Below are positions 1 to 64,000 of a stretch of 64,000 nt of DNA, in pieces (position 1 is the stretch's first letter; each line of letters begins with the position of its first letter). The notes under the pieces were generated by a model that saw nothing but the letters and a program-made list of their open reading frames with translations, was not told the origin of the DNA and did no database searches. This stretch comes from Actinomycetota bacterium (lineage in GTDB: Bacteria > Actinomycetota > Thermoleophilia > Gaiellales > Gaiellaceae): positions 201,676-265,675 of the forward strand of contig PKYN01000009.1 of NCBI GenBank assembly GCA_003132665.1, written 5' to 3'. The position numbers and the translations under genes were made by a program.

Positions 1-1
1 C

Positions 2-577
2 GTGATAGCTCCGCGGCTCGGTTCGTGGATCGTGCTCGGAACGCTCGTGAGCGACATCGCGATCGAGCCGGGGAAGCCGCTCGCCCGGAATTGCGGCAGC
101 TGCCGCTTGTGTGTCCGAGCCTGCCCGACCGGTGCGCTCGTACGGGATGGGGTGCTGGACGCGCGCCTGTGCCTGTCGTACTGGACACAGGCCCGTACGG
201 CCCTGCCCGACTCGATGCGCGAGCAGATGGGTACGAGCGTCTACGGCTGCGACATATGCCAACGCGTCTGTCCCTGGAACCGGGGAGTTGAAAAGCGGAG
301 CGATCGTCTCGCTCTCGGCACGGCAGAGCCGACCGTCTCGCTCGAGGACTGGCTGACCGTCGACGACAGGGAGCTTGGGCTGCGCTACCGGCGGCTCTAC
401 GTCCCGCGCCGGGATCCGCGCTTCCTGCGCCGGAATGCTCTCGTGGCTCTGGCCTGCAGCGGCGCCCGAGAGCACGAGCCGCTACTCGAGCGCTATGCGC
501 TCGGCGGGGACGAGCTGCTGGCCGAGCACGCCCGCTGGGCGCTGAGTCGCCTGCGCGAACGTCTCGACCGGGTCTAG
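2..577 (+). CDS. queG: Epoxyqueuosine reductase QueG, C-terminal part (5' end cut by window edge)
   Basis: Two 4Fe-4S motifs CGSCRLCVRACPTGA and CDICQRVCPWN typical of QueG. Confidence 0.9.
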   Translation: MIAPRLGSWIVLGTLVSDIAIEPGKPLARNCGSCRLCVRACPTGALVRDGVLDARLCLSYWTQARTALPDSMREQMGTSVYGCDICQRVCPWNRGVEKRSDRLALGTAEPTVSLEDWLTVDDRELGLRYRRLYVPRRDPRFLRRNALVALACSGAREHEPLLERYALGGDELLAEHARWALSRLRERLDRV

Positions 578-2580
578 CGCGAGGCCGCGAAAGCGGCGGC
601 TAACTCGTGCGCGCGGGTGGCCATGAGCGCGCGCAAGTCGCCCGGCTCGAGCACGATCGCCTCACCGCGGTGCGACAGGATCTCTCCGGCCAGCCACTCC
701 GGGCTTCCGACCGCCGTCTCGGCCAGGGCAGCCCCATCGACTAGCTCGTGTGCGCCTCCTCGCTCCAGGCGCCAGCGGGCTACCTTCGGCGAGTACCAGA
801 CACGCGCCTGACGCGCATGGAGAAGTCCGCGCGGCTCGAATCCGGGCCGTTGCTCGAAGTTCTCGCCGGTGAGCTTGGCGCTGCGCATCCGGTCGAGGCG
901 GAAGCTGCGCTCGCCGCCGGTGGTGCGATCCCAGGTGTGCACGTACCAGAAGGGCAGCTTTCGTTCGAGCGCGTAGGGCTCGACGAGGCGCCGCGAGGCC
1001 TCCTCGTCGCCTTCCTTCAGGTACTCCAACTCGACCAGCTCACGTAAGCGGATGCCTTCGGCCAGGCGAGCGATCAGATCCTCCTCGGCCGGGCGCACCT
1101 GAGGCTCCGGTGTTTGCAGGAGCTCGAACTGCCCGAAGGTCTCTTCCAGCTTGCCGCGCACTCGCTCGAGCGGCGTGTGCGCGTCGGCCGCGATCATCGG
1201 GCCGACGAACTCCAGCGCCAGCCGGATCGCCCGCGCCTCGAGCGGCGTCAGCCGAGGCGATGCGCGGAAGGTGTCGCCGAAAAGCTCCTTGTCGATACGC
1301 ACCGTGTCGCCGTCGAGCTCCGCATAGACCGTGTAGCAGCCGCCGCCGAAGTTGACCAGATTGAGCATCGAGAGATGCTCCTCGAGATCCTCGAGCGGGA
1401 TGCGCAGGCTCTCGACGATCTCGCTTGCGGGTATCTCAGTCTCGTTTTCCTCGCCGCAGGCGGTCAGGAGATGAGCGAGTAGAGCCTGCAAGAGCGCGAA
1501 GCGTTCGGGGGCGACCGGGCCCGAGGAGTGATCGACGGCTTGTGCCTCACCGGCCACCTCGTCGCGCTCGGGCGCGGGCTCCAGCGGCGCTGAGGAGTGG
1601 CGCTCCTCAACAAGGCGAAGAGCGGCATTCACCTCTTCGCACAATGCCGGCGGCTCCAGCGGTATCGCGCGTCCGTCCTGACGCAGAACCCAGGCCGCGA
1701 GCAGACCGAGCGATGAGTACGCAGTCGTGAAAACTCCGTCCTCCAGGTGACCGGCGCCTCCGAAGGCGCGTTCGACCCACCAGGCCGTTTCGCGCCCAAT
1801 GCGAATTCGAGCCTCGCCCACGAGCGCTCCGATCTGCCAGGGTGCCCGTCCGCGGTATTTGTCGATGTCGAAGTCCGGCGGGATGCGGAAGTCGCGCTCC
1901 TTGCGAGTGGCAAAACGAATGTCCGAGCGGATGCGCGAGACGCGGAAGGTGCGCATCGCCTGGCGCTCGAGATCGAAGCCGATCACGTACCAAAGACCGT
2001 TGTCGGAAAGCAGCCCGAAGGGGTTGACGATGCGCTCGGAAAGCTTGTCGTGGGAGATCGACCAGTACTCGAACCTGACGGTTCGTTGCTTGGAGATGGC
2101 CGCCTCGAGCTTGCCCAGGCGTCCGGGCGTCTCAGTCGTGTAGTCGGGATCGAGCACCTCGACGCGGACGGCCGTTGCCGTCGGCGGCTCGCTGAAGCCG
2201 GGCCGGCCCAGAGCCAGGTTCTGCAGCGCCAGCCTGAAAGGCTCGGCGTAGGCGAACTTTCCCTCGAGCAGGTAGAGAGAGGTCTGCAGCGCCGCGAGCT
2301 CGTCGTCGGTCAGCTCGAGCGGCGGCAGGAAGTACTGCTCCGAGCGGAGCGTATAGAGCTCTTCGCCGGTGAACTCGTCTCTGTGCGAGCGAAGCGGAAC
2401 GCCAAGCGAGGTGAGCTCGGAGCGGTCGGCATAGTAACGACGAGCGAAGGCCTCGTCGGACATCTCCGAGTAACCCTCGACGTTGGACTTCACGTCGCGA
2501 GCCGTGACCGGTCGGCGCTCCGCCATCAAGAAGGCGACCAGTGAGAGCTGGCGGATCAGCTTGTCGGCATCATGAGACAT
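574..2580 (-). CDS. pafBC: Fused double WYL-domain transcriptional regulator (PafB-PafC-like)
   Basis: 668 aa with two tandem HTH+WYL-type halves (FEYWSISHDKLSERIVNPFGLL...WYVIGFDL and LEYLKEGDEEASRRLVEPYAL...WYVHTWD). Confidence 0.85.
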   Translation of the reverse strand: MSHDADKLIRQLSLVAFLMAERRPVTARDVKSNVEGYSEMSDEAFARRYYADRSELTSLGVPLRSHRDEFTGEELYTLRSEQYFLPPLELTDDELAALQTSLYLLEGKFAYAEPFRLALQNLALGRPGFSEPPTATAVRVEVLDPDYTTETPGRLGKLEAAISKQRTVRFEYWSISHDKLSERIVNPFGLLSDNGLWYVIGFDLERQAMRTFRVSRIRSDIRFATRKERDFRIPPDFDIDKYRGRAPWQIGALVGEARIRIGRETAWWVERAFGGAGHLEDGVFTTAYSSLGLLAAWVLRQDGRAIPLEPPALCEEVNAALRLVEERHSSAPLEPAPERDEVAGEAQAVDHSSGPVAPERFALLQALLAHLLTACGEENETEIPASEIVESLRIPLEDLEEHLSMLNLVNFGGGCYTVYAELDGDTVRIDKELFGDTFRASPRLTPLEARAIRLALEFVGPMIAADAHTPLERVRGKLEETFGQFELLQTPEPQVRPAEEDLIARLAEGIRLRELVELEYLKEGDEEASRRLVEPYALERKLPFWYVHTWDRTTGGERSFRLDRMRSAKLTGENFEQRPGFEPRGLLHARQARVWYSPKVARWRLERGGAHELVDGAALAETAVGSPEWLAGEILSHRGEAIVLEPGDLRALMATRAHELAAAFAASR

Positions 2581-2726
2581 CGCGCTAGCGAGCTTACCGT
2601 TAGTGCCGACCCAACGGGGCGGACTCTTCGGCCCGTCGCTCCCCGGCGGTTGGGGTCGCGGAAATGCGAAAGCCGTCAGCGGGGCGAGAGTCGCCCGAGC
2701 CCTTGCTCAGCAGTGAAATCGGGTTG

Positions 2727-3176
2727 TTAGGCCGCGACTTTGGCCCGCTCGAGGTGCTGATGAGACGGGCAGTAATCACGGTCGGGTAGCGGGGTGCGCT
2801 GGCAGGCCTTGCCCTTGCGGGTCGTCGCCTTGCAACGCGCGATGCCGCCGTCGAGAGCACCGGCCTCGATCTGCTTCTGAATGAACTCGCCGGCCGCGCC
2901 GATTCCCTTCTGTACCGCCCAACCGACCTGAGCCTGCACAGTGATCGGGTAGTAACGGCGGATGTCCTGGAAGAGGGCACGATCGGGCTTGGCGAAGTAA
3001 TGCGGATCGGTGGCCAAGCGAACCATCGTCTGCTCACAAGCCGTGAGCACGGAACGCCTGAACTCGAGCTGCTGCTCGGGGTCGGCATAGGGATCGATGA
3101 GATCCTTGATCGAGCGGTAGATCGCTCGCGAGTATTGATACATGCAGCTCACCAGCTGCGTGCGTTGATCTTCCAT
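2727..3176 (-). CDS. Uncharacterised protein with C-terminal Cys/His zinc-binding-like motif
   Basis: ORF with likely ATG at 3176 (MEDQRTQL...); C-terminal CKATTRKGKACQRTPLPDRDYCPSH. Confidence 0.7.
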   Translation of the reverse strand: MEDQRTQLVSCMYQYSRAIYRSIKDLIDPYADPEQQLEFRRSVLTACEQTMVRLATDPHYFAKPDRALFQDIRRYYPITVQAQVGWAVQKGIGAAGEFIQKQIEAGALDGGIARCKATTRKGKACQRTPLPDRDYCPSHQHLERAKVAA

Positions 3177-3454
3177 TGCGATTCGAGTGTTCTCCTCTGA
3201 TTCGGAGCGAGGCCCCACGCCAGGCGGCGAACTGGCCAAAGCCCTACTCGGCTTCCGCGGCGTGGGCGTAGTCTAACGGCAATTCCCGCAGATGACAAAA
3301 AAATCGTCCGGACGAGTGAGACGCCGGCGCGTTCCGGGAAGCTCATTTCGGCGCTCAGGGGCAGAGCTCGAGCCAAAAAGAGGAACTTCTTCGCCCGCCC
3401 GCGGTTGGGCTAGGCGGCGCATCAATATTCGGTCGAATCCACTCCGATTCGAGC

Positions 3455-4171
3455 TCAGGAGGCGACGCGTTTTGCGTACGGCGTGTTGAACCCGGCCCGG
3501 CGAGCGGCCGAGAGGTGTTTCTGCGCTTCGCTTTGGCTCTCGTATACGCCGCTGAAGACGACGTAATAGCCAGGGTGCAGGCTCGAGTAGTCCGATGAGG
3601 CGAGAACGCCGACGTCCGGGCCGAGCCCGGAGTGCAACGCGTCGAGGGCCTTCTGGCGTGCGCTCGCCTTCCCGCCCGAGATGGGCAGCGAGGCGAGCAC
3701 AACCGTGTAAGCCGACGGACCGGGCCAGGCGATCAGGCCGCCGCCGGTGCGAATCGGCGAAGTGGATGTCTTCCCGGTACCGGTGGTGGTTTTCGTGCTC
3801 GCGCTTGTCGTGGCGCTGGTCGCAGTCGTGTCGGAGGTAGCGGTCGTGGCCGCGGCTGTCGTTTGCTGAACGCTTGGCCCGAGAGCCTGAAGCGTGGTCG
3901 GCTTATCGCCCTGCACGGCCAGGATCGCGAACACAGAAGCCAAGATCGCGATGGACAGGGCGATCAAGACGGGCCAACCCCAATCTTTGTCGGCGAGGGG
4001 AAGGGAGTGTCGCCAGCGCTCCGCGAGTCCGGCGCTTCCGGTTTCACTCAGGCGCACGCCGCAAACCAGGCAGTACTCCTGGAGAGATTCGACGACCGCA
4101 CCGCAATCGGGACAGACGCTCCTCGCGTCCGAAGCGCTCTCGCCCGTGGGCTCGCCCTCCGAGGAGGTCAA
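3455..4171 (-). CDS. Zinc-ribbon, single-TM, SPOR-domain protein
   Basis: N-term CPDCG...CLVCG; TM segment WPVLIALSIAILASVFAILAV; Thr/Ser-rich linker; C-term SPOR-like AYTVVLASLPISGG...YYVVFSGVYESQSEA; overlaps the upstream gene (TTG start). Confidence 0.75.
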   Translation of the reverse strand: MTSSEGEPTGESASDARSVCPDCGAVVESLQEYCLVCGVRLSETGSAGLAERWRHSLPLADKDWGWPVLIALSIAILASVFAILAVQGDKPTTLQALGPSVQQTTAAATTATSDTTATSATTSASTKTTTGTGKTSTSPIRTGGGLIAWPGPSAYTVVLASLPISGGKASARQKALDALHSGLGPDVGVLASSDYSSLHPGYYVVFSGVYESQSEAQKHLSAARRAGFNTPYAKRVAS

Positions 4172-4917
4172 GCCTCGCCGTCCCCGACTTGCTCGACAGC
4201 TTCTTCGGCCACGGCCGGTGGAGCGTGCTCCATGGTCTGCTCGTTCTTATCGTCCAAGTCTTCGGTTTCGCCGACGGCTGCACCGCAGCTGGCGCAGAAG
4301 CCGGCTAGGGCAACGAGGGGCTGCCCGCAACGTGCGCACTTCTCACCAGTGGTCGCGAGCTCGGTTGGTCTCCCGCAACTGGCGCAGAACCGGGCTCCGA
4401 AAAGCAGCGGAGCGCCGCAGCTGCACTGCTGTCCGGGCGTCGCCCGCCTGGAACTGGCGCGCATCAGAATCGACTCGAGCTCGTGGATGCGGTTCTCGAC
4501 TCCCATCGCCTGGGCGCAGTGCTCCACGATCAGATCTTCGCGGAATTGATCGCGCCGGTACATCTCGAGCATCAGGCCGCCGAGATCGCGGATCCGGCGC
4601 TCGCGTTCGCGCATCAGCGCGCGGCGCTCGCGGCGAACGCGCGAGAGATTGGCCACGGGTGGGCGCGGGGGACGAGCCTTCTTTCCTTTGCGGCGGCCTT
4701 GTTGCTCTTTGCCCTCGTCCTGCTCCGCCCGCGCTCCCTCGGCCACCGGATCGCTCGACTCAGGCGCTTCAACCGCAATCTCGCCGGGCGGTAATTCGGG
4801 CGGCGGGGCGACTTGCTCGCCGTCTGTAGGCTGCACGGCAAGCCCCGGCTCGGAGGCTGTGGATGAATCGGCGTCGCCTGAGCGACGCGTGCGTTTGAAC
4901 GAGCGAAGGCGCGCCAT
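4168..4917 (-). CDS. Double zinc-ribbon protein
   Basis: CSCGAPLLFGARFCASCG and CARCGQPLVALAGFCASCG motifs; charged N-terminal half. Confidence 0.75.
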   Translation of the reverse strand: MARLRSFKRTRRSGDADSSTASEPGLAVQPTDGEQVAPPPELPPGEIAVEAPESSDPVAEGARAEQDEGKEQQGRRKGKKARPPRPPVANLSRVRRERRALMRERERRIRDLGGLMLEMYRRDQFREDLIVEHCAQAMGVENRIHELESILMRASSRRATPGQQCSCGAPLLFGARFCASCGRPTELATTGEKCARCGQPLVALAGFCASCGAAVGETEDLDDKNEQTMEHAPPAVAEEAVEQVGDGEA

Positions 4918-4978
4918 CTCGAACGGCGCGAGTCTAGCGCAGCCGCCTCATCTCGCGGGGTGGTGGCATGCTTCCACC

Positions 4979-5650
4979 ATGAGTAGACCTTTGCGAGTCT
5001 TGTTCATCGAAGACGACGATGCGGTCAGGAACGCGATCGCCATCGAGCTGCGCGCCGCCGGCTACGTGGTGCAGGCCGAGGTCGACGGGAGCTCGCTGGA
5101 GGAGCTTGCCGAGGGCTTTCGCCCCGATATCGCCATTCTCGACGTGATGCTGCCCGGGCGCAGCGGCTTCGATCTTGCGCACGTGCTGCGCAACAAGAGC
5201 GACCTGCCGATCCTCTTCCTCACCGCCAAGGATGCCGTCAGCTCTCGCCTGGCCGGCTTCTCGGCGGGAGCCGACGACTACGTGATCAAGCCCGTCGCGG
5301 TGGAGGAGTTGCTCGCGCGCCTGCGAGCCCTGCTCAGGCGCAGCGGCCGCCTGGAGGCGGAAGTCCTGGAGGTGGGAGATTTGATTCTCGACGAGCCGGC
5401 CCGCGTCGTCAGGCGCGGCGACACGATGCTCGAGCTCACGCCGATCGAGTTCCAGCTGCTCGGTTTCTTGATGCGAAATCGCGGCGTCGTGCTCTCGAGA
5501 CTGCAGATCATGAGCCAGGTTTGGGGCTACGAAGAGCACGATCCGAACCTCGTGCCCGTGCACATGGGCAATCTTCGTCGTAAGCTTGAAGCGAGTGGTC
5601 CGCGGCTGATCCACACGATTCGCGGCCACGGTTACGTGCTACGAGCATGA
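4979..5650 (+). CDS. OmpR/PhoB-family response regulator (canonical receiver)
   Basis: VLFIEDDDAVR, ILDVMLPG, DDYVIKPV and C-terminal winged-helix VWGYEEHDPNLVPVHMGNLRRKLE. Confidence 0.92.
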   Translation: MSRPLRVLFIEDDDAVRNAIAIELRAAGYVVQAEVDGSSLEELAEGFRPDIAILDVMLPGRSGFDLAHVLRNKSDLPILFLTAKDAVSSRLAGFSAGADDYVIKPVAVEELLARLRALLRRSGRLEAEVLEVGDLILDEPARVVRRGDTMLELTPIEFQLLGFLMRNRGVVLSRLQIMSQVWGYEEHDPNLVPVHMGNLRRKLEASGPRLIHTIRGHGYVLRA

Positions 5651-7128
5651 ACGAGCATCCGAAAGGCACCAAGACCGCATCGCTCAGATGGCGCCTGACG
5701 CTGGTAAGCCTCGCCATGCTGCTGCTGGCGCTGGTGGCTCTGGACGCGGCGATCTACGTCGGGCTGCACCAGCGCTACTACAGCGACCTGCACGCGAACA
5801 CGGCGGACGTCATGACCCACGCGAGCGGCTACACCCCGGGCGAAAAAGAAAAGCTGCAGGTGACCGCGGACAGGCTCTCCCGCCAGAACGTGGTCGCGAT
5901 CATCGGGTTACCGGGCGCGTATCCGGTCGTCGGCAAGCTGTTCGACTCGCCGCAGCCGAAGCTTGCCCCGATCGAAGGCCCTCCCGTCACCCCGGACGCC
6001 GCCTGGGCCGACTTCGTGAGCGCGATCAACGCCAGGCCCGACCTGTACTGGCAGATGAAGAACTCGATCACCGCCGTGAGCTCGAGTGCCGCTCCCGTTC
6101 TTTACGTCGCCAGTACGGCTCCGGTGGAGGCGTCTCTCCGCCGCCTGCTGATCGCGGAGCTGATCGGCACTCTGCTCGTGGTTGGGCTCGCCGTGCTCAT
6201 CGTTAGCGTTGCAATCAGGTTGACCCTGCGCCCGCTCGACCGAATGGCGACGGTGGCCGATCGCATCGCCGGCGGTGACATCAGCGAGCGTCTCCGGCCG
6301 AGCAAGGACTCGACAGAGCTGGGCAGGCTCGCCATCGCCCTCGACGCGATGCTCGAGTCGCTGGCCGAATCGCTCAGCTCGGAACGCCACGCCCATGAGA
6401 AGGCGTCTCGCTCGGAGGAACGGATGCGCGACTTCCTCTCAGATGCTTCGCACGAGCTGCGCACGCCCATCGCCGGCCTGCACTGGAGCGCCGAGGCGCT
6501 TCTTCGCCACGGGCACGAGCGCGATCGTCGTGAGCAGCTCTCGTTCGAGATCGTCAGGCAGGCTCGCCGTGCCTCCCAGCTCGTTGCCGACCTGCTTGCG
6601 ATGGCGCGCCTTGATCAGGGCCTGAAGCTGGAGCGCAAGCCCTTCGATCTCGGCGAGCTGGCGGCGGAGGAGATCGAGAGCGTTCGCGAACGCGAGCCGA
6701 GGATAGAGCTGCGGCTTGCCACGAAGAGCAGCTGTTCGCTGGTCGCCGATCCCGAGCGGATCCGCCAGGTGATCTCCAACCTGCTCGACAATGCCTGCAA
6801 GGCTACGGATGGAGCGGGGGAGATCGAGGTCACCGTTCGACGAAAGGGCGCGTTGGCCGAGCTCGAGATTCAGGACTCGGGCCCCGGGATCCCCACGGGC
6901 GACAGGGAGCGTATCTTCGGGCGATTCGTTCGCCTCGACGGTTCACGTGCCTCCAAGACGAGATACGGAAGCGGCCTCGGGTTGGCGATCGCGCGCGGGC
7001 TGGCCGAGGCGCACGGCGGAAGCCTGGTCTGTGCCGAGAGCGAGACCGGCGCTCGCTTCGTGCTCGATCTACCGCTCAGCGGGCGGGTCGAGCGAGGCGA
7101 GCCGGTTCGAGCGGCGAGCGCCTCCTAG
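5647..7128 (+). CDS. Membrane sensor histidine kinase with HAMP domain
   Basis: Two TMs, HAMP, H-box FLSDASHELRTPI, N-box NLLDNACKAT, G-boxes DSGPGIP and GSGLGLAIA; overlaps RR stop. Confidence 0.92.
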   Translation: MNEHPKGTKTASLRWRLTLVSLAMLLLALVALDAAIYVGLHQRYYSDLHANTADVMTHASGYTPGEKEKLQVTADRLSRQNVVAIIGLPGAYPVVGKLFDSPQPKLAPIEGPPVTPDAAWADFVSAINARPDLYWQMKNSITAVSSSAAPVLYVASTAPVEASLRRLLIAELIGTLLVVGLAVLIVSVAIRLTLRPLDRMATVADRIAGGDISERLRPSKDSTELGRLAIALDAMLESLAESLSSERHAHEKASRSEERMRDFLSDASHELRTPIAGLHWSAEALLRHGHERDRREQLSFEIVRQARRASQLVADLLAMARLDQGLKLERKPFDLGELAAEEIESVREREPRIELRLATKSSCSLVADPERIRQVISNLLDNACKATDGAGEIEVTVRRKGALAELEIQDSGPGIPTGDRERIFGRFVRLDGSRASKTRYGSGLGLAIARGLAEAHGGSLVCAESETGARFVLDLPLSGRVERGEPVRAASAS

Positions 7129-7143
7129 AGCAAACAGGCAACA

Positions 7144-7170
7144 GAAAGCCCCGGGCTCGCCGGGGCTTTC
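7144..7170. terminator. Bidirectional rho-independent terminator between convergent HK and fba genes
   Basis: Perfect 11-bp stem GAAAGCCCCGG-gctcg-CCGGGGCTTTC between convergent stop codons. Confidence 0.85.
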
Positions 7171-7193
7171 GTGCACGCGAGTTTCGGGGATCG

Positions 7194-8225
7194 CTACTTG
7201 CGCAGCGTCGTGCCCGTCGAGCGCAGATCTTCACAGGCTTCGACGATTCGCGCGGCCATCGAGGCCTCGCCGGCCTTGCCCCATGAACGTGGGTCGTAGA
7301 CCTTCTTGACTCCGACCTCGCCGTCGACCTTGAGCACGCCGTCGTAGTTCTTGAACATGTGATCGGCGATCGCGCGGGTGAGCGCGTACTGCGTGTCGGT
7401 GTCGACGTTCATCTTGATGACGCCGTAGTCGAGCGTCTCGCGGATCTGATCGAGCGGCGAGCCCGAGCCGCCGTGGAAGACGAGCAGGAAGCGACCGTCT
7501 TTCCCGTACTTCTTCTCCACCGCGTCCTGGCCGTCGCGCAGGATGGTCGGCTTGAGCACCACGTTGCCGGGCTTGTAGACGCCGTGCACGTTGCCGAAGG
7601 TGGCCGCGAACAGGTACTGGCCCTTCTCGCCGGTGCCGAGCGCGTCGGCCACGGCGACCATGTCCTCGGGGGTTGTGTAGAGCTTCTCGCGGGAGACGCC
7701 CTCGTTCGAGACGCCGTCTTCCTCGCCGCCGACGACGCCGGCCTCGATCTCGAGGATGATGTCGAGCTCGGCGCACTCGGCCAGGAGCTCGGAGGCGATC
7801 TTCATGTTCTCGGCCAGCGGCAGCGGCGAACCGTCGAACATGTGGCTCTGGAAGAGCGGTCCCTTGCCCGCCGCGATGCGCTTGCGCGAAGCCTCGAGCA
7901 ACGGCTTCAGGAAGGGATCGACCTTCTCGGGATGACAGTGGTCGGTGTGCAGGGCGATGTTGACCGGGCATTTCTCGGCGACGATGTGCGCGTACTCGGC
8001 CAGAGCGATGGCGCCCAGGGCGCCATCCTTCACCGTTGCGCCGGAGCCGAACTCGCCACCGCCGGTCGAGACCTGGACGATGCCGTCGGACTTGGCCTCG
8101 GCGAACCCGCGTAGCGCGGCGTTCAGGGTCTCCGAGGAGGAGATGTTGATCGCCGGGTAGGCGAACTTGCCGGCCCTGGCGGCGTCGAGCATCTGTGTGT
8201 AGGTCTTGGGATCAGCGATGGGCAT
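7194..8225 (-). CDS. fba: Class II fructose-bisphosphate aldolase
   Basis: 343 aa; NIALHTDHCHPEKVDPFL, VFHGGSGS, GVIKMNVDTDTQYALTRA signatures. Confidence 0.93.
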   Translation of the reverse strand: MPIADPKTYTQMLDAARAGKFAYPAINISSSETLNAALRGFAEAKSDGIVQVSTGGGEFGSGATVKDGALGAIALAEYAHIVAEKCPVNIALHTDHCHPEKVDPFLKPLLEASRKRIAAGKGPLFQSHMFDGSPLPLAENMKIASELLAECAELDIILEIEAGVVGGEEDGVSNEGVSREKLYTTPEDMVAVADALGTGEKGQYLFAATFGNVHGVYKPGNVVLKPTILRDGQDAVEKKYGKDGRFLLVFHGGSGSPLDQIRETLDYGVIKMNVDTDTQYALTRAIADHMFKNYDGVLKVDGEVGVKKVYDPRSWGKAGEASMAARIVEACEDLRSTGTTLRK

Positions 8226-8382
8226 TGCAACCTCTCAATCAGTTCATTCTGGGCACGGTGGAAAAGCTACAGAGGTAAATACCGAAATCGCCCCGAGCCT
8301 GCGTCGGTTGGGGGACTTAGGAACCGTCGGTAGTTACTACTAAACGCCTATCCCGCGACCGCGCATTTTACCGGGACGAGCT

Positions 8383-8553
8383 CTTAGAGCTCGTTTCAAA
8401 TGAAGCACTCCACCGCCCGGCCGCGCTCGGCGCCGCGCCGCGTTGTCCTCGGTCGCGCCCGTAGCCTCCGGCTACGAACGCGACACTGCGTCCTAGCATC
8501 GCATCCACCGATCGCATCCAGTCGGCAGGTCGTCAATTGAAACGAGCTCTAAG
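8383..8553. repeat. Intergenic element A: 17-bp perfect terminal inverted repeat with internal hairpin; related to 31286-31360
   Basis: CTTAGAGCTCGTTTCAA (8383-8399) / TTGAAACGAGCTCTAAG (8537-8553); central hairpin 8452-8484; core shared with element B. Confidence 0.75.
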
Positions 8554-8992
8554 CGCTGTCGCGCTCGATGCTGTAGACGGTCGCCTCGCGCCCGTTCAAG
8601 CTCTCTTCCATGCGCGCCAGCCGCTCGTCCACGCCGCGCCAGCCCCCGGCGATGAGATCGACGAGCAGGCCGAGATCCTCGACCCGGGCGAGGTGCTCGG
8701 CCTCGATCTCCTGCTCGAGCTCGCCCAGGCGGCGGATGAGCTGGTTGGTGAGGCCGCGCAGCTCGGCGAGCTCGCGGGCGACCGGAAGTGCCTCGGCGCG
8801 AAGTCCTTCGCGGACGGCCAGCCCGATCTCCTCGGGGAGCATCGTCTCGAGCTCGGCGCCCATCTGCGTCAGCGCCTCCATCTGCGCCCGCGCCCGCTCG
8901 AATGCCGCCCGCGTCTGGGACGGATCGACGGCGCTTCCGCTCGCCTGTTCGAGTCGCTCACGGGCTCGTGCCAGCACCTCTTCCATGAACAA
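8549..8992 (-). CDS. Predicted coiled-coil protein of unknown function
   Basis: 147 aa, helical heptad-rich sequence; codon structure of real ORF between fba and queA. Confidence 0.6.
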   Translation of the reverse strand: MFMEEVLARARERLEQASGSAVDPSQTRAAFERARAQMEALTQMGAELETMLPEEIGLAVREGLRAEALPVARELAELRGLTNQLIRRLGELEQEIEAEHLARVEDLGLLVDLIAGGWRGVDERLARMEESLNGREATVYSIERDSA

Positions 8993-9013
8993 GAAGGCTA
9001 ACGTTGGCGGCGG

Positions 9014-9952
9014 ATGCTCCTACGCGAACTGGACTACGAGCTACCGACCGAGCTAATCGCGCAACGACCGCTCGAGCAGCGTGACCACTCAAGGCTGCTC
9101 GTCTACGAGCGCTCGAGCGGGAAGGTGCGCCAGCGCCGCATCCGCGAGCTGCCCGAGGAGCTGCACGGCGAGCTGGTGGTGGTGAACGACACCCGCGTCG
9201 TTCCGGCGCGGCTGCATCTGCGCAAGTCGACGGGCGGCCAGGTCGAGGTGCTCCTGATCGAGTCGTTTGGAGGCGGCGAGTGGGAGGCGCTGGCGCGTCC
9301 CTCGCGCAAGTTGCGCGCCGGGCAGATCCTGGGCCCGGTGGAGCTTCTGGAGGCGCTCGGCGAGGGACGCTGGCGGATAGCGCTCGAGGGCGAGCCGGCC
9401 GGTGAGGCGCCGCTTCCGCCCTACATCCACGAGAAGCTCGACGATCCCGAGCGCTATCAGACCGTCTATTCCGAGCGGCTGGGCTCGGCGGCGGCGCCGA
9501 CCGCCGGCTTGCACTTCACGCCCGAGCTGCTCGAGCGCCTCGACGTCGAGCGGGTCACCCTCCATGTCGGGCTCGACACCTTCCGCCCGGTGGCAGCGGA
9601 CGACCTGCGCGAGCATCGCCTACACGGCGAGCGCTACGAGGTGGGCGCCGAAAGCAGGCGGAGGATCGAGGCGGCACAGCGCGTGCTGGCGGTTGGAACG
9701 ACGAGTGTGCGCGTGTTGGAAACGCTGGCCCGCGGCGGTCCGCTCGCGGGCCGGACGGATCTCTTCGTCTACCCGCCTTTCGAGTTCAAGCGCGTAGACG
9801 CGCTCCTGACCAATTTCCACCTGCCGCGCTCTTCCTTGCTGGCGCTGGTGATGGCCTTCGCCGGTGTGGAGGAGACACGCGAGCTGTACCGCCTGGCGAT
9901 CGCCGAGCGCTACCGCTTCTACTCCTTCGGCGACGCGATGCTCGTGCTCTGA
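9014..9952 (+). CDS. queA: S-adenosylmethionine:tRNA ribosyltransferase-isomerase
   Basis: LDYELPTELIAQRPLEQRDHSRLLV, VNDTRVVPARL, AAPTAGLHFTPELL, NFHLPRSSLL. Confidence 0.95.
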   Translation: MLLRELDYELPTELIAQRPLEQRDHSRLLVYERSSGKVRQRRIRELPEELHGELVVVNDTRVVPARLHLRKSTGGQVEVLLIESFGGGEWEALARPSRKLRAGQILGPVELLEALGEGRWRIALEGEPAGEAPLPPYIHEKLDDPERYQTVYSERLGSAAAPTAGLHFTPELLERLDVERVTLHVGLDTFRPVAADDLREHRLHGERYEVGAESRRRIEAAQRVLAVGTTSVRVLETLARGGPLAGRTDLFVYPPFEFKRVDALLTNFHLPRSSLLALVMAFAGVEETRELYRLAIAERYRFYSFGDAMLVL

Positions 9953-10078
9953 GCTCGCTTGTCCAATTCGATAGGAAAGGGACGCAAAGCCGTTACAGAC
10001 GCGTGATGCTTTCCTGGATAGCCTTCCCTCAGGGGTCGTGACCGGTCCCTTGGGGGTGTTTGGGAACAGGATGGCCTA

Positions 10079-11200
10079 ATGACCGAGCAACCGACATTCG
10101 AGCTGACGGCGCGAGAGGGCGAGGCGCGAGCCGGTGTGCTCAGGACGGCGCACGGCGAGGTGCGGACGCCCGTCTTCATGCCGGTCGGCACCAAGGCGAG
10201 CGTGAAGAGCGTCGATCCCGACGAACTGCGCGCGCTCGGCGCCGAGATCGTGCTCGCGAACAGCTATCACCTGCACTTCCGCCCCGGTGAAGGGCTCGTC
10301 GAGGAGCTGGGCGGACTGCACGACTTCATGGCCTGGCCGGGCCCGATACTCACCGATTCGGGCGGTTTCCAGGTCTTTTCGCTGCGCGACACACTGCTCG
10401 CCGTGGACGAAGACGGAGTCACCTTCCGCTCGGTCTACGACGGCGAGGCGGCCCGCTTCACGCCCGAGCTCGCGGCCGAGATTCAGCGCCGTCTCGGGTC
10501 GGACATCGCCATGTGCCTCGACGTCTGTTCGCCCGCCGGCGCCGCGCGCGCCGAGCTCGAGCGGGCGATCGAGTTGACCTCGGTCTGGGCGCGGCGGCAG
10601 AGGAAGGCGCCGCGCGCCGCCGGGCAGCTTCTCTTCGGGATCGTCCAGGGCGGCACCGACGAGGAGCTGAGGCGGCGCTCGGCCGAAGAGCTCGGCGCGC
10701 TCGACTTCGACGGTTACGCGCTCGGGGGGCTGAGCGTGGGGGAGGAACGCGCAGCGATGCTGGAAGCAACGGGTTTCTCCGCGCCGCTCCTGCCGGCCGA
10801 GAAGGCTCGCTACTTTATGGGCATCGGCGACCCGGAGGGCGTGCTGGAAGTAATCGAGCGCGGTATCGACATGTTCGACTGCGTGCTACCCACGCGCACC
10901 GCCCGAACCGGCTCGGCGCTGACCTGGGAGGGAAGGATCAATCTGCGCAACGCCCGCTTCGCCCGCGACCGGCGTCCGCTGCAGGAAGGCTGCGATTGTC
11001 CAGCCTGCCGCCGCTTCAGCCGCGCCTACCTGCGCCACCTCGTCAACCAGCAGGAGCTGCTCGGGCTGCGCATGCTCAGCCTGCACAACCTGCGTTTCCT
11101 GATCGATCTCGTGAATGGAGCGCGCGATGCGATCGTGCGCGGGGAGCTCGCCGGCTACAAGCGCGATGCTCTCGATCGGCTGGCTGCGGAGCCGGCGTGA
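10079..11200 (+). CDS. tgt: tRNA-guanine transglycosylase
   Basis: LANSYHLHFRPG, LTDSGGFQVFSL, PTRTARTGSALT, Zn site CDCPACRRFSRAYLRHL. Confidence 0.95.
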   Translation: MTEQPTFELTAREGEARAGVLRTAHGEVRTPVFMPVGTKASVKSVDPDELRALGAEIVLANSYHLHFRPGEGLVEELGGLHDFMAWPGPILTDSGGFQVFSLRDTLLAVDEDGVTFRSVYDGEAARFTPELAAEIQRRLGSDIAMCLDVCSPAGAARAELERAIELTSVWARRQRKAPRAAGQLLFGIVQGGTDEELRRRSAEELGALDFDGYALGGLSVGEERAAMLEATGFSAPLLPAEKARYFMGIGDPEGVLEVIERGIDMFDCVLPTRTARTGSALTWEGRINLRNARFARDRRPLQEGCDCPACRRFSRAYLRHLVNQQELLGLRMLSLHNLRFLIDLVNGARDAIVRGELAGYKRDALDRLAAEPA

Positions 11201-11306
11201 GAGTGCCCAGTTTCCAATCGATCCCGCATGAGGGGAGTGGCAATCTGCACAATTCCAGAGAGGCGTCTGCGCGTTGTCTAGTCTGGCGCCCGATTGAAGG
11301 TCTAGC

Positions 11307-11423
11307 GTGCGCCTCAACTTCGCTCCCGTAATGCTTTTGCCGGAAGAGGCGCCGGCGATCGAAGCCGACGCTTCGGATGAAGGGCGCACAGACGACGCCT
11401 CGAACAGCGAGTCGTCAAGCTAA
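11307..11423 (+). CDS. Possible 38-aa acidic small ORF upstream of secDF
   Basis: GTG-initiated VRLNFAPVMLLPEEAPAIEADASDEGRTDDASNSESSS*, ends 12 nt before the secDF GTG; no homology known to me. Confidence 0.3.
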   Translation: MRLNFAPVMLLPEEAPAIEADASDEGRTDDASNSESSS

Positions 11424-11435
11424 GCTGCAGCTCCA

Positions 11436-14132
11436 GTGTCATCGCGTCGACCCCACATCATCCTGCTCCTGCTGATCGCGGCCACGCTGGCCGCGGTCAT
11501 CGCGTTCGCCGCGCCGAGCTCGCCGCTGTACAAGGCGCCGGCGCTCGGGCTCGATCTCCAGGGCGGCTTGCAGGTGGTGAAGAAGGCTGATCCGCCGCCT
11601 GGCCAGGCCTCGTTGGTGACCAACGAGGCCATGAACCGCTCGCTCAGCATCATGCGCAAGCGCGTCGACAAGCTCGGGGTCTCCGAGCCTGACATTCGCA
11701 GGCAGGGCACTGACGAGATCGTCATCGACCTGCCCGGCGTGAAAGACCCGAAAAGAGCACTGGCGGTAATCGGCAAGAAAGCGGTACTGCAGCTCTTCGA
11801 TCTAGAGACGAAGCTGGTGATCGGAGTATCGGTCAACAACTTCGCGCCTCAGCAGAACTCGATCTTCGATCTTCTCCGAAAGGCCAAGCCGCTGGTGAAG
11901 AGCAAGGGCGCCGAGCACTACTACCTGGTCAAGAAGACGAGCAAACCGATCGCGTCTATCGACGACTCCACCAGTCTCAAGCAGCTTCAGCGTGAGCAGA
12001 AGAAGGGTGAAGTCATCCTCGCCGTGCCGAAGTCGACCACGGTCGTTTCCTGCGACCTGGTAACGAGCAAGGTCTGTCCGGGCGGCCCGAGAGGCGGCTT
12101 CGAGCCCACGAAGAACCAGACCTGGTACTTCCTCTTCGCCTCCCGGCCCAACCTCCAGGGCTCGGACCTGAACGCGGGCGGTATCCGCTCCGAGTTCGGC
12201 TCGAGTGGGCCGCAGGTCGATCTCAGCTTCACGAGCCACGGCAACAAGGTCTTCCACAAGATCACCGCTGACGAGTGGACGCGAGGGAATTCACTACAGG
12301 CTCCTCAGCATTTCGCGGTTGTGCTCGATGGAGAGCTGATCACGTTCCCACAGATCGATCCCCAAAACCAATCTCTCTCCGACGGTATCGACCCCGCGAT
12401 CAGCGGAGCGATCATCGAGGGCATCGGCACGATGAGCGAGGCCAACGACATCGCCACCGTGCTGCAGACCGGTGCGCTACCGATTCCGTTCAAGAACGCT
12501 TCTACAGAGACGGTCTCGGCCACGCTCGGCAAGGACTCGTTGCACCAGGCCTTGGTGGCCGCCATCGTCGGGCTGGCGCTGGTCGTCGTCTTCCTGCTCA
12601 CCCTCTACCGCTTCCTCGGCCTCGTGGCGGTCATCGGTCTGGGTATCTACGCCGCCTTCCTTTACGGAGTGATCCTGGTCTTCAACGTCACCCTCTCGCT
12701 ACCGAGCTTCGCGGGCATGATCCTCACCATCGGCGTCGCGGCCGACGCGAACGTCGTCATCTTCGAGCGCATCAAGGAGGAGTCCCGTGCGGGCAAATCG
12801 GTGAAGGCCGCGGTAGCCACCGGCTACGAGCGCGGCTTCCACACCATCCTCGATGCCAACGTGGTCACCGCGATCACCGCCGCCGTGCTCTTCCTGGTCG
12901 CCACGGCGGGGGTCAAGGGCTTCGCGCTGATGCTGTTGCTCGGTACCGGAATCTCGCTCATCACCGCGGTTGGCGGTACGCGCGCCATGCTGGGATTGCT
13001 CTCCAACTTCCGCTGGTTCAACAACCCGAGCTTCATGGGCGCCCACGGCACCCAGCGCGGACGCTGGCTCCAGATCGACTTCATGCGCAAACGCTTCCTG
13101 TGGCTCGGGATATCGGGAATGGTCGTGCTCGTCAGCGCCCTCTCGCTCGGTCTCAAGGGTCTCAACCTCGGCATCGACTTCAAGGGCGGGACGCAGATCG
13201 AATTCCCGACCTCGCAACCAACGCAGCTCGGAACGGTGCGCGACGTCGTCATCAACGCCACCGGCGAGACCAGCGCTTCGGTGGTGGGCACAGGGAAGAC
13301 GGTCGGCGGCTCGGAGAGCTACAAGGGCTTCCAGATTCGTCTGCGCTCGCCCAGTACCAAGGTCGAGACCCAGCTGGAGAACCAGCTCAAAACGAAGGCG
13401 CACGCGACCGCCCTCAGCAGCCAGACTGTCTCGGCCAGCTTCGCCAGGGATGTCGCGAACAGCGCGATCAAGGCGCTGATCGTCTCCTTCCTGCTGATCA
13501 TCGCCTACATCTCGCTGCGCTTCGACTTCAAGTTCGCCCTGCCGGTGATCGTCGCCGTGCTGCACGACATCGTGATCACGGTCGGGGTCTATGCGCTTAC
13601 GGGCCGGGAGGTGACCACCTCGACGGTGGCCGCGGTGCTGACCGTGCTCGGCTATTCGGTCTACGACACGATCATCATCTTCGACCGTATCCGCGAGAAC
13701 GTGCCCTTGATGCGCCAGGCGCCGTTTGCTCGCATCGCCAACGTGTCGATCTGGGAGACGATCCGTCGCTCCCTGGCAACGACCTTCATCACCCTGCTTC
13801 CCGTGGGAGCTCTCTTCATCGCGGGCGGCGCCACGCTCAAGGACTTCGCCTTCGCGCTGCTGATCGGCATCACGGCGGGCGCCTACTCCTCGATCTTCGT
13901 GGCCGCGCCGCTACTCACTATCTGGAAAGAGCGCGAGCCCGAGTACGCGCGGCGACTCGGTGTCACGGACTTCCAGCGCCTGGGGCGCGGCGAGCCGGTA
14001 GGCAAGGTCTTGCCGCAGCCGGCGATGGCGGTGGCCGAGCAGGTCACAGCGACAGGAATCGAAACCGACGCTGCCAAGCGGGAGCGGCGCCGGCAACGGC
14101 GACGCTCGAGGCCACATGGACGGCCCCGTTAG
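11436..14132 (+). CDS. secDF: Fused protein translocase subunit SecDF
   Basis: 898 aa: SecD (GLDLQGGLQVV, ADANVVIFERIKEE) followed by SecF (GIDFKGGTQIEF, YDTIIIFDRIREN). Confidence 0.93.
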   Translation: MSSRRPHIILLLLIAATLAAVIAFAAPSSPLYKAPALGLDLQGGLQVVKKADPPPGQASLVTNEAMNRSLSIMRKRVDKLGVSEPDIRRQGTDEIVIDLPGVKDPKRALAVIGKKAVLQLFDLETKLVIGVSVNNFAPQQNSIFDLLRKAKPLVKSKGAEHYYLVKKTSKPIASIDDSTSLKQLQREQKKGEVILAVPKSTTVVSCDLVTSKVCPGGPRGGFEPTKNQTWYFLFASRPNLQGSDLNAGGIRSEFGSSGPQVDLSFTSHGNKVFHKITADEWTRGNSLQAPQHFAVVLDGELITFPQIDPQNQSLSDGIDPAISGAIIEGIGTMSEANDIATVLQTGALPIPFKNASTETVSATLGKDSLHQALVAAIVGLALVVVFLLTLYRFLGLVAVIGLGIYAAFLYGVILVFNVTLSLPSFAGMILTIGVAADANVVIFERIKEESRAGKSVKAAVATGYERGFHTILDANVVTAITAAVLFLVATAGVKGFALMLLLGTGISLITAVGGTRAMLGLLSNFRWFNNPSFMGAHGTQRGRWLQIDFMRKRFLWLGISGMVVLVSALSLGLKGLNLGIDFKGGTQIEFPTSQPTQLGTVRDVVINATGETSASVVGTGKTVGGSESYKGFQIRLRSPSTKVETQLENQLKTKAHATALSSQTVSASFARDVANSAIKALIVSFLLIIAYISLRFDFKFALPVIVAVLHDIVITVGVYALTGREVTTSTVAAVLTVLGYSVYDTIIIFDRIRENVPLMRQAPFARIANVSIWETIRRSLATTFITLLPVGALFIAGGATLKDFAFALLIGITAGAYSSIFVAAPLLTIWKEREPEYARRLGVTDFQRLGRGEPVGKVLPQPAMAVAEQVTATGIETDAAKRERRRQRRRSRPHGRPR

Positions 14133-14460
14133 CAACCCGCGGCAACTCGTCACCGAGCTGGCCCTGGCGGCCGTAGGAGTAGCCGCGCTGACCGCGGATA
14201 GGATCGACACCCTGGCCGAGGTCATTGCAGCTCGCAGCAATGTCGCCAGCGTCGACGAAGTACGCGAGTTGCTGCGCGAACAGGTCGAGAGCTGGAGGGA
14301 AGAGGCGGCCCGCGTGGGCGGCCAGGCAGCCTCCCGCGTAAGCGCTCTTGCGCGGGAGCTCGGTCTGGTGACCCGCGAGGAAGCCGACGAGCTGGAGCTA
14401 CGGGTGGCTCAGCTCGAGCACCGCCTGCACCTCATCGAGCGCGACAGCGACTCGGCGTGA
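14116..14460 (+). CDS. Small coiled-coil protein of unknown function
   Basis: ORF overlapping the secDF 3' end and next gene start; heptad-rich C-terminus. Confidence 0.6.
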   Translation: MDGPVSNPRQLVTELALAAVGVAALTADRIDTLAEVIAARSNVASVDEVRELLREQVESWREEAARVGGQAASRVSALARELGLVTREEADELELRVAQLEHRLHLIERDSDSA

Positions 14461-16067
14461 GTCCCATCCTGGCAAGTACAACGCTCTCGAAGCGCTTCCC
14501 CCGGCCTCGCGTCGAGTCGATGCTGGCCGCCGCCACCGCGCTGGTGGGTGTACTCGCTCTCGTCTCGGCTCTCACGCCGGAGCTGGCTGACCGCGCCAAT
14601 CTCGTCAGGAGCGTCCTTCCGCCGGGCTTTCCCGAGCTGGCTCGGGTGCTCGCGCTCTCCTTCGGCCTGGCTCTGCTTCTGCTCTCGCGTTCGCTGGCGC
14701 GCGGGCGCCGGCGGGCCTGGACGCTGGTGCTCGCTGCCGTGATCGGAGTCGCCATCGCTCACCTGGCGAAGGGCCTCGACTTCGAGGAATCCCTCATCAG
14801 CCTGCTCTTGGTGGTCGGGCTTCTGCGCTACCGCTCCCATTTCGACGCCCCCGGTAACCCGGCCGCCCGCCGCCCGGTTGCCGGCACCTTGCTGGCCGTG
14901 ACGGCGATGGTCGGACTGGGCATCGTTTTCGGTACGCGGGGCATGCCCGATCGCGTCGGCGATTTGATCAGCGCGATCGCGGTGCTGCTTACGCTGCGCG
15001 CGCTCATACTCTGGCTCGGCCCCTTACCCGAGCACGTCAGCCAGTCGCTGGAAGAACGGCATCGGGCCAGAGAGCTGGTCGAGAGCTTCGGCTACGACAG
15101 CCTCGTGTTCTTCACTCTCCGGCGCGACAAGAGCTTCTTCTTCTCGCCCAGCGGCGACTCGTTTTTGGCCTATCGCCTGGTCGGCAGCTCGGCGCTGATC
15201 AGCGGCGACCCGGTGGGAAAGCAGAGCGAGTTCGCGGGCCTGGTGGCCGACTTCGTGGCGCGTGCTCGCGACAACGGCTGGCGTGTCGCCGTGGTCGGCG
15301 CCGATCGCGAGCGGCTCCGCCTCTACCGCGAGCAGGGGTTGGGACGGATCATCAAGATCGGCGACGAGGCGTTCATCCGCCCCGAGCTCTTCTCGACGGA
15401 GGGTCGCGCGATACGGAAGGTGCGCCAGTCGGCGCGGAAGGTCTCCGAGCGAGACGGCATCAGCTTTCGCATGGTGCGTGTGAAGGACGCCGACGCCGAG
15501 CTGCGGCTGAGGATCGAGCAGGTATCGGTCGCCTGGCTGGCCGGCCGGCGCGAGCGGGGCTTCTCGATGGCCATGGACGACCTGTTCACGCCCGGCAGCT
15601 TGCTGGCGCTGGCGTTCGACAGAGGCGACGAGCCGATTGCTTTCCTGCATCTGGTTCCCAGCCCTGCCGGCGGCGGCTACTCGCTCTCGACACAAAGGCG
15701 GCTGCCTGGCGGCCCGGGCGGCATCTCCGAGTTTCTGATCGTCGAGTCGCTGGCCTGGGCGCGGGAGGCCGGCGTGCCCGAGCTGTCGCTAAATTTCTGC
15801 GCCTTCCGCAGCCTGCTGAACATCGACGAGCAGGGGCGGCTGCGCTACCGATTGGCCCGCAGGACGCTGCTCGGTCTCGACTCGGTCTTCCAACTCGAGC
15901 GCCTGAGCTCGTTCAGCCACAAGTTCCACCCGGAATGGCGACCGCGATACGTCTGCCTGGAGCGCCTGAGCGACCTGCCTGCGATCGGGTTGGCCTACCT
16001 CCGCGCCGAGTCGCTGATCGCGGCTCCGCGCTCGCCCAGTCGCAAGCGATCGCCGGGATCGGACTAA
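14457..16067 (+). CDS. MprF/LysX-like membrane protein with C-terminal DUF2156 aminoacyltransferase domain
   Basis: N-terminal TMs then YDSLVFFTLRRDKSFFFSPSGDSFLAYRLVGSSALISGDPVG, SLNFCAFRSLL. Confidence 0.85.
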   Translation: MSPILASTTLSKRFPRPRVESMLAAATALVGVLALVSALTPELADRANLVRSVLPPGFPELARVLALSFGLALLLLSRSLARGRRRAWTLVLAAVIGVAIAHLAKGLDFEESLISLLLVVGLLRYRSHFDAPGNPAARRPVAGTLLAVTAMVGLGIVFGTRGMPDRVGDLISAIAVLLTLRALILWLGPLPEHVSQSLEERHRARELVESFGYDSLVFFTLRRDKSFFFSPSGDSFLAYRLVGSSALISGDPVGKQSEFAGLVADFVARARDNGWRVAVVGADRERLRLYREQGLGRIIKIGDEAFIRPELFSTEGRAIRKVRQSARKVSERDGISFRMVRVKDADAELRLRIEQVSVAWLAGRRERGFSMAMDDLFTPGSLLALAFDRGDEPIAFLHLVPSPAGGGYSLSTQRRLPGGPGGISEFLIVESLAWAREAGVPELSLNFCAFRSLLNIDEQGRLRYRLARRTLLGLDSVFQLERLSSFSHKFHPEWRPRYVCLERLSDLPAIGLAYLRAESLIAAPRSPSRKRSPGSD

Positions 16068-16173
16068 GACTTCATTCCGCCAGGCGTTCGGGCTTGACGA
16101 TCCAGGCCGCGTCTTCCGACCGAAAAGCTCTTTTTGGTCGCATGCGCGCGGCTCTTCCTGTCAAACTGCCAGC

Positions 16174-17841
16174 ATGGCCGCGCATCCAACCGCGAGCAAT
16201 CTCGGTCGCCTGTCGGAGATCGCGCAGGTCGCGGTTCGGCACGGCTTCGGCTACCTGCTCGCCCGCCACCACCTTGGCGACCTCATTCCCGGGCGACGGA
16301 AGCTGCGCCTCGACGAGTCGGTCGTCTCGGAGCGAGGCAGGCATCTACGCGCGATGCTCGAGGAGCTCGGCCCGACCTTCGTCAAGTTCGGTCAGCTGCT
16401 CTCGATGCGACCGGACGTGCTTCCGCCCGACGTGATCAGCGAGTTGCGCGCGCTGCAAGACGATGTCAAGCCGTTCGCCTTCAGCGAGGTGCGGCGCGTC
16501 ATTCAGGAAGACTTCGACCAGTCGCTGGAGCGGCTCTTCCTCGAGTTCGACGAACAGCCGGTGGCGGCGGCCTCGATCGGGCAGGTGCACAGAGCCGTGC
16601 TGCCGAACGGCCACGTGGTCGCCGTCAAGGTGCAGCGCCCGGGCGCGCCCGAGCAGATCGAGTCGGATCTGAGCCTGCTCTATCAGGCCGCTCGTATTCT
16701 CAAGGAACGCGTGCGAGCCCTCGACTTCGTCGACGTGCGAGCCGTGGTTGACGAGTTCGCCCGCTCGATCCGCCGCGAGCTCGATTACCACCAGGAAGGC
16801 AGAAACGCCGACATGCTGCGGCGCCAGTTCGCCTCTGACTCGCACGTTCGCGTCCCGCGCATCTACTGGACGTACACGCGCCCGCGTGTGCTCACGCTCG
16901 AGTTCCTGGAAGGGACGCAGTTGGCCGATCTCGACGACGAGTTGTCGAGCGATGAGCGGCGCACGCTGGCGAACAGGGTCGCCAAGACCTGGATGGAGAT
17001 GATCTTCAAGCACGGCGCCTTCCACGGCGATCCGCATCCGGCCAACATCCTCGTGCTGAGCAACGTGGACGAGATCGGGCTGGTCGATTTCGGAATCGTC
17101 GGGCGGCTTTCGGACGAGGACATGGGCCGGCTTACCCGCCTGTTCATCGACGCCGCCGTCGAGAACGTCGACGCGCTGCCGCAGCGCCTCTACGAGCTGG
17201 GCGTGCGCTGTCCGCCCGCCCGCGAGCAGGAGTTCGCGCTGGAGCTGCGCGAGAGCTACTACCGCTACCACGGAGCGAGCCTGGCCGAGATCGATCCGAT
17301 GCAGGTGATCCGAGAAGTCTTCACGATGATCTATTCGCTCAATCTGAGACTGCCGACGCGCTTTCTCCTGCTCGACAAGGCGCTGGCGACTCTCGCGGCG
17401 GTCGGGGTCGAGCTGACCCCCGACTTCAACGTGTTCGAGATCGCCAAGCCCTACGCCCGCGATCTCGTGCGCCGGCGCTTCAGTCCCGAAAGAGTCGTTC
17501 GGCGTGCGCACCGCGACGGCGTCGAGCTGGTGCGGATCGGGCGCGAGCTGCCGGACATTCTGCACGGCGTTCTCACCCAGACCCGCGAGGGGCGGCTCGA
17601 GATCGGCTTCGTGCACAAGGGCCTGGAGGAGGCGGTTCACCAGGTCTCGGTCGCCTTCAACCGGCTCGTGATCGCCTTCATCGTGATGGGCGGATTGCTC
17701 GGCTCGAGCCTGATCGGCATCTTTGCCCACACCGGCCCGAAGGCGCTCGGCGTCAACGTCATCTCGGTGGGCGGCTTCGTGCTCTCGGGCGTGCTCGGTC
17801 TCTGGTTGCTCTGGGGCGTGATTCGCTCCGGACGCCTCTGA
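16174..17841 (+). CDS. ABC1/AarF/UbiB-family atypical kinase
   Basis: GPTFVKFGQLLSMRPDVLP, AAASIGQVHRAVL, AFHGDPHPANILV; C-terminal TMs. Confidence 0.93.
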   Translation: MAAHPTASNLGRLSEIAQVAVRHGFGYLLARHHLGDLIPGRRKLRLDESVVSERGRHLRAMLEELGPTFVKFGQLLSMRPDVLPPDVISELRALQDDVKPFAFSEVRRVIQEDFDQSLERLFLEFDEQPVAAASIGQVHRAVLPNGHVVAVKVQRPGAPEQIESDLSLLYQAARILKERVRALDFVDVRAVVDEFARSIRRELDYHQEGRNADMLRRQFASDSHVRVPRIYWTYTRPRVLTLEFLEGTQLADLDDELSSDERRTLANRVAKTWMEMIFKHGAFHGDPHPANILVLSNVDEIGLVDFGIVGRLSDEDMGRLTRLFIDAAVENVDALPQRLYELGVRCPPAREQEFALELRESYYRYHGASLAEIDPMQVIREVFTMIYSLNLRLPTRFLLLDKALATLAAVGVELTPDFNVFEIAKPYARDLVRRRFSPERVVRRAHRDGVELVRIGRELPDILHGVLTQTREGRLEIGFVHKGLEEAVHQVSVAFNRLVIAFIVMGGLLGSSLIGIFAHTGPKALGVNVISVGGFVLSGVLGLWLLWGVIRSGRL

Positions 17842-17962
17842 ACGATGTCTCGGCGCGCCTCGACCGCGCCGGACGGTTGGGGAAAGCCCGTCACGATTCC
17901 GCCGTAAAAAGGGCTGGAAGAGACACTATTCACGCGTTTCTCGGCCTGTTAGCGTCGCCTGC

Positions 17963-18661
17963 ATGAGCGCAGCAGTCCTTCTCGCCGAGCCAGAGCCCCA
18001 GTTTCGCGGCCTGCTCGAGCGCCAGCTCTCGGTCGCGGGCTTCGCGGTGGTTGAGGCCGGCGCCGGCGCCGAGGCGCTGGCTCTGGCGGAGCAGGCCTTG
18101 CCCGATCTCGTGCTGGTCGGGAACGAGCTGCCCGATGCCTCCGCCGCGGAGCTCTGCAGGCGCCTGCGCGAAGGCGAGCCGGGACGGAGCTGGAACCGAG
18201 AGGTGCCGGTGATCGTGCTCGGCGGCGCCGACTCGGATGCCGTCGATCGGGTTCAAGCTTTCGAGCGCGGTTGCGACGACTATCTGACCCAGCCCTTCCA
18301 CCATCAGGAGCTGGTCGCCCGAATCCGCGCCGTGCTGCGTCGCGCCGCTCCCGACGCGCGCCAGCGTCTGGTCGCCGGCGAGATCGAGCTCGATCGGCAG
18401 ACGCGCCGGGTGACGGTGGCGGGCGAGCGCGTCTTTCTCGCCGCCAAGGAATTCGAGCTGCTGGTCAAGCTGGCCGGGGCGCCGCACTGCGTCTTCTCGA
18501 AAGAGGAATTACTTCGCGAAGTCTGGGGCTACCGCTCGATCGGGCGCACGCGCACGGTCGACTCGCACGCCTCGCGCCTGCGCCGCAAGCTCGCGCGCCC
18601 AGGCGCCGGGCCGTTCGTGATCAACGAGTGGGGAGTGGGCTACCGGCTGCTGGACGGCTAG
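17963..18661 (+). CDS. Atypical (pseudo-receiver) OmpR-family regulator
   Basis: Receiver fold recognisable but PDLVLVGNELPD (D to G), DDYLTQPF (K to Q), LLAEPEPQ; intact C-terminal winged helix REVWGYRSIGRTRTVDSHASRLRRKL. Confidence 0.88.
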   Translation: MSAAVLLAEPEPQFRGLLERQLSVAGFAVVEAGAGAEALALAEQALPDLVLVGNELPDASAAELCRRLREGEPGRSWNREVPVIVLGGADSDAVDRVQAFERGCDDYLTQPFHHQELVARIRAVLRRAAPDARQRLVAGEIELDRQTRRVTVAGERVFLAAKEFELLVKLAGAPHCVFSKEELLREVWGYRSIGRTRTVDSHASRLRRKLARPGAGPFVINEWGVGYRLLDG

Positions 18662-18725
18662 ACGATCGACGTCGAGCGGCTCGGCTTCGTCTTTGGCTCT
18701 AGGCGCCTCGTTCCGCGGTATCTGC

Positions 18726-18938
18726 TCAACGCCGGCGAACGGATCTCGCTGCGGCGACCAGGCACCAGCCGGCGGGAAACAACCAGAGAGCCCCAATCAC
18801 GATATACGCGGCAGTTGGGCTATCTCCGTGACCCCACCAGAGGTTTTTCAAAGCGCCCAAAGCGAAAACGGCGCAAATAGCGGCTGCCCCTACCAAGAGG
18901 ATGGCTCTCGCGGTACTTGAGCTAATGAAGCGCGTCAT
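18726..18938 (-). CDS. Small two-TM membrane protein
   Basis: MTRFISSSTARAILLVGAAAICAVFALGALKNLWWGHGDSPTAAYIVIGALWLFPAGWCLVAAARSVRRR. Confidence 0.5.
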   Translation of the reverse strand: MTRFISSSTARAILLVGAAAICAVFALGALKNLWWGHGDSPTAAYIVIGALWLFPAGWCLVAAARSVRRR

Positions 18939-19042
18939 CACGAGTCCCCGCCGACAGAATACAGCGTGATTTCTCGGCGCCACTCAGAGGGTTCGATCGA
19001 AGGAAGAGGCGTGCGCGAGCTGCGGCCGGGGCCACGGCCGAT

Positions 19043-19579
19043 CTACGAGAGTGACACACCCTCGAGCTCGAGCAGCCAGCGCTTGTTGTCGAGCCCGCAA
19101 CCTAGTCCACCGTAGCCGCGTAGCGATCCGTCGGCGCCGATCACGCGATGGCAGGGGAGAACGATCATCAGCTGGTTGTTGCGCATCACGCTACCGACGG
19201 CGCGGGCCGCGCCCGGGTAGCCGGCGGTGGCGGCGAGCTCTCCATAGCTGACGGTCGTGCCGTAGGGGACGCGGGCCAACTCGTCGAGCACACGAAGCTC
19301 GAACTCGCTTCCTTCGATCTCGAACGGAAGATCGAAGTCGCGACGGCTGCCGGCGAAATACTGCTCGAGCTGACGAACGGCTTCGGCGAGAACGCTGTCC
19401 GGCGCCGGCTCGTGTCCTGACGCTTCTTCGCCTGACGGGGCGAGGTAGATGTGCGTCAGTCCGCGCTCGGACGCCTCGATCACGAGCGGACCGAGCGGTG
19501 TGTGAATAGATGCTTGTTCCCTGCTTTGCAACCCCTTGAAAGTCTCTTCCCGGCGCTCGTTTTCGACCTGGATAGCCAT
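19043..19579 (-). CDS. ogt: Methylated-DNA--protein-cysteine methyltransferase
   Basis: IVLPCHRVIGADGSLRGYGGG-type active site; RBS GGGAGGGGG before ATG at 19579. Confidence 0.92.
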   Translation of the reverse strand: MAIQVENERREETFKGLQSREQASIHTPLGPLVIEASERGLTHIYLAPSGEEASGHEPAPDSVLAEAVRQLEQYFAGSRRDFDLPFEIEGSEFELRVLDELARVPYGTTVSYGELAATAGYPGAARAVGSVMRNNQLMIVLPCHRVIGADGSLRGYGGLGCGLDNKRWLLELEGVSLS

Positions 19580-19610
19580 CGTGCCCCCTCCCGATTCGAT
19601 AGGAACGACT

Positions 19611-20810
19611 CTAGCGCGCGCGGCCATCCTCAGAGTTCCGGACCCAGACTTGGCTGCGTCGGTCCCATTGCCAGTCGGGATCGTCCAGCTCGAGCGGGAG
19701 GCGGCGCCAGTCGGAGCGCACTCGCGCGAGCGTTTCCTCCCAGCTCCGGAGGCCGCTCAGTGCATCCGTTCTTTCGACATTGCAAGCCCCGACGGCGACC
19801 GCGGCCGTGAGTGCGCTCTCGGCGTCGAGATTGCGCAGGAGCGCGGCCAGCAGCCCGGCAACGGTCGCGTCTCCCGCTCCGGTGGTGCCGGCGACATCGA
19901 CCTCGAAGCACGGAGCCCAGAGCTCCCTGTCGGCCCAGGTGGTGGGGTCTGAAGGACGGGCTCGGCCGAGGGCGGCAATCCGTTCCGGCGTTCCCGTTCT
20001 GAGATAGAGACCGCGCTCGCCCAGCTTGATCGCGGCGATGCCCACGCCAAGCTCTCTCAACTCCTCGCCGAGCTCGTGTAGAAGTGCGGACGGGCTCGTG
20101 TCCGGCGGCAACCGCTGCCGCGACAGCTCCTCGAAAAGATGCCGTCGCAGCATGAACAGAAGCTCGTCGAGGCTGGGTGCGAAGACGTCGACGAAAGGAA
20201 GCACAGCTTCGAGGATTTCTCGCCAGTCAACCCGGCCGCTCTCCGAGCTCGGGTCGGGATAGCTCATATCGAGCGACGTGGTCACTCCGGTAGCCCGCGC
20301 CCGCTTGAACAACTCGACCAGCTCGCGCCCACCGTCTCGATACATACGCTGCATTAGCGGTGGATAACCGAAATGGAAGAGCGTAGAGCGCTCGAGCAGC
20401 GCGAAGTCGATGTCCTCCGCGCCGAAGGAACCCGCTGCTCCGGGATGGTGCAGGAAGAGGCGATCGACGCCGGGCGGGCTGATGATCAGCGAGTAGGGAG
20501 TCGAGGTCGCGGCGTCCACCTTCAGCCCGGCCGAGAGTCCGCTCCCGTAGGACTCGACGATCTCGCGGACGATACCGCCGAAGGGGTCGGCGCCCACTTT
20601 GGCCACGAGTCTGGTCGGTACTCCGAGGATGTGAAGGGCGAGACCGGCGTTGGACACAGGCCCACCGGTCGAGAGCAGCGCGGCCCCGGCCTCGATCAAG
20701 CGGCCGGGGCGAAAGTTCGCGCGGAAGGAATCCTCCGTCAAGGGATCGAGAATGGGGATCACGTCCAGGCAGATGTGACCGGCGACGACTGCACTGACGG
20801 GCTTGCTCAT
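19611..20810 (-). CDS. PfkB-family carbohydrate kinase
   Basis: GHICLDVIPIL, GGPVSNAGLALHILG, DVAGTTGAGDATVAGLLAALL; start ATG at 20810. Confidence 0.88.
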   Translation of the reverse strand: MSKPVSAVVAGHICLDVIPILDPLTEDSFRANFRPGRLIEAGAALLSTGGPVSNAGLALHILGVPTRLVAKVGADPFGGIVREIVESYGSGLSAGLKVDAATSTPYSLIISPPGVDRLFLHHPGAAGSFGAEDIDFALLERSTLFHFGYPPLMQRMYRDGGRELVELFKRARATGVTTSLDMSYPDPSSESGRVDWREILEAVLPFVDVFAPSLDELLFMLRRHLFEELSRQRLPPDTSPSALLHELGEELRELGVGIAAIKLGERGLYLRTGTPERIAALGRARPSDPTTWADRELWAPCFEVDVAGTTGAGDATVAGLLAALLRNLDAESALTAAVAVGACNVERTDALSGLRSWEETLARVRSDWRRLPLELDDPDWQWDRRSQVWVRNSEDGRAR

Positions 20811-20869
20811 AGCGTCTATGTTCCAACTCCAAGCCGTCGTCGCGCAAGCCCGGCTGAGCCGCGCCAAGC

Positions 20870-21439
20870 TCAAGCTTGCAGCGGGATGAGCAGATGCGGG
20901 GTCAGGTAGACCTCGACAAACGCCGCGACGAGAATGAGCGGAATTGACACCGAGACGGCCCGTAGAAGCAGGCGGCCCGGCTTGGTGGCCGGCGCGACAA
21001 TGCAGCTCGCCGCCGCCGCGAGCGGAAGGAGCAGGGCGCCCAGCTCCGGCGTCCCGTGCACGAGCGTGGCAAACAGCGCCCAGTGTGAGACGAGCCGAGC
21101 GTCGAGCGCGCCGGCCTGCTGCGAGAAGACCCACCACAGCCCGACCAGCAGGCAGACGGCGACGAGTGGGTAGACGATGCGGGCCGCGGCGTTCACGCCC
21201 GGGCGATCCCAGGTGTCGTGGATTCCCCAGCTCCAGAGCCGCGCGATTGGCCAGGCGAGCATCGAGATCGCCACCAGCCAGGCGATGTTCAGGCTCGCGA
21301 TCACCGCCACGTCGGAGATGTGATGCTGATGCGAGAGAAGCACCGAGCTGGAGCCGTCGTAGGACGAAGAGCCACTTCGCAGCGCAGCGGTGGAGACGAT
21401 CGCGGCCTGCAGCGCCAGCGAACCGCTCAGCGCGGCCAC
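20870..21439 (-). CDS. SpoIIM/DUF95-like integral membrane protein
   Basis: Multiple TMs and HGTPELGALLLPLAAA...LILVAAFVEVYLTPHL signature. Confidence 0.55.
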   Translation of the reverse strand: MAALSGSLALQAAIVSTAALRSGSSSYDGSSSVLLSHQHHISDVAVIASLNIAWLVAISMLAWPIARLWSWGIHDTWDRPGVNAAARIVYPLVAVCLLVGLWWVFSQQAGALDARLVSHWALFATLVHGTPELGALLLPLAAAASCIVAPATKPGRLLLRAVSVSIPLILVAAFVEVYLTPHLLIPLQA

Positions 21440-21601
21440 TCCTATCCAGCGAGCGCGTTTTACGATTCGTGGGATCTGTCGGCCTTTCGATAATCGCAGG
21501 GCGGCTACCGGCTCGCTCAGGTTCTCGGCGTTGCGATCGGGCGGCTTGAACGCCCGCTCGATGATGCAGGCATTTCTCGCTCAGCCGGTAGGCTCTCGGT
21601 C

Positions 21602-22420
21602 ATGCGCCTCGCCGTCGTCGGTCATGTCGAGTGGATCGATTTCCTGCGCGTTTCCCGCGTGCCCGCGCAGGGCGAGATCGTGCACGCCAGTCGCGGCTGG
21701 GCAGATGCGGCCGGCGGCGGTGCGGTGGCCGCCGTTCAGCTCGCGAATCTCGCAGGCGACGCGATGATCTTCACCACCTTTGGCGCCGACGAGCGCGGCC
21801 GCCAGGCGAGGGAAAGGCTCGAGGCGCAGCACGTCCAGGTGATCGCCCACGAGATCGACCAGCCGCAGCGCTACGGGGTCACCTTCGTGGACGACGACGG
21901 CGAGCGAACGATCACGGTTGTGGGGGAGAGGTTGACCCTGCGCGGCGACGATCCGGATCTGCCCTGGAGCGAGCTCGAGCACGCCGACGGCGTGTATTTC
22001 GTCAGCGGCGACGCCGAGACCGTTCGCCAGGCCCGCAAGGCGCGCGTGCTGGTCGCCGCCTCACGCTCGCTCGAGGTTTTGCAGGAGGCCGGTGTTGCGC
22101 TCGACGCGATAGTCGGCAGTGCCTCCGATGCGGGGGAGCGCTACGAGCGCGGCGATCTCGATCCGTCGCCACGCCTCGTCGTTCGCACCGAGGGGGCGGC
22201 CGGCGGCACGCTCGAGCCGGGAGGCCACTACGACGCGGTCGAGCCCCCGGGCCCGATCGTCGACAGCTACGGCTGCGGCGACTGCTTTGCTGCCGGGCTC
22301 ACCTACGGCCTGGCCGCGGGGATGCCGGTCGCCGAGGCCGTTCGGCTCGCGTCTCGTTGCGGCGCGACCGTGCTCACCGGCAACGGCCCGTACGAGCGCC
22401 AGTTCACGCTGCCCGGCTAA
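21602..22420 (+). CDS. PfkB-family sugar kinase
   Basis: AGGGAVAAVQLANLAGD and DSYGCGDCFAAGLTYGLA (variant of the GAGD motif). Confidence 0.85.
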   Translation: MRLAVVGHVEWIDFLRVSRVPAQGEIVHASRGWADAAGGGAVAAVQLANLAGDAMIFTTFGADERGRQARERLEAQHVQVIAHEIDQPQRYGVTFVDDDGERTITVVGERLTLRGDDPDLPWSELEHADGVYFVSGDAETVRQARKARVLVAASRSLEVLQEAGVALDAIVGSASDAGERYERGDLDPSPRLVVRTEGAAGGTLEPGGHYDAVEPPGPIVDSYGCGDCFAAGLTYGLAAGMPVAEAVRLASRCGATVLTGNGPYERQFTLPG

Positions 22421-22640
22421 CTTCCGGTTCTTCCGCGCGCACTGGAGCGAATCTCGTTTCGCGCTATTTGCGAATCTCGCCCGGGGCACCCCAGCCCACC
22501 ACCCGGTATCAGCCTACTAAGGCTTTCCGCACCCCGGTGAAACAGAACTGATCCAAATCTCACACGGGGTTGTCGATTCGGTATTCGGCGCAGGAGCGAA
22601 GTCCGGGTGGCGGTCGAAGCGGGTTTTTCGGGATTTTTGG

Positions 22641-22694
22641 TTGCGTTGTGGGAAGTTGTGGGGTAAAGTGGGGCCACGTGGACCGCTACGTGGA
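22641..22694 (+). promoter_or_regulatory. Putative mraZ promoter with phased MraZ-box-like repeats
   Basis: TTGCGT-N17-TAAAGT; GTGGG at 22648, 22658, 22668 and GTGGA at 22678, 22690. Confidence 0.7.
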
Positions 22695-22714
22695 CCACCC
22701 GAACGATCAACTCC

Positions 22715-23149
22715 ATGCTTTCCGGCGAATACGAACACACTCTTGACGAAAAGAACCGGCTGACGCTTCCAGCCCGGTTCAGGCCCCGCTTTGCCGAGGG
22801 CCTGGTGCTCACGCGCGGGATGGACAGCTGCCTGAGCATCTATACGAAGGAGGAGTTCTCTCGCTCGATCGAGGCTCGCCTCGCCGAGCTCGATCCGCTC
22901 TCTCGCGAGAGCAGGCTGATGCACCGCTTCTACTTCTCCGGCACCGTCGAGGCGGTTCCCGACAGGCAGGGAAGGGTGATGGTGCCGCAGGCGTTGATTC
23001 AGAGTGCCGGTTTCTCGCGCGAGGTCATGGTGGTCGGGGTTCTCGATCACCTGGAGATCTGGGATCGCGCGGCTTGGCGGGATTACATGAAACAAGTAGA
23101 GGAGAACGTCGAAGATGCTGCCGAACGCCTTGCAGCCCAACGCGACTGA
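22715..23149 (+). CDS. mraZ: Transcriptional regulator MraZ
   Basis: MLSGEYEHTLDEKNRLTLPARFR; first gene of dcw cluster. Confidence 0.96.
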   Translation: MLSGEYEHTLDEKNRLTLPARFRPRFAEGLVLTRGMDSCLSIYTKEEFSRSIEARLAELDPLSRESRLMHRFYFSGTVEAVPDRQGRVMVPQALIQSAGFSREVMVVGVLDHLEIWDRAAWRDYMKQVEENVEDAAERLAAQRD

Positions 23150-24071
23150 CCACGTTCCCGTCCTAGCCGACGAGGTGCGTGAGTTGCTCGCCGTCCGCCC
23201 GGGGGAGACGGCGGTTGATACCACTTTTGGCGCGGGCGGTCATGCGCGCCTGCTCGCGGCCGATCTGCGCGGCGAAGGAAAGCTGATCGCGATCGACCGT
23301 GATCCCTCGGTGCGTCCCTATTTCGAGAGCTTCCGCCGCCGCGCCGGGGTACAGGCGCGTCTCCTGCACGGCGACTTTGCCGACGTGCTCGAGCGCCTGG
23401 CCCAAAACGGCGTCCGCGCCGACGCCGTCCTGTTCGACCTCGGCGTCTCGAGCATGCAGATCGACCGGCCCGAGCGCGGTTTCTCCTACGCGGTCGACGC
23501 GCCGCTGGACATGCGCATGGATCCGTCCGAGGAATACTCGGCGCGCGATCTCGTCAACGAGGCAAGCGCCAAGGAGATGGAGAAGATCTTCCGCCGCTTC
23601 GGCGAGGAGCGCTACGCCAAGTCGATTGCCCGCGCGATCGTCGAGCGCAGGCGCAGGGAAGAGATAACGCGCACCTCGCAGCTGGTCGAGACGATCAGAG
23701 GCGCCATTCCGGCTCCGGCGCGCTTCGGTGAGGGCCATCCGGCCAAGCGCGTCTTCCAGGCGCTTCGTATCGCGGTCAACGATGAGCTTCAGTCGCTCGC
23801 CGACGCGCTGCCCAGCGCGCTCGAGTTGCTGCGCCCCGGCGGTCGCCTGGCCGTGATCAGCTTCCACTCGCTCGAGGATCGAATCGTGAAGCGTTTCTTG
23901 AGGGCCAAGGAGCACGGCTGTATCTGCCCACCCGATTTCCCGATCTGTAACTGCGGACACGAGGCCGAGATGCGCTTGCTGGGCCGCAAGGCCATTCGTC
24001 CGAGTCCGCGCGAGCTTGCCATCAATCCGCGAGCCGCCTCGGCTCGCCTGCGCGCGGCGGTAAAGCTGTGA
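23115..24071 (+). CDS. rsmH: 16S rRNA (cytosine1402-N4)-methyltransferase
   Basis: HVPVLADEVRELL, VDTTFGAGGHARLL, ISFHSLEDRIVKRFL. Confidence 0.96.
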   Translation: MLPNALQPNATDHVPVLADEVRELLAVRPGETAVDTTFGAGGHARLLAADLRGEGKLIAIDRDPSVRPYFESFRRRAGVQARLLHGDFADVLERLAQNGVRADAVLFDLGVSSMQIDRPERGFSYAVDAPLDMRMDPSEEYSARDLVNEASAKEMEKIFRRFGEERYAKSIARAIVERRRREEITRTSQLVETIRGAIPAPARFGEGHPAKRVFQALRIAVNDELQSLADALPSALELLRPGGRLAVISFHSLEDRIVKRFLRAKEHGCICPPDFPICNCGHEAEMRLLGRKAIRPSPRELAINPRAASARLRAAVKL

Positions 24072-24460
24072 GCACGGCGACCGCACGCGTCGCCACTCGT
24101 CCGGCCGCCAGACCGGCGCCGCGGCCGCAGGCGCCGCGGGCAGCTCCCCAGCGCCGAAGACGTAAGGCCGCCCAGCGCAGCGTGCGCGGCGGCATCGTCT
24201 GGATCGTCGCCCTGGCGACGCTGCTGACCGGGGTGGTCGCCGTCAACGTCGCCGTCCTTCGCCAGAACATGCAACTAGAGAGCTATGCGACCGAGCGGGC
24301 GCAGCTTCGCGATCAGAATCTCGAGCTTCGCTCGACGCTCTCTCACGCCACTTCGCCTTCCAACATCGAGCGGCTTGCCCAGAAGAAGCTGGGACTAGTC
24401 CAGGTCCCGGCCGGGTCTGACCAGACGACGTATATTCGGCTCAGCGCGGGCGGGAAGTGA
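24068..24460 (+). CDS. ftsL: FtsL/DivIC-like septum formation protein
   Basis: Basic N-terminus, single TM, short coiled coil; position between rsmH and ftsI. Confidence 0.8.
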   Translation: MSTATARVATRPAARPAPRPQAPRAAPQRRRRKAAQRSVRGGIVWIVALATLLTGVVAVNVAVLRQNMQLESYATERAQLRDQNLELRSTLSHATSPSNIERLAQKKLGLVQVPAGSDQTTYIRLSAGGK

Positions 24461-26136
24461 GCCAGCGGGCGGCGAACCGAAGAATTCGGCTGCTCGGGGC
24501 GGCGCTCGCACTTGCCCTCGCGGTAGCCCTGGCCCGAGCGGGTTGGATCCAGGTCGTTCGGGCTAGCTCGCTTGCCCAGCTCGCCGATGCGCAGCAGACG
24601 CGGACGATTCCGGTTCTGGCGCCGCGCGGCGTGATCTTCGATCGCGACAACGTGGAGCTGGCGGCGAACGAAGACTCCATCACGATCTCCGCCGATCCCA
24701 AGCTCGTGAAGTCCGCGGCGACGGAGTCGCGGCGCGCAGCGATGGTGCTCGGCCTCGACCAGCAGGGCGAGGCGGCGCTGCTCAGCGCGCTTTCCGATCG
24801 ATCGAAAGGGTTCGTCTACGTCGCCAGGCAGGCGCCGGTCGTCAAGGCCGAGCAGCTGAAGGGAATGAAGCTCGCAGGCTTCGAATACACCCCTGAGCCC
24901 AAACGCATCTACCCGCAAGGAAAGCTCGCCGCTCAGACGATCGGTTTCGCGGGGGTCGACAACAAGGGTCTGACAGGTCTGGAGCTCGAGTACGACCACT
25001 CACTCACGGGGCACGATGGCAAGCAGACGGTGGTGAAAGACCCGGCCGGGAGCGTGATAGACGTGCGGGGCACCACCTATGAGAAGCCGGGCGCCGATCT
25101 CACTCTGACGATCGACAACGCGATCCAGCTCTATGTGCAGGAGGTACTGGCCGCGACTCGCAAGGCCTCGCAGGCTCTTTCGGCGTCGGCCGTAGTTCTG
25201 GATCCGCGTTCGGGCGAGGTGCTGGCGATGGCGACCGTGCCTTCCTACAACGCCAACAACACCTCGAATACCTCTGACCAGCTCCATCGCGACAGGGCGA
25301 TTACCGACGCCTACGAGCCCGGATCGACCTTCAAGCTGGTGACGGTCGCGGGCGCGCTCTCCGATGGCGTTGTATCCCCTCAGACCTCGTTCACGCTGCC
25401 CTACTCGATCAGGGTCGCAGACAAGAACATTCACGACTCCCACCCGCGTCCCACCGAGCGCTTGTCGGTGTCGCAGATCTTGACACAGTCCTCCAATGTG
25501 GGCGCGGTCAGGATCTCCCAGCGACTCGGTAGCCAGCGGCTCGCTCGCTGGATCAAGCGCTTTGGTTTCGGGGAGACGACAGGCATCGATTTCCCGAGCG
25601 AAAGCAGGGGCATCGTTAAGCCACTAGACGAGTGGTACGGATCCGACGCCGGCACGATTCCGATCGGGCAGGGAATCGCCGTTACGCCGATTCAGCTCGC
25701 GGCCGCCTACGCGGCGATCGCGAACAAGGGCGTCTGGCTGCAGCCGCACTTCGTAGAACGGATCGGCAGCAAGCAGGCGCCGGCTCCAAAGCGGCGCCGG
25801 GTGGTGACCTCGGCGGTAGCGGAGCAGCTGATGACGATGTTCGGCAGCGTCGTCGACAAGGGAACGGGAACGGAGGCGGAGATTCCGAACTACTCCGTAG
25901 CTGGCAAGACCGGTACCGCCCAGAAGGCCGATTCCAGCGGCGGATATTCGACCTCCAAATACGTGGCCTCCTTCGTCGGCATCGTTCCGGCCTCCGATCC
26001 GCGACTCGTGATCCTGATCACGGTCGATGAGCCGAAGGGTGCGATCTGGGGCGGCAGCGTCGCGGCGCCGGCGTTCAAAGAGATCGCGCTCGACTGTCTG
26101 CGTTACCTCGAAGTCCCGCCCGATCGGCCGAGCTGA
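24457..26136 (+). CDS. ftsI: Peptidoglycan transpeptidase, class B PBP
   Basis: EPGSTFKLVT (SxxK), TQSSNVGAV (SxN), AGKTGTAQ (KTG). Confidence 0.95.
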   Translation: MSQRAANRRIRLLGAALALALAVALARAGWIQVVRASSLAQLADAQQTRTIPVLAPRGVIFDRDNVELAANEDSITISADPKLVKSAATESRRAAMVLGLDQQGEAALLSALSDRSKGFVYVARQAPVVKAEQLKGMKLAGFEYTPEPKRIYPQGKLAAQTIGFAGVDNKGLTGLELEYDHSLTGHDGKQTVVKDPAGSVIDVRGTTYEKPGADLTLTIDNAIQLYVQEVLAATRKASQALSASAVVLDPRSGEVLAMATVPSYNANNTSNTSDQLHRDRAITDAYEPGSTFKLVTVAGALSDGVVSPQTSFTLPYSIRVADKNIHDSHPRPTERLSVSQILTQSSNVGAVRISQRLGSQRLARWIKRFGFGETTGIDFPSESRGIVKPLDEWYGSDAGTIPIGQGIAVTPIQLAAAYAAIANKGVWLQPHFVERIGSKQAPAPKRRRVVTSAVAEQLMTMFGSVVDKGTGTEAEIPNYSVAGKTGTAQKADSSGGYSTSKYVASFVGIVPASDPRLVILITVDEPKGAIWGGSVAAPAFKEIALDCLRYLEVPPDRPS

Positions 26137-26192
26137 TTCCGCGGCGCTCGGGATAGAGCCGGGTCGGGGCGGATTGGTAAACTCGCCCGGCG

Positions 26193-27644
26193 ATGGATCT
26201 GGAGCGTTTGAGCGCGGCGCTCGAGCCCCGCGAGACAATCCGGCGCGCTCCTGTCGAGCTGCGCGGCCTGGCCTACGACGTGCAAGCCGTCGAGCAAGGC
26301 TCGCTCTTTTTCTGCGTCCCCGGCATGCGCGCGGACGGGCACGATTTCGCAGCCGAAGCCGTTCGGCGCGGCGCCGCCGCGCTGGTCGTCGAGCGCCCGC
26401 TGGAGCTGGACGTGCCGCAGCTGGTGGTCGTCTCGGCGCGCGAAGCGATGGCAGTGGCCGCGGACGTCTACTTCGGCGAGCCCACTCGCGAGCTCCAGCT
26501 GGCCGGAGTCACCGGCACGAACGGCAAGACGACGACCTGCTATCTCGTCTACGAGATCCTTGCCGCGGCCGGCCGCCGCCCCGGGCTGGTGGGAACGGTC
26601 GAGAGCCGCGTCGGCGGAAAGCCGAGAAAGCTGGCGCGAACGACGCCCGAAGCGATTGATTTGCAGCGGCTGTTCCGCGAGATGCTGGGCGCCGGCGACA
26701 AGAGCTGCGTGATCGAAGCCTCGTCGCACGCGATCGAGCTGCACCGGCTCGATCGGGCTCGCTTCTCGGCCCTTGCCTTCACCAACCTGAGCCAGGACCA
26801 CCTCGACTTTCACGAGACGATGGAGAATTACTACGCCGCCAAGCGGCGCCTCTTCCTCTCGGGCGAGGAGACGCCCGCGGCGATCAACGTCGATGACGCC
26901 TACGGGCGCCGGCTTGCCGCCGATCTGCGCGCGCTCGGCCAGGAGCGGGTGCTCACCTTCGGGCGCGGGCCCGACGCCGATCTGAGGCCGGACGAGATCG
27001 AGCTGGGCGCCGAAGGAACGCGAATCCGGCTCGGCGAGCTCGAGCTGCGCAGTCCGCTCCGCGGCGCCTTCAACGCCGAGAACGTGCTCACGGCGGCGGC
27101 ATTGACTCGCCTGCTCGGCGTCGAGGACGATCAGATCGCGGCCGGCGTTGCGGCTCTGAAGGGAGTTCCCGGCCGCTTCGAAGTGGTCGACCGTGGCCAA
27201 TCCTTCACGGTCGTCGTCGACTACGCCCATACGCCCGATGCGCTCAGCCGGCTGCTCACCGCAGCGCGAGAGCTGGCGCGCGGCAGGCTGATCTGCGTCT
27301 TTGGCTGCGGCGGCGACCGCGACCGCGAGAAGAGACCGCTGATGGGCGAGATCGCCGCCGCGCTCGCCGACGTCGCCATCGTCACCTCGGACAATCCGCG
27401 CAGCGAAGAGCCCCGTTCGATCGTCGACGAGATACTCGCCGGTGTAGAGGGAAAGAAGATCGAGGTCGAGATCGAGCGAAGACCGGCGATCGAGCAGGCG
27501 CTTGCGCGGGCGAGCGAAGGCGACGTGGTGGTCATCGCCGGCAAGGGGCACGAGCAGGGCCAGGAGATCGCCGGCCGGGTGCTTCCCTTCGACGATCGCG
27601 TCGTCGCCGCGGAGCTGCTCGACAAGCTCGGGGCGGGAAGATGA
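26193..27644 (+). CDS. murE: UDP-MurNAc-tripeptide synthetase
   Basis: GVTGTNGKTTTCYL, EASSHAIELHRLDRARFSALAFTNLSQDHLDFH, TSDNPRSEEP. Confidence 0.95.
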   Translation: MDLERLSAALEPRETIRRAPVELRGLAYDVQAVEQGSLFFCVPGMRADGHDFAAEAVRRGAAALVVERPLELDVPQLVVVSAREAMAVAADVYFGEPTRELQLAGVTGTNGKTTTCYLVYEILAAAGRRPGLVGTVESRVGGKPRKLARTTPEAIDLQRLFREMLGAGDKSCVIEASSHAIELHRLDRARFSALAFTNLSQDHLDFHETMENYYAAKRRLFLSGEETPAAINVDDAYGRRLAADLRALGQERVLTFGRGPDADLRPDEIELGAEGTRIRLGELELRSPLRGAFNAENVLTAAALTRLLGVEDDQIAAGVAALKGVPGRFEVVDRGQSFTVVVDYAHTPDALSRLLTAARELARGRLICVFGCGGDRDREKRPLMGEIAAALADVAIVTSDNPRSEEPRSIVDEILAGVEGKKIEVEIERRPAIEQALARASEGDVVVIAGKGHEQGQEIAGRVLPFDDRVVAAELLDKLGAGR

Positions 27645-28951
27645 TTCCGCTCTCCCTCGAAGAGGTCGCGCGGCTCTGCGAAGGAGAGCTGACGCGAGCG
27701 AGCGGCGCCGCGGAGATCACGGGCGTCGTGATCGATTCGCGCCGCGTTCAGCCCGGCGACCTCTTCGTGGCGATCAATCGCGGCAGCGAGTTCGCGCCCG
27801 AGGCGCTCGAGCGGGGAGCGGCCGCGGTGCTCGTTCCGGCAAGCGCCGAGACCGCGCTGGCCGCGCTTGCCGGTGCGGTGCGCACTCGTTCCAGCGCTCG
27901 CGTCGTCGCCATCACCGGCTCGACCGGCAAGACCTCGACCAAGGACATCCTGGCTTCGCTCTGCGCGGCGCAGCTGAATACCGTGGCGGCGGAGGCGAGC
28001 TTCAACAACGAGCTCGGTATCCCGCTCACCGTCTGCCGTCTCGAGCGGGAAAGCGAGCTGGCGATAGTCGAGATCGGGATGCGCGGCCTCGGCCAGATCG
28101 AGCAGGCCTGCGGCTTCGTCCGTCCTCACGTCGGTCTGATCACGAGCGTCGGGCCGGTGCATCTGGAGCTGCTCGGCACGGTCGAGCGGGTCGCGCAGGC
28201 CAAGGCGGAGGTGCTGCTCGGGCTGGAGCCCGGCGGGGTCGGAATCGTACCCGCGGGCGAGCCGCTGCTGGAGCCCTTCATTCCGGACGGCCTCGACCTG
28301 CGTCGCTTCGGCGCGGGCGGATCCTCGTTTCTCGTCTCGTTCGAGCCCACTGAGGAGATCTCTCGTGCCGTGTTCGAGATCGAGGGCGAGCGGCTCGAGC
28401 TGGAGCTTGAGCTGAGCGCCCGTCATCAGGCTGAGAACACGCTCGCGGCGCTCGTCGCCTACCACGCGCTCGGGCTGCCGCTGGAAGGCGCGCAGGAAGG
28501 CGCGCGGACGATTAGGCTCTCTCGCTGGCGCGGCGAAGAGACCGCGCTGCCCGCCGGAGGACTTCTGATCAACGACTCCTACAACGCGAACCCGATCTCG
28601 CTCGCCGCGGCGCTCGAGCATCAAGCTCAGCTTGCCGCCGGGCGCAGACGTGTGGCCGTGCTCGGGACGATGGCCGAGCTCGGCGCCGAGAGCGAGCGCT
28701 ACCACCGCGAGATCGGGAGCCGCGCCTCGGAGCTCGGCGTCGCCGCCGTGCTGGCCGTGGGAGAGGGCGCGCGCGCCTACCTCGATCTGGCCGACGGGGT
28801 GGCCGAGCGCGAGTGGGCGCCCGACGCCGAGACCGCCGCAGAGCTGGTGCTGGAGATGGCTCGCCCCACCGACTGCGTGCTCATCAAGGGCTCGCGCGTC
28901 ATCGGCTTGGAGCTGGTTGCAAAGGCGCTCGAGGAGGCGTTCGCGGCGTGA
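27641..28951 (+). CDS. murF: UDP-MurNAc-tripeptide--D-Ala-D-Ala ligase
   Basis: AITGSTGKTSTKDILA, EIGMRGLGQI, INDSYNANPISLAAAL. Confidence 0.95.
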   Translation: MIPLSLEEVARLCEGELTRASGAAEITGVVIDSRRVQPGDLFVAINRGSEFAPEALERGAAAVLVPASAETALAALAGAVRTRSSARVVAITGSTGKTSTKDILASLCAAQLNTVAAEASFNNELGIPLTVCRLERESELAIVEIGMRGLGQIEQACGFVRPHVGLITSVGPVHLELLGTVERVAQAKAEVLLGLEPGGVGIVPAGEPLLEPFIPDGLDLRRFGAGGSSFLVSFEPTEEISRAVFEIEGERLELELELSARHQAENTLAALVAYHALGLPLEGAQEGARTIRLSRWRGEETALPAGGLLINDSYNANPISLAAALEHQAQLAAGRRRVAVLGTMAELGAESERYHREIGSRASELGVAAVLAVGEGARAYLDLADGVAEREWAPDAETAAELVLEMARPTDCVLIKGSRVIGLELVAKALEEAFAA

Positions 28952-30033
28952 GCGTTTACCTAGCAGCGTCCGCGCTGGAGGATCTGTCTCTGCCGAGCCC
29001 GATGGTCAGGGTGATCCTGGCCAGCATCCTGGCGCTCGCGATCTCGATCTTCGCCGGGCCGCGCTTCATCGCCTTCCTGCGCAACCACGACGTTGGCCAG
29101 CACATACGCGAGGAGGGGCCGGCGGGACACGTCGTCAAGCAGGGAACGCCGGTGATGGGCGGCGTGCTCTTCCTGGTTGCCGCGGTCATCTCGTTTTTCG
29201 TCTTCAGCGAGTACACGACCCAAGCCTTGACCGTGCTCTTCGTCATGCTCACCTGCGCCGGCATCGGTTTCGTCGACGACCTGATGAAGCTGCGGCATCG
29301 GCGCTCGCTCGGGTTGGCCGGTCGCTGGAAGATGGTCTTCCTCGTTTTGATCACCGTCGGCGCCGGTTACCTGGCGCACCGAGCCGGTCAACCGACCTGG
29401 CTCGCCATTCCCTTCACCCACACGCGCCTGCAACTGGGCCTGCTCTGGTACGTGCTGCTCTTCTTCGTCATCGCGGGCGCGGCCAACGGCGTTAACCTGA
29501 CCGACGGTCTCGACGGACTGGCGGCGGGCACCGGCATCATCGCCACCTTCACCTTCCTCTCGATCGCGGTCATCGCCTACGTGCGCTCCTCGCCGAACCC
29601 CGGCTTACGCGAGCCGAGGCTCGTCGATCTGGCGATTCTGGCCGCCGCGCTGATCGGAGGACTGATCGGCTTCCTCTGGTACAACACCTTCCCGGCCGAC
29701 GTGTTCATGGGAGACACCGGCTCGATGGGGATCGGCGGTGCGCTGGCGGGCTTCGCGATCATGACCAAGACCGAGCTCCTGCTGCTTCTGGTCGCCGGGA
29801 TCTTCCTGATCGAAGCGCTCTCGGTGATGATCCAGGTCTTCAGCTTTCGCCTCTTCAAGCGCCGCGTCTTCTTGATGGCGCCGATCCACCATCACTTCGA
29901 GATGAAAGCCTGGTCGGAAACGAAGATCATGGTGCGCTTCTGGATTCTCTGCGGCATTCTCTGCGCCCTTGCCTTCGCTCTCTATTACCGTAGCTTCACC
30001 GTCTTCAACTTCCTCCGCCCGCTGCCCAAGTGA
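28948..30033 (+). CDS. mraY: Phospho-N-acetylmuramoyl-pentapeptide transferase
   Basis: GVNLTDGLDGLAAGTG, GDTGSMGIGGALAG, MAPIHHHFE; GTG start 28948 overlapping murF stop. Confidence 0.95.
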   Translation: MSVYLAASALEDLSLPSPMVRVILASILALAISIFAGPRFIAFLRNHDVGQHIREEGPAGHVVKQGTPVMGGVLFLVAAVISFFVFSEYTTQALTVLFVMLTCAGIGFVDDLMKLRHRRSLGLAGRWKMVFLVLITVGAGYLAHRAGQPTWLAIPFTHTRLQLGLLWYVLLFFVIAGAANGVNLTDGLDGLAAGTGIIATFTFLSIAVIAYVRSSPNPGLREPRLVDLAILAAALIGGLIGFLWYNTFPADVFMGDTGSMGIGGALAGFAIMTKTELLLLLVAGIFLIEALSVMIQVFSFRLFKRRVFLMAPIHHHFEMKAWSETKIMVRFWILCGILCALAFALYYRSFTVFNFLRPLPK

Positions 30034-31295
30034 GCGAGCTGCCTGATCGCGTGCTCGTGCTGGGCCTGGCCCGATCGGGGCGGGCGGCGGCGCTGGCCCT
30101 GGCGCGGCGCGGCGTGACCGTCGTAGCGGTCGATCGCTCGACCGAGCTGGATGTGAGCGAGCTGGCCGGAGCGGGCATCGAGCTGAGGCTCGGCGTCGAG
30201 AGCGAGCGCTTGCTCGAAGGCGCGGGGCTGCTCGTGAAGAGTCCCGGCGTGCCGGCCGAAGCGGCGCTGGTAAGGGCGGCGCAGAAGCGAAGGACTCCGG
30301 TTTGGAGTGAGGTTGAGCTTGCTTCACGCCTCTTTCCAAACCCTTTGGTCGGCGTCACCGGCACCAACGGCAAGACGACGACGACCGAGCTTCTGGGGGC
30401 GATCTTCCGCGCAGCCGGTCGCACGGTGGAGGTGGCCGGCAATGTCGGCCGGGCGATCTGCGACCTCGACGGTGAGCTCGACCCCGACAGCTGGATCGTC
30501 TGCGAGCTCTCCAGCTTTCAGCTCGAGGACATCGAGCGCCTGCGCCTGCGCATCGCCGTGCTGCTCAACCTCGAGCCCGACCACCTCGATCGCCACGGCT
30601 CACTCGAGGCCTATCGCGACGCCAAGCTGCGCATCTTCGAGAACCAGCTCGAAGACGACGTGGCCGTGCTGCCGCGCGGATTCGGCGAGGTGCCGGGGAG
30701 CGGCCGCCGAGTCGAGTTCGAAGCGCACGATCCCCTGCCGGCCGAGCCGCTGATACCAGGCGAGCACAATCGCGAGAACGCCGCCGCCGCAACCCAGGCG
30801 GCGCGGGCGGCCGGAATCGCCGAGGATGCGATCGCCGAGGCGCTTCGCACCTTCCCCGGCGTGCCGCACCGGCTCGAGCCCGTGGCCGAGCTCGGCGGAG
30901 TCCGCTACGTGAACGACTCCAAGGCCACCAACACCGCTGCCGCGCGCAAGGCGATCGCCGCCTACTCGGGGCCGCTGCATATCATCCTCGGCGGGCGCGG
31001 CAAGGGGGAGGCGTTCGACGGCCTGGCCGCGGAGCTGAGCGCCCACGAGGCCCGCGCCTATCTGGTCGGCGAGACGGCAAAGGAGATAGCGGGCGCGCTG
31101 GAGCGAGCCGGTGTCGCCTTCGAGCATTACGGGACGCTCGAGCAGGCCGTTGCAACGGCCGCGGGCAATGCGAAGCCGGGCGAGATCGTGTTGCTCGCGC
31201 CCGCCTGCGCCAGTTTCGACCAGTTCGAGAACTTCGAGCAGCGCGGCGACGCCTTCCGCTCGTGCGTGGCGAAGCTGGCCTCGCAGAACCCCTAA
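30030..31295 (+). CDS. murD: UDP-MurNAc-L-alanine--D-glutamate ligase
   Basis: GVTGTNGKTTTTELL, CELSSFQLEDI, NDSKATNTAAARKAI. Confidence 0.95.
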   Translation: MSELPDRVLVLGLARSGRAAALALARRGVTVVAVDRSTELDVSELAGAGIELRLGVESERLLEGAGLLVKSPGVPAEAALVRAAQKRRTPVWSEVELASRLFPNPLVGVTGTNGKTTTTELLGAIFRAAGRTVEVAGNVGRAICDLDGELDPDSWIVCELSSFQLEDIERLRLRIAVLLNLEPDHLDRHGSLEAYRDAKLRIFENQLEDDVAVLPRGFGEVPGSGRRVEFEAHDPLPAEPLIPGEHNRENAAAATQAARAAGIAEDAIAEALRTFPGVPHRLEPVAELGGVRYVNDSKATNTAAARKAIAAYSGPLHIILGGRGKGEAFDGLAAELSAHEARAYLVGETAKEIAGALERAGVAFEHYGTLEQAVATAAGNAKPGEIVLLAPACASFDQFENFEQRGDAFRSCVAKLASQNP

Positions 31296-31360
31296 CGGAA
31301 TGAAGACCCACCGACTGGGTGCGATCGGGCGGTGGAGTGCTTCAGTTTCGTTAGGGGTTC
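31286..31360. repeat. Intergenic element B: 12-bp perfect terminal inverted repeat, core related to element A
   Basis: GAACCCCTAACG (31286-31297) / CGTTAGGGGTTC (31349-31360); core GACCCACCGACTGGGTGCGATCGGGCGGTGGAGTGCTTCA. Confidence 0.75.
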
Positions 31361-31435
31361 ATAAAGCCTGATTCTCGAGCCCTATCTGAAGCGCCGAGGG
31401 TAGGAAGCGCGCTCGCGCGGTCGAACCGTCCTAGC

Positions 31436-32800
31436 GTGACTGGAAGTTGGTTCGAGGAGACGGGCACGGTCCGGAGGAGCACCCCCGGGCGTACGAGACG
31501 CGCCCCCGGCGCGACGTCCTCGCGCCGGGGGCAGGGGGCGGCGCGAACGCCGCGACCCGCGACCCGCCGAGCGAGCGCCCCCGTCCGGCTCAAGGCCGTT
31601 CCGGCGCGGGCTCCGGGCGCCGGCCCGACTCGCGCACGGGCGCCGAAGATGCAGCTCGAGTTTCAGCTCCTGGCTCTGGCGACCCTGGCGCTCGTCGCCT
31701 TCGGGCTGGTGATGGTCTTCAGCTCCACCTCGGCCACCGCCACGCTGGGGGGCGGAAGCGCGAGCGCTTTTTTGGTGCGCCAGGCCGTCTACGCGCTGGT
31801 CGGACTCGGCGCGATGATCGCCTTCACGCGCTTCGACTATCGCAAGCTGCGCCCGCTCGCGCCGACGCTACTCACGGCCTCGCTGGGACTTTGTCTGGCG
31901 GTGTTCGCGATAGGCACGCAGGTGAACGGCGCGCGGCGCTGGATCTCGCTCGGGCCGATCGGTCTGCAACCCTCGGAGCTCGTCAAGCTTTCGCTCGCAC
32001 TCTGGATTCCCGCCCGGCTCGTGCGCCGGCCGCGGCTGCAGACCCTGGGCGAGCTGGCAAAGCCCGTCGGTCTGATGGTTGCGATCGCCTGCGGCATGAT
32101 CGCGGCCGAGCCCGACCTCGGCACGGTTACGAGCATCCTCGTCATGGTCGCCGCGGCGCTCGTCGTGTCGGGGGTGCCTTTCGGGCTGATCGCCCGCGCT
32201 TACGCTCTCATTGGGGCGCTGGGGATGATCGCCGTGATGTCCGAGCCCTATCAGCGCGCTCGTCTGACCGCCTTCCTGCATCCGATGGCAAGCTCGCAGG
32301 GGAGCGGGTATCAGGGCATGCAATCGCTGATCGGACTTGGCTCGGGCGGTATCACCGGGCACGGACTGGGGCAGGGCGTGCAGAAGATTCACTTCCTGCC
32401 CGAGGCGCACACCGACATGATCGCCTCCGTGGTCGGCGAGGAGCTCGGGCTGATCGGCATCGTCCTGCTGATTGCCTTCTACGCAGTGTTCGTCTGGGCC
32501 GGACTGCGGATTGCGCTCGCCTGCCGCGACCCGTTCGGGAAGGCGGTCGCGGCCGCGCTCACCACGCTGATCGCGGGCCAGGCCGCGATCAATCTCGCGG
32601 CCGTGTTCGGGCTCGTTCCGCTGACCGGAATCACGCTCCCCTTTGTCTCCTATGGAGGCTCCAGCCTTGTTGTCTCCCTCATGGCGGTAGGCATCCTCCT
32701 TAACATCGCGGTGAATCATGGAAAAACAGCGACCCCTGAGGTGTCTGATCGCCGCCGGCGGAACGGCCGGGCATCTCATGCCCGCGCTCGCCGTCGCTGA
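31436..32800 (+). CDS. ftsW: SEDS peptidoglycan polymerase FtsW with ~70-aa basic N-terminal extension (alternative ATG at 31649)
   Basis: LVMVFSSTSATATLGG, GSGYQGMQSLIGLGSGGITGHGLGQG, FLPEAHTDMIASVVGEELG, PFVSYGGSSL. Confidence 0.92.
   Translation: MTGSWFEETGTVRRSTPGRTRRAPGATSSRRGQGAARTPRPATRRASAPVRLKAVPARAPGAGPTRARAPKMQLEFQLLALATLALVAFGLVMVFSSTSATATLGGGSASAFLVRQAVYALVGLGAMIAFTRFDYRKLRPLAPTLLTASLGLCLAVFAIGTQVNGARRWISLGPIGLQPSELVKLSLALWIPARLVRRPRLQTLGELAKPVGLMVAIACGMIAAEPDLGTVTSILVMVAAALVVSGVPFGLIARAYALIGALGMIAVMSEPYQRARLTAFLHPMASSQGSGYQGMQSLIGLGSGGITGHGLGQGVQKIHFLPEAHTDMIASVVGEELGLIGIVLLIAFYAVFVWAGLRIALACRDPFGKAVAAALTTLIAGQAAINLAAVFGLVPLTGITLPFVSYGGSSLVVSLMAVGILLNIAVNHGKTATPEVSDRRRRNGRASHARARRR
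31503..31531. repeat. Perfect 11-bp GC inverted repeat within 5' end of ftsW ORF
   Basis: CCCCCGGCGCG-acgtcct-CGCGCCGGGGG. Confidence 0.85.
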
Positions 32801-33806
32801 GGCGCTCGAGAAACGCGGCGCCGAAGTCTCTTTCGCCGGCTCGTCCGAGCGGATGGAGGCCGAGCTGGTGCCACAGGCGGGCTTTGCCTTCGATTCCTTT
32901 CGCGTCTCGGGCTTCTCGCGCCGGCCGGGGCTGAAGCTGGCGCGCGGGCTCGCGCAGGCGCTGGTCGCTCCCTTCTCCTGCCTGCGAATACTCGCGCGCC
33001 GAAAGCCCGACGTCGTCTTCGGCGGCGGCGGGTATGTGGCCGGGCCGATGGTTCTGGCCGCCTGGTTGAAGCGGATCCCCGCGGCGCTGAGCGAGGCGGA
33101 CGCGCACCTCGGTCTGGCGAACCGGCTGGCGGAGCCGTTCGCGCGCCGCGTCTTCCTCGCCTTTCCGATCGAGGGCGGCGGGAAGCGAAAGTACCGCGTC
33201 ACCGGACGACCGGTTCCCGCGCGTTCGCTCTCACCCGAACGGGCACAGGCGCGCGAGCGTTTCGGGCTGCCGCAGCAGGGGCCCGTTTTGCTCGTAGCCG
33301 GCGGCAGCCAGGGGGCACGGGCGCTGAATGAGCTCGTGGTCGAGTGTTTCGGAGAAAGCGGGCCTGCCGTCTTGCACCTGGCCGGGGAGCGCGACTACCC
33401 GGCGCTGGCAAAGAGGGTGAAGCGGTCGGATTACGTGCTGCTGGGGTTTATCAACGAGTTCGGAGCGGCGTTGGCGGCCTGCGATCTGGCACTGGCGCGG
33501 GCCGGCGGTTCGGTCTGGGAGTTGGCGGCGGCCGGAAAGCCGGCGCTGCTCGTTCCCTATCCCTACGCGACCGCCGACCACCAGGCCAAGAACGCGAACT
33601 ACTTCGTGCAGGGCGGCGGGGCGATCGCGCTGCCCGAGAGCGAGCTCGAGCAGGTGCCCGCCAAGCTGCTGGAGCTGCTTGGCGATCCGGCGCGGCTGGA
33701 GAAGATGTCCGCCGCGATGCTGCGCCTGGCACGGCCGAACGCCGCCGAGGAGATCGCGGACGAACTGATCGAGCTGGCACGCAGCCGTGGGAAGAGCGCG
33801 AAATGA
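32718..33806 (+). CDS. murG: UDP-GlcNAc:lipid I N-acetylglucosaminyltransferase
   Basis: CLIAAGGTAGHLMPALAVAEAL, FGGGGYVAGPMVLAA, LVPYPYATADHQAKNA. Confidence 0.95.
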   Translation: MEKQRPLRCLIAAGGTAGHLMPALAVAEALEKRGAEVSFAGSSERMEAELVPQAGFAFDSFRVSGFSRRPGLKLARGLAQALVAPFSCLRILARRKPDVVFGGGGYVAGPMVLAAWLKRIPAALSEADAHLGLANRLAEPFARRVFLAFPIEGGGKRKYRVTGRPVPARSLSPERAQARERFGLPQQGPVLLVAGGSQGARALNELVVECFGESGPAVLHLAGERDYPALAKRVKRSDYVLLGFINEFGAALAACDLALARAGGSVWELAAAGKPALLVPYPYATADHQAKNANYFVQGGGAIALPESELEQVPAKLLELLGDPARLEKMSAAMLRLARPNAAEEIADELIELARSRGKSAK

Positions 33807-34996
33807 GCGCGCTGGACGGCCGGACGATCTGGCTTGCCGGGATAGGCGGCGCCGGCATGAGCGCCTACGCGCTGATCGCCAAGGCCTGGGGAGCGGACGT
33901 GTCGGGCTGGGACAAGAACGAGACGCCCTACCTGGCGGGCGTGAGGGCGGCTGGAATCAACGTCGAGATCGCGCCGGAACCGACCCTGCCGGGCGCGGAT
34001 GTGGAGCGCTACGTATCGACCGCCTTCGCCGGGCGAATCGAGGGTCGGCCCCGCGCCGATCTGCTCGCCGAGCTCGTCTCGCTGCGGCGCTCGATCGTCG
34101 TCTCGGGCGCCCACGGCAAGACCACGACGAGCGGGATGATCGCGTTCTGCCTCGATCGCCTCGGCCTCGACCCGGCCTTCATCGTCGGCGGTGAGATCGC
34201 CCAGCTCGGCGGTAACGCCCGCGCGGGCGCCGGCTGGCTGGTCGTGGAGGGCGACGAGTCCGATCGCTCGGTGGCGGCGCTCAGGCCCGAGATCGCCGTG
34301 CTGCTCAACGTCGACCTCGACCATCACACGACCTACGCCTCGCTGGCCGAGGTCGAGCGGCTGTTCGAGGACTGGCTCGCCGAGGTGCCGAAGGTCGTGC
34401 GCGCCGAAGAGCTCGAGCCGGTGGATCTGCCGTTGGCGCTGCCCGGGGAGCACAATCGCCTGAACGCCGCCGCGGCGCTTTCGGCACTCGAGCTTGCGGG
34501 AGTGGAGCGCAACGCGGCCGAGAGCGTGATCGTCGAGTATCGCGGCGCGGGCCGGCGCTTCGAAGAACGCGGCGAGGCGGCCGGGGTGAAGGTCTTCGAC
34601 GACTACGGGCATCACCCGGCCGAGGTCGCGGCCACGCTCGCCGCGGCACGCGAGCGGGCGGGGGAGGGGCGCCTGGCCGTCATCTTTCAGCCGCACCTCT
34701 ACTCGCGCACGCGCTACCTGGCTCGCGAATTCGCCAGTTCGCTCGCCGCCGCCGACGCGGTCTGCGTCGCCGAGATCTACGCCGCTCGCGAGGATCCCGT
34801 GGCGGGGGTGAGCGGAAAGCTGGTTGTCGACGCCCTGGCCGAAGTCAGGCCGGGGATGCCGCTTGCTTGGACGCCGACGCTGGAGGACGGAGTCCGCTTC
34901 CTGGCCGGCTGGGTCAGAGCCGGCGACCTGGTCTTCACGATCGGCGCCGGCGATGTTGACCGTGCGGGCCCGCTGCTTTTGGAGGCGCTGGCATGA
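33803..34996 (+). CDS. murC: UDP-MurNAc--L-alanine ligase
   Basis: IWLAGIGGAGMSAYALIA, SGAHGKTTTSGMIA, DDYGHHPAEVAATLAA, FQPHLYSRTRYL; ATG at 33803 overlaps murG stop. Confidence 0.94.
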   Translation: MSALDGRTIWLAGIGGAGMSAYALIAKAWGADVSGWDKNETPYLAGVRAAGINVEIAPEPTLPGADVERYVSTAFAGRIEGRPRADLLAELVSLRRSIVVSGAHGKTTTSGMIAFCLDRLGLDPAFIVGGEIAQLGGNARAGAGWLVVEGDESDRSVAALRPEIAVLLNVDLDHHTTYASLAEVERLFEDWLAEVPKVVRAEELEPVDLPLALPGEHNRLNAAAALSALELAGVERNAAESVIVEYRGAGRRFEERGEAAGVKVFDDYGHHPAEVAATLAAARERAGEGRLAVIFQPHLYSRTRYLAREFASSLAAADAVCVAEIYAAREDPVAGVSGKLVVDALAEVRPGMPLAWTPTLEDGVRFLAGWVRAGDLVFTIGAGDVDRAGPLLLEALA

Positions 34997-35877
34997 AGAT
35001 CGAGCAGAGCGCCGCTCTCGGTCGATACACGACCTTCGGCAGCGGAGGGCCGGCGCGGGGCTTCATGCGGGCTCGCAACGAGGAAGACGTCGCCCGGGCG
35101 CTCGCCTGGGCGGCCGAGCGTGACCTGCCCGTCCTTCCGCTCGGCTTCGGCTCCAACCTGCTTGTCGCGGACGTTGGCGTCGAGGCGCTCGTGCTCAGGC
35201 TCGAGGGCGAGCTGGCGTCCGTCGAGATCGACGGCGAGACGATGATCGCCGGCGGCGGAGCGGCCGACGCGCTCTGCGCGCGTCTGGCGCAGGCCGCAGG
35301 ACTCTCGGGGCTCGAGTTCGCGGCCTCGATTCCAGGCACGGTGGGCGGCGGCGTCTGCATGAACGCGGGCGCCTGGGGCAGCGACTTCGGCGCCGTGCTC
35401 TCGCGGGCGCTGGTTGCAGAGCGCGAGGGATCGCGCTGGCTCGATTGCAGTCAGCTCGGTCTGCGCTACCGAGGCTCCGCGCTTGGCGCCGGGCAGATCG
35501 TCGTCCGCGCCGAGATCAGGCTCGAGCGGAGCTCCGCGAAGGAAATCGAAAGCGGCGTCCAGGCCAAGAAGGAGCAGCGGCGATCGAGCCAACCTTCGGG
35601 CATCCGCACCTTCGGCAGCGTGTTCAAGAATCCCGAGCACGAGCTCGGCGCCGGGCGCATGATCGACGCCTGCGGGCTCAAGGGCGAACGAATCGGCGGA
35701 GCGAGAATCTCGCTCCAGCACGCGAACTTCATCGAGAACTGCGGCGACGCGACAACGGCCGACGCGCTCGCACTGATCGAGCTGGCCCGCCGCCGCGCGC
35801 ACGAGCAATTCGGCGTCGTGCTCGAGCCCGAGGTCCGGCTGATCGGCGAGATCTCGCTACCTCCCGTCGAGTCATAG
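34993..35877 (+). CDS. murB: UDP-N-acetylenolpyruvoylglucosamine reductase
   Basis: YTTFGSGGPARGF, LGFGSNLLVADVGV, SIPGTVGGGVCMNAGAWG, GSVFKNP. Confidence 0.94.
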   Translation: MKIEQSAALGRYTTFGSGGPARGFMRARNEEDVARALAWAAERDLPVLPLGFGSNLLVADVGVEALVLRLEGELASVEIDGETMIAGGGAADALCARLAQAAGLSGLEFAASIPGTVGGGVCMNAGAWGSDFGAVLSRALVAEREGSRWLDCSQLGLRYRGSALGAGQIVVRAEIRLERSSAKEIESGVQAKKEQRRSSQPSGIRTFGSVFKNPEHELGAGRMIDACGLKGERIGGARISLQHANFIENCGDATTADALALIELARRRAHEQFGVVLEPEVRLIGEISLPPVES

Positions 35878-35898
35878 ACCAGTTGCATTCGACGACCC

Positions 35899-36816
35899 AT
35901 GGCGAGGGCGCTGGAGTTCTTCGCTTATAGCGAGCTCCTCAGGCCTGCGGCCGGGGGTAGGAGGGACTACGGCCGGCGCGAAATAGGCGCAGTGGCCAGC
36001 ACAACCCGCAGGACGAGCGCGCGCGTTGTCGTGCCGATGAAGCGTCGCCGCAAGTCGCGCCGGGCGCTGACAAAGAGCATGCCGAGCGGGCGCACGATCG
36101 CGCTTCTGTTCGCCGCGCTGATGGTTGTCGTCGGCTTGTACGCAGTCGCCTTGAAAAGCTCGCTTTTCGCGCTCGAGAAGGTTGAGATCAGGGGCGCCAC
36201 TCCGGCCCTCTCGCGCCAGATCGACGCGGTCGTCAAGCCGCTGCGCGGGCGCAGTCTGGTCGGGCTGAACGGAGCCGGCGTGAAGCAGGCGATCCTGGCG
36301 ATTCCGGAGGTCAAGACGGTGCGAGTCGATCGTGCGTTTCCCAACACGTTGCGCATCGTCGTCTCCCGCGAGCACCCGGTCGCCGTGCTCCGCCGAGGCC
36401 GGGAGGCCTGGGTGATCGCCGTCAGCGGTAAGGTGGTGCGCCCGCTCCGGCGCGGTCGAGGACAGGATCTGGCTCGCGTCTGGGTGCCCGCTTCGGTGGC
36501 CGTGAGTATCGGCGATCCACTCGCCGATCGCGGCGTCAGAACTGCGATCGGCGTGCTCGCTACGCTCCAGCGCTCGAAGCACTCGATGAAGCCCACGAGC
36601 GTGCTCGTCCGTAACGGCGATCTGACGCTCACGCTCGGCTCGAGCACCGAGTTGCGCTTCGGCGACGCCTCGGAGGTGACGCTGAAACTGGCCGTGGCCG
36701 AGAAGATCCTGCCCGATCTCGCGGCCCCTCAGGCCGGGTCGATCGCCTACCTCGATGTGAGCGTTCCCGATCGGGCGGTAGGTGGAACCGAGTTGAAGTC
36801 GAACCAAGGTCGTTAG
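35899..36816 (+). CDS. ftsQ: FtsQ/DivIB-type cell division protein (POTRA domain)
   Basis: Single TM followed by LEKVEIRGATPALSRQI and FPNTLRIVVSREHPVAVLRRG; true start may be internal (36037 MKRRRKSRR). Confidence 0.85.
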   Translation: MARALEFFAYSELLRPAAGGRRDYGRREIGAVASTTRRTSARVVVPMKRRRKSRRALTKSMPSGRTIALLFAALMVVVGLYAVALKSSLFALEKVEIRGATPALSRQIDAVVKPLRGRSLVGLNGAGVKQAILAIPEVKTVRVDRAFPNTLRIVVSREHPVAVLRRGREAWVIAVSGKVVRPLRRGRGQDLARVWVPASVAVSIGDPLADRGVRTAIGVLATLQRSKHSMKPTSVLVRNGDLTLTLGSSTELRFGDASEVTLKLAVAEKILPDLAAPQAGSIAYLDVSVPDRAVGGTELKSNQGR

Positions 36817-36848
36817 GGTTGAAGCACTCCAACAGGCCGCGTAACGCG

Positions 36849-36877
36849 TTGACAGCTATAGAAAGGGCGCGTACGCT
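36849..36877 (+). promoter_or_regulatory. Putative SigA promoter for ftsZ
   Basis: TTGACA (36849-36854), 17-nt spacer, TACGCT (36872-36877), 59 nt upstream of ftsZ ATG. Confidence 0.65.
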
Positions 36878-36935
36878 GCCGTTTCACGAGGCTCGGCGAT
36901 CTGCCGATACTTCTTTTTGAGCTAAGTCGCACAAG

Positions 36936-38006
36936 ATGAAAGACCAATCGAACAGCTATCTAGCGGTGATCAAGGTCGTCGGTGTCGGCGGCGGCGGCTC
37001 GAATGCGGTCAATCGCATGGTCGACGCCCACATCTCCGGGGTCGAGTTCATCGTGGTGAACACCGACGCGCAGGCGCTTCTCATGTGCGACGCCGACATC
37101 AAGGTTCACATCGGCGCCAAGGCGACGCGCGGGCTCGGAGCCGGCGCCAACCCCGAGGTCGGTAAGGCGGCCGCCGAAGAGAGTCGCGACGAGTTGAAGG
37201 AGGCGCTGAAGGGCGCCGACATGATTTTCGTTACGGCCGGTGAGGGCGGCGGCACAGGCACCGGCGCGGCTCCGATCGTGGCCGAGATCGCGACGGAGCT
37301 GGGCGCGCTCACCGTGGGCGTGGTCACCAAGCCGTTCAGCTTCGAGGGGCAAAAGCGATCGAGCCAGGCGCTGCGCGGAATTGAAGACCTGCGCGACCGG
37401 GTCGACACGCTGATCGTGGTCGAGAACGACCGGCTGCTGGAGGTCGTGGAGAAGAAGACGACCGTCGTCGAGGCCTTCAAGATGGCCGACGACGTGCTGC
37501 GCCAGGGTGTGCAGGGCATCACCGATCTGATCACGACGCCCGGCCTCGTCAACCTCGACTTCGCCGACGTGCGCACGATCATGCGCGACGCCGGTACTGC
37601 GGTCATGGGCATCGGGCTCGGCTCGGGCCCGAACCGCGCCGCCGAAGCGGCTCAGCAGGCCATCGCCTCGCCGCTTCTGGACGCTTCGATCGAGGGCGCG
37701 ACCGGCGTTCTGCTGAACATCTCCGGCGGCTCGGACATCGGTCTGTTCGAGGTGAACGAGGCCGCAGAGCTGGTGACGGCTGCGGCCGACCAGAGCGCCA
37801 ACGTGATCTTCGGCGCCGTCATCGACGAATCGCTCAAGGGCGACGTTCGCGTGACGGTGATCGCGACCGGCTTCGGCGCGGGCGGCGAGCACCGGCGCTG
37901 GCAGGCGACCCGAACCGGCGAGCGCATACGCGAAAAGAAGGCGCCCGAGACGTTCGAGGTGCCCGAGGAGATCCTCGAGATTCCCTCCTTCCTGCGCGAA
38001 GACTGA
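36936..38006 (+). CDS. ftsZ: Cell division protein FtsZ
   Basis: [23 protein letters not shown] tubulin signature, C-terminal EIPSFLRED. Confidence 0.97.
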
Positions 38007-38031
38007 CGACGACGCCGTTTTATCGGATCTT

Positions 38032-38046
38032 TATTCAGTCTGAATA
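38032..38046. promoter_or_regulatory. Operator-like palindrome upstream of CocE-family hydrolase
   Basis: TATTCAG-t-CTGAATA perfect 7-bp half sites. Confidence 0.4.
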
Positions 38047-38058
38047 GGCTCGCGATTA

Positions 38059-39822
38059 ATGCGCGGCAGGCTTCGTTACGCAATAGCAGCGTCTCTGGTC
38101 ATCTTGATCGGGGCAGGCACGGCGCTTGGTATCGATCTGAGCCGCGGCAGCGGCTCGGCGGCGACGAACCTGGTCAACCCGTCTCTCTTCGCTCAGAGGT
38201 CGCAGTACGTGACCCTGTCCGACTCCACCAAGCTGGCCGCCAACGTGTTACTTCCCACTTCGGCGAGCGAGCCCAATCATGAGCGTGTTCCGACGATTCT
38301 CCGGCTCACGCGTTACTCGCTCGGCTGGTTCCAGTTGGACTATGTACTTCGCGATGCCGGGTTCGCGATCGTCAATATCAATGAGCGCGGAACGGCGGCG
38401 TCGCTCGGGCACTTGCAACAGAACGCGGACTCCTATGGGGCGGACAGCGCGGACATCATCCGCTGGATCGTCGATCAACCGTGGTCGGACGGTAACATCG
38501 CCACCTACGGCATCTCGAACGACGGCGCATTGGCGGCCTTGGCTTCCATTTATGGTGGGCACCCGTTGAAAGCGGTAGCGCCGCTATTCATGTCCACCGA
38601 CGTCTACCTCGACGTCGCATACCCTGGAGGCATCTTCAGCGAATGGTTCACGAAGCATTGGAGCGATTTCGTTAGGGCGATCGATCTGCAGCAACCTGTC
38701 CAGTTCTCTCCGAGCGGGGTTGGAACTGAGCAGGCGGGCGCGCTTGCAAACGAGGCGATTCGGGAGCACCTCGGCAATCTCAACTGGTATTCAACGGTGA
38801 AGCGGATGCCGTTCCGGGGCGACTGGAAGACTATGAGTCCGCCCGAGATTCCGGCCATGATCGACCGCTCGGGTATTCCCGAGTATGCGATCGACGGCTG
38901 GTGGGACAACGCCTTCGCACGCGGAACGATCGCGCAGTTCCTCGCGGGTAAAGGTCTCGGCCAGCTGACGATCGGACCCTGGAATCACGGCGGCTCGCAA
39001 TCTCTGGATCCTTTGCAACCTCAGCTGTCCGGTCCGGAGCCTTTCTATTCCGAGTTCGAACGCCTCGTTGCCTGGCTCAAAGCGCGTGTTCGTTCGGCAC
39101 CCGACACCGCGTGGCGCCATATTCGGTACTACGTGCTCGGGGAAGAGAAGTGGCGGACGACCGACACCTGGCCGCCGCCCGGAGCTCGGACGGTCAAGTT
39201 CAGTTTCGCGGCTGGGCAACGGCTTGCGGAGCCGGCTCGGTCCATTCGGCGCACGGGCGTCGATCGCTACCCGGTCTGGTTCGGCGCCTCGAGCGGGCCG
39301 AGCAGCCGCTGGCACACAGGGCTCGGAGGTACCCCCGTCTCGTTCGATAATCGCCGTTCGCAAGACAAGCGGCTACTCACCTACACGTCGTCTCCGCTCG
39401 CCAAGGCGACGCTGATCACCGGAACGCCGTCGGTATCTCTTGATTTCTCCTCGACGTCGAAGGACGCCGCCGTCTTCATATACCTAGAGGCAGTGGCGCC
39501 CGGCGGAAAAGTGGCCTACCTGACCGAAGGTGAGCTTCGCGCGTCGGACCGCGCGACCAGCGGGGTCGATGCGCTTGGCCCCGTACATCCTTTCACGCGT
39601 GAGGCTGCCCGCCCGCTCGCGGGCGTTCCGGTCGATCTCGAGATCGGGCTGCTTCCGATCGCCGCACGGGTGCCAGCCGGCTACCGGCTGCGGATCGCGA
39701 TCGCCGGCGCGGATGCGGGCTCCTTCGAGCGCGTTCCAGCGCATGGCCCGGCAACCTTCACGATCGGACGCGGCGGAAGCAGAGGATCGTTCCTCTCGCT
39801 TCCGGTCATGGGACGCCAGTAG
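38059..39822 (+). CDS. CocE/NonD-family hydrolase (X-Pro dipeptidyl-peptidase-like), probably exported
   Basis: N-terminal signal/TM; VNINERGTAAS, DQPWSDGNIATYGISNDGALAALAS, C-terminal jelly-roll-like domain. Confidence 0.82.
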   Translation: MRGRLRYAIAASLVILIGAGTALGIDLSRGSGSAATNLVNPSLFAQRSQYVTLSDSTKLAANVLLPTSASEPNHERVPTILRLTRYSLGWFQLDYVLRDAGFAIVNINERGTAASLGHLQQNADSYGADSADIIRWIVDQPWSDGNIATYGISNDGALAALASIYGGHPLKAVAPLFMSTDVYLDVAYPGGIFSEWFTKHWSDFVRAIDLQQPVQFSPSGVGTEQAGALANEAIREHLGNLNWYSTVKRMPFRGDWKTMSPPEIPAMIDRSGIPEYAIDGWWDNAFARGTIAQFLAGKGLGQLTIGPWNHGGSQSLDPLQPQLSGPEPFYSEFERLVAWLKARVRSAPDTAWRHIRYYVLGEEKWRTTDTWPPPGARTVKFSFAAGQRLAEPARSIRRTGVDRYPVWFGASSGPSSRWHTGLGGTPVSFDNRRSQDKRLLTYTSSPLAKATLITGTPSVSLDFSSTSKDAAVFIYLEAVAPGGKVAYLTEGELRASDRATSGVDALGPVHPFTREAARPLAGVPVDLEIGLLPIAARVPAGYRLRIAIAGADAGSFERVPAHGPATFTIGRGGSRGSFLSLPVMGRQ

Positions 39823-39904
39823 GGGTTTCTGGTTTCCGGCACGCCACCGACTAGCTAAGCCCGATCAAGCAACCGGGCGCTCGGGCGGATAGCATCGGCC
39901 GGGC

Positions 39905-40981
39905 ATGCCGGGGCTCAAGCGAACGCCGCTATTCGATCGCCATCTCGCTCTGGGGGCCCGCATGGTCCCGTTCGCCGGCTACGAGATGCCCGTCTTCTAC
40001 GAAGGCGTCATCGGTGAGCACAAGGCGGTACGAACGGGCAGCGGCGTCTTCGACGCCTCGCACATGGGCGTGCTCGAGATCGCCGGCCCCGGAACGCACC
40101 AGGGTCTTCAGCGACTGCTCTCGAACGATCTCGATCGGATCGGCGCCGGCGAGGCTCAGTACGAGCTGATGACCAACGAGCAAGGCGGCATCGTCGACGA
40201 CTTGATCGTCTACCGCCGCGACGAGGAGAGCTACCTGGTGATCGTGAACGCGTCCAACTGCGAGACCGACGTGAAGTGGCTGACAGATCGCCTGCCGCAG
40301 AGCGTCGATTTCCGCGACGTCTCGGACGATCGCGCGCTGATCGCCGTCCAGGGCCCGGGGGCGCTCAAGCGACTGGGGCTCGAGCCGGCGCGCTCCTTCA
40401 CCTTCGCCGAGATCGAGCTGTTCGGAGTTCCGTGCATCTGTGCGCGCACCGGCTACACGGGCGAGGCCGGCTGCGAACTGGTCTGCGCCGCGGACAGCGC
40501 CGTCAAGCTCTGGGACGCGATTCTCGCCGCAGGCGTCGCACCGTGCGGTCTCGGTGCCCGGGACACCCTCCGGCTCGAGGCCTGCCTGCCGCTGCACGGC
40601 CAGGACATCACGCCCAAGACCGACCCGATCTCGGCCGGACTGGGCTGGGCGGTCGCGCTGGGCAAAGAGTTCACCGGGATCGAGCGCCTGCGCCAGATCG
40701 CCGCCGAAGGGCCGAGCAAGCGCTTGGTTCCCTTCGTGATGGACCAGCCCGGGATCCCGCGCCAGGGCATGTCGATCGTCCCCTATGGTGAGGTCACCTC
40801 GGGCTCGCACTCGCCGATGCTCGACATCGGCATCGGCATGGGCTACGTGGAGGCGAAAAAGAGCGAGCCGGGGTCGATGCTGACGATCGACGTGCGCGGG
40901 CGGCCGCTGTGGGCAGTGGTTGTCACGAAGCCCGTCTACACGAGTTCCAGGAAATACACAGACAAAAAAGGAGAGTGGTGA
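39905..40981 (+). CDS. gcvT: Glycine cleavage system T protein
   Basis: TPLFDRHLALGARMVPFAGYEMPV, RTGYTGEAGCEL, GLGARDTLRLEACLPLHGQDI. Confidence 0.95.
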   Translation: MPGLKRTPLFDRHLALGARMVPFAGYEMPVFYEGVIGEHKAVRTGSGVFDASHMGVLEIAGPGTHQGLQRLLSNDLDRIGAGEAQYELMTNEQGGIVDDLIVYRRDEESYLVIVNASNCETDVKWLTDRLPQSVDFRDVSDDRALIAVQGPGALKRLGLEPARSFTFAEIELFGVPCICARTGYTGEAGCELVCAADSAVKLWDAILAAGVAPCGLGARDTLRLEACLPLHGQDITPKTDPISAGLGWAVALGKEFTGIERLRQIAAEGPSKRLVPFVMDQPGIPRQGMSIVPYGEVTSGSHSPMLDIGIGMGYVEAKKSEPGSMLTIDVRGRPLWAVVVTKPVYTSSRKYTDKKGEW

Positions 40982-40984
40982 GTC

Positions 40985-41380
40985 GTGGCCGCTGCAGAGA
41001 ACTACCCGGCCGATTTGAAGTACCACAGCGAGCACGACTGGGCTCGCATCGAAGGCGCCGAAGCCGTGTTCGGGATCACCTGGAAGGCGCAGGACATGCT
41101 CGGCGAGCTCGTCTTCTTCCAGCCGCCGGCCGTGGGAGCGACCGTTACCAAGGACGGCGCCTACGGCGAGATCGAGTCGGTCAAGGCCGTCTCCGACCTG
41201 GTCGCTCCGCTCTCCGGCAAAGTCATTCAGGTCAACGACAAGCTGCAATCCGCGCCCGAGACGATCAACGACGATCCCTACGGCGAGGGCTGGCTCGTTC
41301 GCATCGAGCTCGCCGATCCGGCCGAGGCCGACGCGCTGCTGGATGTCGAGGCCTACAAGCAGCTCTTGGTCGAGGAATAA
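40985..41380 (+). CDS. gcvH: Glycine cleavage system H protein
   Basis: YHSEHDWARIEG...GAYGEIESVKAVSDLVAPLSGKV lipoylation motif. Confidence 0.95.
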   Translation: MAAAENYPADLKYHSEHDWARIEGAEAVFGITWKAQDMLGELVFFQPPAVGATVTKDGAYGEIESVKAVSDLVAPLSGKVIQVNDKLQSAPETINDDPYGEGWLVRIELADPAEADALLDVEAYKQLLVEE

Positions 41381-41386
41381 AGCGGC

Positions 41387-42721
41387 GTGGGAACCGGCTA
41401 CCTGGCACTGACCGACGCCGACAGGGAGGCGATGCTCGCCGCGATCGGGGTCGCTTCGATCGAGGAGTTGTTTGCCGACGTCCCCGAGCAGGTGCGGCTG
41501 AAGCGCGAGCTGGAGCTGCCGCCGCCCGCCTCGGAGCTCGAGGTCGAGCGCGAGCTGAGCGAGCTGGCCGGGCGCAACGTATCGACCGGGCGCGAGCTCT
41601 CCTTTCTCGGCGCCGGCGTCTACGACCACTACGTGCCGGCGATCGTTGAGGCGATCGTCTCGCGACCGGAGTTCTTGACCGCCTACACGCCCTACCAGCC
41701 CGAGCTGAGTCAGGGAGTGCTGCAGGCCATCTTCGAGTACCAGACGGTGATCTGTGAGCTGACCGGGATGGAGGTCTCGAACGCCTCGGGCTACGACGGC
41801 GCCACGGTCGCCGCCGACGCCTGCTTCATGGCCGCCCACGCAACCGGCCGCAAGAAGATCGCCATCGCCGAGACGGTGAGTCCACAGGTGAGACAGGTCG
41901 TGAAGACATATGCGCCCGGCTTCGGGCTGGAGATCGTCGAGATACCGCACTCCGGCGGAGTCACCGACCCCGAAGCGCTTCTGGCTGCCTCGCAAGGCGC
42001 GGCCGCCGCGATCTTCCAGCAGCCGAACTTCTTCGGTTGCCTGGAGCCCGCGCCCGACCTGGCTCGCGCCGCATCCGAGGCGGGCGCGCTGGCGGTGGCG
42101 CACGTCGATCCACTCTCGCTCGGCGTGCTCGAGGCGCCCGGCGCCTACGGCTGTCAGATCGCGATCGGTGAGGGCCAGGCCGCCGGTAACCGGCTCTCCT
42201 TCGGCGGCCCGCACTTTGGCTTCCTGGCGGCGAAGAAAGAGCTGATCCGGCGCATGCCCGGCCGCATCACGGGCCAGACGGTCGATCGAAGCGGCCGCCG
42301 CGGTTTTGTTCTCACCTTCCAAACGCGTGAGCAGCACATCCGCCGCGAGAAGGCGACCTCGAACATCACGACCAATCAGTCGCTCTGCGCGCTGGCCGGG
42401 CTCATCTACCTCTCCTGGCTCGGCCCGAAGGGCCTGCGCGAGCTGGGGGAGACGTGTCTGGGCCTGGCCCAGCTGGCCAAGTCGAAGCTCGCTCTACCAC
42501 TCGCCTTCGCCGCTCCGTCCTTCAAAGAGCTTGCATTCCGTCTCGATCGACCGGCCGAAGAGGTGGTGCGCGCGGCGAAGAAGAAAGGCGTCAACCCCGG
42601 TTATCCGCTCGGGCGCGACTACCCAGGGATGGAGAACGTGCTGCTGGTCGCCCTGACCGAGAAGCGCTCGCCCGCGGACGTCGAGCGTTTGAGCGCGGTA
42701 CTGAGCGAGGTGCTGGCATGA
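41387..42721 (+). CDS. gcvPA: Glycine dehydrogenase (decarboxylating) subunit 1
   Basis: FLGAGVYDHYVPAIV, TAYTPYQPELSQGVLQAIFEYQT, TSNITTNQSLCALA. Confidence 0.95.
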   Translation: MGTGYLALTDADREAMLAAIGVASIEELFADVPEQVRLKRELELPPPASELEVERELSELAGRNVSTGRELSFLGAGVYDHYVPAIVEAIVSRPEFLTAYTPYQPELSQGVLQAIFEYQTVICELTGMEVSNASGYDGATVAADACFMAAHATGRKKIAIAETVSPQVRQVVKTYAPGFGLEIVEIPHSGGVTDPEALLAASQGAAAAIFQQPNFFGCLEPAPDLARAASEAGALAVAHVDPLSLGVLEAPGAYGCQIAIGEGQAAGNRLSFGGPHFGFLAAKKELIRRMPGRITGQTVDRSGRRGFVLTFQTREQHIRREKATSNITTNQSLCALAGLIYLSWLGPKGLRELGETCLGLAQLAKSKLALPLAFAAPSFKELAFRLDRPAEEVVRAAKKKGVNPGYPLGRDYPGMENVLLVALTEKRSPADVERLSAVLSEVLA

Positions 42722-44214
42722 GCGAGTGGGGCGAGCTGCCGCTGATCTTCGAGCGCTCGAAGGCGGGGCGCTGTGCCTGCTCGCTGCCGCACTACGAGCT
42801 GCCGAAGGGGAAAGTCCCGGCCGCCCTAGCGCGCTCCGAGGCGCCGCGCCTACCCGAGCTGGCCGAGCCCGATCTGGCCCGTCACTTCTCGGCACTGGCT
42901 GATCGGAACTTCGGCATCGACTCCGGCTTCTATCCGCTCGGCTCCTGCACGATGAAGTACAACCCGCGCCTGAACGAGCGCCTGGCCGCGCTTCCCGGCT
43001 TCGCCGATCTGCATCCCCATCAAGTGCCCGAGGATGCCCAGGGCGCGCTCGAGCTTTGCTTCCGCTTGCAGGAGGCGCTGGCGGAGATCTCCGGGCTCGA
43101 TGCCGTCTCGCTGCAGCCGGCGGCCGGTTCGCAAGGCGAGCTGACCGGACTGATGCTGGTGCGCGCCTACTTCGCCGACAGAGGGGAACTGGGCGAGCGG
43201 CGCAAGGTGGTCGTCCCCGACACCGCGCACGGCACCAACCCGGCAAGCGTGACCATGGCCGGCTTCGAGCTGCAGCCGGTCAAGACCGACGCGCGCGGCA
43301 ACCTCGACCTCGACGACCTGCGCCGGGTCGTCGGCCCGGACACCGCGGCGCTGATGCTGACCAACCCCTCGACGCTCGGACTGTTCGAGGAGAACATCGC
43401 CCGAGTGGCGGGCATCTTCCACCAGGTCGGGGCGCTCCTCTATTACGACGGCGCCAACCTGAACGCCGTCTGCGGCGTCTCGCGCCCGGGCGACATGGGC
43501 TTCGACGTCGTCCACTTCAACCTGCACAAGACCTTTTCGACCCCGCATGGCGGCGGCGGCCCCGGCGCCGGCCCGGTGGCGGTGCGCCGCGAGCTCGAGC
43601 CCTTCCTGCCCGTGCCGCGGATCGTTCGCCGCGAGGACGGTTCCTTCGCGCTCGACTCCGAGCAGGCGAAGTCGATCGGACGCGTGCGCGGCTTCCTCGG
43701 CCCCTTCGGCGTGTTCGTCAAGGCCTACGCCTTCATCCGCGTCTACGGCCCCGCGCTGCGCGAGATGTCGGAAGCGGCCGTGCTCAACGCCAACTACCTG
43801 CTGAGCCGGCTGAAGGACGTCTACGAGTTGCGCTACGACCGCCTCTGCATGCACGAGTTCGTGCTCTCGGCCTGCGCGCTCAAGCGCGAGCACGGGATCT
43901 CGGCGCTGGACGTGGCCAAGCGGTTGATGGACTTCGGCATCCATCCGCCCACGGTCTATTTCCCGCTGGTCGTGCCCGAGGCGCTGATGATCGAACCAAC
44001 GGAAAGCGAGTCTCTGGAAACCCTCGACGCCTTCGTCGAGGCGATGCGCCGAATCGCCGCCGAGGCGGTCGAGAACCCGGAGCTGCTGCACGAGGCGCCG
44101 CACGATCGCCCTGTCGAACGCCTGGACGAGGCCGCGGCGGTCAAGCGCGCGATCGTGCGCTACGAGTTCGGCGAGAGCGCACCCGCGTCCGGTCAGCCGG
44201 CAGCCAGCACTTGA
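42718..44214 (+). CDS. gcvPB: Glycine dehydrogenase (decarboxylating) subunit 2
   Basis: YPLGSCTMKYNPR, HGTNPASVTMAGF, NLHKTFSTPHGGGGPGAGP (PLP Lys). Confidence 0.95.
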   Translation: MSEWGELPLIFERSKAGRCACSLPHYELPKGKVPAALARSEAPRLPELAEPDLARHFSALADRNFGIDSGFYPLGSCTMKYNPRLNERLAALPGFADLHPHQVPEDAQGALELCFRLQEALAEISGLDAVSLQPAAGSQGELTGLMLVRAYFADRGELGERRKVVVPDTAHGTNPASVTMAGFELQPVKTDARGNLDLDDLRRVVGPDTAALMLTNPSTLGLFEENIARVAGIFHQVGALLYYDGANLNAVCGVSRPGDMGFDVVHFNLHKTFSTPHGGGGPGAGPVAVRRELEPFLPVPRIVRREDGSFALDSEQAKSIGRVRGFLGPFGVFVKAYAFIRVYGPALREMSEAAVLNANYLLSRLKDVYELRYDRLCMHEFVLSACALKREHGISALDVAKRLMDFGIHPPTVYFPLVVPEALMIEPTESESLETLDAFVEAMRRIAAEAVENPELLHEAPHDRPVERLDEAAAVKRAIVRYEFGESAPASGQPAAST

Positions 44215-44274
44215 GTCCTGCCGCTCGAGCGACGATACTCGGCCTACCGGAGCTATCGGAAGAGGGGTGTCGCC

Positions 44275-45786
44275 GTGTCTGAGCCAGGCATGAAAACCTG
44301 CCCGGAGTGCGCAGAGGAGATCAAGCTCGAGGCCAAGGTCTGCCGCTATTGCGGAACGACCTTCTCGCTCATGCAGGTCGGCTATTGCACGACCTGCCAC
44401 AGGGTCAGAGCTACCAGCCAGCTGGGCGTCTGCGTCATCTGCAGTTCGCCGCTGATCGACGTGCGCCTGGAGAGCGAGGAGATCTCCGGGCCGATGGTCG
44501 GCGCCAAGAAAATGGACTCCCCGACGGCGCCGGTAAGCGCATCGACATTCGTTCCGGTCGTAGTGCCTGAGAGCACAACTGCAGGCACAGAGGAAGAGGG
44601 GCTGGAAGAAGAGGAAGAGGAGCCCGAGGAAAGCGAGCCGGAAGAAGAGGAGCCGGAAGAGGAAGACGAGTTCGCTTCGGCGCCGGTCGCTTTCATCGAA
44701 CCCAAGTCCGATCTCACGCCTGCTCCGCCACCGCCGGGGCTTCCGCCCGGCGTTGCCTGGTCAAAGCCGGCTTTCTCGGTTGAGCCGCCCGCCAAAGAGG
44801 AGGAGCCTGTCGCTACCGACGAGGCGCCCGTTGACGAGGAGCCTGCTGCCGAGACGTCTGAAGGAGCACCGCCTGAAGAAGAGGCGCCGCAACCGCCGCC
44901 GACAGCAGAGCCGCGCCCGAACGACGTCGCCGAGCGACTGGCCGCCTTTGGCAGGCGCGCGACTCCCATTCCATCTCCGACGCCTCCGCCTGTCGCCGCG
45001 CCCGGCCCGCCGGTGGCTCCGCCGCCCGGCCCGCCGGCTACGACACCGCCGGTGATCACGCCGAGTACACCCATTTCCCCGGCTACGGCGGAACAAGCGG
45101 CGAGAGCCGCCGTTCCGGCCCCGCCGTCCCGGGTCGATCTTCGTCCCGAGGCGAAGGAGGAAGCCGAGCAGGCAGAGCCGGTCGAGGCGGAGGCGGCGAT
45201 CGCAGTCTCCGAACAGCGTCTGGGAATCGTCCCTTCGCTTGCGCACCGCATCGCTCATCCGCTTTTCCAGCTAGCGGCGATCGCCGTGATCGTCGTCTGG
45301 TTGCTCGAGTTCTACTGGGATCGGAGCCTGCGCGGAACCAGCGACGCCGGCTCGGGCTTCCTGTCGCACTTCGTCGTAGCGACATACGGAAGCGGCCAGG
45401 TGCTTCTGATCGCTGTGCAGGTTGCCATCGTGGCGGCCATCTGCGGCCTGCTCGCACCGACGAGGCTGCTGCCCAAGGGCTGGTTCCGTAGCCGCAAAGT
45501 AAACGAGGAATTCGCCCAGGAGCTGCAGGCGAAGCTCGGCGTGAAGATGATCTACCGGCAGAAGTGGTACCTGCAGAAGATGATCTGCGCCTTCGCCATC
45601 TGGGCGATCGCGCTCGCCTTCTTCGTTCAGGGGATAGCCGGAAAGACCAGCGTCGAGCTGAAGATCGGCGGCTACGTGACCGCGATCGCGCTGATCACTG
45701 GCTTCGTCAGCTCCGCGGTGCTGATGACCAGGCGGACGCCACTCGTTGCCGTCGACGCCGAAGGAAGGATCGGGAGCTCGAGCTAG
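44275..45786 (+). CDS. Zinc-ribbon membrane protein with Glu/Pro-rich linker
   Basis: CPECAEEIKLEAKVCRYCG and YCTTCHRVRATSQLGVCVICSSP; low-complexity E/P region; C-terminal TMs. Confidence 0.75.
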   Translation: MSEPGMKTCPECAEEIKLEAKVCRYCGTTFSLMQVGYCTTCHRVRATSQLGVCVICSSPLIDVRLESEEISGPMVGAKKMDSPTAPVSASTFVPVVVPESTTAGTEEEGLEEEEEEPEESEPEEEEPEEEDEFASAPVAFIEPKSDLTPAPPPPGLPPGVAWSKPAFSVEPPAKEEEPVATDEAPVDEEPAAETSEGAPPEEEAPQPPPTAEPRPNDVAERLAAFGRRATPIPSPTPPPVAAPGPPVAPPPGPPATTPPVITPSTPISPATAEQAARAAVPAPPSRVDLRPEAKEEAEQAEPVEAEAAIAVSEQRLGIVPSLAHRIAHPLFQLAAIAVIVVWLLEFYWDRSLRGTSDAGSGFLSHFVVATYGSGQVLLIAVQVAIVAAICGLLAPTRLLPKGWFRSRKVNEEFAQELQAKLGVKMIYRQKWYLQKMICAFAIWAIALAFFVQGIAGKTSVELKIGGYVTAIALITGFVSSAVLMTRRTPLVAVDAEGRIGSSS

Positions 45787-46544
45787 CTCACGTCGCGGCG
45801 GCTGAGCAACACGACCGCGGCGATCGTGAAGAGCGCCATCCAACCGCCGAGGGCGGCCATCCCGCCGCCGGCGCTGAGGATGTCGGCCGAGTTGCGGCTG
45901 CCGTTTGTCAGGATCGCGCCCGTCGCCTGGAACGGGAAGAAACGGCCGGCGTTCGAGTTGATCGCATTCGAGTGGAGAATCGCGATGATCAGGCCCTCGG
46001 CTATGAAGAGCCAGGCGAAGCTGGCCACGACGGCGCCGATCTGATTTCGAATCACGATTCCGATGCCGCTGCCGAGCGCGCCCCAAAGAGCCGCGGCGAT
46101 CAGTATCCGTCCGATGAATCCGGCGGCGGGCCCGCCTTGAATCGCGAAGTCGACCCCCTTCGCCGGTAACGCGATTGCGAGCTCAAGCGCCACGAGCCCT
46201 TCGGCGAGCCCGACGAGTGCGACGGCGAAGAACATGCCGGCGAGCGCCTTCGCGATCACTATCGAGGTGCGCGAGGGGGTAGCAAGGAGCGTCGGCGTGA
46301 TCGTGCCGTGACGGAACTCGCCGGTCGAGACGATCAGGCCCATGATCAGGGCGATGAAAATGCCGAGCGAACCGATTCCGAGCAGGTCGAGCTGGTCTTT
46401 CGCGCTGGTGATGCTGTGTTTTTGGCTCCCGATGACGCCGGCGACTACGATCAGCGTCATCAGCGCAGAGAGCGCGACCAACAGCCAGAAGAGCGTGCGT
46501 GTGGTGCGGAGCTTCAGCCACTCGGAGGAAAGCGCGGCGATCAC
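45783..46544 (-). CDS. ABC-2 type transporter permease
   Basis: Six-TM profile, EWLKLRTTRTLFWLL N-terminus, overlaps ATPase gene. Confidence 0.85.
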   Translation of the reverse strand: MIAALSSEWLKLRTTRTLFWLLVALSALMTLIVVAGVIGSQKHSITSAKDQLDLLGIGSLGIFIALIMGLIVSTGEFRHGTITPTLLATPSRTSIVIAKALAGMFFAVALVGLAEGLVALELAIALPAKGVDFAIQGGPAAGFIGRILIAAALWGALGSGIGIVIRNQIGAVVASFAWLFIAEGLIIAILHSNAINSNAGRFFPFQATGAILTNGSRNSADILSAGGGMAALGGWMALFTIAAVVLLSRRDVS

Positions 46545-47425
46545 GTCTTCTCCTCGGAGGTGAGATCGAGGAAGACATCCTCTAGCTGGGTTGCGAGCGG
46601 GGTCAGCTCGTGCAGTACGAGCGAACTGGAGGCGGCGATCTCTCCCACCTGGGCGCTGGTGGCGCCGGCGACGAGCAGCGCCTCGCCATCCTCGGTCACC
46701 ACGAAGCCGGCCTTGGCGAGCTTTTCCTCGAGCGCCTTGGCCTGTGGGCTCGCGACTCGTACGCGCCCGTCTTTGCCGCGCTTGAGCTCCTCGACGCTGC
46801 CGTGGGCGACCAGCTTGCCCTTGTTGATGATCACTACCTCGTCGACGGTTTGCTCGACCTCGGACAGCACGTGGCTGGAGATGAGCACGGCGCGACCCTC
46901 GGCGGCGAGCGAGCGCAAGAAGTCGCGCAGCCAGCGGATCCCTTCCGGGTCGAGGCCGTTCGCTGGCTCGTCCAGGATCAGCACGCCCGGGTCGCCGAGC
47001 AGCGCCGAGGCGAGCGCCAGGCGCTGGCGCATCCCGAGCGAGTAGCCGCCGACGCGCTTCTTCGCCGCTCCTTCGAGCCCGACCGTGGCCAGCACCTCGT
47101 CTACGCGCTTCGCGGGGGCGTGACCGGCGCGAGCGAGCACACGCAGGTGATTGCGAGCCTTACGGCCAGGGTGAAAGCCCGAAGCCTCGAGCACGGCGCC
47201 AACCTGGCAGAAGGGGCGCTCGAGCTGCGAGTAACGCTTGCCGAGGATCGTCGCCTGGCCCGAGTTGGCGTGCACCAGCCCAAGCAGGATGCGCAGCGTG
47301 GTCGTCTTGCCGGCGCCGTTCGGCCCGAGGAAGCCGACCACTCGGCCGGGTTCGACAGTGAAAGAGAGCCCGTCCACAGCTTGCGTCTTGCCGTAGCGCT
47401 TGCGGAGGTCCTCGACGGCGATCAC
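46541..47425 (-). CDS. ABC transporter ATP-binding protein
   Basis: GFLGPNGAGKTTTLRILLGL, YSLGMRQRLALASALLGDPGVLILDEPANGLDPEG; start GTG 47425. Confidence 0.93.
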   Translation of the reverse strand: MIAVEDLRKRYGKTQAVDGLSFTVEPGRVVGFLGPNGAGKTTTLRILLGLVHANSGQATILGKRYSQLERPFCQVGAVLEASGFHPGRKARNHLRVLARAGHAPAKRVDEVLATVGLEGAAKKRVGGYSLGMRQRLALASALLGDPGVLILDEPANGLDPEGIRWLRDFLRSLAAEGRAVLISSHVLSEVEQTVDEVVIINKGKLVAHGSVEELKRGKDGRVRVASPQAKALEEKLAKAGFVVTEDGEALLVAGATSAQVGEIAASSSLVLHELTPLATQLEDVFLDLTSEEKT

Positions 47426-47480
47426 GGGAAGTACTCTCTCACAACGTCCGCGTTCGCGGCGATACGGTCGTCCGGTCTCT

Positions 47481-48479
47481 TCAGGTGCGGCTAGCCGCAC
47501 CGACCGTTCCGGCGAGCTGTCCGCAGGCGGCGTCGATCTCGCGCCCGCGGGCGAGGCGTACGGTCGCCTCGAGCCCCGCCTTCGCCAGCGCCTGGCGGAA
47601 GGAGTAGATGACCGCGCGTGATGAGCCGCGGAAAGCGCCCGTCTCGTTATAGGGGATCAGGTTGAGCTTGAAGCGCCCCGGGTCGAGCAGGCGCACGAGC
47701 GCGCGAGCCTGCTCGGGACGGTCGTTGACGCCGGCCAGCATCAGGTATTCGACCAGCACCTTGCGCCGGCGCAGAGCGTAGAAGCGTTCGCAGGCGGCGA
47801 TCACCTCGGCGATCGGAAAGCGCGCAGTGACCGGCATCAGCGTTCTTCGCAGCTCGTCGTCTGGGGCGTGCAGCGAGAGCGCCAGGCGCACGGGCAGCCC
47901 CTCCACGGCCAGCTTGTCGATTCCAGGCACCCAGCCGGCCGTCGAGACCGACGTGTGGCGATGCCCGATTCCCAGGTCGGGAAGTGCACGGACGGCCGTT
48001 AGAACGGCTGTGAGGTTCATCAGCGGCTCGCCCATGCCCATCAACGCGCCGTGATTGACCTGCTCGACTTGGCGGAAGTAGAGCGCCTGGTCGAAGATCT
48101 CCCAGGCAGTCAGGTTGCGCTTGAAGCCCATCTGTCCGCTGGCGCAGAAGGCGCACTGGAGCGGGCAGCCCGACTGGGTCGAGATGCAGACCGAGCGGCG
48201 GCCGTCGCGGTAGCGCATCAGCACCGACTCGACGGGGTGGCCGTCGTGGGTGCGGAAGAGCGCCTTGACCGTGCCGTCGCGCGCCTCGAGCTGCTGCTCG
48301 AGTGAAAGCGTCGAGAAGGGGACTCGCTCGGACAGCTCCGAGCGCAGGCCCTTCGGCAGCGAGCTCATCTCTTCGTAGGAGCTTGCGCCGGCGCAGGCGT
48401 GCTCCCACACCTGCTTGGCGCGGTAGGAAGGCTGGCCCAGCTCGGTCAGCGTTTGCTCGAGTAGCTCGCGGTCCACCAA
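47481..48479 (-). CDS. rlmN: Dual-specificity 23S rRNA/tRNA adenine C2-methyltransferase
   Basis: Radical SAM CPLQCAFCASGQMGF, MGMGEPLMN, SLHAPDDELR. Confidence 0.95.
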   Translation of the reverse strand: MVDRELLEQTLTELGQPSYRAKQVWEHACAGASSYEEMSSLPKGLRSELSERVPFSTLSLEQQLEARDGTVKALFRTHDGHPVESVLMRYRDGRRSVCISTQSGCPLQCAFCASGQMGFKRNLTAWEIFDQALYFRQVEQVNHGALMGMGEPLMNLTAVLTAVRALPDLGIGHRHTSVSTAGWVPGIDKLAVEGLPVRLALSLHAPDDELRRTLMPVTARFPIAEVIAACERFYALRRRKVLVEYLMLAGVNDRPEQARALVRLLDPGRFKLNLIPYNETGAFRGSSRAVIYSFRQALAKAGLEATVRLARGREIDAACGQLAGTVGAASRT

Positions 48480-48487
48480 GGCAACGG

Positions 48488-48517
48488 TAGCCGCCCGTAC
48501 GTGTGTACGGGCGGCTA
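48488..48517. terminator. Strong hairpin downstream of ABC permease and immediately upstream of rlmN start
   Basis: Perfect 13-bp stem TAGCCGCCCGTAC-gtgt-GTACGGGCGGCTA. Confidence 0.75.
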
Positions 48518-48522
48518 TGCCG

Positions 48523-51186
48523 TTATTCGTACTGGAGAGCTTCGAGCACGTTCAGCCGTGCCGCACGCCTGGCGGGGAGGATCGCCGCAACGATGCCGAT
48601 GAGCACAGCCGCGATTCCGCAGAGGATGAGCTGCGACACCGGCAGGTAGAAGCTCACGTAAGGCATGCGATGAACGAGGAGCACGCCGAAGATCAGGCCG
48701 AGCCCGATTCCGAGCGCGCCGCCGATCAGGGCCGTGATCACGGCCTCGTGTCGGATCATCCGTCGCGTCTGGCGCTGAGTGATGCCGATCGCTCGCAGCA
48801 TGCCGATCTCCCGTGTCCGCTCGTAAATGGTCAGAACCAGCATCACGATGATTCCGACGACGCTGATGAAGATCGAGAACACGAGCAGCACGTAGAGCAC
48901 CATCAGGATCGGGTTGAGCTGCGCGATCTGACTGTCGACGAACTGCTTCCGGGTCTGTGCCTGGGCGTTCGGGAAGGCTGCCAGCGCCTTGTCGAGAGCC
49001 TTCGAGTTGGCCGCGTTTTCACCGCCCGACATCTTCAGAAGCGTGTACATGTTCGACGGATCCTGGAAGTTGGCGTCGAACGTCCTGGCCGAGAAGGTCA
49101 CGTCGCCGAAGGCGGAGCCTCCCGTCGGCGGCTTGAAGATTCCCTTCACTCTCAGGTCGAGCGTCTTTCCGGACGGGGTGACGACCGTGAGCGGCGAGTT
49201 GAGCCGCAGGTGATGCTTGTCGGCGAAGCGCTCGGGAACGATCGCTCCGTTCGAGCCCAGCGAATCCAGGGTTTTCTCGGAGCCAATCTTCCAGTCGAGT
49301 CGAAAGACCCGGCTTGGCTGACCGTCGACGGCGTTGACCATGTCGCTCTTGCCGTACACGAGACCGAAGCCGGCTCGCACGCTGCTGATCGCCTCTACGC
49401 CCGGAACTCGGGCGACGGCCTTGGCGGCGGCGACAGGGACTCCCGTGACCGAGGTCTGGCTTACGGGCGTGACCGCGTAGTTTCCGGTGAAGATCGCATC
49501 GACGGCGCCCTTGAACGAGCCGATGATGCTCGCGGCGAGGACGGCGACGAGCGTAACCAGCGCCAACCCGATCATCAAGGCGGCGGAAGAGGAGGCTGTT
49601 CTCTCCGGACTGCGGCCGGAGTTCTCGAGCGCCAGACGGTTCATGGCCCGGTCCGGCATGACACCGGGGAATTCGGGTCCTCTGCGCAGCGCTTTTCTGA
49701 TCAACCAGAAAAGGAACGAAAACGGCCAGACGACGATCGACAGGAGCGCTACCGCCACCATCCCGACGGGATGTACTGCCGTCGCGATCGGCTTGATCAC
49801 ACGGGCAGATACAAGCGCCACTCCGATGAAGATCAAAACCGCGCCGCCGCCCAGGGTCAACAGGATCTGGCTGGTCGTCAGGCCGTTTGCGAACAGTCCG
49901 AGCAGGAGCAGGGCGAAGCCCAGAACCGTCAGGCCGAGTGAGCCGGCGGTGCGGAAGCGGTGGAAGCGTGACGGCGGAAGCACGGCGCCCTCCCTGACCG
50001 CGGCGATCGGCGGCACGCGAGTCGCGCGCAGCGCCGGCCTGATGCTGGCAAACAGCGTCACCAGTATGCCGACCAGCAGGGCCACGTAGATGGTGCGCGG
50101 CTCTACCACGAAGGCGTTCTTCGGCAGCTCGAGTCCGAGGCTCTTGAACAGGCTCATGAGACCCATCGCCAATCCGAAGCCGAGCAGGAGGCCCGTGATC
50201 GAGGCGAGCACCCCGACGATCAGCGCTTCGATCAGGATCGAGCCCAGAACCTGGACGCGCGAGCTCCCGAGCGTTCTCAGCGTGGCGAACTCGCGCGTGC
50301 GCTGGGCGACGGTTATCGAGAGTGTGTTGATGATCACAAAGCTGCCGACGAAGAGCGCAATGCCGGCGAAGGCGAGCAGGAAGTACTGGATTGCCGAGAT
50401 CTGCTTCGAGGTGTCCGCCGTGGCCTTCGAAGCTTCCTGGGTGCCCGTGCGTAAGGTGACGCTCTTCGGCAGTTCCGAGCGGAGCTGTTTGACGAGCCGT
50501 GCGGGGGAGACGCCGGGCTTGGCGACCGCCGCGATGTAGTCGAGCTCCCCCGAGCGATCGAACAGGCGCTGAGCGGTCGTCAGATCGAAGCCCGCGAGCG
50601 TGGCGCCCATCATCCCGTTCGACTGGCCGAAGCGGAAGATTCCGGACAGCCGCATCTTGCGTACCGGTCCACTGGTGAGGATGCCGACTCGCTCGCCAAC
50701 CGTGTAACCGCCTTTCTTGGCGGTGCCCTGGTCGATCACCACCTCGCCGGCTTTGGGCCAAGCGCCCGAGATGAGGGTCACGGTGCTCAGCTCGGGAACC
50801 GAGTTGTCGATGCTGACGCCGATCGTCGGGGCGCCTCCGTTGACGATCACTTTGCCGTTCTTGCCGACGACCGAGCAGGTGAGGGTCTGCACACCGCCGA
50901 CGGCGGATTTCACGTCGCTGGCCGATCGAACGCTCCCGAGCACTGACTGCGGAAAGCTCGGAGCCAGGTTCATGCCGCTCATGTTGTCCTTCACGATCGA
51001 GCGACCGGAGACATAGGCGTCCGTGCCCTTGTAGATCTGCTGGTAGAGGCTGTCGAAGGAGTGGTTGATCGTGTCGGTGAGGACGTAGGTGCCGCTCACC
51101 ATGGCGACTCCGAGCACGATCGCTATCGCGGTCAGGCTGGAGCGCAGCTTGCGGGTCAGAAGCCCGCGCAAAGTGATCCGGATCAT
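48523..51186 (-). CDS. FtsX/MacB-like ABC transporter permease (cassette 1)
   Basis: MIRITLRGLLTRKLRSSLTAIAIVLGVAMVSGTYVLTDTINHSF, two FtsX-like domains; start ATG 51186. Confidence 0.9.
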   Translation of the reverse strand: MIRITLRGLLTRKLRSSLTAIAIVLGVAMVSGTYVLTDTINHSFDSLYQQIYKGTDAYVSGRSIVKDNMSGMNLAPSFPQSVLGSVRSASDVKSAVGGVQTLTCSVVGKNGKVIVNGGAPTIGVSIDNSVPELSTVTLISGAWPKAGEVVIDQGTAKKGGYTVGERVGILTSGPVRKMRLSGIFRFGQSNGMMGATLAGFDLTTAQRLFDRSGELDYIAAVAKPGVSPARLVKQLRSELPKSVTLRTGTQEASKATADTSKQISAIQYFLLAFAGIALFVGSFVIINTLSITVAQRTREFATLRTLGSSRVQVLGSILIEALIVGVLASITGLLLGFGLAMGLMSLFKSLGLELPKNAFVVEPRTIYVALLVGILVTLFASIRPALRATRVPPIAAVREGAVLPPSRFHRFRTAGSLGLTVLGFALLLLGLFANGLTTSQILLTLGGGAVLIFIGVALVSARVIKPIATAVHPVGMVAVALLSIVVWPFSFLFWLIRKALRRGPEFPGVMPDRAMNRLALENSGRSPERTASSSAALMIGLALVTLVAVLAASIIGSFKGAVDAIFTGNYAVTPVSQTSVTGVPVAAAKAVARVPGVEAISSVRAGFGLVYGKSDMVNAVDGQPSRVFRLDWKIGSEKTLDSLGSNGAIVPERFADKHHLRLNSPLTVVTPSGKTLDLRVKGIFKPPTGGSAFGDVTFSARTFDANFQDPSNMYTLLKMSGGENAANSKALDKALAAFPNAQAQTRKQFVDSQIAQLNPILMVLYVLLVFSIFISVVGIIVMLVLTIYERTREIGMLRAIGITQRQTRRMIRHEAVITALIGGALGIGLGLIFGVLLVHRMPYVSFYLPVSQLILCGIAAVLIGIVAAILPARRAARLNVLEALQYE

Positions 51187-51190
51187 CGGA

Positions 51191-51967
51191 CTATCTCCTC
51201 CCGATCTCCTGGATCGCCTTCTGGATCTCCTCGGGAGTCGTCTCCGGGAGTTCCTTGACGATCGCGCCGTCGCCGAGGAAGAGGACGCGGTCGGCGATCG
51301 TGGCCACACGTGCGTCGTGGGTGACCATGACGATCGTTTGCCCGAGCGTCTCGACCGAGTCGTGCAGCAGCTCGAGGATCTCGCCGCCGGTCTTGGAGTC
51401 GAGGTTGCCGGTGGGCTCGTCGGCAAAGAGCACGGTGGGACGCGAAATCAGCGCCCGGGCGACCGCTACGCGCTGCTGCTGACCGCCAGAGAGCTGAGCC
51501 GGGCGATGAGTCAGGCGCTTGGAGATGTGCACCTTGCCGACGACCTCGTCGAACCAGTCGGGGTCGACCTTCACGCCGGCGATCTCGAGCGGCAGCACGA
51601 TGTTCTCGCGCGCCGTCAGCATCGGCAACAGGTTGAAGAACTGGAAGATGAAGCCGACGTGCTTGCGGCGAAGCTTGGTCAGGGCCGTGTCGTCGAGCGT
51701 GGTTATCTCGGTACCGTCGATCTCGACCGAGCCGGAGGTGGGCTTGTCGAGCCCGGCGAGGATGTGCATGAGCGTTGACTTACCGGAGCCCGAGGGGCCC
51801 ATGACCGCCGTAAGGTGACCGGTCGGAACATCGATGGACACGTCGCAGAGCGCGTTCACCGCGGTGTCGCCCTCGCCGTAGCAGCGGCAGAGATCGGTCG
51901 CGTGCACGGCGACGCCGTCGCGCGTCACGCTCCCGGTCGCAAGCTTCTTCGAAACGTCAATGCTCAT
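51191..51967 (-). CDS. MacB/LolD-like ABC ATP-binding protein (cassette 1)
   Basis: MGPSGSGKSTLMHILAGLD, LSGGQQQRVAVARAL, LFADEPTGNLDSKTG. Confidence 0.95.
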   Translation of the reverse strand: MSIDVSKKLATGSVTRDGVAVHATDLCRCYGEGDTAVNALCDVSIDVPTGHLTAVMGPSGSGKSTLMHILAGLDKPTSGSVEIDGTEITTLDDTALTKLRRKHVGFIFQFFNLLPMLTARENIVLPLEIAGVKVDPDWFDEVVGKVHISKRLTHRPAQLSGGQQQRVAVARALISRPTVLFADEPTGNLDSKTGGEILELLHDSVETLGQTIVMVTHDARVATIADRVLFLGDGAIVKELPETTPEEIQKAIQEIGRR

Positions 51968-52163
51968 TTGCTCCTCCTGGATGCGTGACGGCGCCGCCGT
52001 CGGCTCGGCGTCAAAACGATAGTAGCCAGATCTCTATTGGTGCTCGTCATCGGTCTTGTTACGGACATGTACGGATTTCGAGTCAGCCCGAATGGGCTTG
52101 AAGGTTGACGCGACGTGAAGGTCAAGGCGGCATTTCCCGCGCGCAGCAGCAGGTGCATTTCTC

Positions 52164-54740
52164 CTATTCATATTGCAGCGCCTCCAGAACGTTCAGCCGC
52201 GAGGCGCGGCGGGCGGGCAGGATGGCGGCCAGCATTCCGGCCACGACCGTCGCCAGCGTGAAGGCGACGAGCGAGCTGACCGGCAACGAGAAGACGATGT
52301 CGTAGCGGCTGAGCGCGGTCGTGACCATCGCCGCGAGGAAGATGCCCACGGGAATTCCGGTCGCGGCTCCGATCAGCGAGATGGTGATGCTCTCGTGCCG
52401 GATCATCCTGCGCGCCTGGCGACGGGTCATGCCGATTGCCCGCAGCATTCCCAGCTCGCGCGTGCGCTCGAACACGGCCAGAGCCAACGTGTTGACGATG
52501 CCGAAGACGCTCACCACGACCGACAATCCGAGCAACACGTAGAACATCGCCAGCAGCGTGTTCATGCCCGAGCTCTGGGTGTCGATCGCCTTCTTCTCGG
52601 TCAGCACCTGGACGCTCGGAAAGACCGCGAGCGCCGAGCGCAACCTCGCGGCGACCGCCTCCGACTCGCCGCCCGTCGTGCGCAGATAGGTGAGCAGCGT
52701 CGTCTTCGGGTTGCGGTAGACGGCGTCGAAGGCCTTCTCCGAGACCGTGACCTCGCCGAGCAGCTCGATCAGCTCCGGCTGCTTGTTCACGGCGATGACG
52801 CGTAGGCGAAGCTTGCGTCCGTCAGGCATCTGCACCGGGAGAGGGCTGCCGATTCCGAGCCCGTGCTTGTGAGCGAAGGAGTCGGTGACGATCGCTCCAT
52901 CTCCTCCGAGCTTGGCGAGCGAGGCGTTCGACCCCTCCTGCCAGTCGAACTTGTAGACGGAAGAGGCGGTCTTCGGATCGAAGCCGGTGATCGAGATCTG
53001 CTTGCCGAAAGCGATCACGGTGTCGGTGCGAAGCGCGACGGCCTTCTCGACCCCGGGCACGCGTGCCAGCCTGCCGGCAACGGCGTTCGAGTAGGTGCTG
53101 TAGCCGTCGTTTGCCATCACGATGTAGTCGGCCGAAGCCTGCTTTCTGATCGCGACTCCGATCGAGCGAACGAAGCCCTGCGCCAGCACCGAGACGAAGG
53201 TGACCAGAGCCAGCCCGATCATCAGTGCGGCCGCTGTCGAAGCGGTGCGAGCCGGTACGCGCATGGCGTTCTCTCGCGCCAGCTTGCCCGCCGTACCACC
53301 AAAGGTCGATCCCGGCGCGCCGACGATGCGAGCCAGTGGTCGTGCGAAGTAGGCCGAAAGCAGCGCCACCGCGATAAAGAAGAGCGCGCAGCCTGCGGCG
53401 ATTGTCAGCAACCTCTGACTGGACTGGTCGAAAGAACCGAACAGACCGACGCCGAGGACGGCCAGCGAGGTTGCGAGCAGAAGCCCGGAGGCGATCTGGC
53501 GCAGGCGCGAGGAACGCCTCCGCGCCAGCACCGCTCCTTCACGCACCGCCGCGATCGGCGGCACACGGGTCGCGCGCAGTGCCGGCCCGAGCGAGGCAAG
53601 CAGAGTCACGACGACGCCGGTGACGATGCTGATGACGAAGGTGCGCGGCGCATACACCGTCGCCGTCCTTGGCACGTCGATGCCGATCGCGCCCATCAGG
53701 GCGGAGAGTCCCGCGGCGAGCAGGATCCCGACGCCGATCCCGATCACTGAGGCCAGTGCGCCGATGGTCAGGCCCTCGGTCAGCACACCGCCGAGAATCT
53801 GCCGCCTGCTGGCGCCGATCGTGCGCAGGGTCGCCATCTCGCGCGTGCGCTGCGCGACCGTGATCGAGAGGGTGTTGAAGATGACGAAGGCGCCGACGAA
53901 AAGAGCGATGCCGGCGAAGGTCAGAAGCGCATAGCGGATGATCTTGGCGAAGGAGCTCCATTGCGACTGGTCTTCCTTGATCTGCTCGTCTACGGTGAGG
54001 GCCTTGGCGTTCGGCGGCAGGAGCGGCTTGATCTGTGCCACGAGCCGCGCCGGGCTGACGCCGTCCTTGGCGATGACGTCGATCTCGCTCAGCCTTCCGC
54101 CGAGGCCGAACAGTCGCTGCGCGGTGGGCAGGTCGAAGACGGCCATCGTCGCGCCACCCAGAGAGTTGCTCGAGCCCCATTGGAGCAACCCGACGATGCG
54201 GAAGCTCTGCAGCGGACCGGAGCCCTCGACCCGGATCGTGTCTCCAATCGAGACGTGCGCCTTCTTGGCGCTGGCGACGTCGATCGCAACCTCGCCCGGG
54301 CCCTTGGCCCAGCGCCCGTCGATGATCTTGAAGGCGCCATCCCGGCCGATCGACGCGGGGTCGCGGCCGAAGCCGAGCGCCGGCGGACCGGCGGGGCCGA
54401 CCGGATCGCCCTTGGCGTCGATCATCCGGGCCGACTCGGTCTCGACGACGCCGTAGGCGGACGCGGCGCCCGGAAGAGAGCTGACACGCGCGAGCAGCGA
54501 GGCCGGGACGGTCGGCTGGTCGGAGGTCGCGCCGTTCTTGACGAGTGACTTGCCCGAGACGACGGCAGAGGTGTCGGCGCGAGCCGAGGCCATGAGCGTG
54601 TTGAACGACTTGTTGATCGTGTCGGTGAGCACGTAGGTGCCGGCAACCATCGAGATGCCGAGCACGACTGCGAACGCGGTCAGCGAGGTGCGCAGCTTGC
54701 GCGACCAGAGCCCGCGGAGTGCGATACGGAGCATCGTCAC
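52164..54740 (-). CDS. FtsX/MacB-like ABC transporter permease (cassette 2)
   Basis: LRIALRGLWSRKLRTSLTAFAVVLGISMVAGTYVLTDTINKSF, C-terminus LNVLEALQYE as in cassette 1. Confidence 0.9.
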   Translation of the reverse strand: MTMLRIALRGLWSRKLRTSLTAFAVVLGISMVAGTYVLTDTINKSFNTLMASARADTSAVVSGKSLVKNGATSDQPTVPASLLARVSSLPGAASAYGVVETESARMIDAKGDPVGPAGPPALGFGRDPASIGRDGAFKIIDGRWAKGPGEVAIDVASAKKAHVSIGDTIRVEGSGPLQSFRIVGLLQWGSSNSLGGATMAVFDLPTAQRLFGLGGRLSEIDVIAKDGVSPARLVAQIKPLLPPNAKALTVDEQIKEDQSQWSSFAKIIRYALLTFAGIALFVGAFVIFNTLSITVAQRTREMATLRTIGASRRQILGGVLTEGLTIGALASVIGIGVGILLAAGLSALMGAIGIDVPRTATVYAPRTFVISIVTGVVVTLLASLGPALRATRVPPIAAVREGAVLARRRSSRLRQIASGLLLATSLAVLGVGLFGSFDQSSQRLLTIAAGCALFFIAVALLSAYFARPLARIVGAPGSTFGGTAGKLARENAMRVPARTASTAAALMIGLALVTFVSVLAQGFVRSIGVAIRKQASADYIVMANDGYSTYSNAVAGRLARVPGVEKAVALRTDTVIAFGKQISITGFDPKTASSVYKFDWQEGSNASLAKLGGDGAIVTDSFAHKHGLGIGSPLPVQMPDGRKLRLRVIAVNKQPELIELLGEVTVSEKAFDAVYRNPKTTLLTYLRTTGGESEAVAARLRSALAVFPSVQVLTEKKAIDTQSSGMNTLLAMFYVLLGLSVVVSVFGIVNTLALAVFERTRELGMLRAIGMTRRQARRMIRHESITISLIGAATGIPVGIFLAAMVTTALSRYDIVFSLPVSSLVAFTLATVVAGMLAAILPARRASRLNVLEALQYE

Positions 54741-55531
54741 TCCTTTCCGAGCTCGCTGATCGCGAGATGCACTTCTTCGGGGGTCGTGTCCGTGAGCTGC
54801 TTGACGATCTGGCCGTCGGCGAGGAAGAGAACGCGGTCGGCCACGGTTGCCGCGCGGGCGTCGTGGGTGACCATCACGATCGTCTGGTCGAAGGCATCGA
54901 CCGAGTGCCGAAGCAGCGCGAGGATGTCGCCGCCGGTCATGGAGTCGAGATTGCCGGTCGGCTCGTCGGCGAACAGCACGGTGGGGCGAGTGATGAGCGA
55001 GCGTGCGATCGCCACTCGTTGCTGCTGCCCGCCGGACATCTCCGCCGGCCGGTGCGACAGCCTCTCCGCCAAGCCGACGCTCCCCACGAGCTGCTCGAGC
55101 CAGGCGGCTTCGACCTTCTCACCGGCGATCTCGAGCGGCAGCACGATGTTCTCGCGCGCCGTCAGCATCGGTAACAGGTTGAAGAACTGGAAGATGAAGC
55201 CGACGTGCTCGCGCCGCAGCTTGGTCAGCGGCGTGTCGTCGAGTGTCGTGATCTCGGTGCCGTCGATCTCGACCGTGCCCGAGGTCGGCCGGTCGAGCCC
55301 GGCGAGGATGTGCATGAGCGTGGACTTGCCCGAGCCCGAGGGCCCCATGATCGCGGTCAGGCGGCCGGCGGGTACGTCCAGCGAGACGTCTCGCAGGGCG
55401 TCGACCGAAGTCTCTCCCCGTCCGAAGCGGCGAGTGAGATTGCGTGCCTGCACCACCGACCTCGGCACAAGCTCCGAGTCGCGCCTGCTCGAATATGACA
55501 CTCGCGGCTCGGATTCGATCTGTGTCTGCAT
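54737..55531 (-). CDS. MacB/LolD-like ABC ATP-binding protein (cassette 2)
   Basis: MGPSGSGKSTLMHILAGLDRPTSG, MSGGQQQRVAIARSL, LFADEPTGNLDSMTG. Confidence 0.95.
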   Translation of the reverse strand: MQTQIESEPRVSYSSRRDSELVPRSVVQARNLTRRFGRGETSVDALRDVSLDVPAGRLTAIMGPSGSGKSTLMHILAGLDRPTSGTVEIDGTEITTLDDTPLTKLRREHVGFIFQFFNLLPMLTARENIVLPLEIAGEKVEAAWLEQLVGSVGLAERLSHRPAEMSGGQQQRVAIARSLITRPTVLFADEPTGNLDSMTGGDILALLRHSVDAFDQTIVMVTHDARAATVADRVLFLADGQIVKQLTDTTPEEVHLAISELGKE

Positions 55532-55704
55532 TGTCTGAGCCTTTCTCCGTTTGCTTTGTCGCTAGCCCAAGCCTTGCCCTCTCGCTCGAGTGCCGTAAGG
55601 GGGTAGACCTGACTGTTGGGGTGCGGGCAGCCCCACTTTTCTCCCGCGGCGAAGCCGAGCTCGGGCCGCTAGAGCCGGACGAGAAGAGCTGAACCGGCGC
55701 GGCG

Positions 55705-56637
55705 CTAGGTGCCGGCTTCGCCAGACGGCGTCTCGGGCGCGCCGCGCACGAGCGAGACGACGATCGCAACGACCAGTACAGAGATGACGAGCAGTAGCGA
55801 GAGGAAGACGGGAATGTGCACGACCTCACTCAGCGCCATCTTGATTCCGATCAGCACGAGCACGGCCGCGAGCCCGTCGTCGAGATAGGTGAAGCGGGCA
55901 ATCAAGCCGAGCAAGACGAAGTAGAGCGACCCCAGCCCGAGCAGCGACATCGCGTTGGCGGCGAAGACCACGAAGGTGACGCGGGTGATCGCGAAGATCG
56001 CCGGGATCGAGTCGATCGCGAAGGCGACGTCGAAGGCGGCCACCAGCACGAGCGCGGCCAGAAGCGGCGTTCCCCGGCGGCGGCCGTCCTCCCGCGCAAG
56101 CAGGCGATCGCCGTGGAAGCGGCTGGTCATCGGAACGATCCGCCGGACGATGCGCAGGAGCGGGTTTCGCTCGGGATCGATCTCGACGTCGTCCTGGCGC
56201 CACATGCGAACGCCGGTGATGATCAGCAGCCCGCCGAAGACGTAGATCGTGGCCTGGAAAGCGTTGAGCAGGGCCGCGCCGGCGACGATGAAGGCGGCGC
56301 GCAAGAAGAGGGCGCCGACGATGCCCCAGAAGAGCACCCGCCGCTGATTCAGCTTTGGAATCGAGAAGTAGCTGAAGATCAGAGCGAAGACGAAGAGGTT
56401 GTCGGTCGAAAGGCTCTTCTCGATCAGGAAGCCCGTCAAGTACTCCTGAACGGTCGTCCCGTCGGTCAGGGCGAGGAGCGGCAGCGCCAGGAGCACGCCG
56501 AAGGCCGTCCAGCCGATGCTCCACCAGGCTGCGCGTCGAAGCGAGATCTCACCGCCGCCGCGGTTGAAGAGGGCGAGATCGAATGCGAACAGCGCCGCCA
56601 CGAGCGTGCAGAAGCCAAGCCAGATCCAGACGTTCAC
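55705..56637 (-). CDS. TerC/Alx-family integral membrane protein
   Basis: WIGWTAFGV-type TMs, LTGFLIEKSLSTDNLFVFALIFSYFSIP, AFDVAFAIDSIPAIFAIT. Confidence 0.92.
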   Translation of the reverse strand: MNVWIWLGFCTLVAALFAFDLALFNRGGGEISLRRAAWWSIGWTAFGVLLALPLLALTDGTTVQEYLTGFLIEKSLSTDNLFVFALIFSYFSIPKLNQRRVLFWGIVGALFLRAAFIVAGAALLNAFQATIYVFGGLLIITGVRMWRQDDVEIDPERNPLLRIVRRIVPMTSRFHGDRLLAREDGRRRGTPLLAALVLVAAFDVAFAIDSIPAIFAITRVTFVVFAANAMSLLGLGSLYFVLLGLIARFTYLDDGLAAVLVLIGIKMALSEVVHIPVFLSLLLVISVLVVAIVVSLVRGAPETPSGEAGT

Positions 56638-56839
56638 GTCTCGTATCTTCTAGGAAGCCGCCGCTGCCTGGGAACGGCACGACCGAGCCGCCGCCGATTC
56701 CCCCGAATTGAATCGAGATGCAAAAGCTCGCCGCGCTCGAGGGGGGGCAGAGGCGGAGGCGGGAGCCGCGCGGCACTAGCTCAGTTTTGGGCTTCTGTCA
56801 AGGCTTGCGGAGCAGGTATGCGGTGCGCACAATCGATGT

Positions 56840-57247
56840 ATGCACAAGCAACTCCGCGAGCCCACCGGCCTGCCCCTAAGACCGCAGGATGAGGCAGAGT
56901 GCCGCCGCTGCGAGGTGCACTGCGACAAGATCGTTTACCCCGGCGCCTGTGTCGAGCGCTCTTGCCCGTTTCTTTACGCCTACGAAGCCTTCGGGCACAC
57001 CTATGTGGGCTGCATGCAGAAGATCTACGGAGTCGAGATCGACCTCGAGTTGCTGCGGCTCGCCGAGGAGGGCAAGGGCTTCGGTGCGATCAAGGCCAAG
57101 CGCGAGCCGCTTCCGATGTGCCGGGCTGAGGTAGATGCCTGTTACGGGCACCGGCGCGACAAGCTCGGCTGCCGCAATCCGGAGTTTCACGAGCTGCCCG
57201 TGGGCGAGCCGACCTTCCGGGTAATCGCTCGCGTTCGCCAGACCTGA
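56840..57247 (+). CDS. Small Cys-rich protein of unknown function
   Basis: 135 aa with 10 Cys: CRRCEVHCDKIVYPGACVERSCPFLYAYE...GCMQK...MCRAEVDACYGHRRDKLGCRNPEF. Confidence 0.75.
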   Translation: MHKQLREPTGLPLRPQDEAECRRCEVHCDKIVYPGACVERSCPFLYAYEAFGHTYVGCMQKIYGVEIDLELLRLAEEGKGFGAIKAKREPLPMCRAEVDACYGHRRDKLGCRNPEFHELPVGEPTFRVIARVRQT

Positions 57248-57370
57248 GAGTGGTAGCCAAACGAAGTGCCTCGCTCCTCGACGAGCGAATGGCGTCCTAG
57301 CCCCGAGAAGTTAGCCGCCCGAGTCAGCAATCGTCCGCGTCGCGATAGCCGGAGGTATATCGTTGCCGGC

Positions 57371-58588
57371 GTGAGTAACCGAGATCGGCTCGAGAGATAC
57401 GCCCAGCTCGCCGTCGAAGTCGGCGCGAACGTCCAGCCCGGTCAATTCCTTTTGGTGCAGGCCTATCCCGAGCAGGCTGATCTGGCGCGGGCAATCGCCG
57501 CCTACGCTTACAAGGTCGGAGCGCGCTTTGTCGACGTCAACTACGCCGATCATCGTGTGCGACGGTCGCTGATCGAGAGCGGTCCCGAAGAGATGCTCCC
57601 GTGGTCGCCGCCCTGGCTCGTCGACCGGCTCGATTACGGTACTGCCGAGAAAGCGGCCAAGATCAACTTCTCGGGCGATCCGGAGCCCGGACTGCTGGCC
57701 GATCTCGATCCCGCCCGGGTCGCCGGCTCCAGGCAGACCGAACTGGTCGAGGCTTCGCTGCGTCAGCACGTCGAGGAGAAGGTCGCATGGTCGCTGATCG
57801 GTGCGCCGACCGAGGCCTGGGCCAAAGCCGTTTTCGGCGAGCCGGACATCGAGCGCCTCTGGCAGGCGATCGAGCACGCGGTCAGGCTGGACGAGCCCGA
57901 CCCGGTGGCCGCCTGGCGCGAGCACATCGACCGACTGTCGCTGCGGGCGAAGATCCTCAACGAGCGGCGCTTCGACTCGATTCACTTCCGCGGCCCGGGG
58001 ACAGACTTGGTGGTCGGGTTGCTAGCCGATTCCTACTGGCATGCGGCCGAGAGCGAGACCGTCTGGGGACAGCGGTTCGTGCCCAATCTGCCCACCGAAG
58101 AGGTGTTTGCGACTCCCGACCGGCTCCGCGCCGAGGGTGTCGTGCGCTCGACTCGACCGCTCTCGTTGGACGGCACGATCGCCCGCGATCTGGAGCTGCG
58201 CTTCGAAGGCGGGCGCATCGTCGAGGTCTCGGCTTCCAGCGGCGCCGAGGCCGTGCGGGCGCAGACTCTCCTCGACGAGAACGCCTGCCGCCTGGGCGAG
58301 GTCTCGATCGTTGACAGCTCCTCGCGCGTCGGCGACCTTGACATCGTTTTCTTCAACACGCTCTTCGACGAGAACGCCGCCTGTCACATCGCCTACGGGC
58401 GCGGCTATCCCGCCGGCATCGAAGGCGGGACGGAGCTCTCGCCCGAGGAGCTCCTGAAACACGGAGTCAACGCTTCGGTGATTCACACCGACCTGATGGT
58501 CGGCGGCCCCGAGGTGGACGTGGACGGGCTGACCAAGGACGGCGAGGCGGTGCCGGTTCTGCGCAACAACACCTGGGTGCTGGAGTAG
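57371..58588 (+). CDS. M29-family aminopeptidase
   Basis: LERYAQLAVEVGANVQPGQFLLVQAYPEQADLARAIAAYAYKVGARFVDV, DENAACHIAYGRGYPAGIEGG, SVIHTDLMVGGPEVDVDGLTKDG. Confidence 0.9.
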   Translation: MSNRDRLERYAQLAVEVGANVQPGQFLLVQAYPEQADLARAIAAYAYKVGARFVDVNYADHRVRRSLIESGPEEMLPWSPPWLVDRLDYGTAEKAAKINFSGDPEPGLLADLDPARVAGSRQTELVEASLRQHVEEKVAWSLIGAPTEAWAKAVFGEPDIERLWQAIEHAVRLDEPDPVAAWREHIDRLSLRAKILNERRFDSIHFRGPGTDLVVGLLADSYWHAAESETVWGQRFVPNLPTEEVFATPDRLRAEGVVRSTRPLSLDGTIARDLELRFEGGRIVEVSASSGAEAVRAQTLLDENACRLGEVSIVDSSSRVGDLDIVFFNTLFDENAACHIAYGRGYPAGIEGGTELSPEELLKHGVNASVIHTDLMVGGPEVDVDGLTKDGEAVPVLRNNTWVLE

Positions 58589-58743
58589 GGCTCAGGAACG
58601 CGCTTCGTGTCTGAGTTGTGACACTTCTCTCTACGCCCGCCACCGAGCCACCCGCCCGCGGGGTCGATCCAACTTACTGGCCCGAATTGTCGAGAAACGC
58701 GCTGCGCAGTACCTATTCAGCGTCGAAATGCCACTGGCAGAGC

Positions 58744-59802
58744 TCAGCCGAGCAGCGACTCGTAGATCTCCAGGTGACTTGCGGCCGCCGCATCCCAGGT
58801 GAGCGTCTCGCGCGCGGCCAGCGCGCCGGCCCGGGCGCGGGCGAGCGCCTCGGGGTCGTCGAGCAGCGTGCGCACCGCGTCGGTCATCGCCTCGATGTCG
58901 CCGGGTGGAACAACGGCGCCGGCTTCGAAGCGGCGCACCGGCTCGGCCAGGCCGCCGACGTCGTAGGTGACCACCGGCACGCCGGCGCCCAGCGCGCGCA
59001 GCAGGGCGCCCGACTGGTCGATGCCCGGCCGATAGGGGAACAGGGCCAGAGTCGAGTCACCGAGGGCACGGTCGACCTCGGTGTCGGAGAGGTAGCCGAG
59101 GCGCCACTCGGCGACCGTGCCGGCTTGCTCGAGGTAGGGCTCGATCGGATCCATCGCGTCGCCGGCCACGAGTAGGCGCGCGTCGCCAAGCTTCTTCGCC
59201 ACCGCGATCGCGTCGTCCAGGCCCTTGTACGAGCGGACCAGCCCGAGGCAGAGCAGCGTCCGCCCGTCGTCCGTACGCGGCGCGTCGCTGCGGATGATGG
59301 CGTGGGGGATGACGTGCAGGCGCTCGAGTGCGACCCCGAGCTCGGCGAGGGTCTCGCGTCCGCGTTGCGAATGGACGACGACCGCGTCGAAGCGGCGAAG
59401 CAGCTTGGGCCAGAGCTTGCGCTTGCCCATCTTCCGCCGCGGCACGAGGTTGTGAGCGGTGAAGACGACCGGCGCCCGCCGCGGCAGCAAGAAGCGGTCG
59501 AGCTCGGGCAGGCCCAGCCACTGCAGGTGGAACACATCGGGGCGGTAGAGGCGCAGGCGCGCCATGCCGAGCGGATGCTCGCAGAGCTTGAGCGGCAGGC
59601 GCAGGCGCGAGCGCCTGAACAGGCGCGAGCTGAGCGGATAGAAGAGCTCACTGCGCTCGTAGCCGTCCGGCTCCGCCTGCGTTCCAAAGCGGAAGCGGGA
59701 GCTGACCAGCTCGACCTCGGCGCCGGCACGGGCGAGCGCCGCCGCCAGCTCGTGGTCGTAGGGCGGCGTGAATGCGGGCGGGTCGGCGATGACAACGCGC
59801 AC
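58744..59802 (-). CDS. GT4-family glycosyltransferase
   Basis: HLQWLGLPELDRFLLPRRAPVVFTAHNLVPRRK, GVPVVTYDVGGLAEPVRRFEAGAVVPPGD. Confidence 0.88.
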   Translation of the reverse strand: MRVVIADPPAFTPPYDHELAAALARAGAEVELVSSRFRFGTQAEPDGYERSELFYPLSSRLFRRSRLRLPLKLCEHPLGMARLRLYRPDVFHLQWLGLPELDRFLLPRRAPVVFTAHNLVPRRKMGKRKLWPKLLRRFDAVVVHSQRGRETLAELGVALERLHVIPHAIIRSDAPRTDDGRTLLCLGLVRSYKGLDDAIAVAKKLGDARLLVAGDAMDPIEPYLEQAGTVAEWRLGYLSDTEVDRALGDSTLALFPYRPGIDQSGALLRALGAGVPVVTYDVGGLAEPVRRFEAGAVVPPGDIEAMTDAVRTLLDDPEALARARAGALAARETLTWDAAAASHLEIYESLLG

Positions 59803-59893
59803 GCCGACAGCCTAGAGCGCAGAGCGAATCGATGACGGCCGGCGAAACCGACGAGCACGCCGCGCCGACCCACGGCTCTCGTAAACTCGCGAC

Positions 59894-60598
59894 ATGAGCC
59901 TGCTCGTGCGCTCGTGGAACATCCACCACGGGATGACCTCGCCTCACACGCGAAGGAACTATCTCGAGCAGGCGGTTCGCCTGATCGCTTCCGATCGCCC
60001 CGACGTCGTCTGCCTGCAAGAGGTTCCCCTCTGGGGCCGTCGCCGCCTAGAGGGCTGGAGCGATATGCGGCTAGTTTGGAACAGCACGCGCCGCGTCTGG
60101 TTTCCGCCCGGGCTCGGCGGCTGGATCACCCGGCTCAACCAGGGCTTCTTCCGCTCGGCCGTCTCCGGCCAGGCGAACGCGATCCTGCTCGATCGCCGGC
60201 TAGAGCCGCTCGAACAGCGCTGGACGACGATCAGCCGCGGCCGGCGCGAGCGCCGAATCTGCCAGGCGGTGCGCCTGAGCGGAATGGTGGTCGCCAATCT
60301 GCACGCCTCCGGCGTAGCCGGTCAGCCCGAGGTCGGTGCCGCCGAGACCCTGCGAGCACTCACCTTCACCGAGTCGCTGTGCCGGCCCGGAGACGTTCTC
60401 ATCCTCGCCGGCGACTTCAACCTGCGCCCGAAGCAGCTGCCCGATTTGCCGGGCTTCTCGCCGCCGGGCCGGGGCATCGATCACATCATCGTCCGCGGCG
60501 CCGAGGCGAGCGAACCCGATGTCTGGCCGCTCGCGCACCGGACGATTGCGGCAGGCGTCCTCTCCGACCATGCGCCCGTAGAACTGAGAGTCGGGTAG
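59894..60598 (+). CDS. Endonuclease/exonuclease/phosphatase-family protein
   Basis: RSWNIHHGM, DVVCLQEVP, LILAGDFNLRP, DHIIVRG, LSDHAPVELRV. Confidence 0.85.
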   Translation: MSLLVRSWNIHHGMTSPHTRRNYLEQAVRLIASDRPDVVCLQEVPLWGRRRLEGWSDMRLVWNSTRRVWFPPGLGGWITRLNQGFFRSAVSGQANAILLDRRLEPLEQRWTTISRGRRERRICQAVRLSGMVVANLHASGVAGQPEVGAAETLRALTFTESLCRPGDVLILAGDFNLRPKQLPDLPGFSPPGRGIDHIIVRGAEASEPDVWPLAHRTIAAGVLSDHAPVELRVG

Positions 60599-60618
60599 CA
60601 GCGGTTATCTTCCAGACG

Positions 60619-61686
60619 ATGGACTTCGATCAGGCCCGCGCCCAGTTTCCGGTTCTCGAACGTTATGCGTATCTGAACGCCGGTACCTTCGGCCCGCTCG
60701 CCCGGGCGACGGTTGCGGCGATGGAGGAGGGGCAGCGGCGCGATCTCGAGCAAGGGCGCTCGGGACCCGACTTCTTCCCTCAGGCGATGGCGCTACGCGA
60801 CGATTTGCGGGCGCGGATTGCTGCACTGGTGGGCGTCGAGGCGGCTCAGGTCGCCCTGACCTGTTCGACCACAGACGGCTGCAACATCGTTCTCGCCGGC
60901 CTCGCTCTCTCGCCCGAGGACGAAGTCGTGACCACTGAAGACGAGCACTTCGGTCTGCTCGGGCCGCTGCACGCCTCCGGCGCCCGGGTCGTCGTCGCGG
61001 CGGCCGAGCCCGAGTCGATTCTTGCCGCCGTCACGCCACGCACGAAGCTGCTCGCGCTCTCGCAGGTGCTCTGGACGGACGGGCGCGTTCTTCCGGTGGC
61101 GGAGCTGAGGGAGCGAAGCGGGTTGCCCGTGCTGGTGGACGGCGCGCAGGCGGTCGGCGCGATTCCCGTCGCCGCCGCGGGGGTTGACTTCCTCACCGTC
61201 TCGGCCCAGAAGTGGCTGTGCGGACCAGACACCGTCGGCGCCCTCGTCGTGTGGGAGCCGGAGCGGCTGCGCGTCGCGCAACCCAGCTACTTCGCGCAGA
61301 AGAGCTTCGAGCCTGACGGCAGGTTCGAGCCGCGACCCGGCGCCGCACGCTTCGACTCGCAGTGGATCTCGCCCGCGTCGGTGAGTGGTCTCATCGCCGC
61401 CCTGGACGGACGTCCCGGGTGGGCCTTCGAGCACGCTGCGGAGATGAGCGAGCTCTGCCGCAAGACGCTGGCGGAGCGCTTCGAGGTCGTCTCTGCGCCC
61501 TGCCAGGGAACCCTTGTCAGCTGGAGGGCTGAAGGTGATCCCACTGCGACGGTCAAGCGCCTGTTCGAGCGCGGCGTTGTTGTGCGCGACATCCCCGGGC
61601 GGAATCTGATCCGAGCCTCCTGCGGCTGGTGGACGGCCGAGGAGGACGTCGAGCGGCTGATCGCGGGGCTCGTTGACGGCGACTGA
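60619..61686 (+). CDS. Class-V aminotransferase (PLP-dependent)
   Basis: YLNAGTFGPLA, LLALSQVLWTDGRVLPV, VDGAQAVGAIPV, LTVSAQKWLCGPDTVGALVV. Confidence 0.9.
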   Translation: MDFDQARAQFPVLERYAYLNAGTFGPLARATVAAMEEGQRRDLEQGRSGPDFFPQAMALRDDLRARIAALVGVEAAQVALTCSTTDGCNIVLAGLALSPEDEVVTTEDEHFGLLGPLHASGARVVVAAAEPESILAAVTPRTKLLALSQVLWTDGRVLPVAELRERSGLPVLVDGAQAVGAIPVAAAGVDFLTVSAQKWLCGPDTVGALVVWEPERLRVAQPSYFAQKSFEPDGRFEPRPGAARFDSQWISPASVSGLIAALDGRPGWAFEHAAEMSELCRKTLAERFEVVSAPCQGTLVSWRAEGDPTATVKRLFERGVVVRDIPGRNLIRASCGWWTAEEDVERLIAGLVDGD

Positions 61687-61731
61687 CTCGAGTCGTACCG
61701 TGGCTCTGTCGTCGCGTCGAGGGGAAGAATT

Positions 61732-61812
61732 ATGAAACGGCTCGCGCTTGTGTTGCTGCCGGTGCTGATCACCTTGATCGTTCCGGCGGCCATCATCTTT
61801 ACCGCCCACTGA
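61732..61812 (+). CDS. 26-aa single-TM microprotein
   Basis: ATG MKRLALVLLPVLITLIVPAAIIFTAH*; GAGGGGAAG Shine-Dalgarno-like sequence just upstream. Confidence 0.5.
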   Translation: MKRLALVLLPVLITLIVPAAIIFTAH

Positions 61813-61830
61813 CCGGTTAGGAGCGCCCGG

Positions 61831-62259
61831 CTAGAACCGCTCGCGCCCGCGGCGCGACAGAAAGCCTGCGAAGAGCGGTATCGCAAGCGCGACGACGGCC
61901 AGGCCGAAGGCGAAGAAAGTCGGCTGCATCCAGCTGCGGTAGCCGATCAGAACGACCTGCACGGTGATCCAGATCAGCAGGATCGAGCCGACTGCCAGAG
62001 ACGCCGGCCCGGCGAAGAGATTTCGCGACCAGACGGCGAGCGACGCGGCGAGCATACTGCCTCCGACGACGACGAAGAGAATCAAGCCGGGGAAGAAGTA
62101 GCTGGAGAACGGGGTTCCGTCGAGCCAATCGCTCGGAAGGTCGAGACCCCCGCCCATCACCCCGATCCCGCCGGCGAAGGCCCAGAACGTGACAAAGAGC
62201 TCCAGCGTGAGCAGCGCGCGCGTCGAAGCTGACAGAGGTGGGCGCGTCGAGGCGGCCAC
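61831..62259 (-). CDS. Four-TM membrane protein of unknown function
   Basis: Hydrophobic 142-aa ORF with four apparent TM segments. Confidence 0.65.
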   Translation of the reverse strand: MAASTRPPLSASTRALLTLELFVTFWAFAGGIGVMGGGLDLPSDWLDGTPFSSYFFPGLILFVVVGGSMLAASLAVWSRNLFAGPASLAVGSILLIWITVQVVLIGYRSWMQPTFFAFGLAVVALAIPLFAGFLSRRGRERF

Positions 62260-62261
62260 GA

Positions 62262-62849
62262 CTAAGCGGCACCCGTCGCGGTACGCAGCCCAAGCTCGGC
62301 AGCGATCGGTCTGAGCGCACCGATGACGAACGCAATGTGCTCGTCCAGGTCGACACCCAGCTCGTCGGCGCCGTTGTAGACCTCGGCGCGGTTGACACCG
62401 GCGGCAAACGAGGGCTGCTTCAGCTTCTTGCGCACCGACTTCGGCTCGAGCGTGTCGATACCGTCCGGGCGGACGAGGCCGCAGGCGTGGACGAAACCGG
62501 CCAGCTCGTCGCAGGCGAAGACCGTCTTCTGTAACAGCGTCTCGCGCGCTACGCCGGTGTGGTTGGCGTGCGAGAGGATGGCAAGTACGACCTCCTCCGG
62601 ATAGCCCTGCTCGCGCAGGATCGGGGCGCCGGCCTGAGGGTGCTCGTCGAGCGTGGGGTGGATCTCGTAGTCGAAGTCGTGCAGCAGGCCGGCGATGCCC
62701 CAGAGCTCTTCGTCCTCGCCGAACTTGCGTGCGTAGGCTCTGACGGCCGCTTCGACCGCGAGCGCGTGCCGCCGCAGCGCCTCGCTCTTGGTGTATTCCG
62801 TCAGCGTCGCCCAGCCCTGTTCACGTGTCGGCGCCATCAGTTCCAGCAT
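62262..62849 (-). CDS. HD-domain (HDIG) hydrolase-like protein
   Basis: LWGIAGLLHDFDYEIHP, AILSHANHTG, KTVFACDELAGFVHACGLVRP. Confidence 0.88.
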   Translation of the reverse strand: MLELMAPTREQGWATLTEYTKSEALRRHALAVEAAVRAYARKFGEDEELWGIAGLLHDFDYEIHPTLDEHPQAGAPILREQGYPEEVVLAILSHANHTGVARETLLQKTVFACDELAGFVHACGLVRPDGIDTLEPKSVRKKLKQPSFAAGVNRAEVYNGADELGVDLDEHIAFVIGALRPIAAELGLRTATGAA

Positions 62850-62985
62850 AACGTGCCGCCGCCTTCGTCTCCGCCGGCCGTGTCCCGGTGCCAGGTACGC
62901 GGAAGCGCACGAATCGGCGGGAGAAGCTCGGATAGGTGCGGCATAGTCGTTTCAGCCCGGGACTCCGGCTGACCGGCTAGCTACG

Positions 62986-63027
62986 ATGAACCGCGTTCGC
63001 CCTTGGCGGCGAACTCCGAGATCATGA
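62986..63027 (+). CDS. Possible 13-aa Arg-rich upstream ORF overlapping murA start
   Basis: ATG AAC CGC ... TCA TGA = MNRVRPWRRTPRS*, stop overlaps murA ATG (ATGA). Confidence 0.3.
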   Translation: MNRVRPWRRTPRS

Positions 63028-64000
63028 CCGACGCTGCAGTCGCCGAAGCCCTACACCGCGAATCCTTCGTAATCGAAGGCGGTCACCCGCTTTCCGGCAG
63101 CGTCCAGGCGGCCGGCAACAAGAACGCGGCGCTGCCGATTCTGGCCGCCGCGCTGCTCAGCGCCGAGCCGGTGACGTTGCACAACGTTCCGCGCATTCGC
63201 GACGTCGAGGCAATGGTCGAGCTGATCTCGCACACCGGCGCGGAGGCCGCGTGGACAGGAACCAACGACGTGACCGTTCACGCCCGCGAGATCACCGAGA
63301 CCGATCTCGACCCCGATCTCTGCCGTCGCATTCGCGCCTCCTTCCTGCTCGCCGGACCGCTGCTAGCGCGCGCCGGCGCGGTCAAGATCCCGCCCCCGGG
63401 CGGCGACGTGATCGGCCGCCGTCGCCTCGACACTCACGTGAAGGCCTTCAGCGAGCTCGGCGTCGAGATCGAAGCCGGGCTCGACTATGCGATGAGTGTC
63501 GGCAGGCTGCGCGGGCGAGCGCTCTTCCTCGACGAGCCGAGCGTGATGGGAACCGAGAACGTGATCATGGCTGCGGTGCTGGCCGAGGGCGAGACCGTCA
63601 TCGGCAACGCGGCCGGCGAGCCGCACATCCAGGATCTGTGCCGCTTTCTCGGCTCGCTCGGGGCCGAGATCGAGGGCATCGGCTCCAATCTCCTGCGCAT
63701 TCGCGGCGTAGAAAAGCTCTCGGGCGGCGAGCATCGCATCTCGCCCGATCACATCGAGATCGCCAGCTTCATCGGCCTGGGAGCGGTCACGCGCGGCGAG
63801 CTGACGATCAAGGGCTGCAGCGGCGAAGATCTGCGCCCGATCCTGCCCCACTTGGAGCGGCTGGGCGTGCGGATCGAAGCGGACGACTGCAGCGTGCGCG
63901 TGCCCGACGGGCAAGAGCTCGTGATCCAGGACGATCTCGGCGGCGCGATCCCGAAGATCGAGGACGGGCCCTGGCCGCAGTTCCCCGCCGACCTGACCTC
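63024..64000 (+). CDS. murA: UDP-N-acetylglucosamine 1-carboxyvinyltransferase (3' end cut; absent from ORF track because no stop in window)
   Basis: FVIEGGHPLSGSVQAAGNKNAALPILAAALL, RASFLLAGPLLAR, PPPGGDVIGRRRLDTHVKAF, EIASFIGLGAVTRGEL. Confidence 0.94.
   Translation, partial: MTDAAVAEALHRESFVIEGGHPLSGSVQAAGNKNAALPILAAALLSAEPVTLHNVPRIRDVEAMVELISHTGAEAAWTGTNDVTVHAREITETDLDPDLCRRIRASFLLAGPLLARAGAVKIPPPGGDVIGRRRLDTHVKAFSELGVEIEAGLDYAMSVGRLRGRALFLDEPSVMGTENVIMAAVLAEGETVIGNAAGEPHIQDLCRFLGSLGAEIEGIGSNLLRIRGVEKLSGGEHRISPDHIEIASFIGLGAVTRGELTIKGCSGEDLRPILPHLERLGVRIEADDCSVRVPDGQELVIQDDLGGAIPKIEDGPWPQFPADLT

Follow-up and report, generated by a model that had tools for sequence, protein, structure and literature searches.

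A new family of palindromic MITEs with variable terminal inverted repeats in Thermoleophilia, including a copy at the murD-ftsW junction

The repeats termed elements A and B, which lie in a 64,000-nt stretch of the genome G000 (the window), are members of a new MITE family in Thermoleophilia, dispersed among soil actinobacteria of this group, and the kind of element is one already known. They are best explained as MITEs belonging to an IS1031-like IS5 element, with subfamilies of the terminal inverted repeat (TIR) and with template switching that corrects one arm to the other, a reading that is given a probability of roughly 0.86. Repeats that hold the same core and different inverted ends are explained in this way without a new element class, through variable TIRs, pairing by the transposase and template-switch correction.

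Element B, element A and the end of murD

The features of the two copies and of the neighbouring gene ends are as follows.

31286..31360, + strand: element B, a 75-bp, internally deleted MITE copy at the murD-ftsW junction, recognized by its sequence and by a profile match to its left part; its predicted hairpin is about -51 kcal/mol and its deletion junction is unique
31286..31297, + strand: left TIR of B, GAACCCCTAACG, which fits the family TIR consensus GARCNC-N4-CR and is missing from the empty site of the congener G003
31293..31295, + strand: murD stop TAA in current use, evidently supplied by the element; the ORF spans 30030-31295, and the murD end differs in G003
31298..31348, + strand: core of B, in which the centre of full-length copies is missing after CGATCGG, by comparison with A and other copies
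31349..31360, + strand: right TIR of B, CGTTAGGGGTTC, the perfect complement of the left arm
31369..31371, + strand: remnant of the TGA that formerly ended murD, lying right of the insert, from alignment with G003 (GCCTGATTC)
8387..8549, - strand: element A, a full-length copy of B's MITE, with arms GAGCTCGTTTCA at 8538-8549 and 8387-8398
8549..8551, - strand: stop TAG of the upstream gene, which abuts the left end of A

The letters of B are as the initial annotation had described them: the 12-nt arms are perfect, the murD TAA stands inside the left arm, and the two core blocks equal A on the opposite strand (8508-8525 and 8401-8418) with 0 mismatches except at the position written as R, the match count of the GGGCGGTGGAGTGCTTCA block to A being reached by no shuffle. 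B had also been likened to A with its centre deleted, and it is indeed A minus the centre, of which about 90 nt are gone. Loss of the centre is a familiar event in long palindromes, which are prone to such accidents, and the event order that we infer for B is a full copy that afterwards lost its centre. The exact deletion junction was found nowhere else in the 21 genomes searched and the short copies L299, L196, L225 and L205 have junctions that differ from it; as the junction is private to B, the possibility that B represents a mobile short subfamily was rejected.

The history of the junction can be read from G003, in which murD is 94% identical to that of G000 and free of the element, ending in ..LAARA-stop and running directly into the common spacer. 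The arm sequence of B (CCCCTAACG) was not found at this murD end, and the TGA that ends the gene in G003 persists in G000 to the right of B. With the end empty in G003 and the TGA kept in G000, the last codons and the stop of G000 murD are seen to have come with the element, and the present TAA is, on this comparison, one supplied by it. The proposed correspondence of each arm to the end of a local gene is reduced to an overlap, since the empty murD site does not contain the arm. The element is seen rewriting the C-terminus and stop of murD within a cell-wall gene cluster.

Copies, fold and strand bias

The genome-wide search with the core motif that had been proposed as a check returned many copies in the own genome, in agreement with the earlier view of a mobile or REP/MITE-like element. 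A BLAST-type search with A gave 23 matches in this genome and, for every one of five congeners (Thermoleophilia MAGs), at least 20-22, with weaker matches beyond the genus in many genera of the same family; a pattern scan of GTDB genomes returned only actinobacterial MAGs, titled Actinomycetota or Thermoleophilia. Using a profile built from 62 copies, 9 near-full copies and several fragments were found in 1.26 Mb of the own genome (1.2 Mb in stretches, 1.26 Mb including the window). Full copies are about 165 bp and are predicted to form one hairpin with a folding energy of roughly -85 to -120 kcal/mol; the RNAalifold consensus holds 55 pairs, 26 of them changed on both sides. The element is almost wholly hairpin, and the family has no transposase coding sequence. 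It thus shows the short length without transposase, the TIRs, the many scattered copies and the empty sites in relatives that are expected of MITEs, while target-site duplication is seen only as a 3-bp excess and is not exact at A or at B. Window positions 15921-16089, flagged by a scan for the end pattern, were rejected as a chance match on sequence inspection.

Among bacterial MITEs, QMITE2 of Coxiella and Chunjie of Geobacter (PMC10969869) are likewise short and intergenic, with no ORF, with TIRs and direct repeats, with an RNA fold of about -100 kcal/mol and with truncated copies. The present family differs in being GC-rich and not AT-rich, in being palindromic nearly throughout and in having a TIR sequence that varies between copies.

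A fold of this kind could also belong to an RNA that acts in cis and is selected at gene ends, as a terminator, a 3'-end stabiliser or an attenuator, and the very high stability, the compensatory changes, the gene-end position and an excess of G-T on one strand all agree with such a role; in Watson-Crick-major pairs of the top strand, G-T variants number 179 against 35 A-C (33 pairs against 7). However, this excess is confined to variants present in more than 3 copies, and rare variants, presumably post-insertion, show none in either orientation (39 vs 35 in all). The copies are moreover in mixed orientation to their flanking genes (24 antisense-antisense, 17 sense-sense), and their presence varies between close relatives. 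No terminator-like T run, intrinsic terminator or promoter-like site was found around B, and Rfam gave no match in the window. A selected RNA element is highly unlikely on this evidence.

The spreading lineages, and not the resident copies, seem to have been selected for the top-strand fold, a bias that is not explained by plain IS5 cut-and-paste. The copies are related by descent, and G-U pairs were permitted when the structure was predicted from these very data, so that the bias is a lead and not a result; it is unlikely that a particular strand must fold, as single-stranded DNA or RNA, for the family to spread, and the bias, if true, would raise the question of how foldback MITEs spread. 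Three conserved purine-purine mismatches, spaced exactly 5 nt apart in the stem, were also observed on this strand, at alignment columns 33/143 (A-G, 54/62 copies), 38/138 (G-G, 49/62) and 43/133 (A-G, 60/62).

The long hairpins, the intergenic position and the top-strand bias would also suit REP/BIME-like palindromes that a Y1 transposase (RAYT/IS200-type) moves in single-stranded form. The REPs that carry GTAG or CGTC tags, with their RAYTs (PMC3733652), are similarly palindromic, intergenic, present in many copies and located downstream of genes; however, they are 20-40 bp with the tag at one end, and the elements described here are about 165 bp, with GARC ends and with TIRs and 3-bp duplication, neither of which is a Y1 feature. 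A cognate TnpA-REP or other transposase had been suggested as a partner to look for. PF01797 had no match in the copy-rich genomes G000, G003 and G005, which are incomplete MAGs, and the Y1 loci of relatives are without clear element ends; a candidate for the transposase part of the suggestion is an IS5-family IS with matching TIRs in G006, a genome of the same family. Movement by a Y1 transposase is very improbable.

Terminal arms and a candidate partner IS

In all 81 copies the arms, 12 nt or longer, begin at one set distance from the core and follow the consensus GARCNC-N4-CR; thought at first to be unrelated between copies, they share GARCNC..C at a fixed position. GAACCCCTAACG of B and GAGCTCGTTTCA of A are two variants of this family arm, and further variants recur in several copies at unrelated places, e.g. 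GAGCGCGGAGCG, GAACTCATTTCG, GAGCGCCAAGCG and GAAGCTCTAACA. Within a copy the two arms pair at 10.91 of 12 positions (81 copies), compared with 8.55 (sd 0.135, maximum 9.19) when the right arms were re-dealt in 5,000 trials with G-T scored as a pair; re-dealing preserves column composition and not relatedness, and arm boundaries were partly set by complementarity, so the effect size is somewhat flattered. To judge from these alignments, the arms are the element's own variable terminal repeats and not copies of neighbouring genes. As one transposase must bind both ends, TIR subfamilies are expected to change in step.

A candidate for this transposase was obtained by scanning PF01609 loci of same-family genomes for element ends. 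Two IS copies in G006 (897 and 902 bp) carry the TIRs GAACTCGAATCAGAATGA / GAACTCGAATCGAAATGAAG and are bordered by TTA at either end, and a third, with TIRs GAACTGATTTCTGAATGAAG and GAACTCGTTTCACATTGA, is bordered likewise by TAA. The transposase, read in two frames that meet at an A5G run, belongs to the IS5 family by NF033580 (254.7 bits against a cut-off of 110, with the two frames joined by hand at the A-run for the query) and by PF13340 with PF01609. The IS1031 group is described as having 3-bp repeats at TNA, an IR beginning GAACC and a -1 frameshift (PMC12016507). Members of this IS5 group such as ISLrh (PMC12016507) resemble the present elements in the TIR start GAAC/GAGC and the 3-bp TNA duplication, and resemble the partner IS in a length of about 900 bp and in a transposase whose two frames are joined by a shift at an A-run; unlike them, A and B have no transposase, and the partner IS comes from genomes of the same family and is not seen intact in the genus. 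The putative designation IS1031-like refers only to the TIR, TNA, 3 bp and frameshift, the family model itself indicating IS5.

Arms at least 70% identical to the G006 TIRs are found on the left of 36 and on the right of 44 of the 81 copies, vs 14 and 11 of 20,093 genomic GARC sites, and the arms of L121 match these TIRs at 17/18 and 18/20. The ends thus match the TIRs of an autonomous element, and the 3-bp TNA duplication is exact at the three IS copies and enriched at MITE flanks; the MITEs were most likely moved by an IS5-family transposase of this type, which would bind the arms as TIRs at both ends. The one relative seen within the genus is truncated; it lies in G002, and its surviving end is TTA followed directly by GAACCTGAATCAAAATGA; no intact cognate IS was seen among the genomes of the genus, which are incomplete MAGs. 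TIR detection on decayed IS copies gave nothing usable, and the MITE interior shows no established match to that of the IS. The genus is predicted to contain an intact IS whose TIRs are of the GAGCTCGTTTC or CCTAACG type.

Template switching that is able to rewrite one arm from the other has been described (PMC8794818, PMC8604942). The copy L020 of G000 has GAAGCACTCC in place of the (G)AAGACCC of its G003 orthologue L111 and of almost every other copy; GAAGCACTCC is the exact complement of the right arm of L020, the right arm of L111 carries the complement of its own left arm, and L014 holds a tract of the rewritten kind seen in L020. Templated repair does occur, as these copies indicate, but arm copies arm and not flank; the earlier idea that integration or templated repair duplicates flanking DNA in inverted orientation is retained for the repair, between arms, and abandoned for the host DNA. 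The rewriting of one arm as the complement of the other (L020 vs L111, and L014) is like quasipalindrome correction by template switching (PMC8794818, PMC8604942), which is known as a mutation mechanism and here acts on the ends of a transposon family. Differences between copies would then stem from existing TIR subfamilies, and the match within a copy would arise because both ends serve one transposase and because template switching in replication corrects one arm to the other.

A single TIR common to the copies was the result that the initial annotation had set against host-derived ends, and a shared consensus matching IS5-family TIRs was found: that insertion or repair copied the flanking target inverted, the arms being taken from the local gene end, is hardly credible, for although arms differ between copies, match within a copy and have counterparts in letters resembling an arm at certain empty sites (A in G003, L118, L085), the common consensus stands at a fixed distance, the same variants occur in unrelated places, the B arm is missing from the G003 murD end and matching TIRs are present in an IS.

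Target sites and gene borders

For the MITE family of an IS1031-like element, cut-and-paste insertion would duplicate 3 bp with a preference for TNA, which suits the stops TAA and TGA. Of the 81 copies, 14 have the same 3 bp just beyond the left and the right arm, compared with 2.9 expected, these 14 including L019 and L136, which are one insertion in two species; the other 67 are without exact duplication. The duplicated triplets are CAT, CAA, TTA, TAA, TCA, CAC and CTA, and TNA stands at 17 left and 19 right flanks of the 81 copies vs a genome frequency of 2.5%. Several element ends abut the stop or start codons of a neighbouring gene, as placed by a codon-usage estimate and not by curated annotation; at L012 the duplicated CAC is a GTG start read on the other strand, in a gene that by eye we take to be kdpD. 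TNA sites in a compact GC-rich genome should lie chiefly at stops, and a gene whose stop is duplicated over 3 bp remains intact; we infer that TNA targets and gene-border insertion explain the repeated overlap with stop codons. Insertions would survive mainly at gene borders, leaving copies on or beside stop and start codons, some of which, such as B, would supply a new stop. An IS1031-type TNA target is in this way linked to landing on stop codons in a GC-rich genome.

For about a dozen copies present in a congener, the corresponding empty site of G000 was read. L097, L102, L115 and L131 have no arm sequence when empty, and at L083/L090 (filled in G003 and G004) G000 retains a left-arm scar such as a deletion between AGTTCG repeats would leave. 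Arm-like letters are present at the empty sites of L118, L085 and A, and these could be scars or self-like targets. The 'empty' A site of G003 (L342, compared with window 8380-8555) reads TAGAGCTCGTCCCGG, and its letters could likewise be a deletion scar or a self-like target; in G000, TAGAGCTCGT and TAAGAGCTCGT are direct repeats on either side of A. Insertion into pre-existing terminator palindromes was rejected, as several empty sites have no palindrome.

Some further sites were noted. In other species, the left flanks of L077, L078, L097 and L131 fall at one point, GATGCCA, of another interspersed repeat, GTGGATGCCA...GGCGCACTGGTAGTGCG, which in the own genome is insert-free at L309 near 14025 and at L293 near 9933 and is present in part within L009. 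L073 (G003) and L113 (G004) have orthologous flanks (88%) and hold clearly different family members at nearly the same point, as if by two insertions or an exchange. L105 in G003 resembles a composite of two family members, where G004 (L106) has a single one and G000 none. Elsewhere in the window, the long direct repeats at positions 49951-51500 and 53499-55046, which are 72-81% alike and set about 3,548 bp apart, indicate a duplicated gene block.
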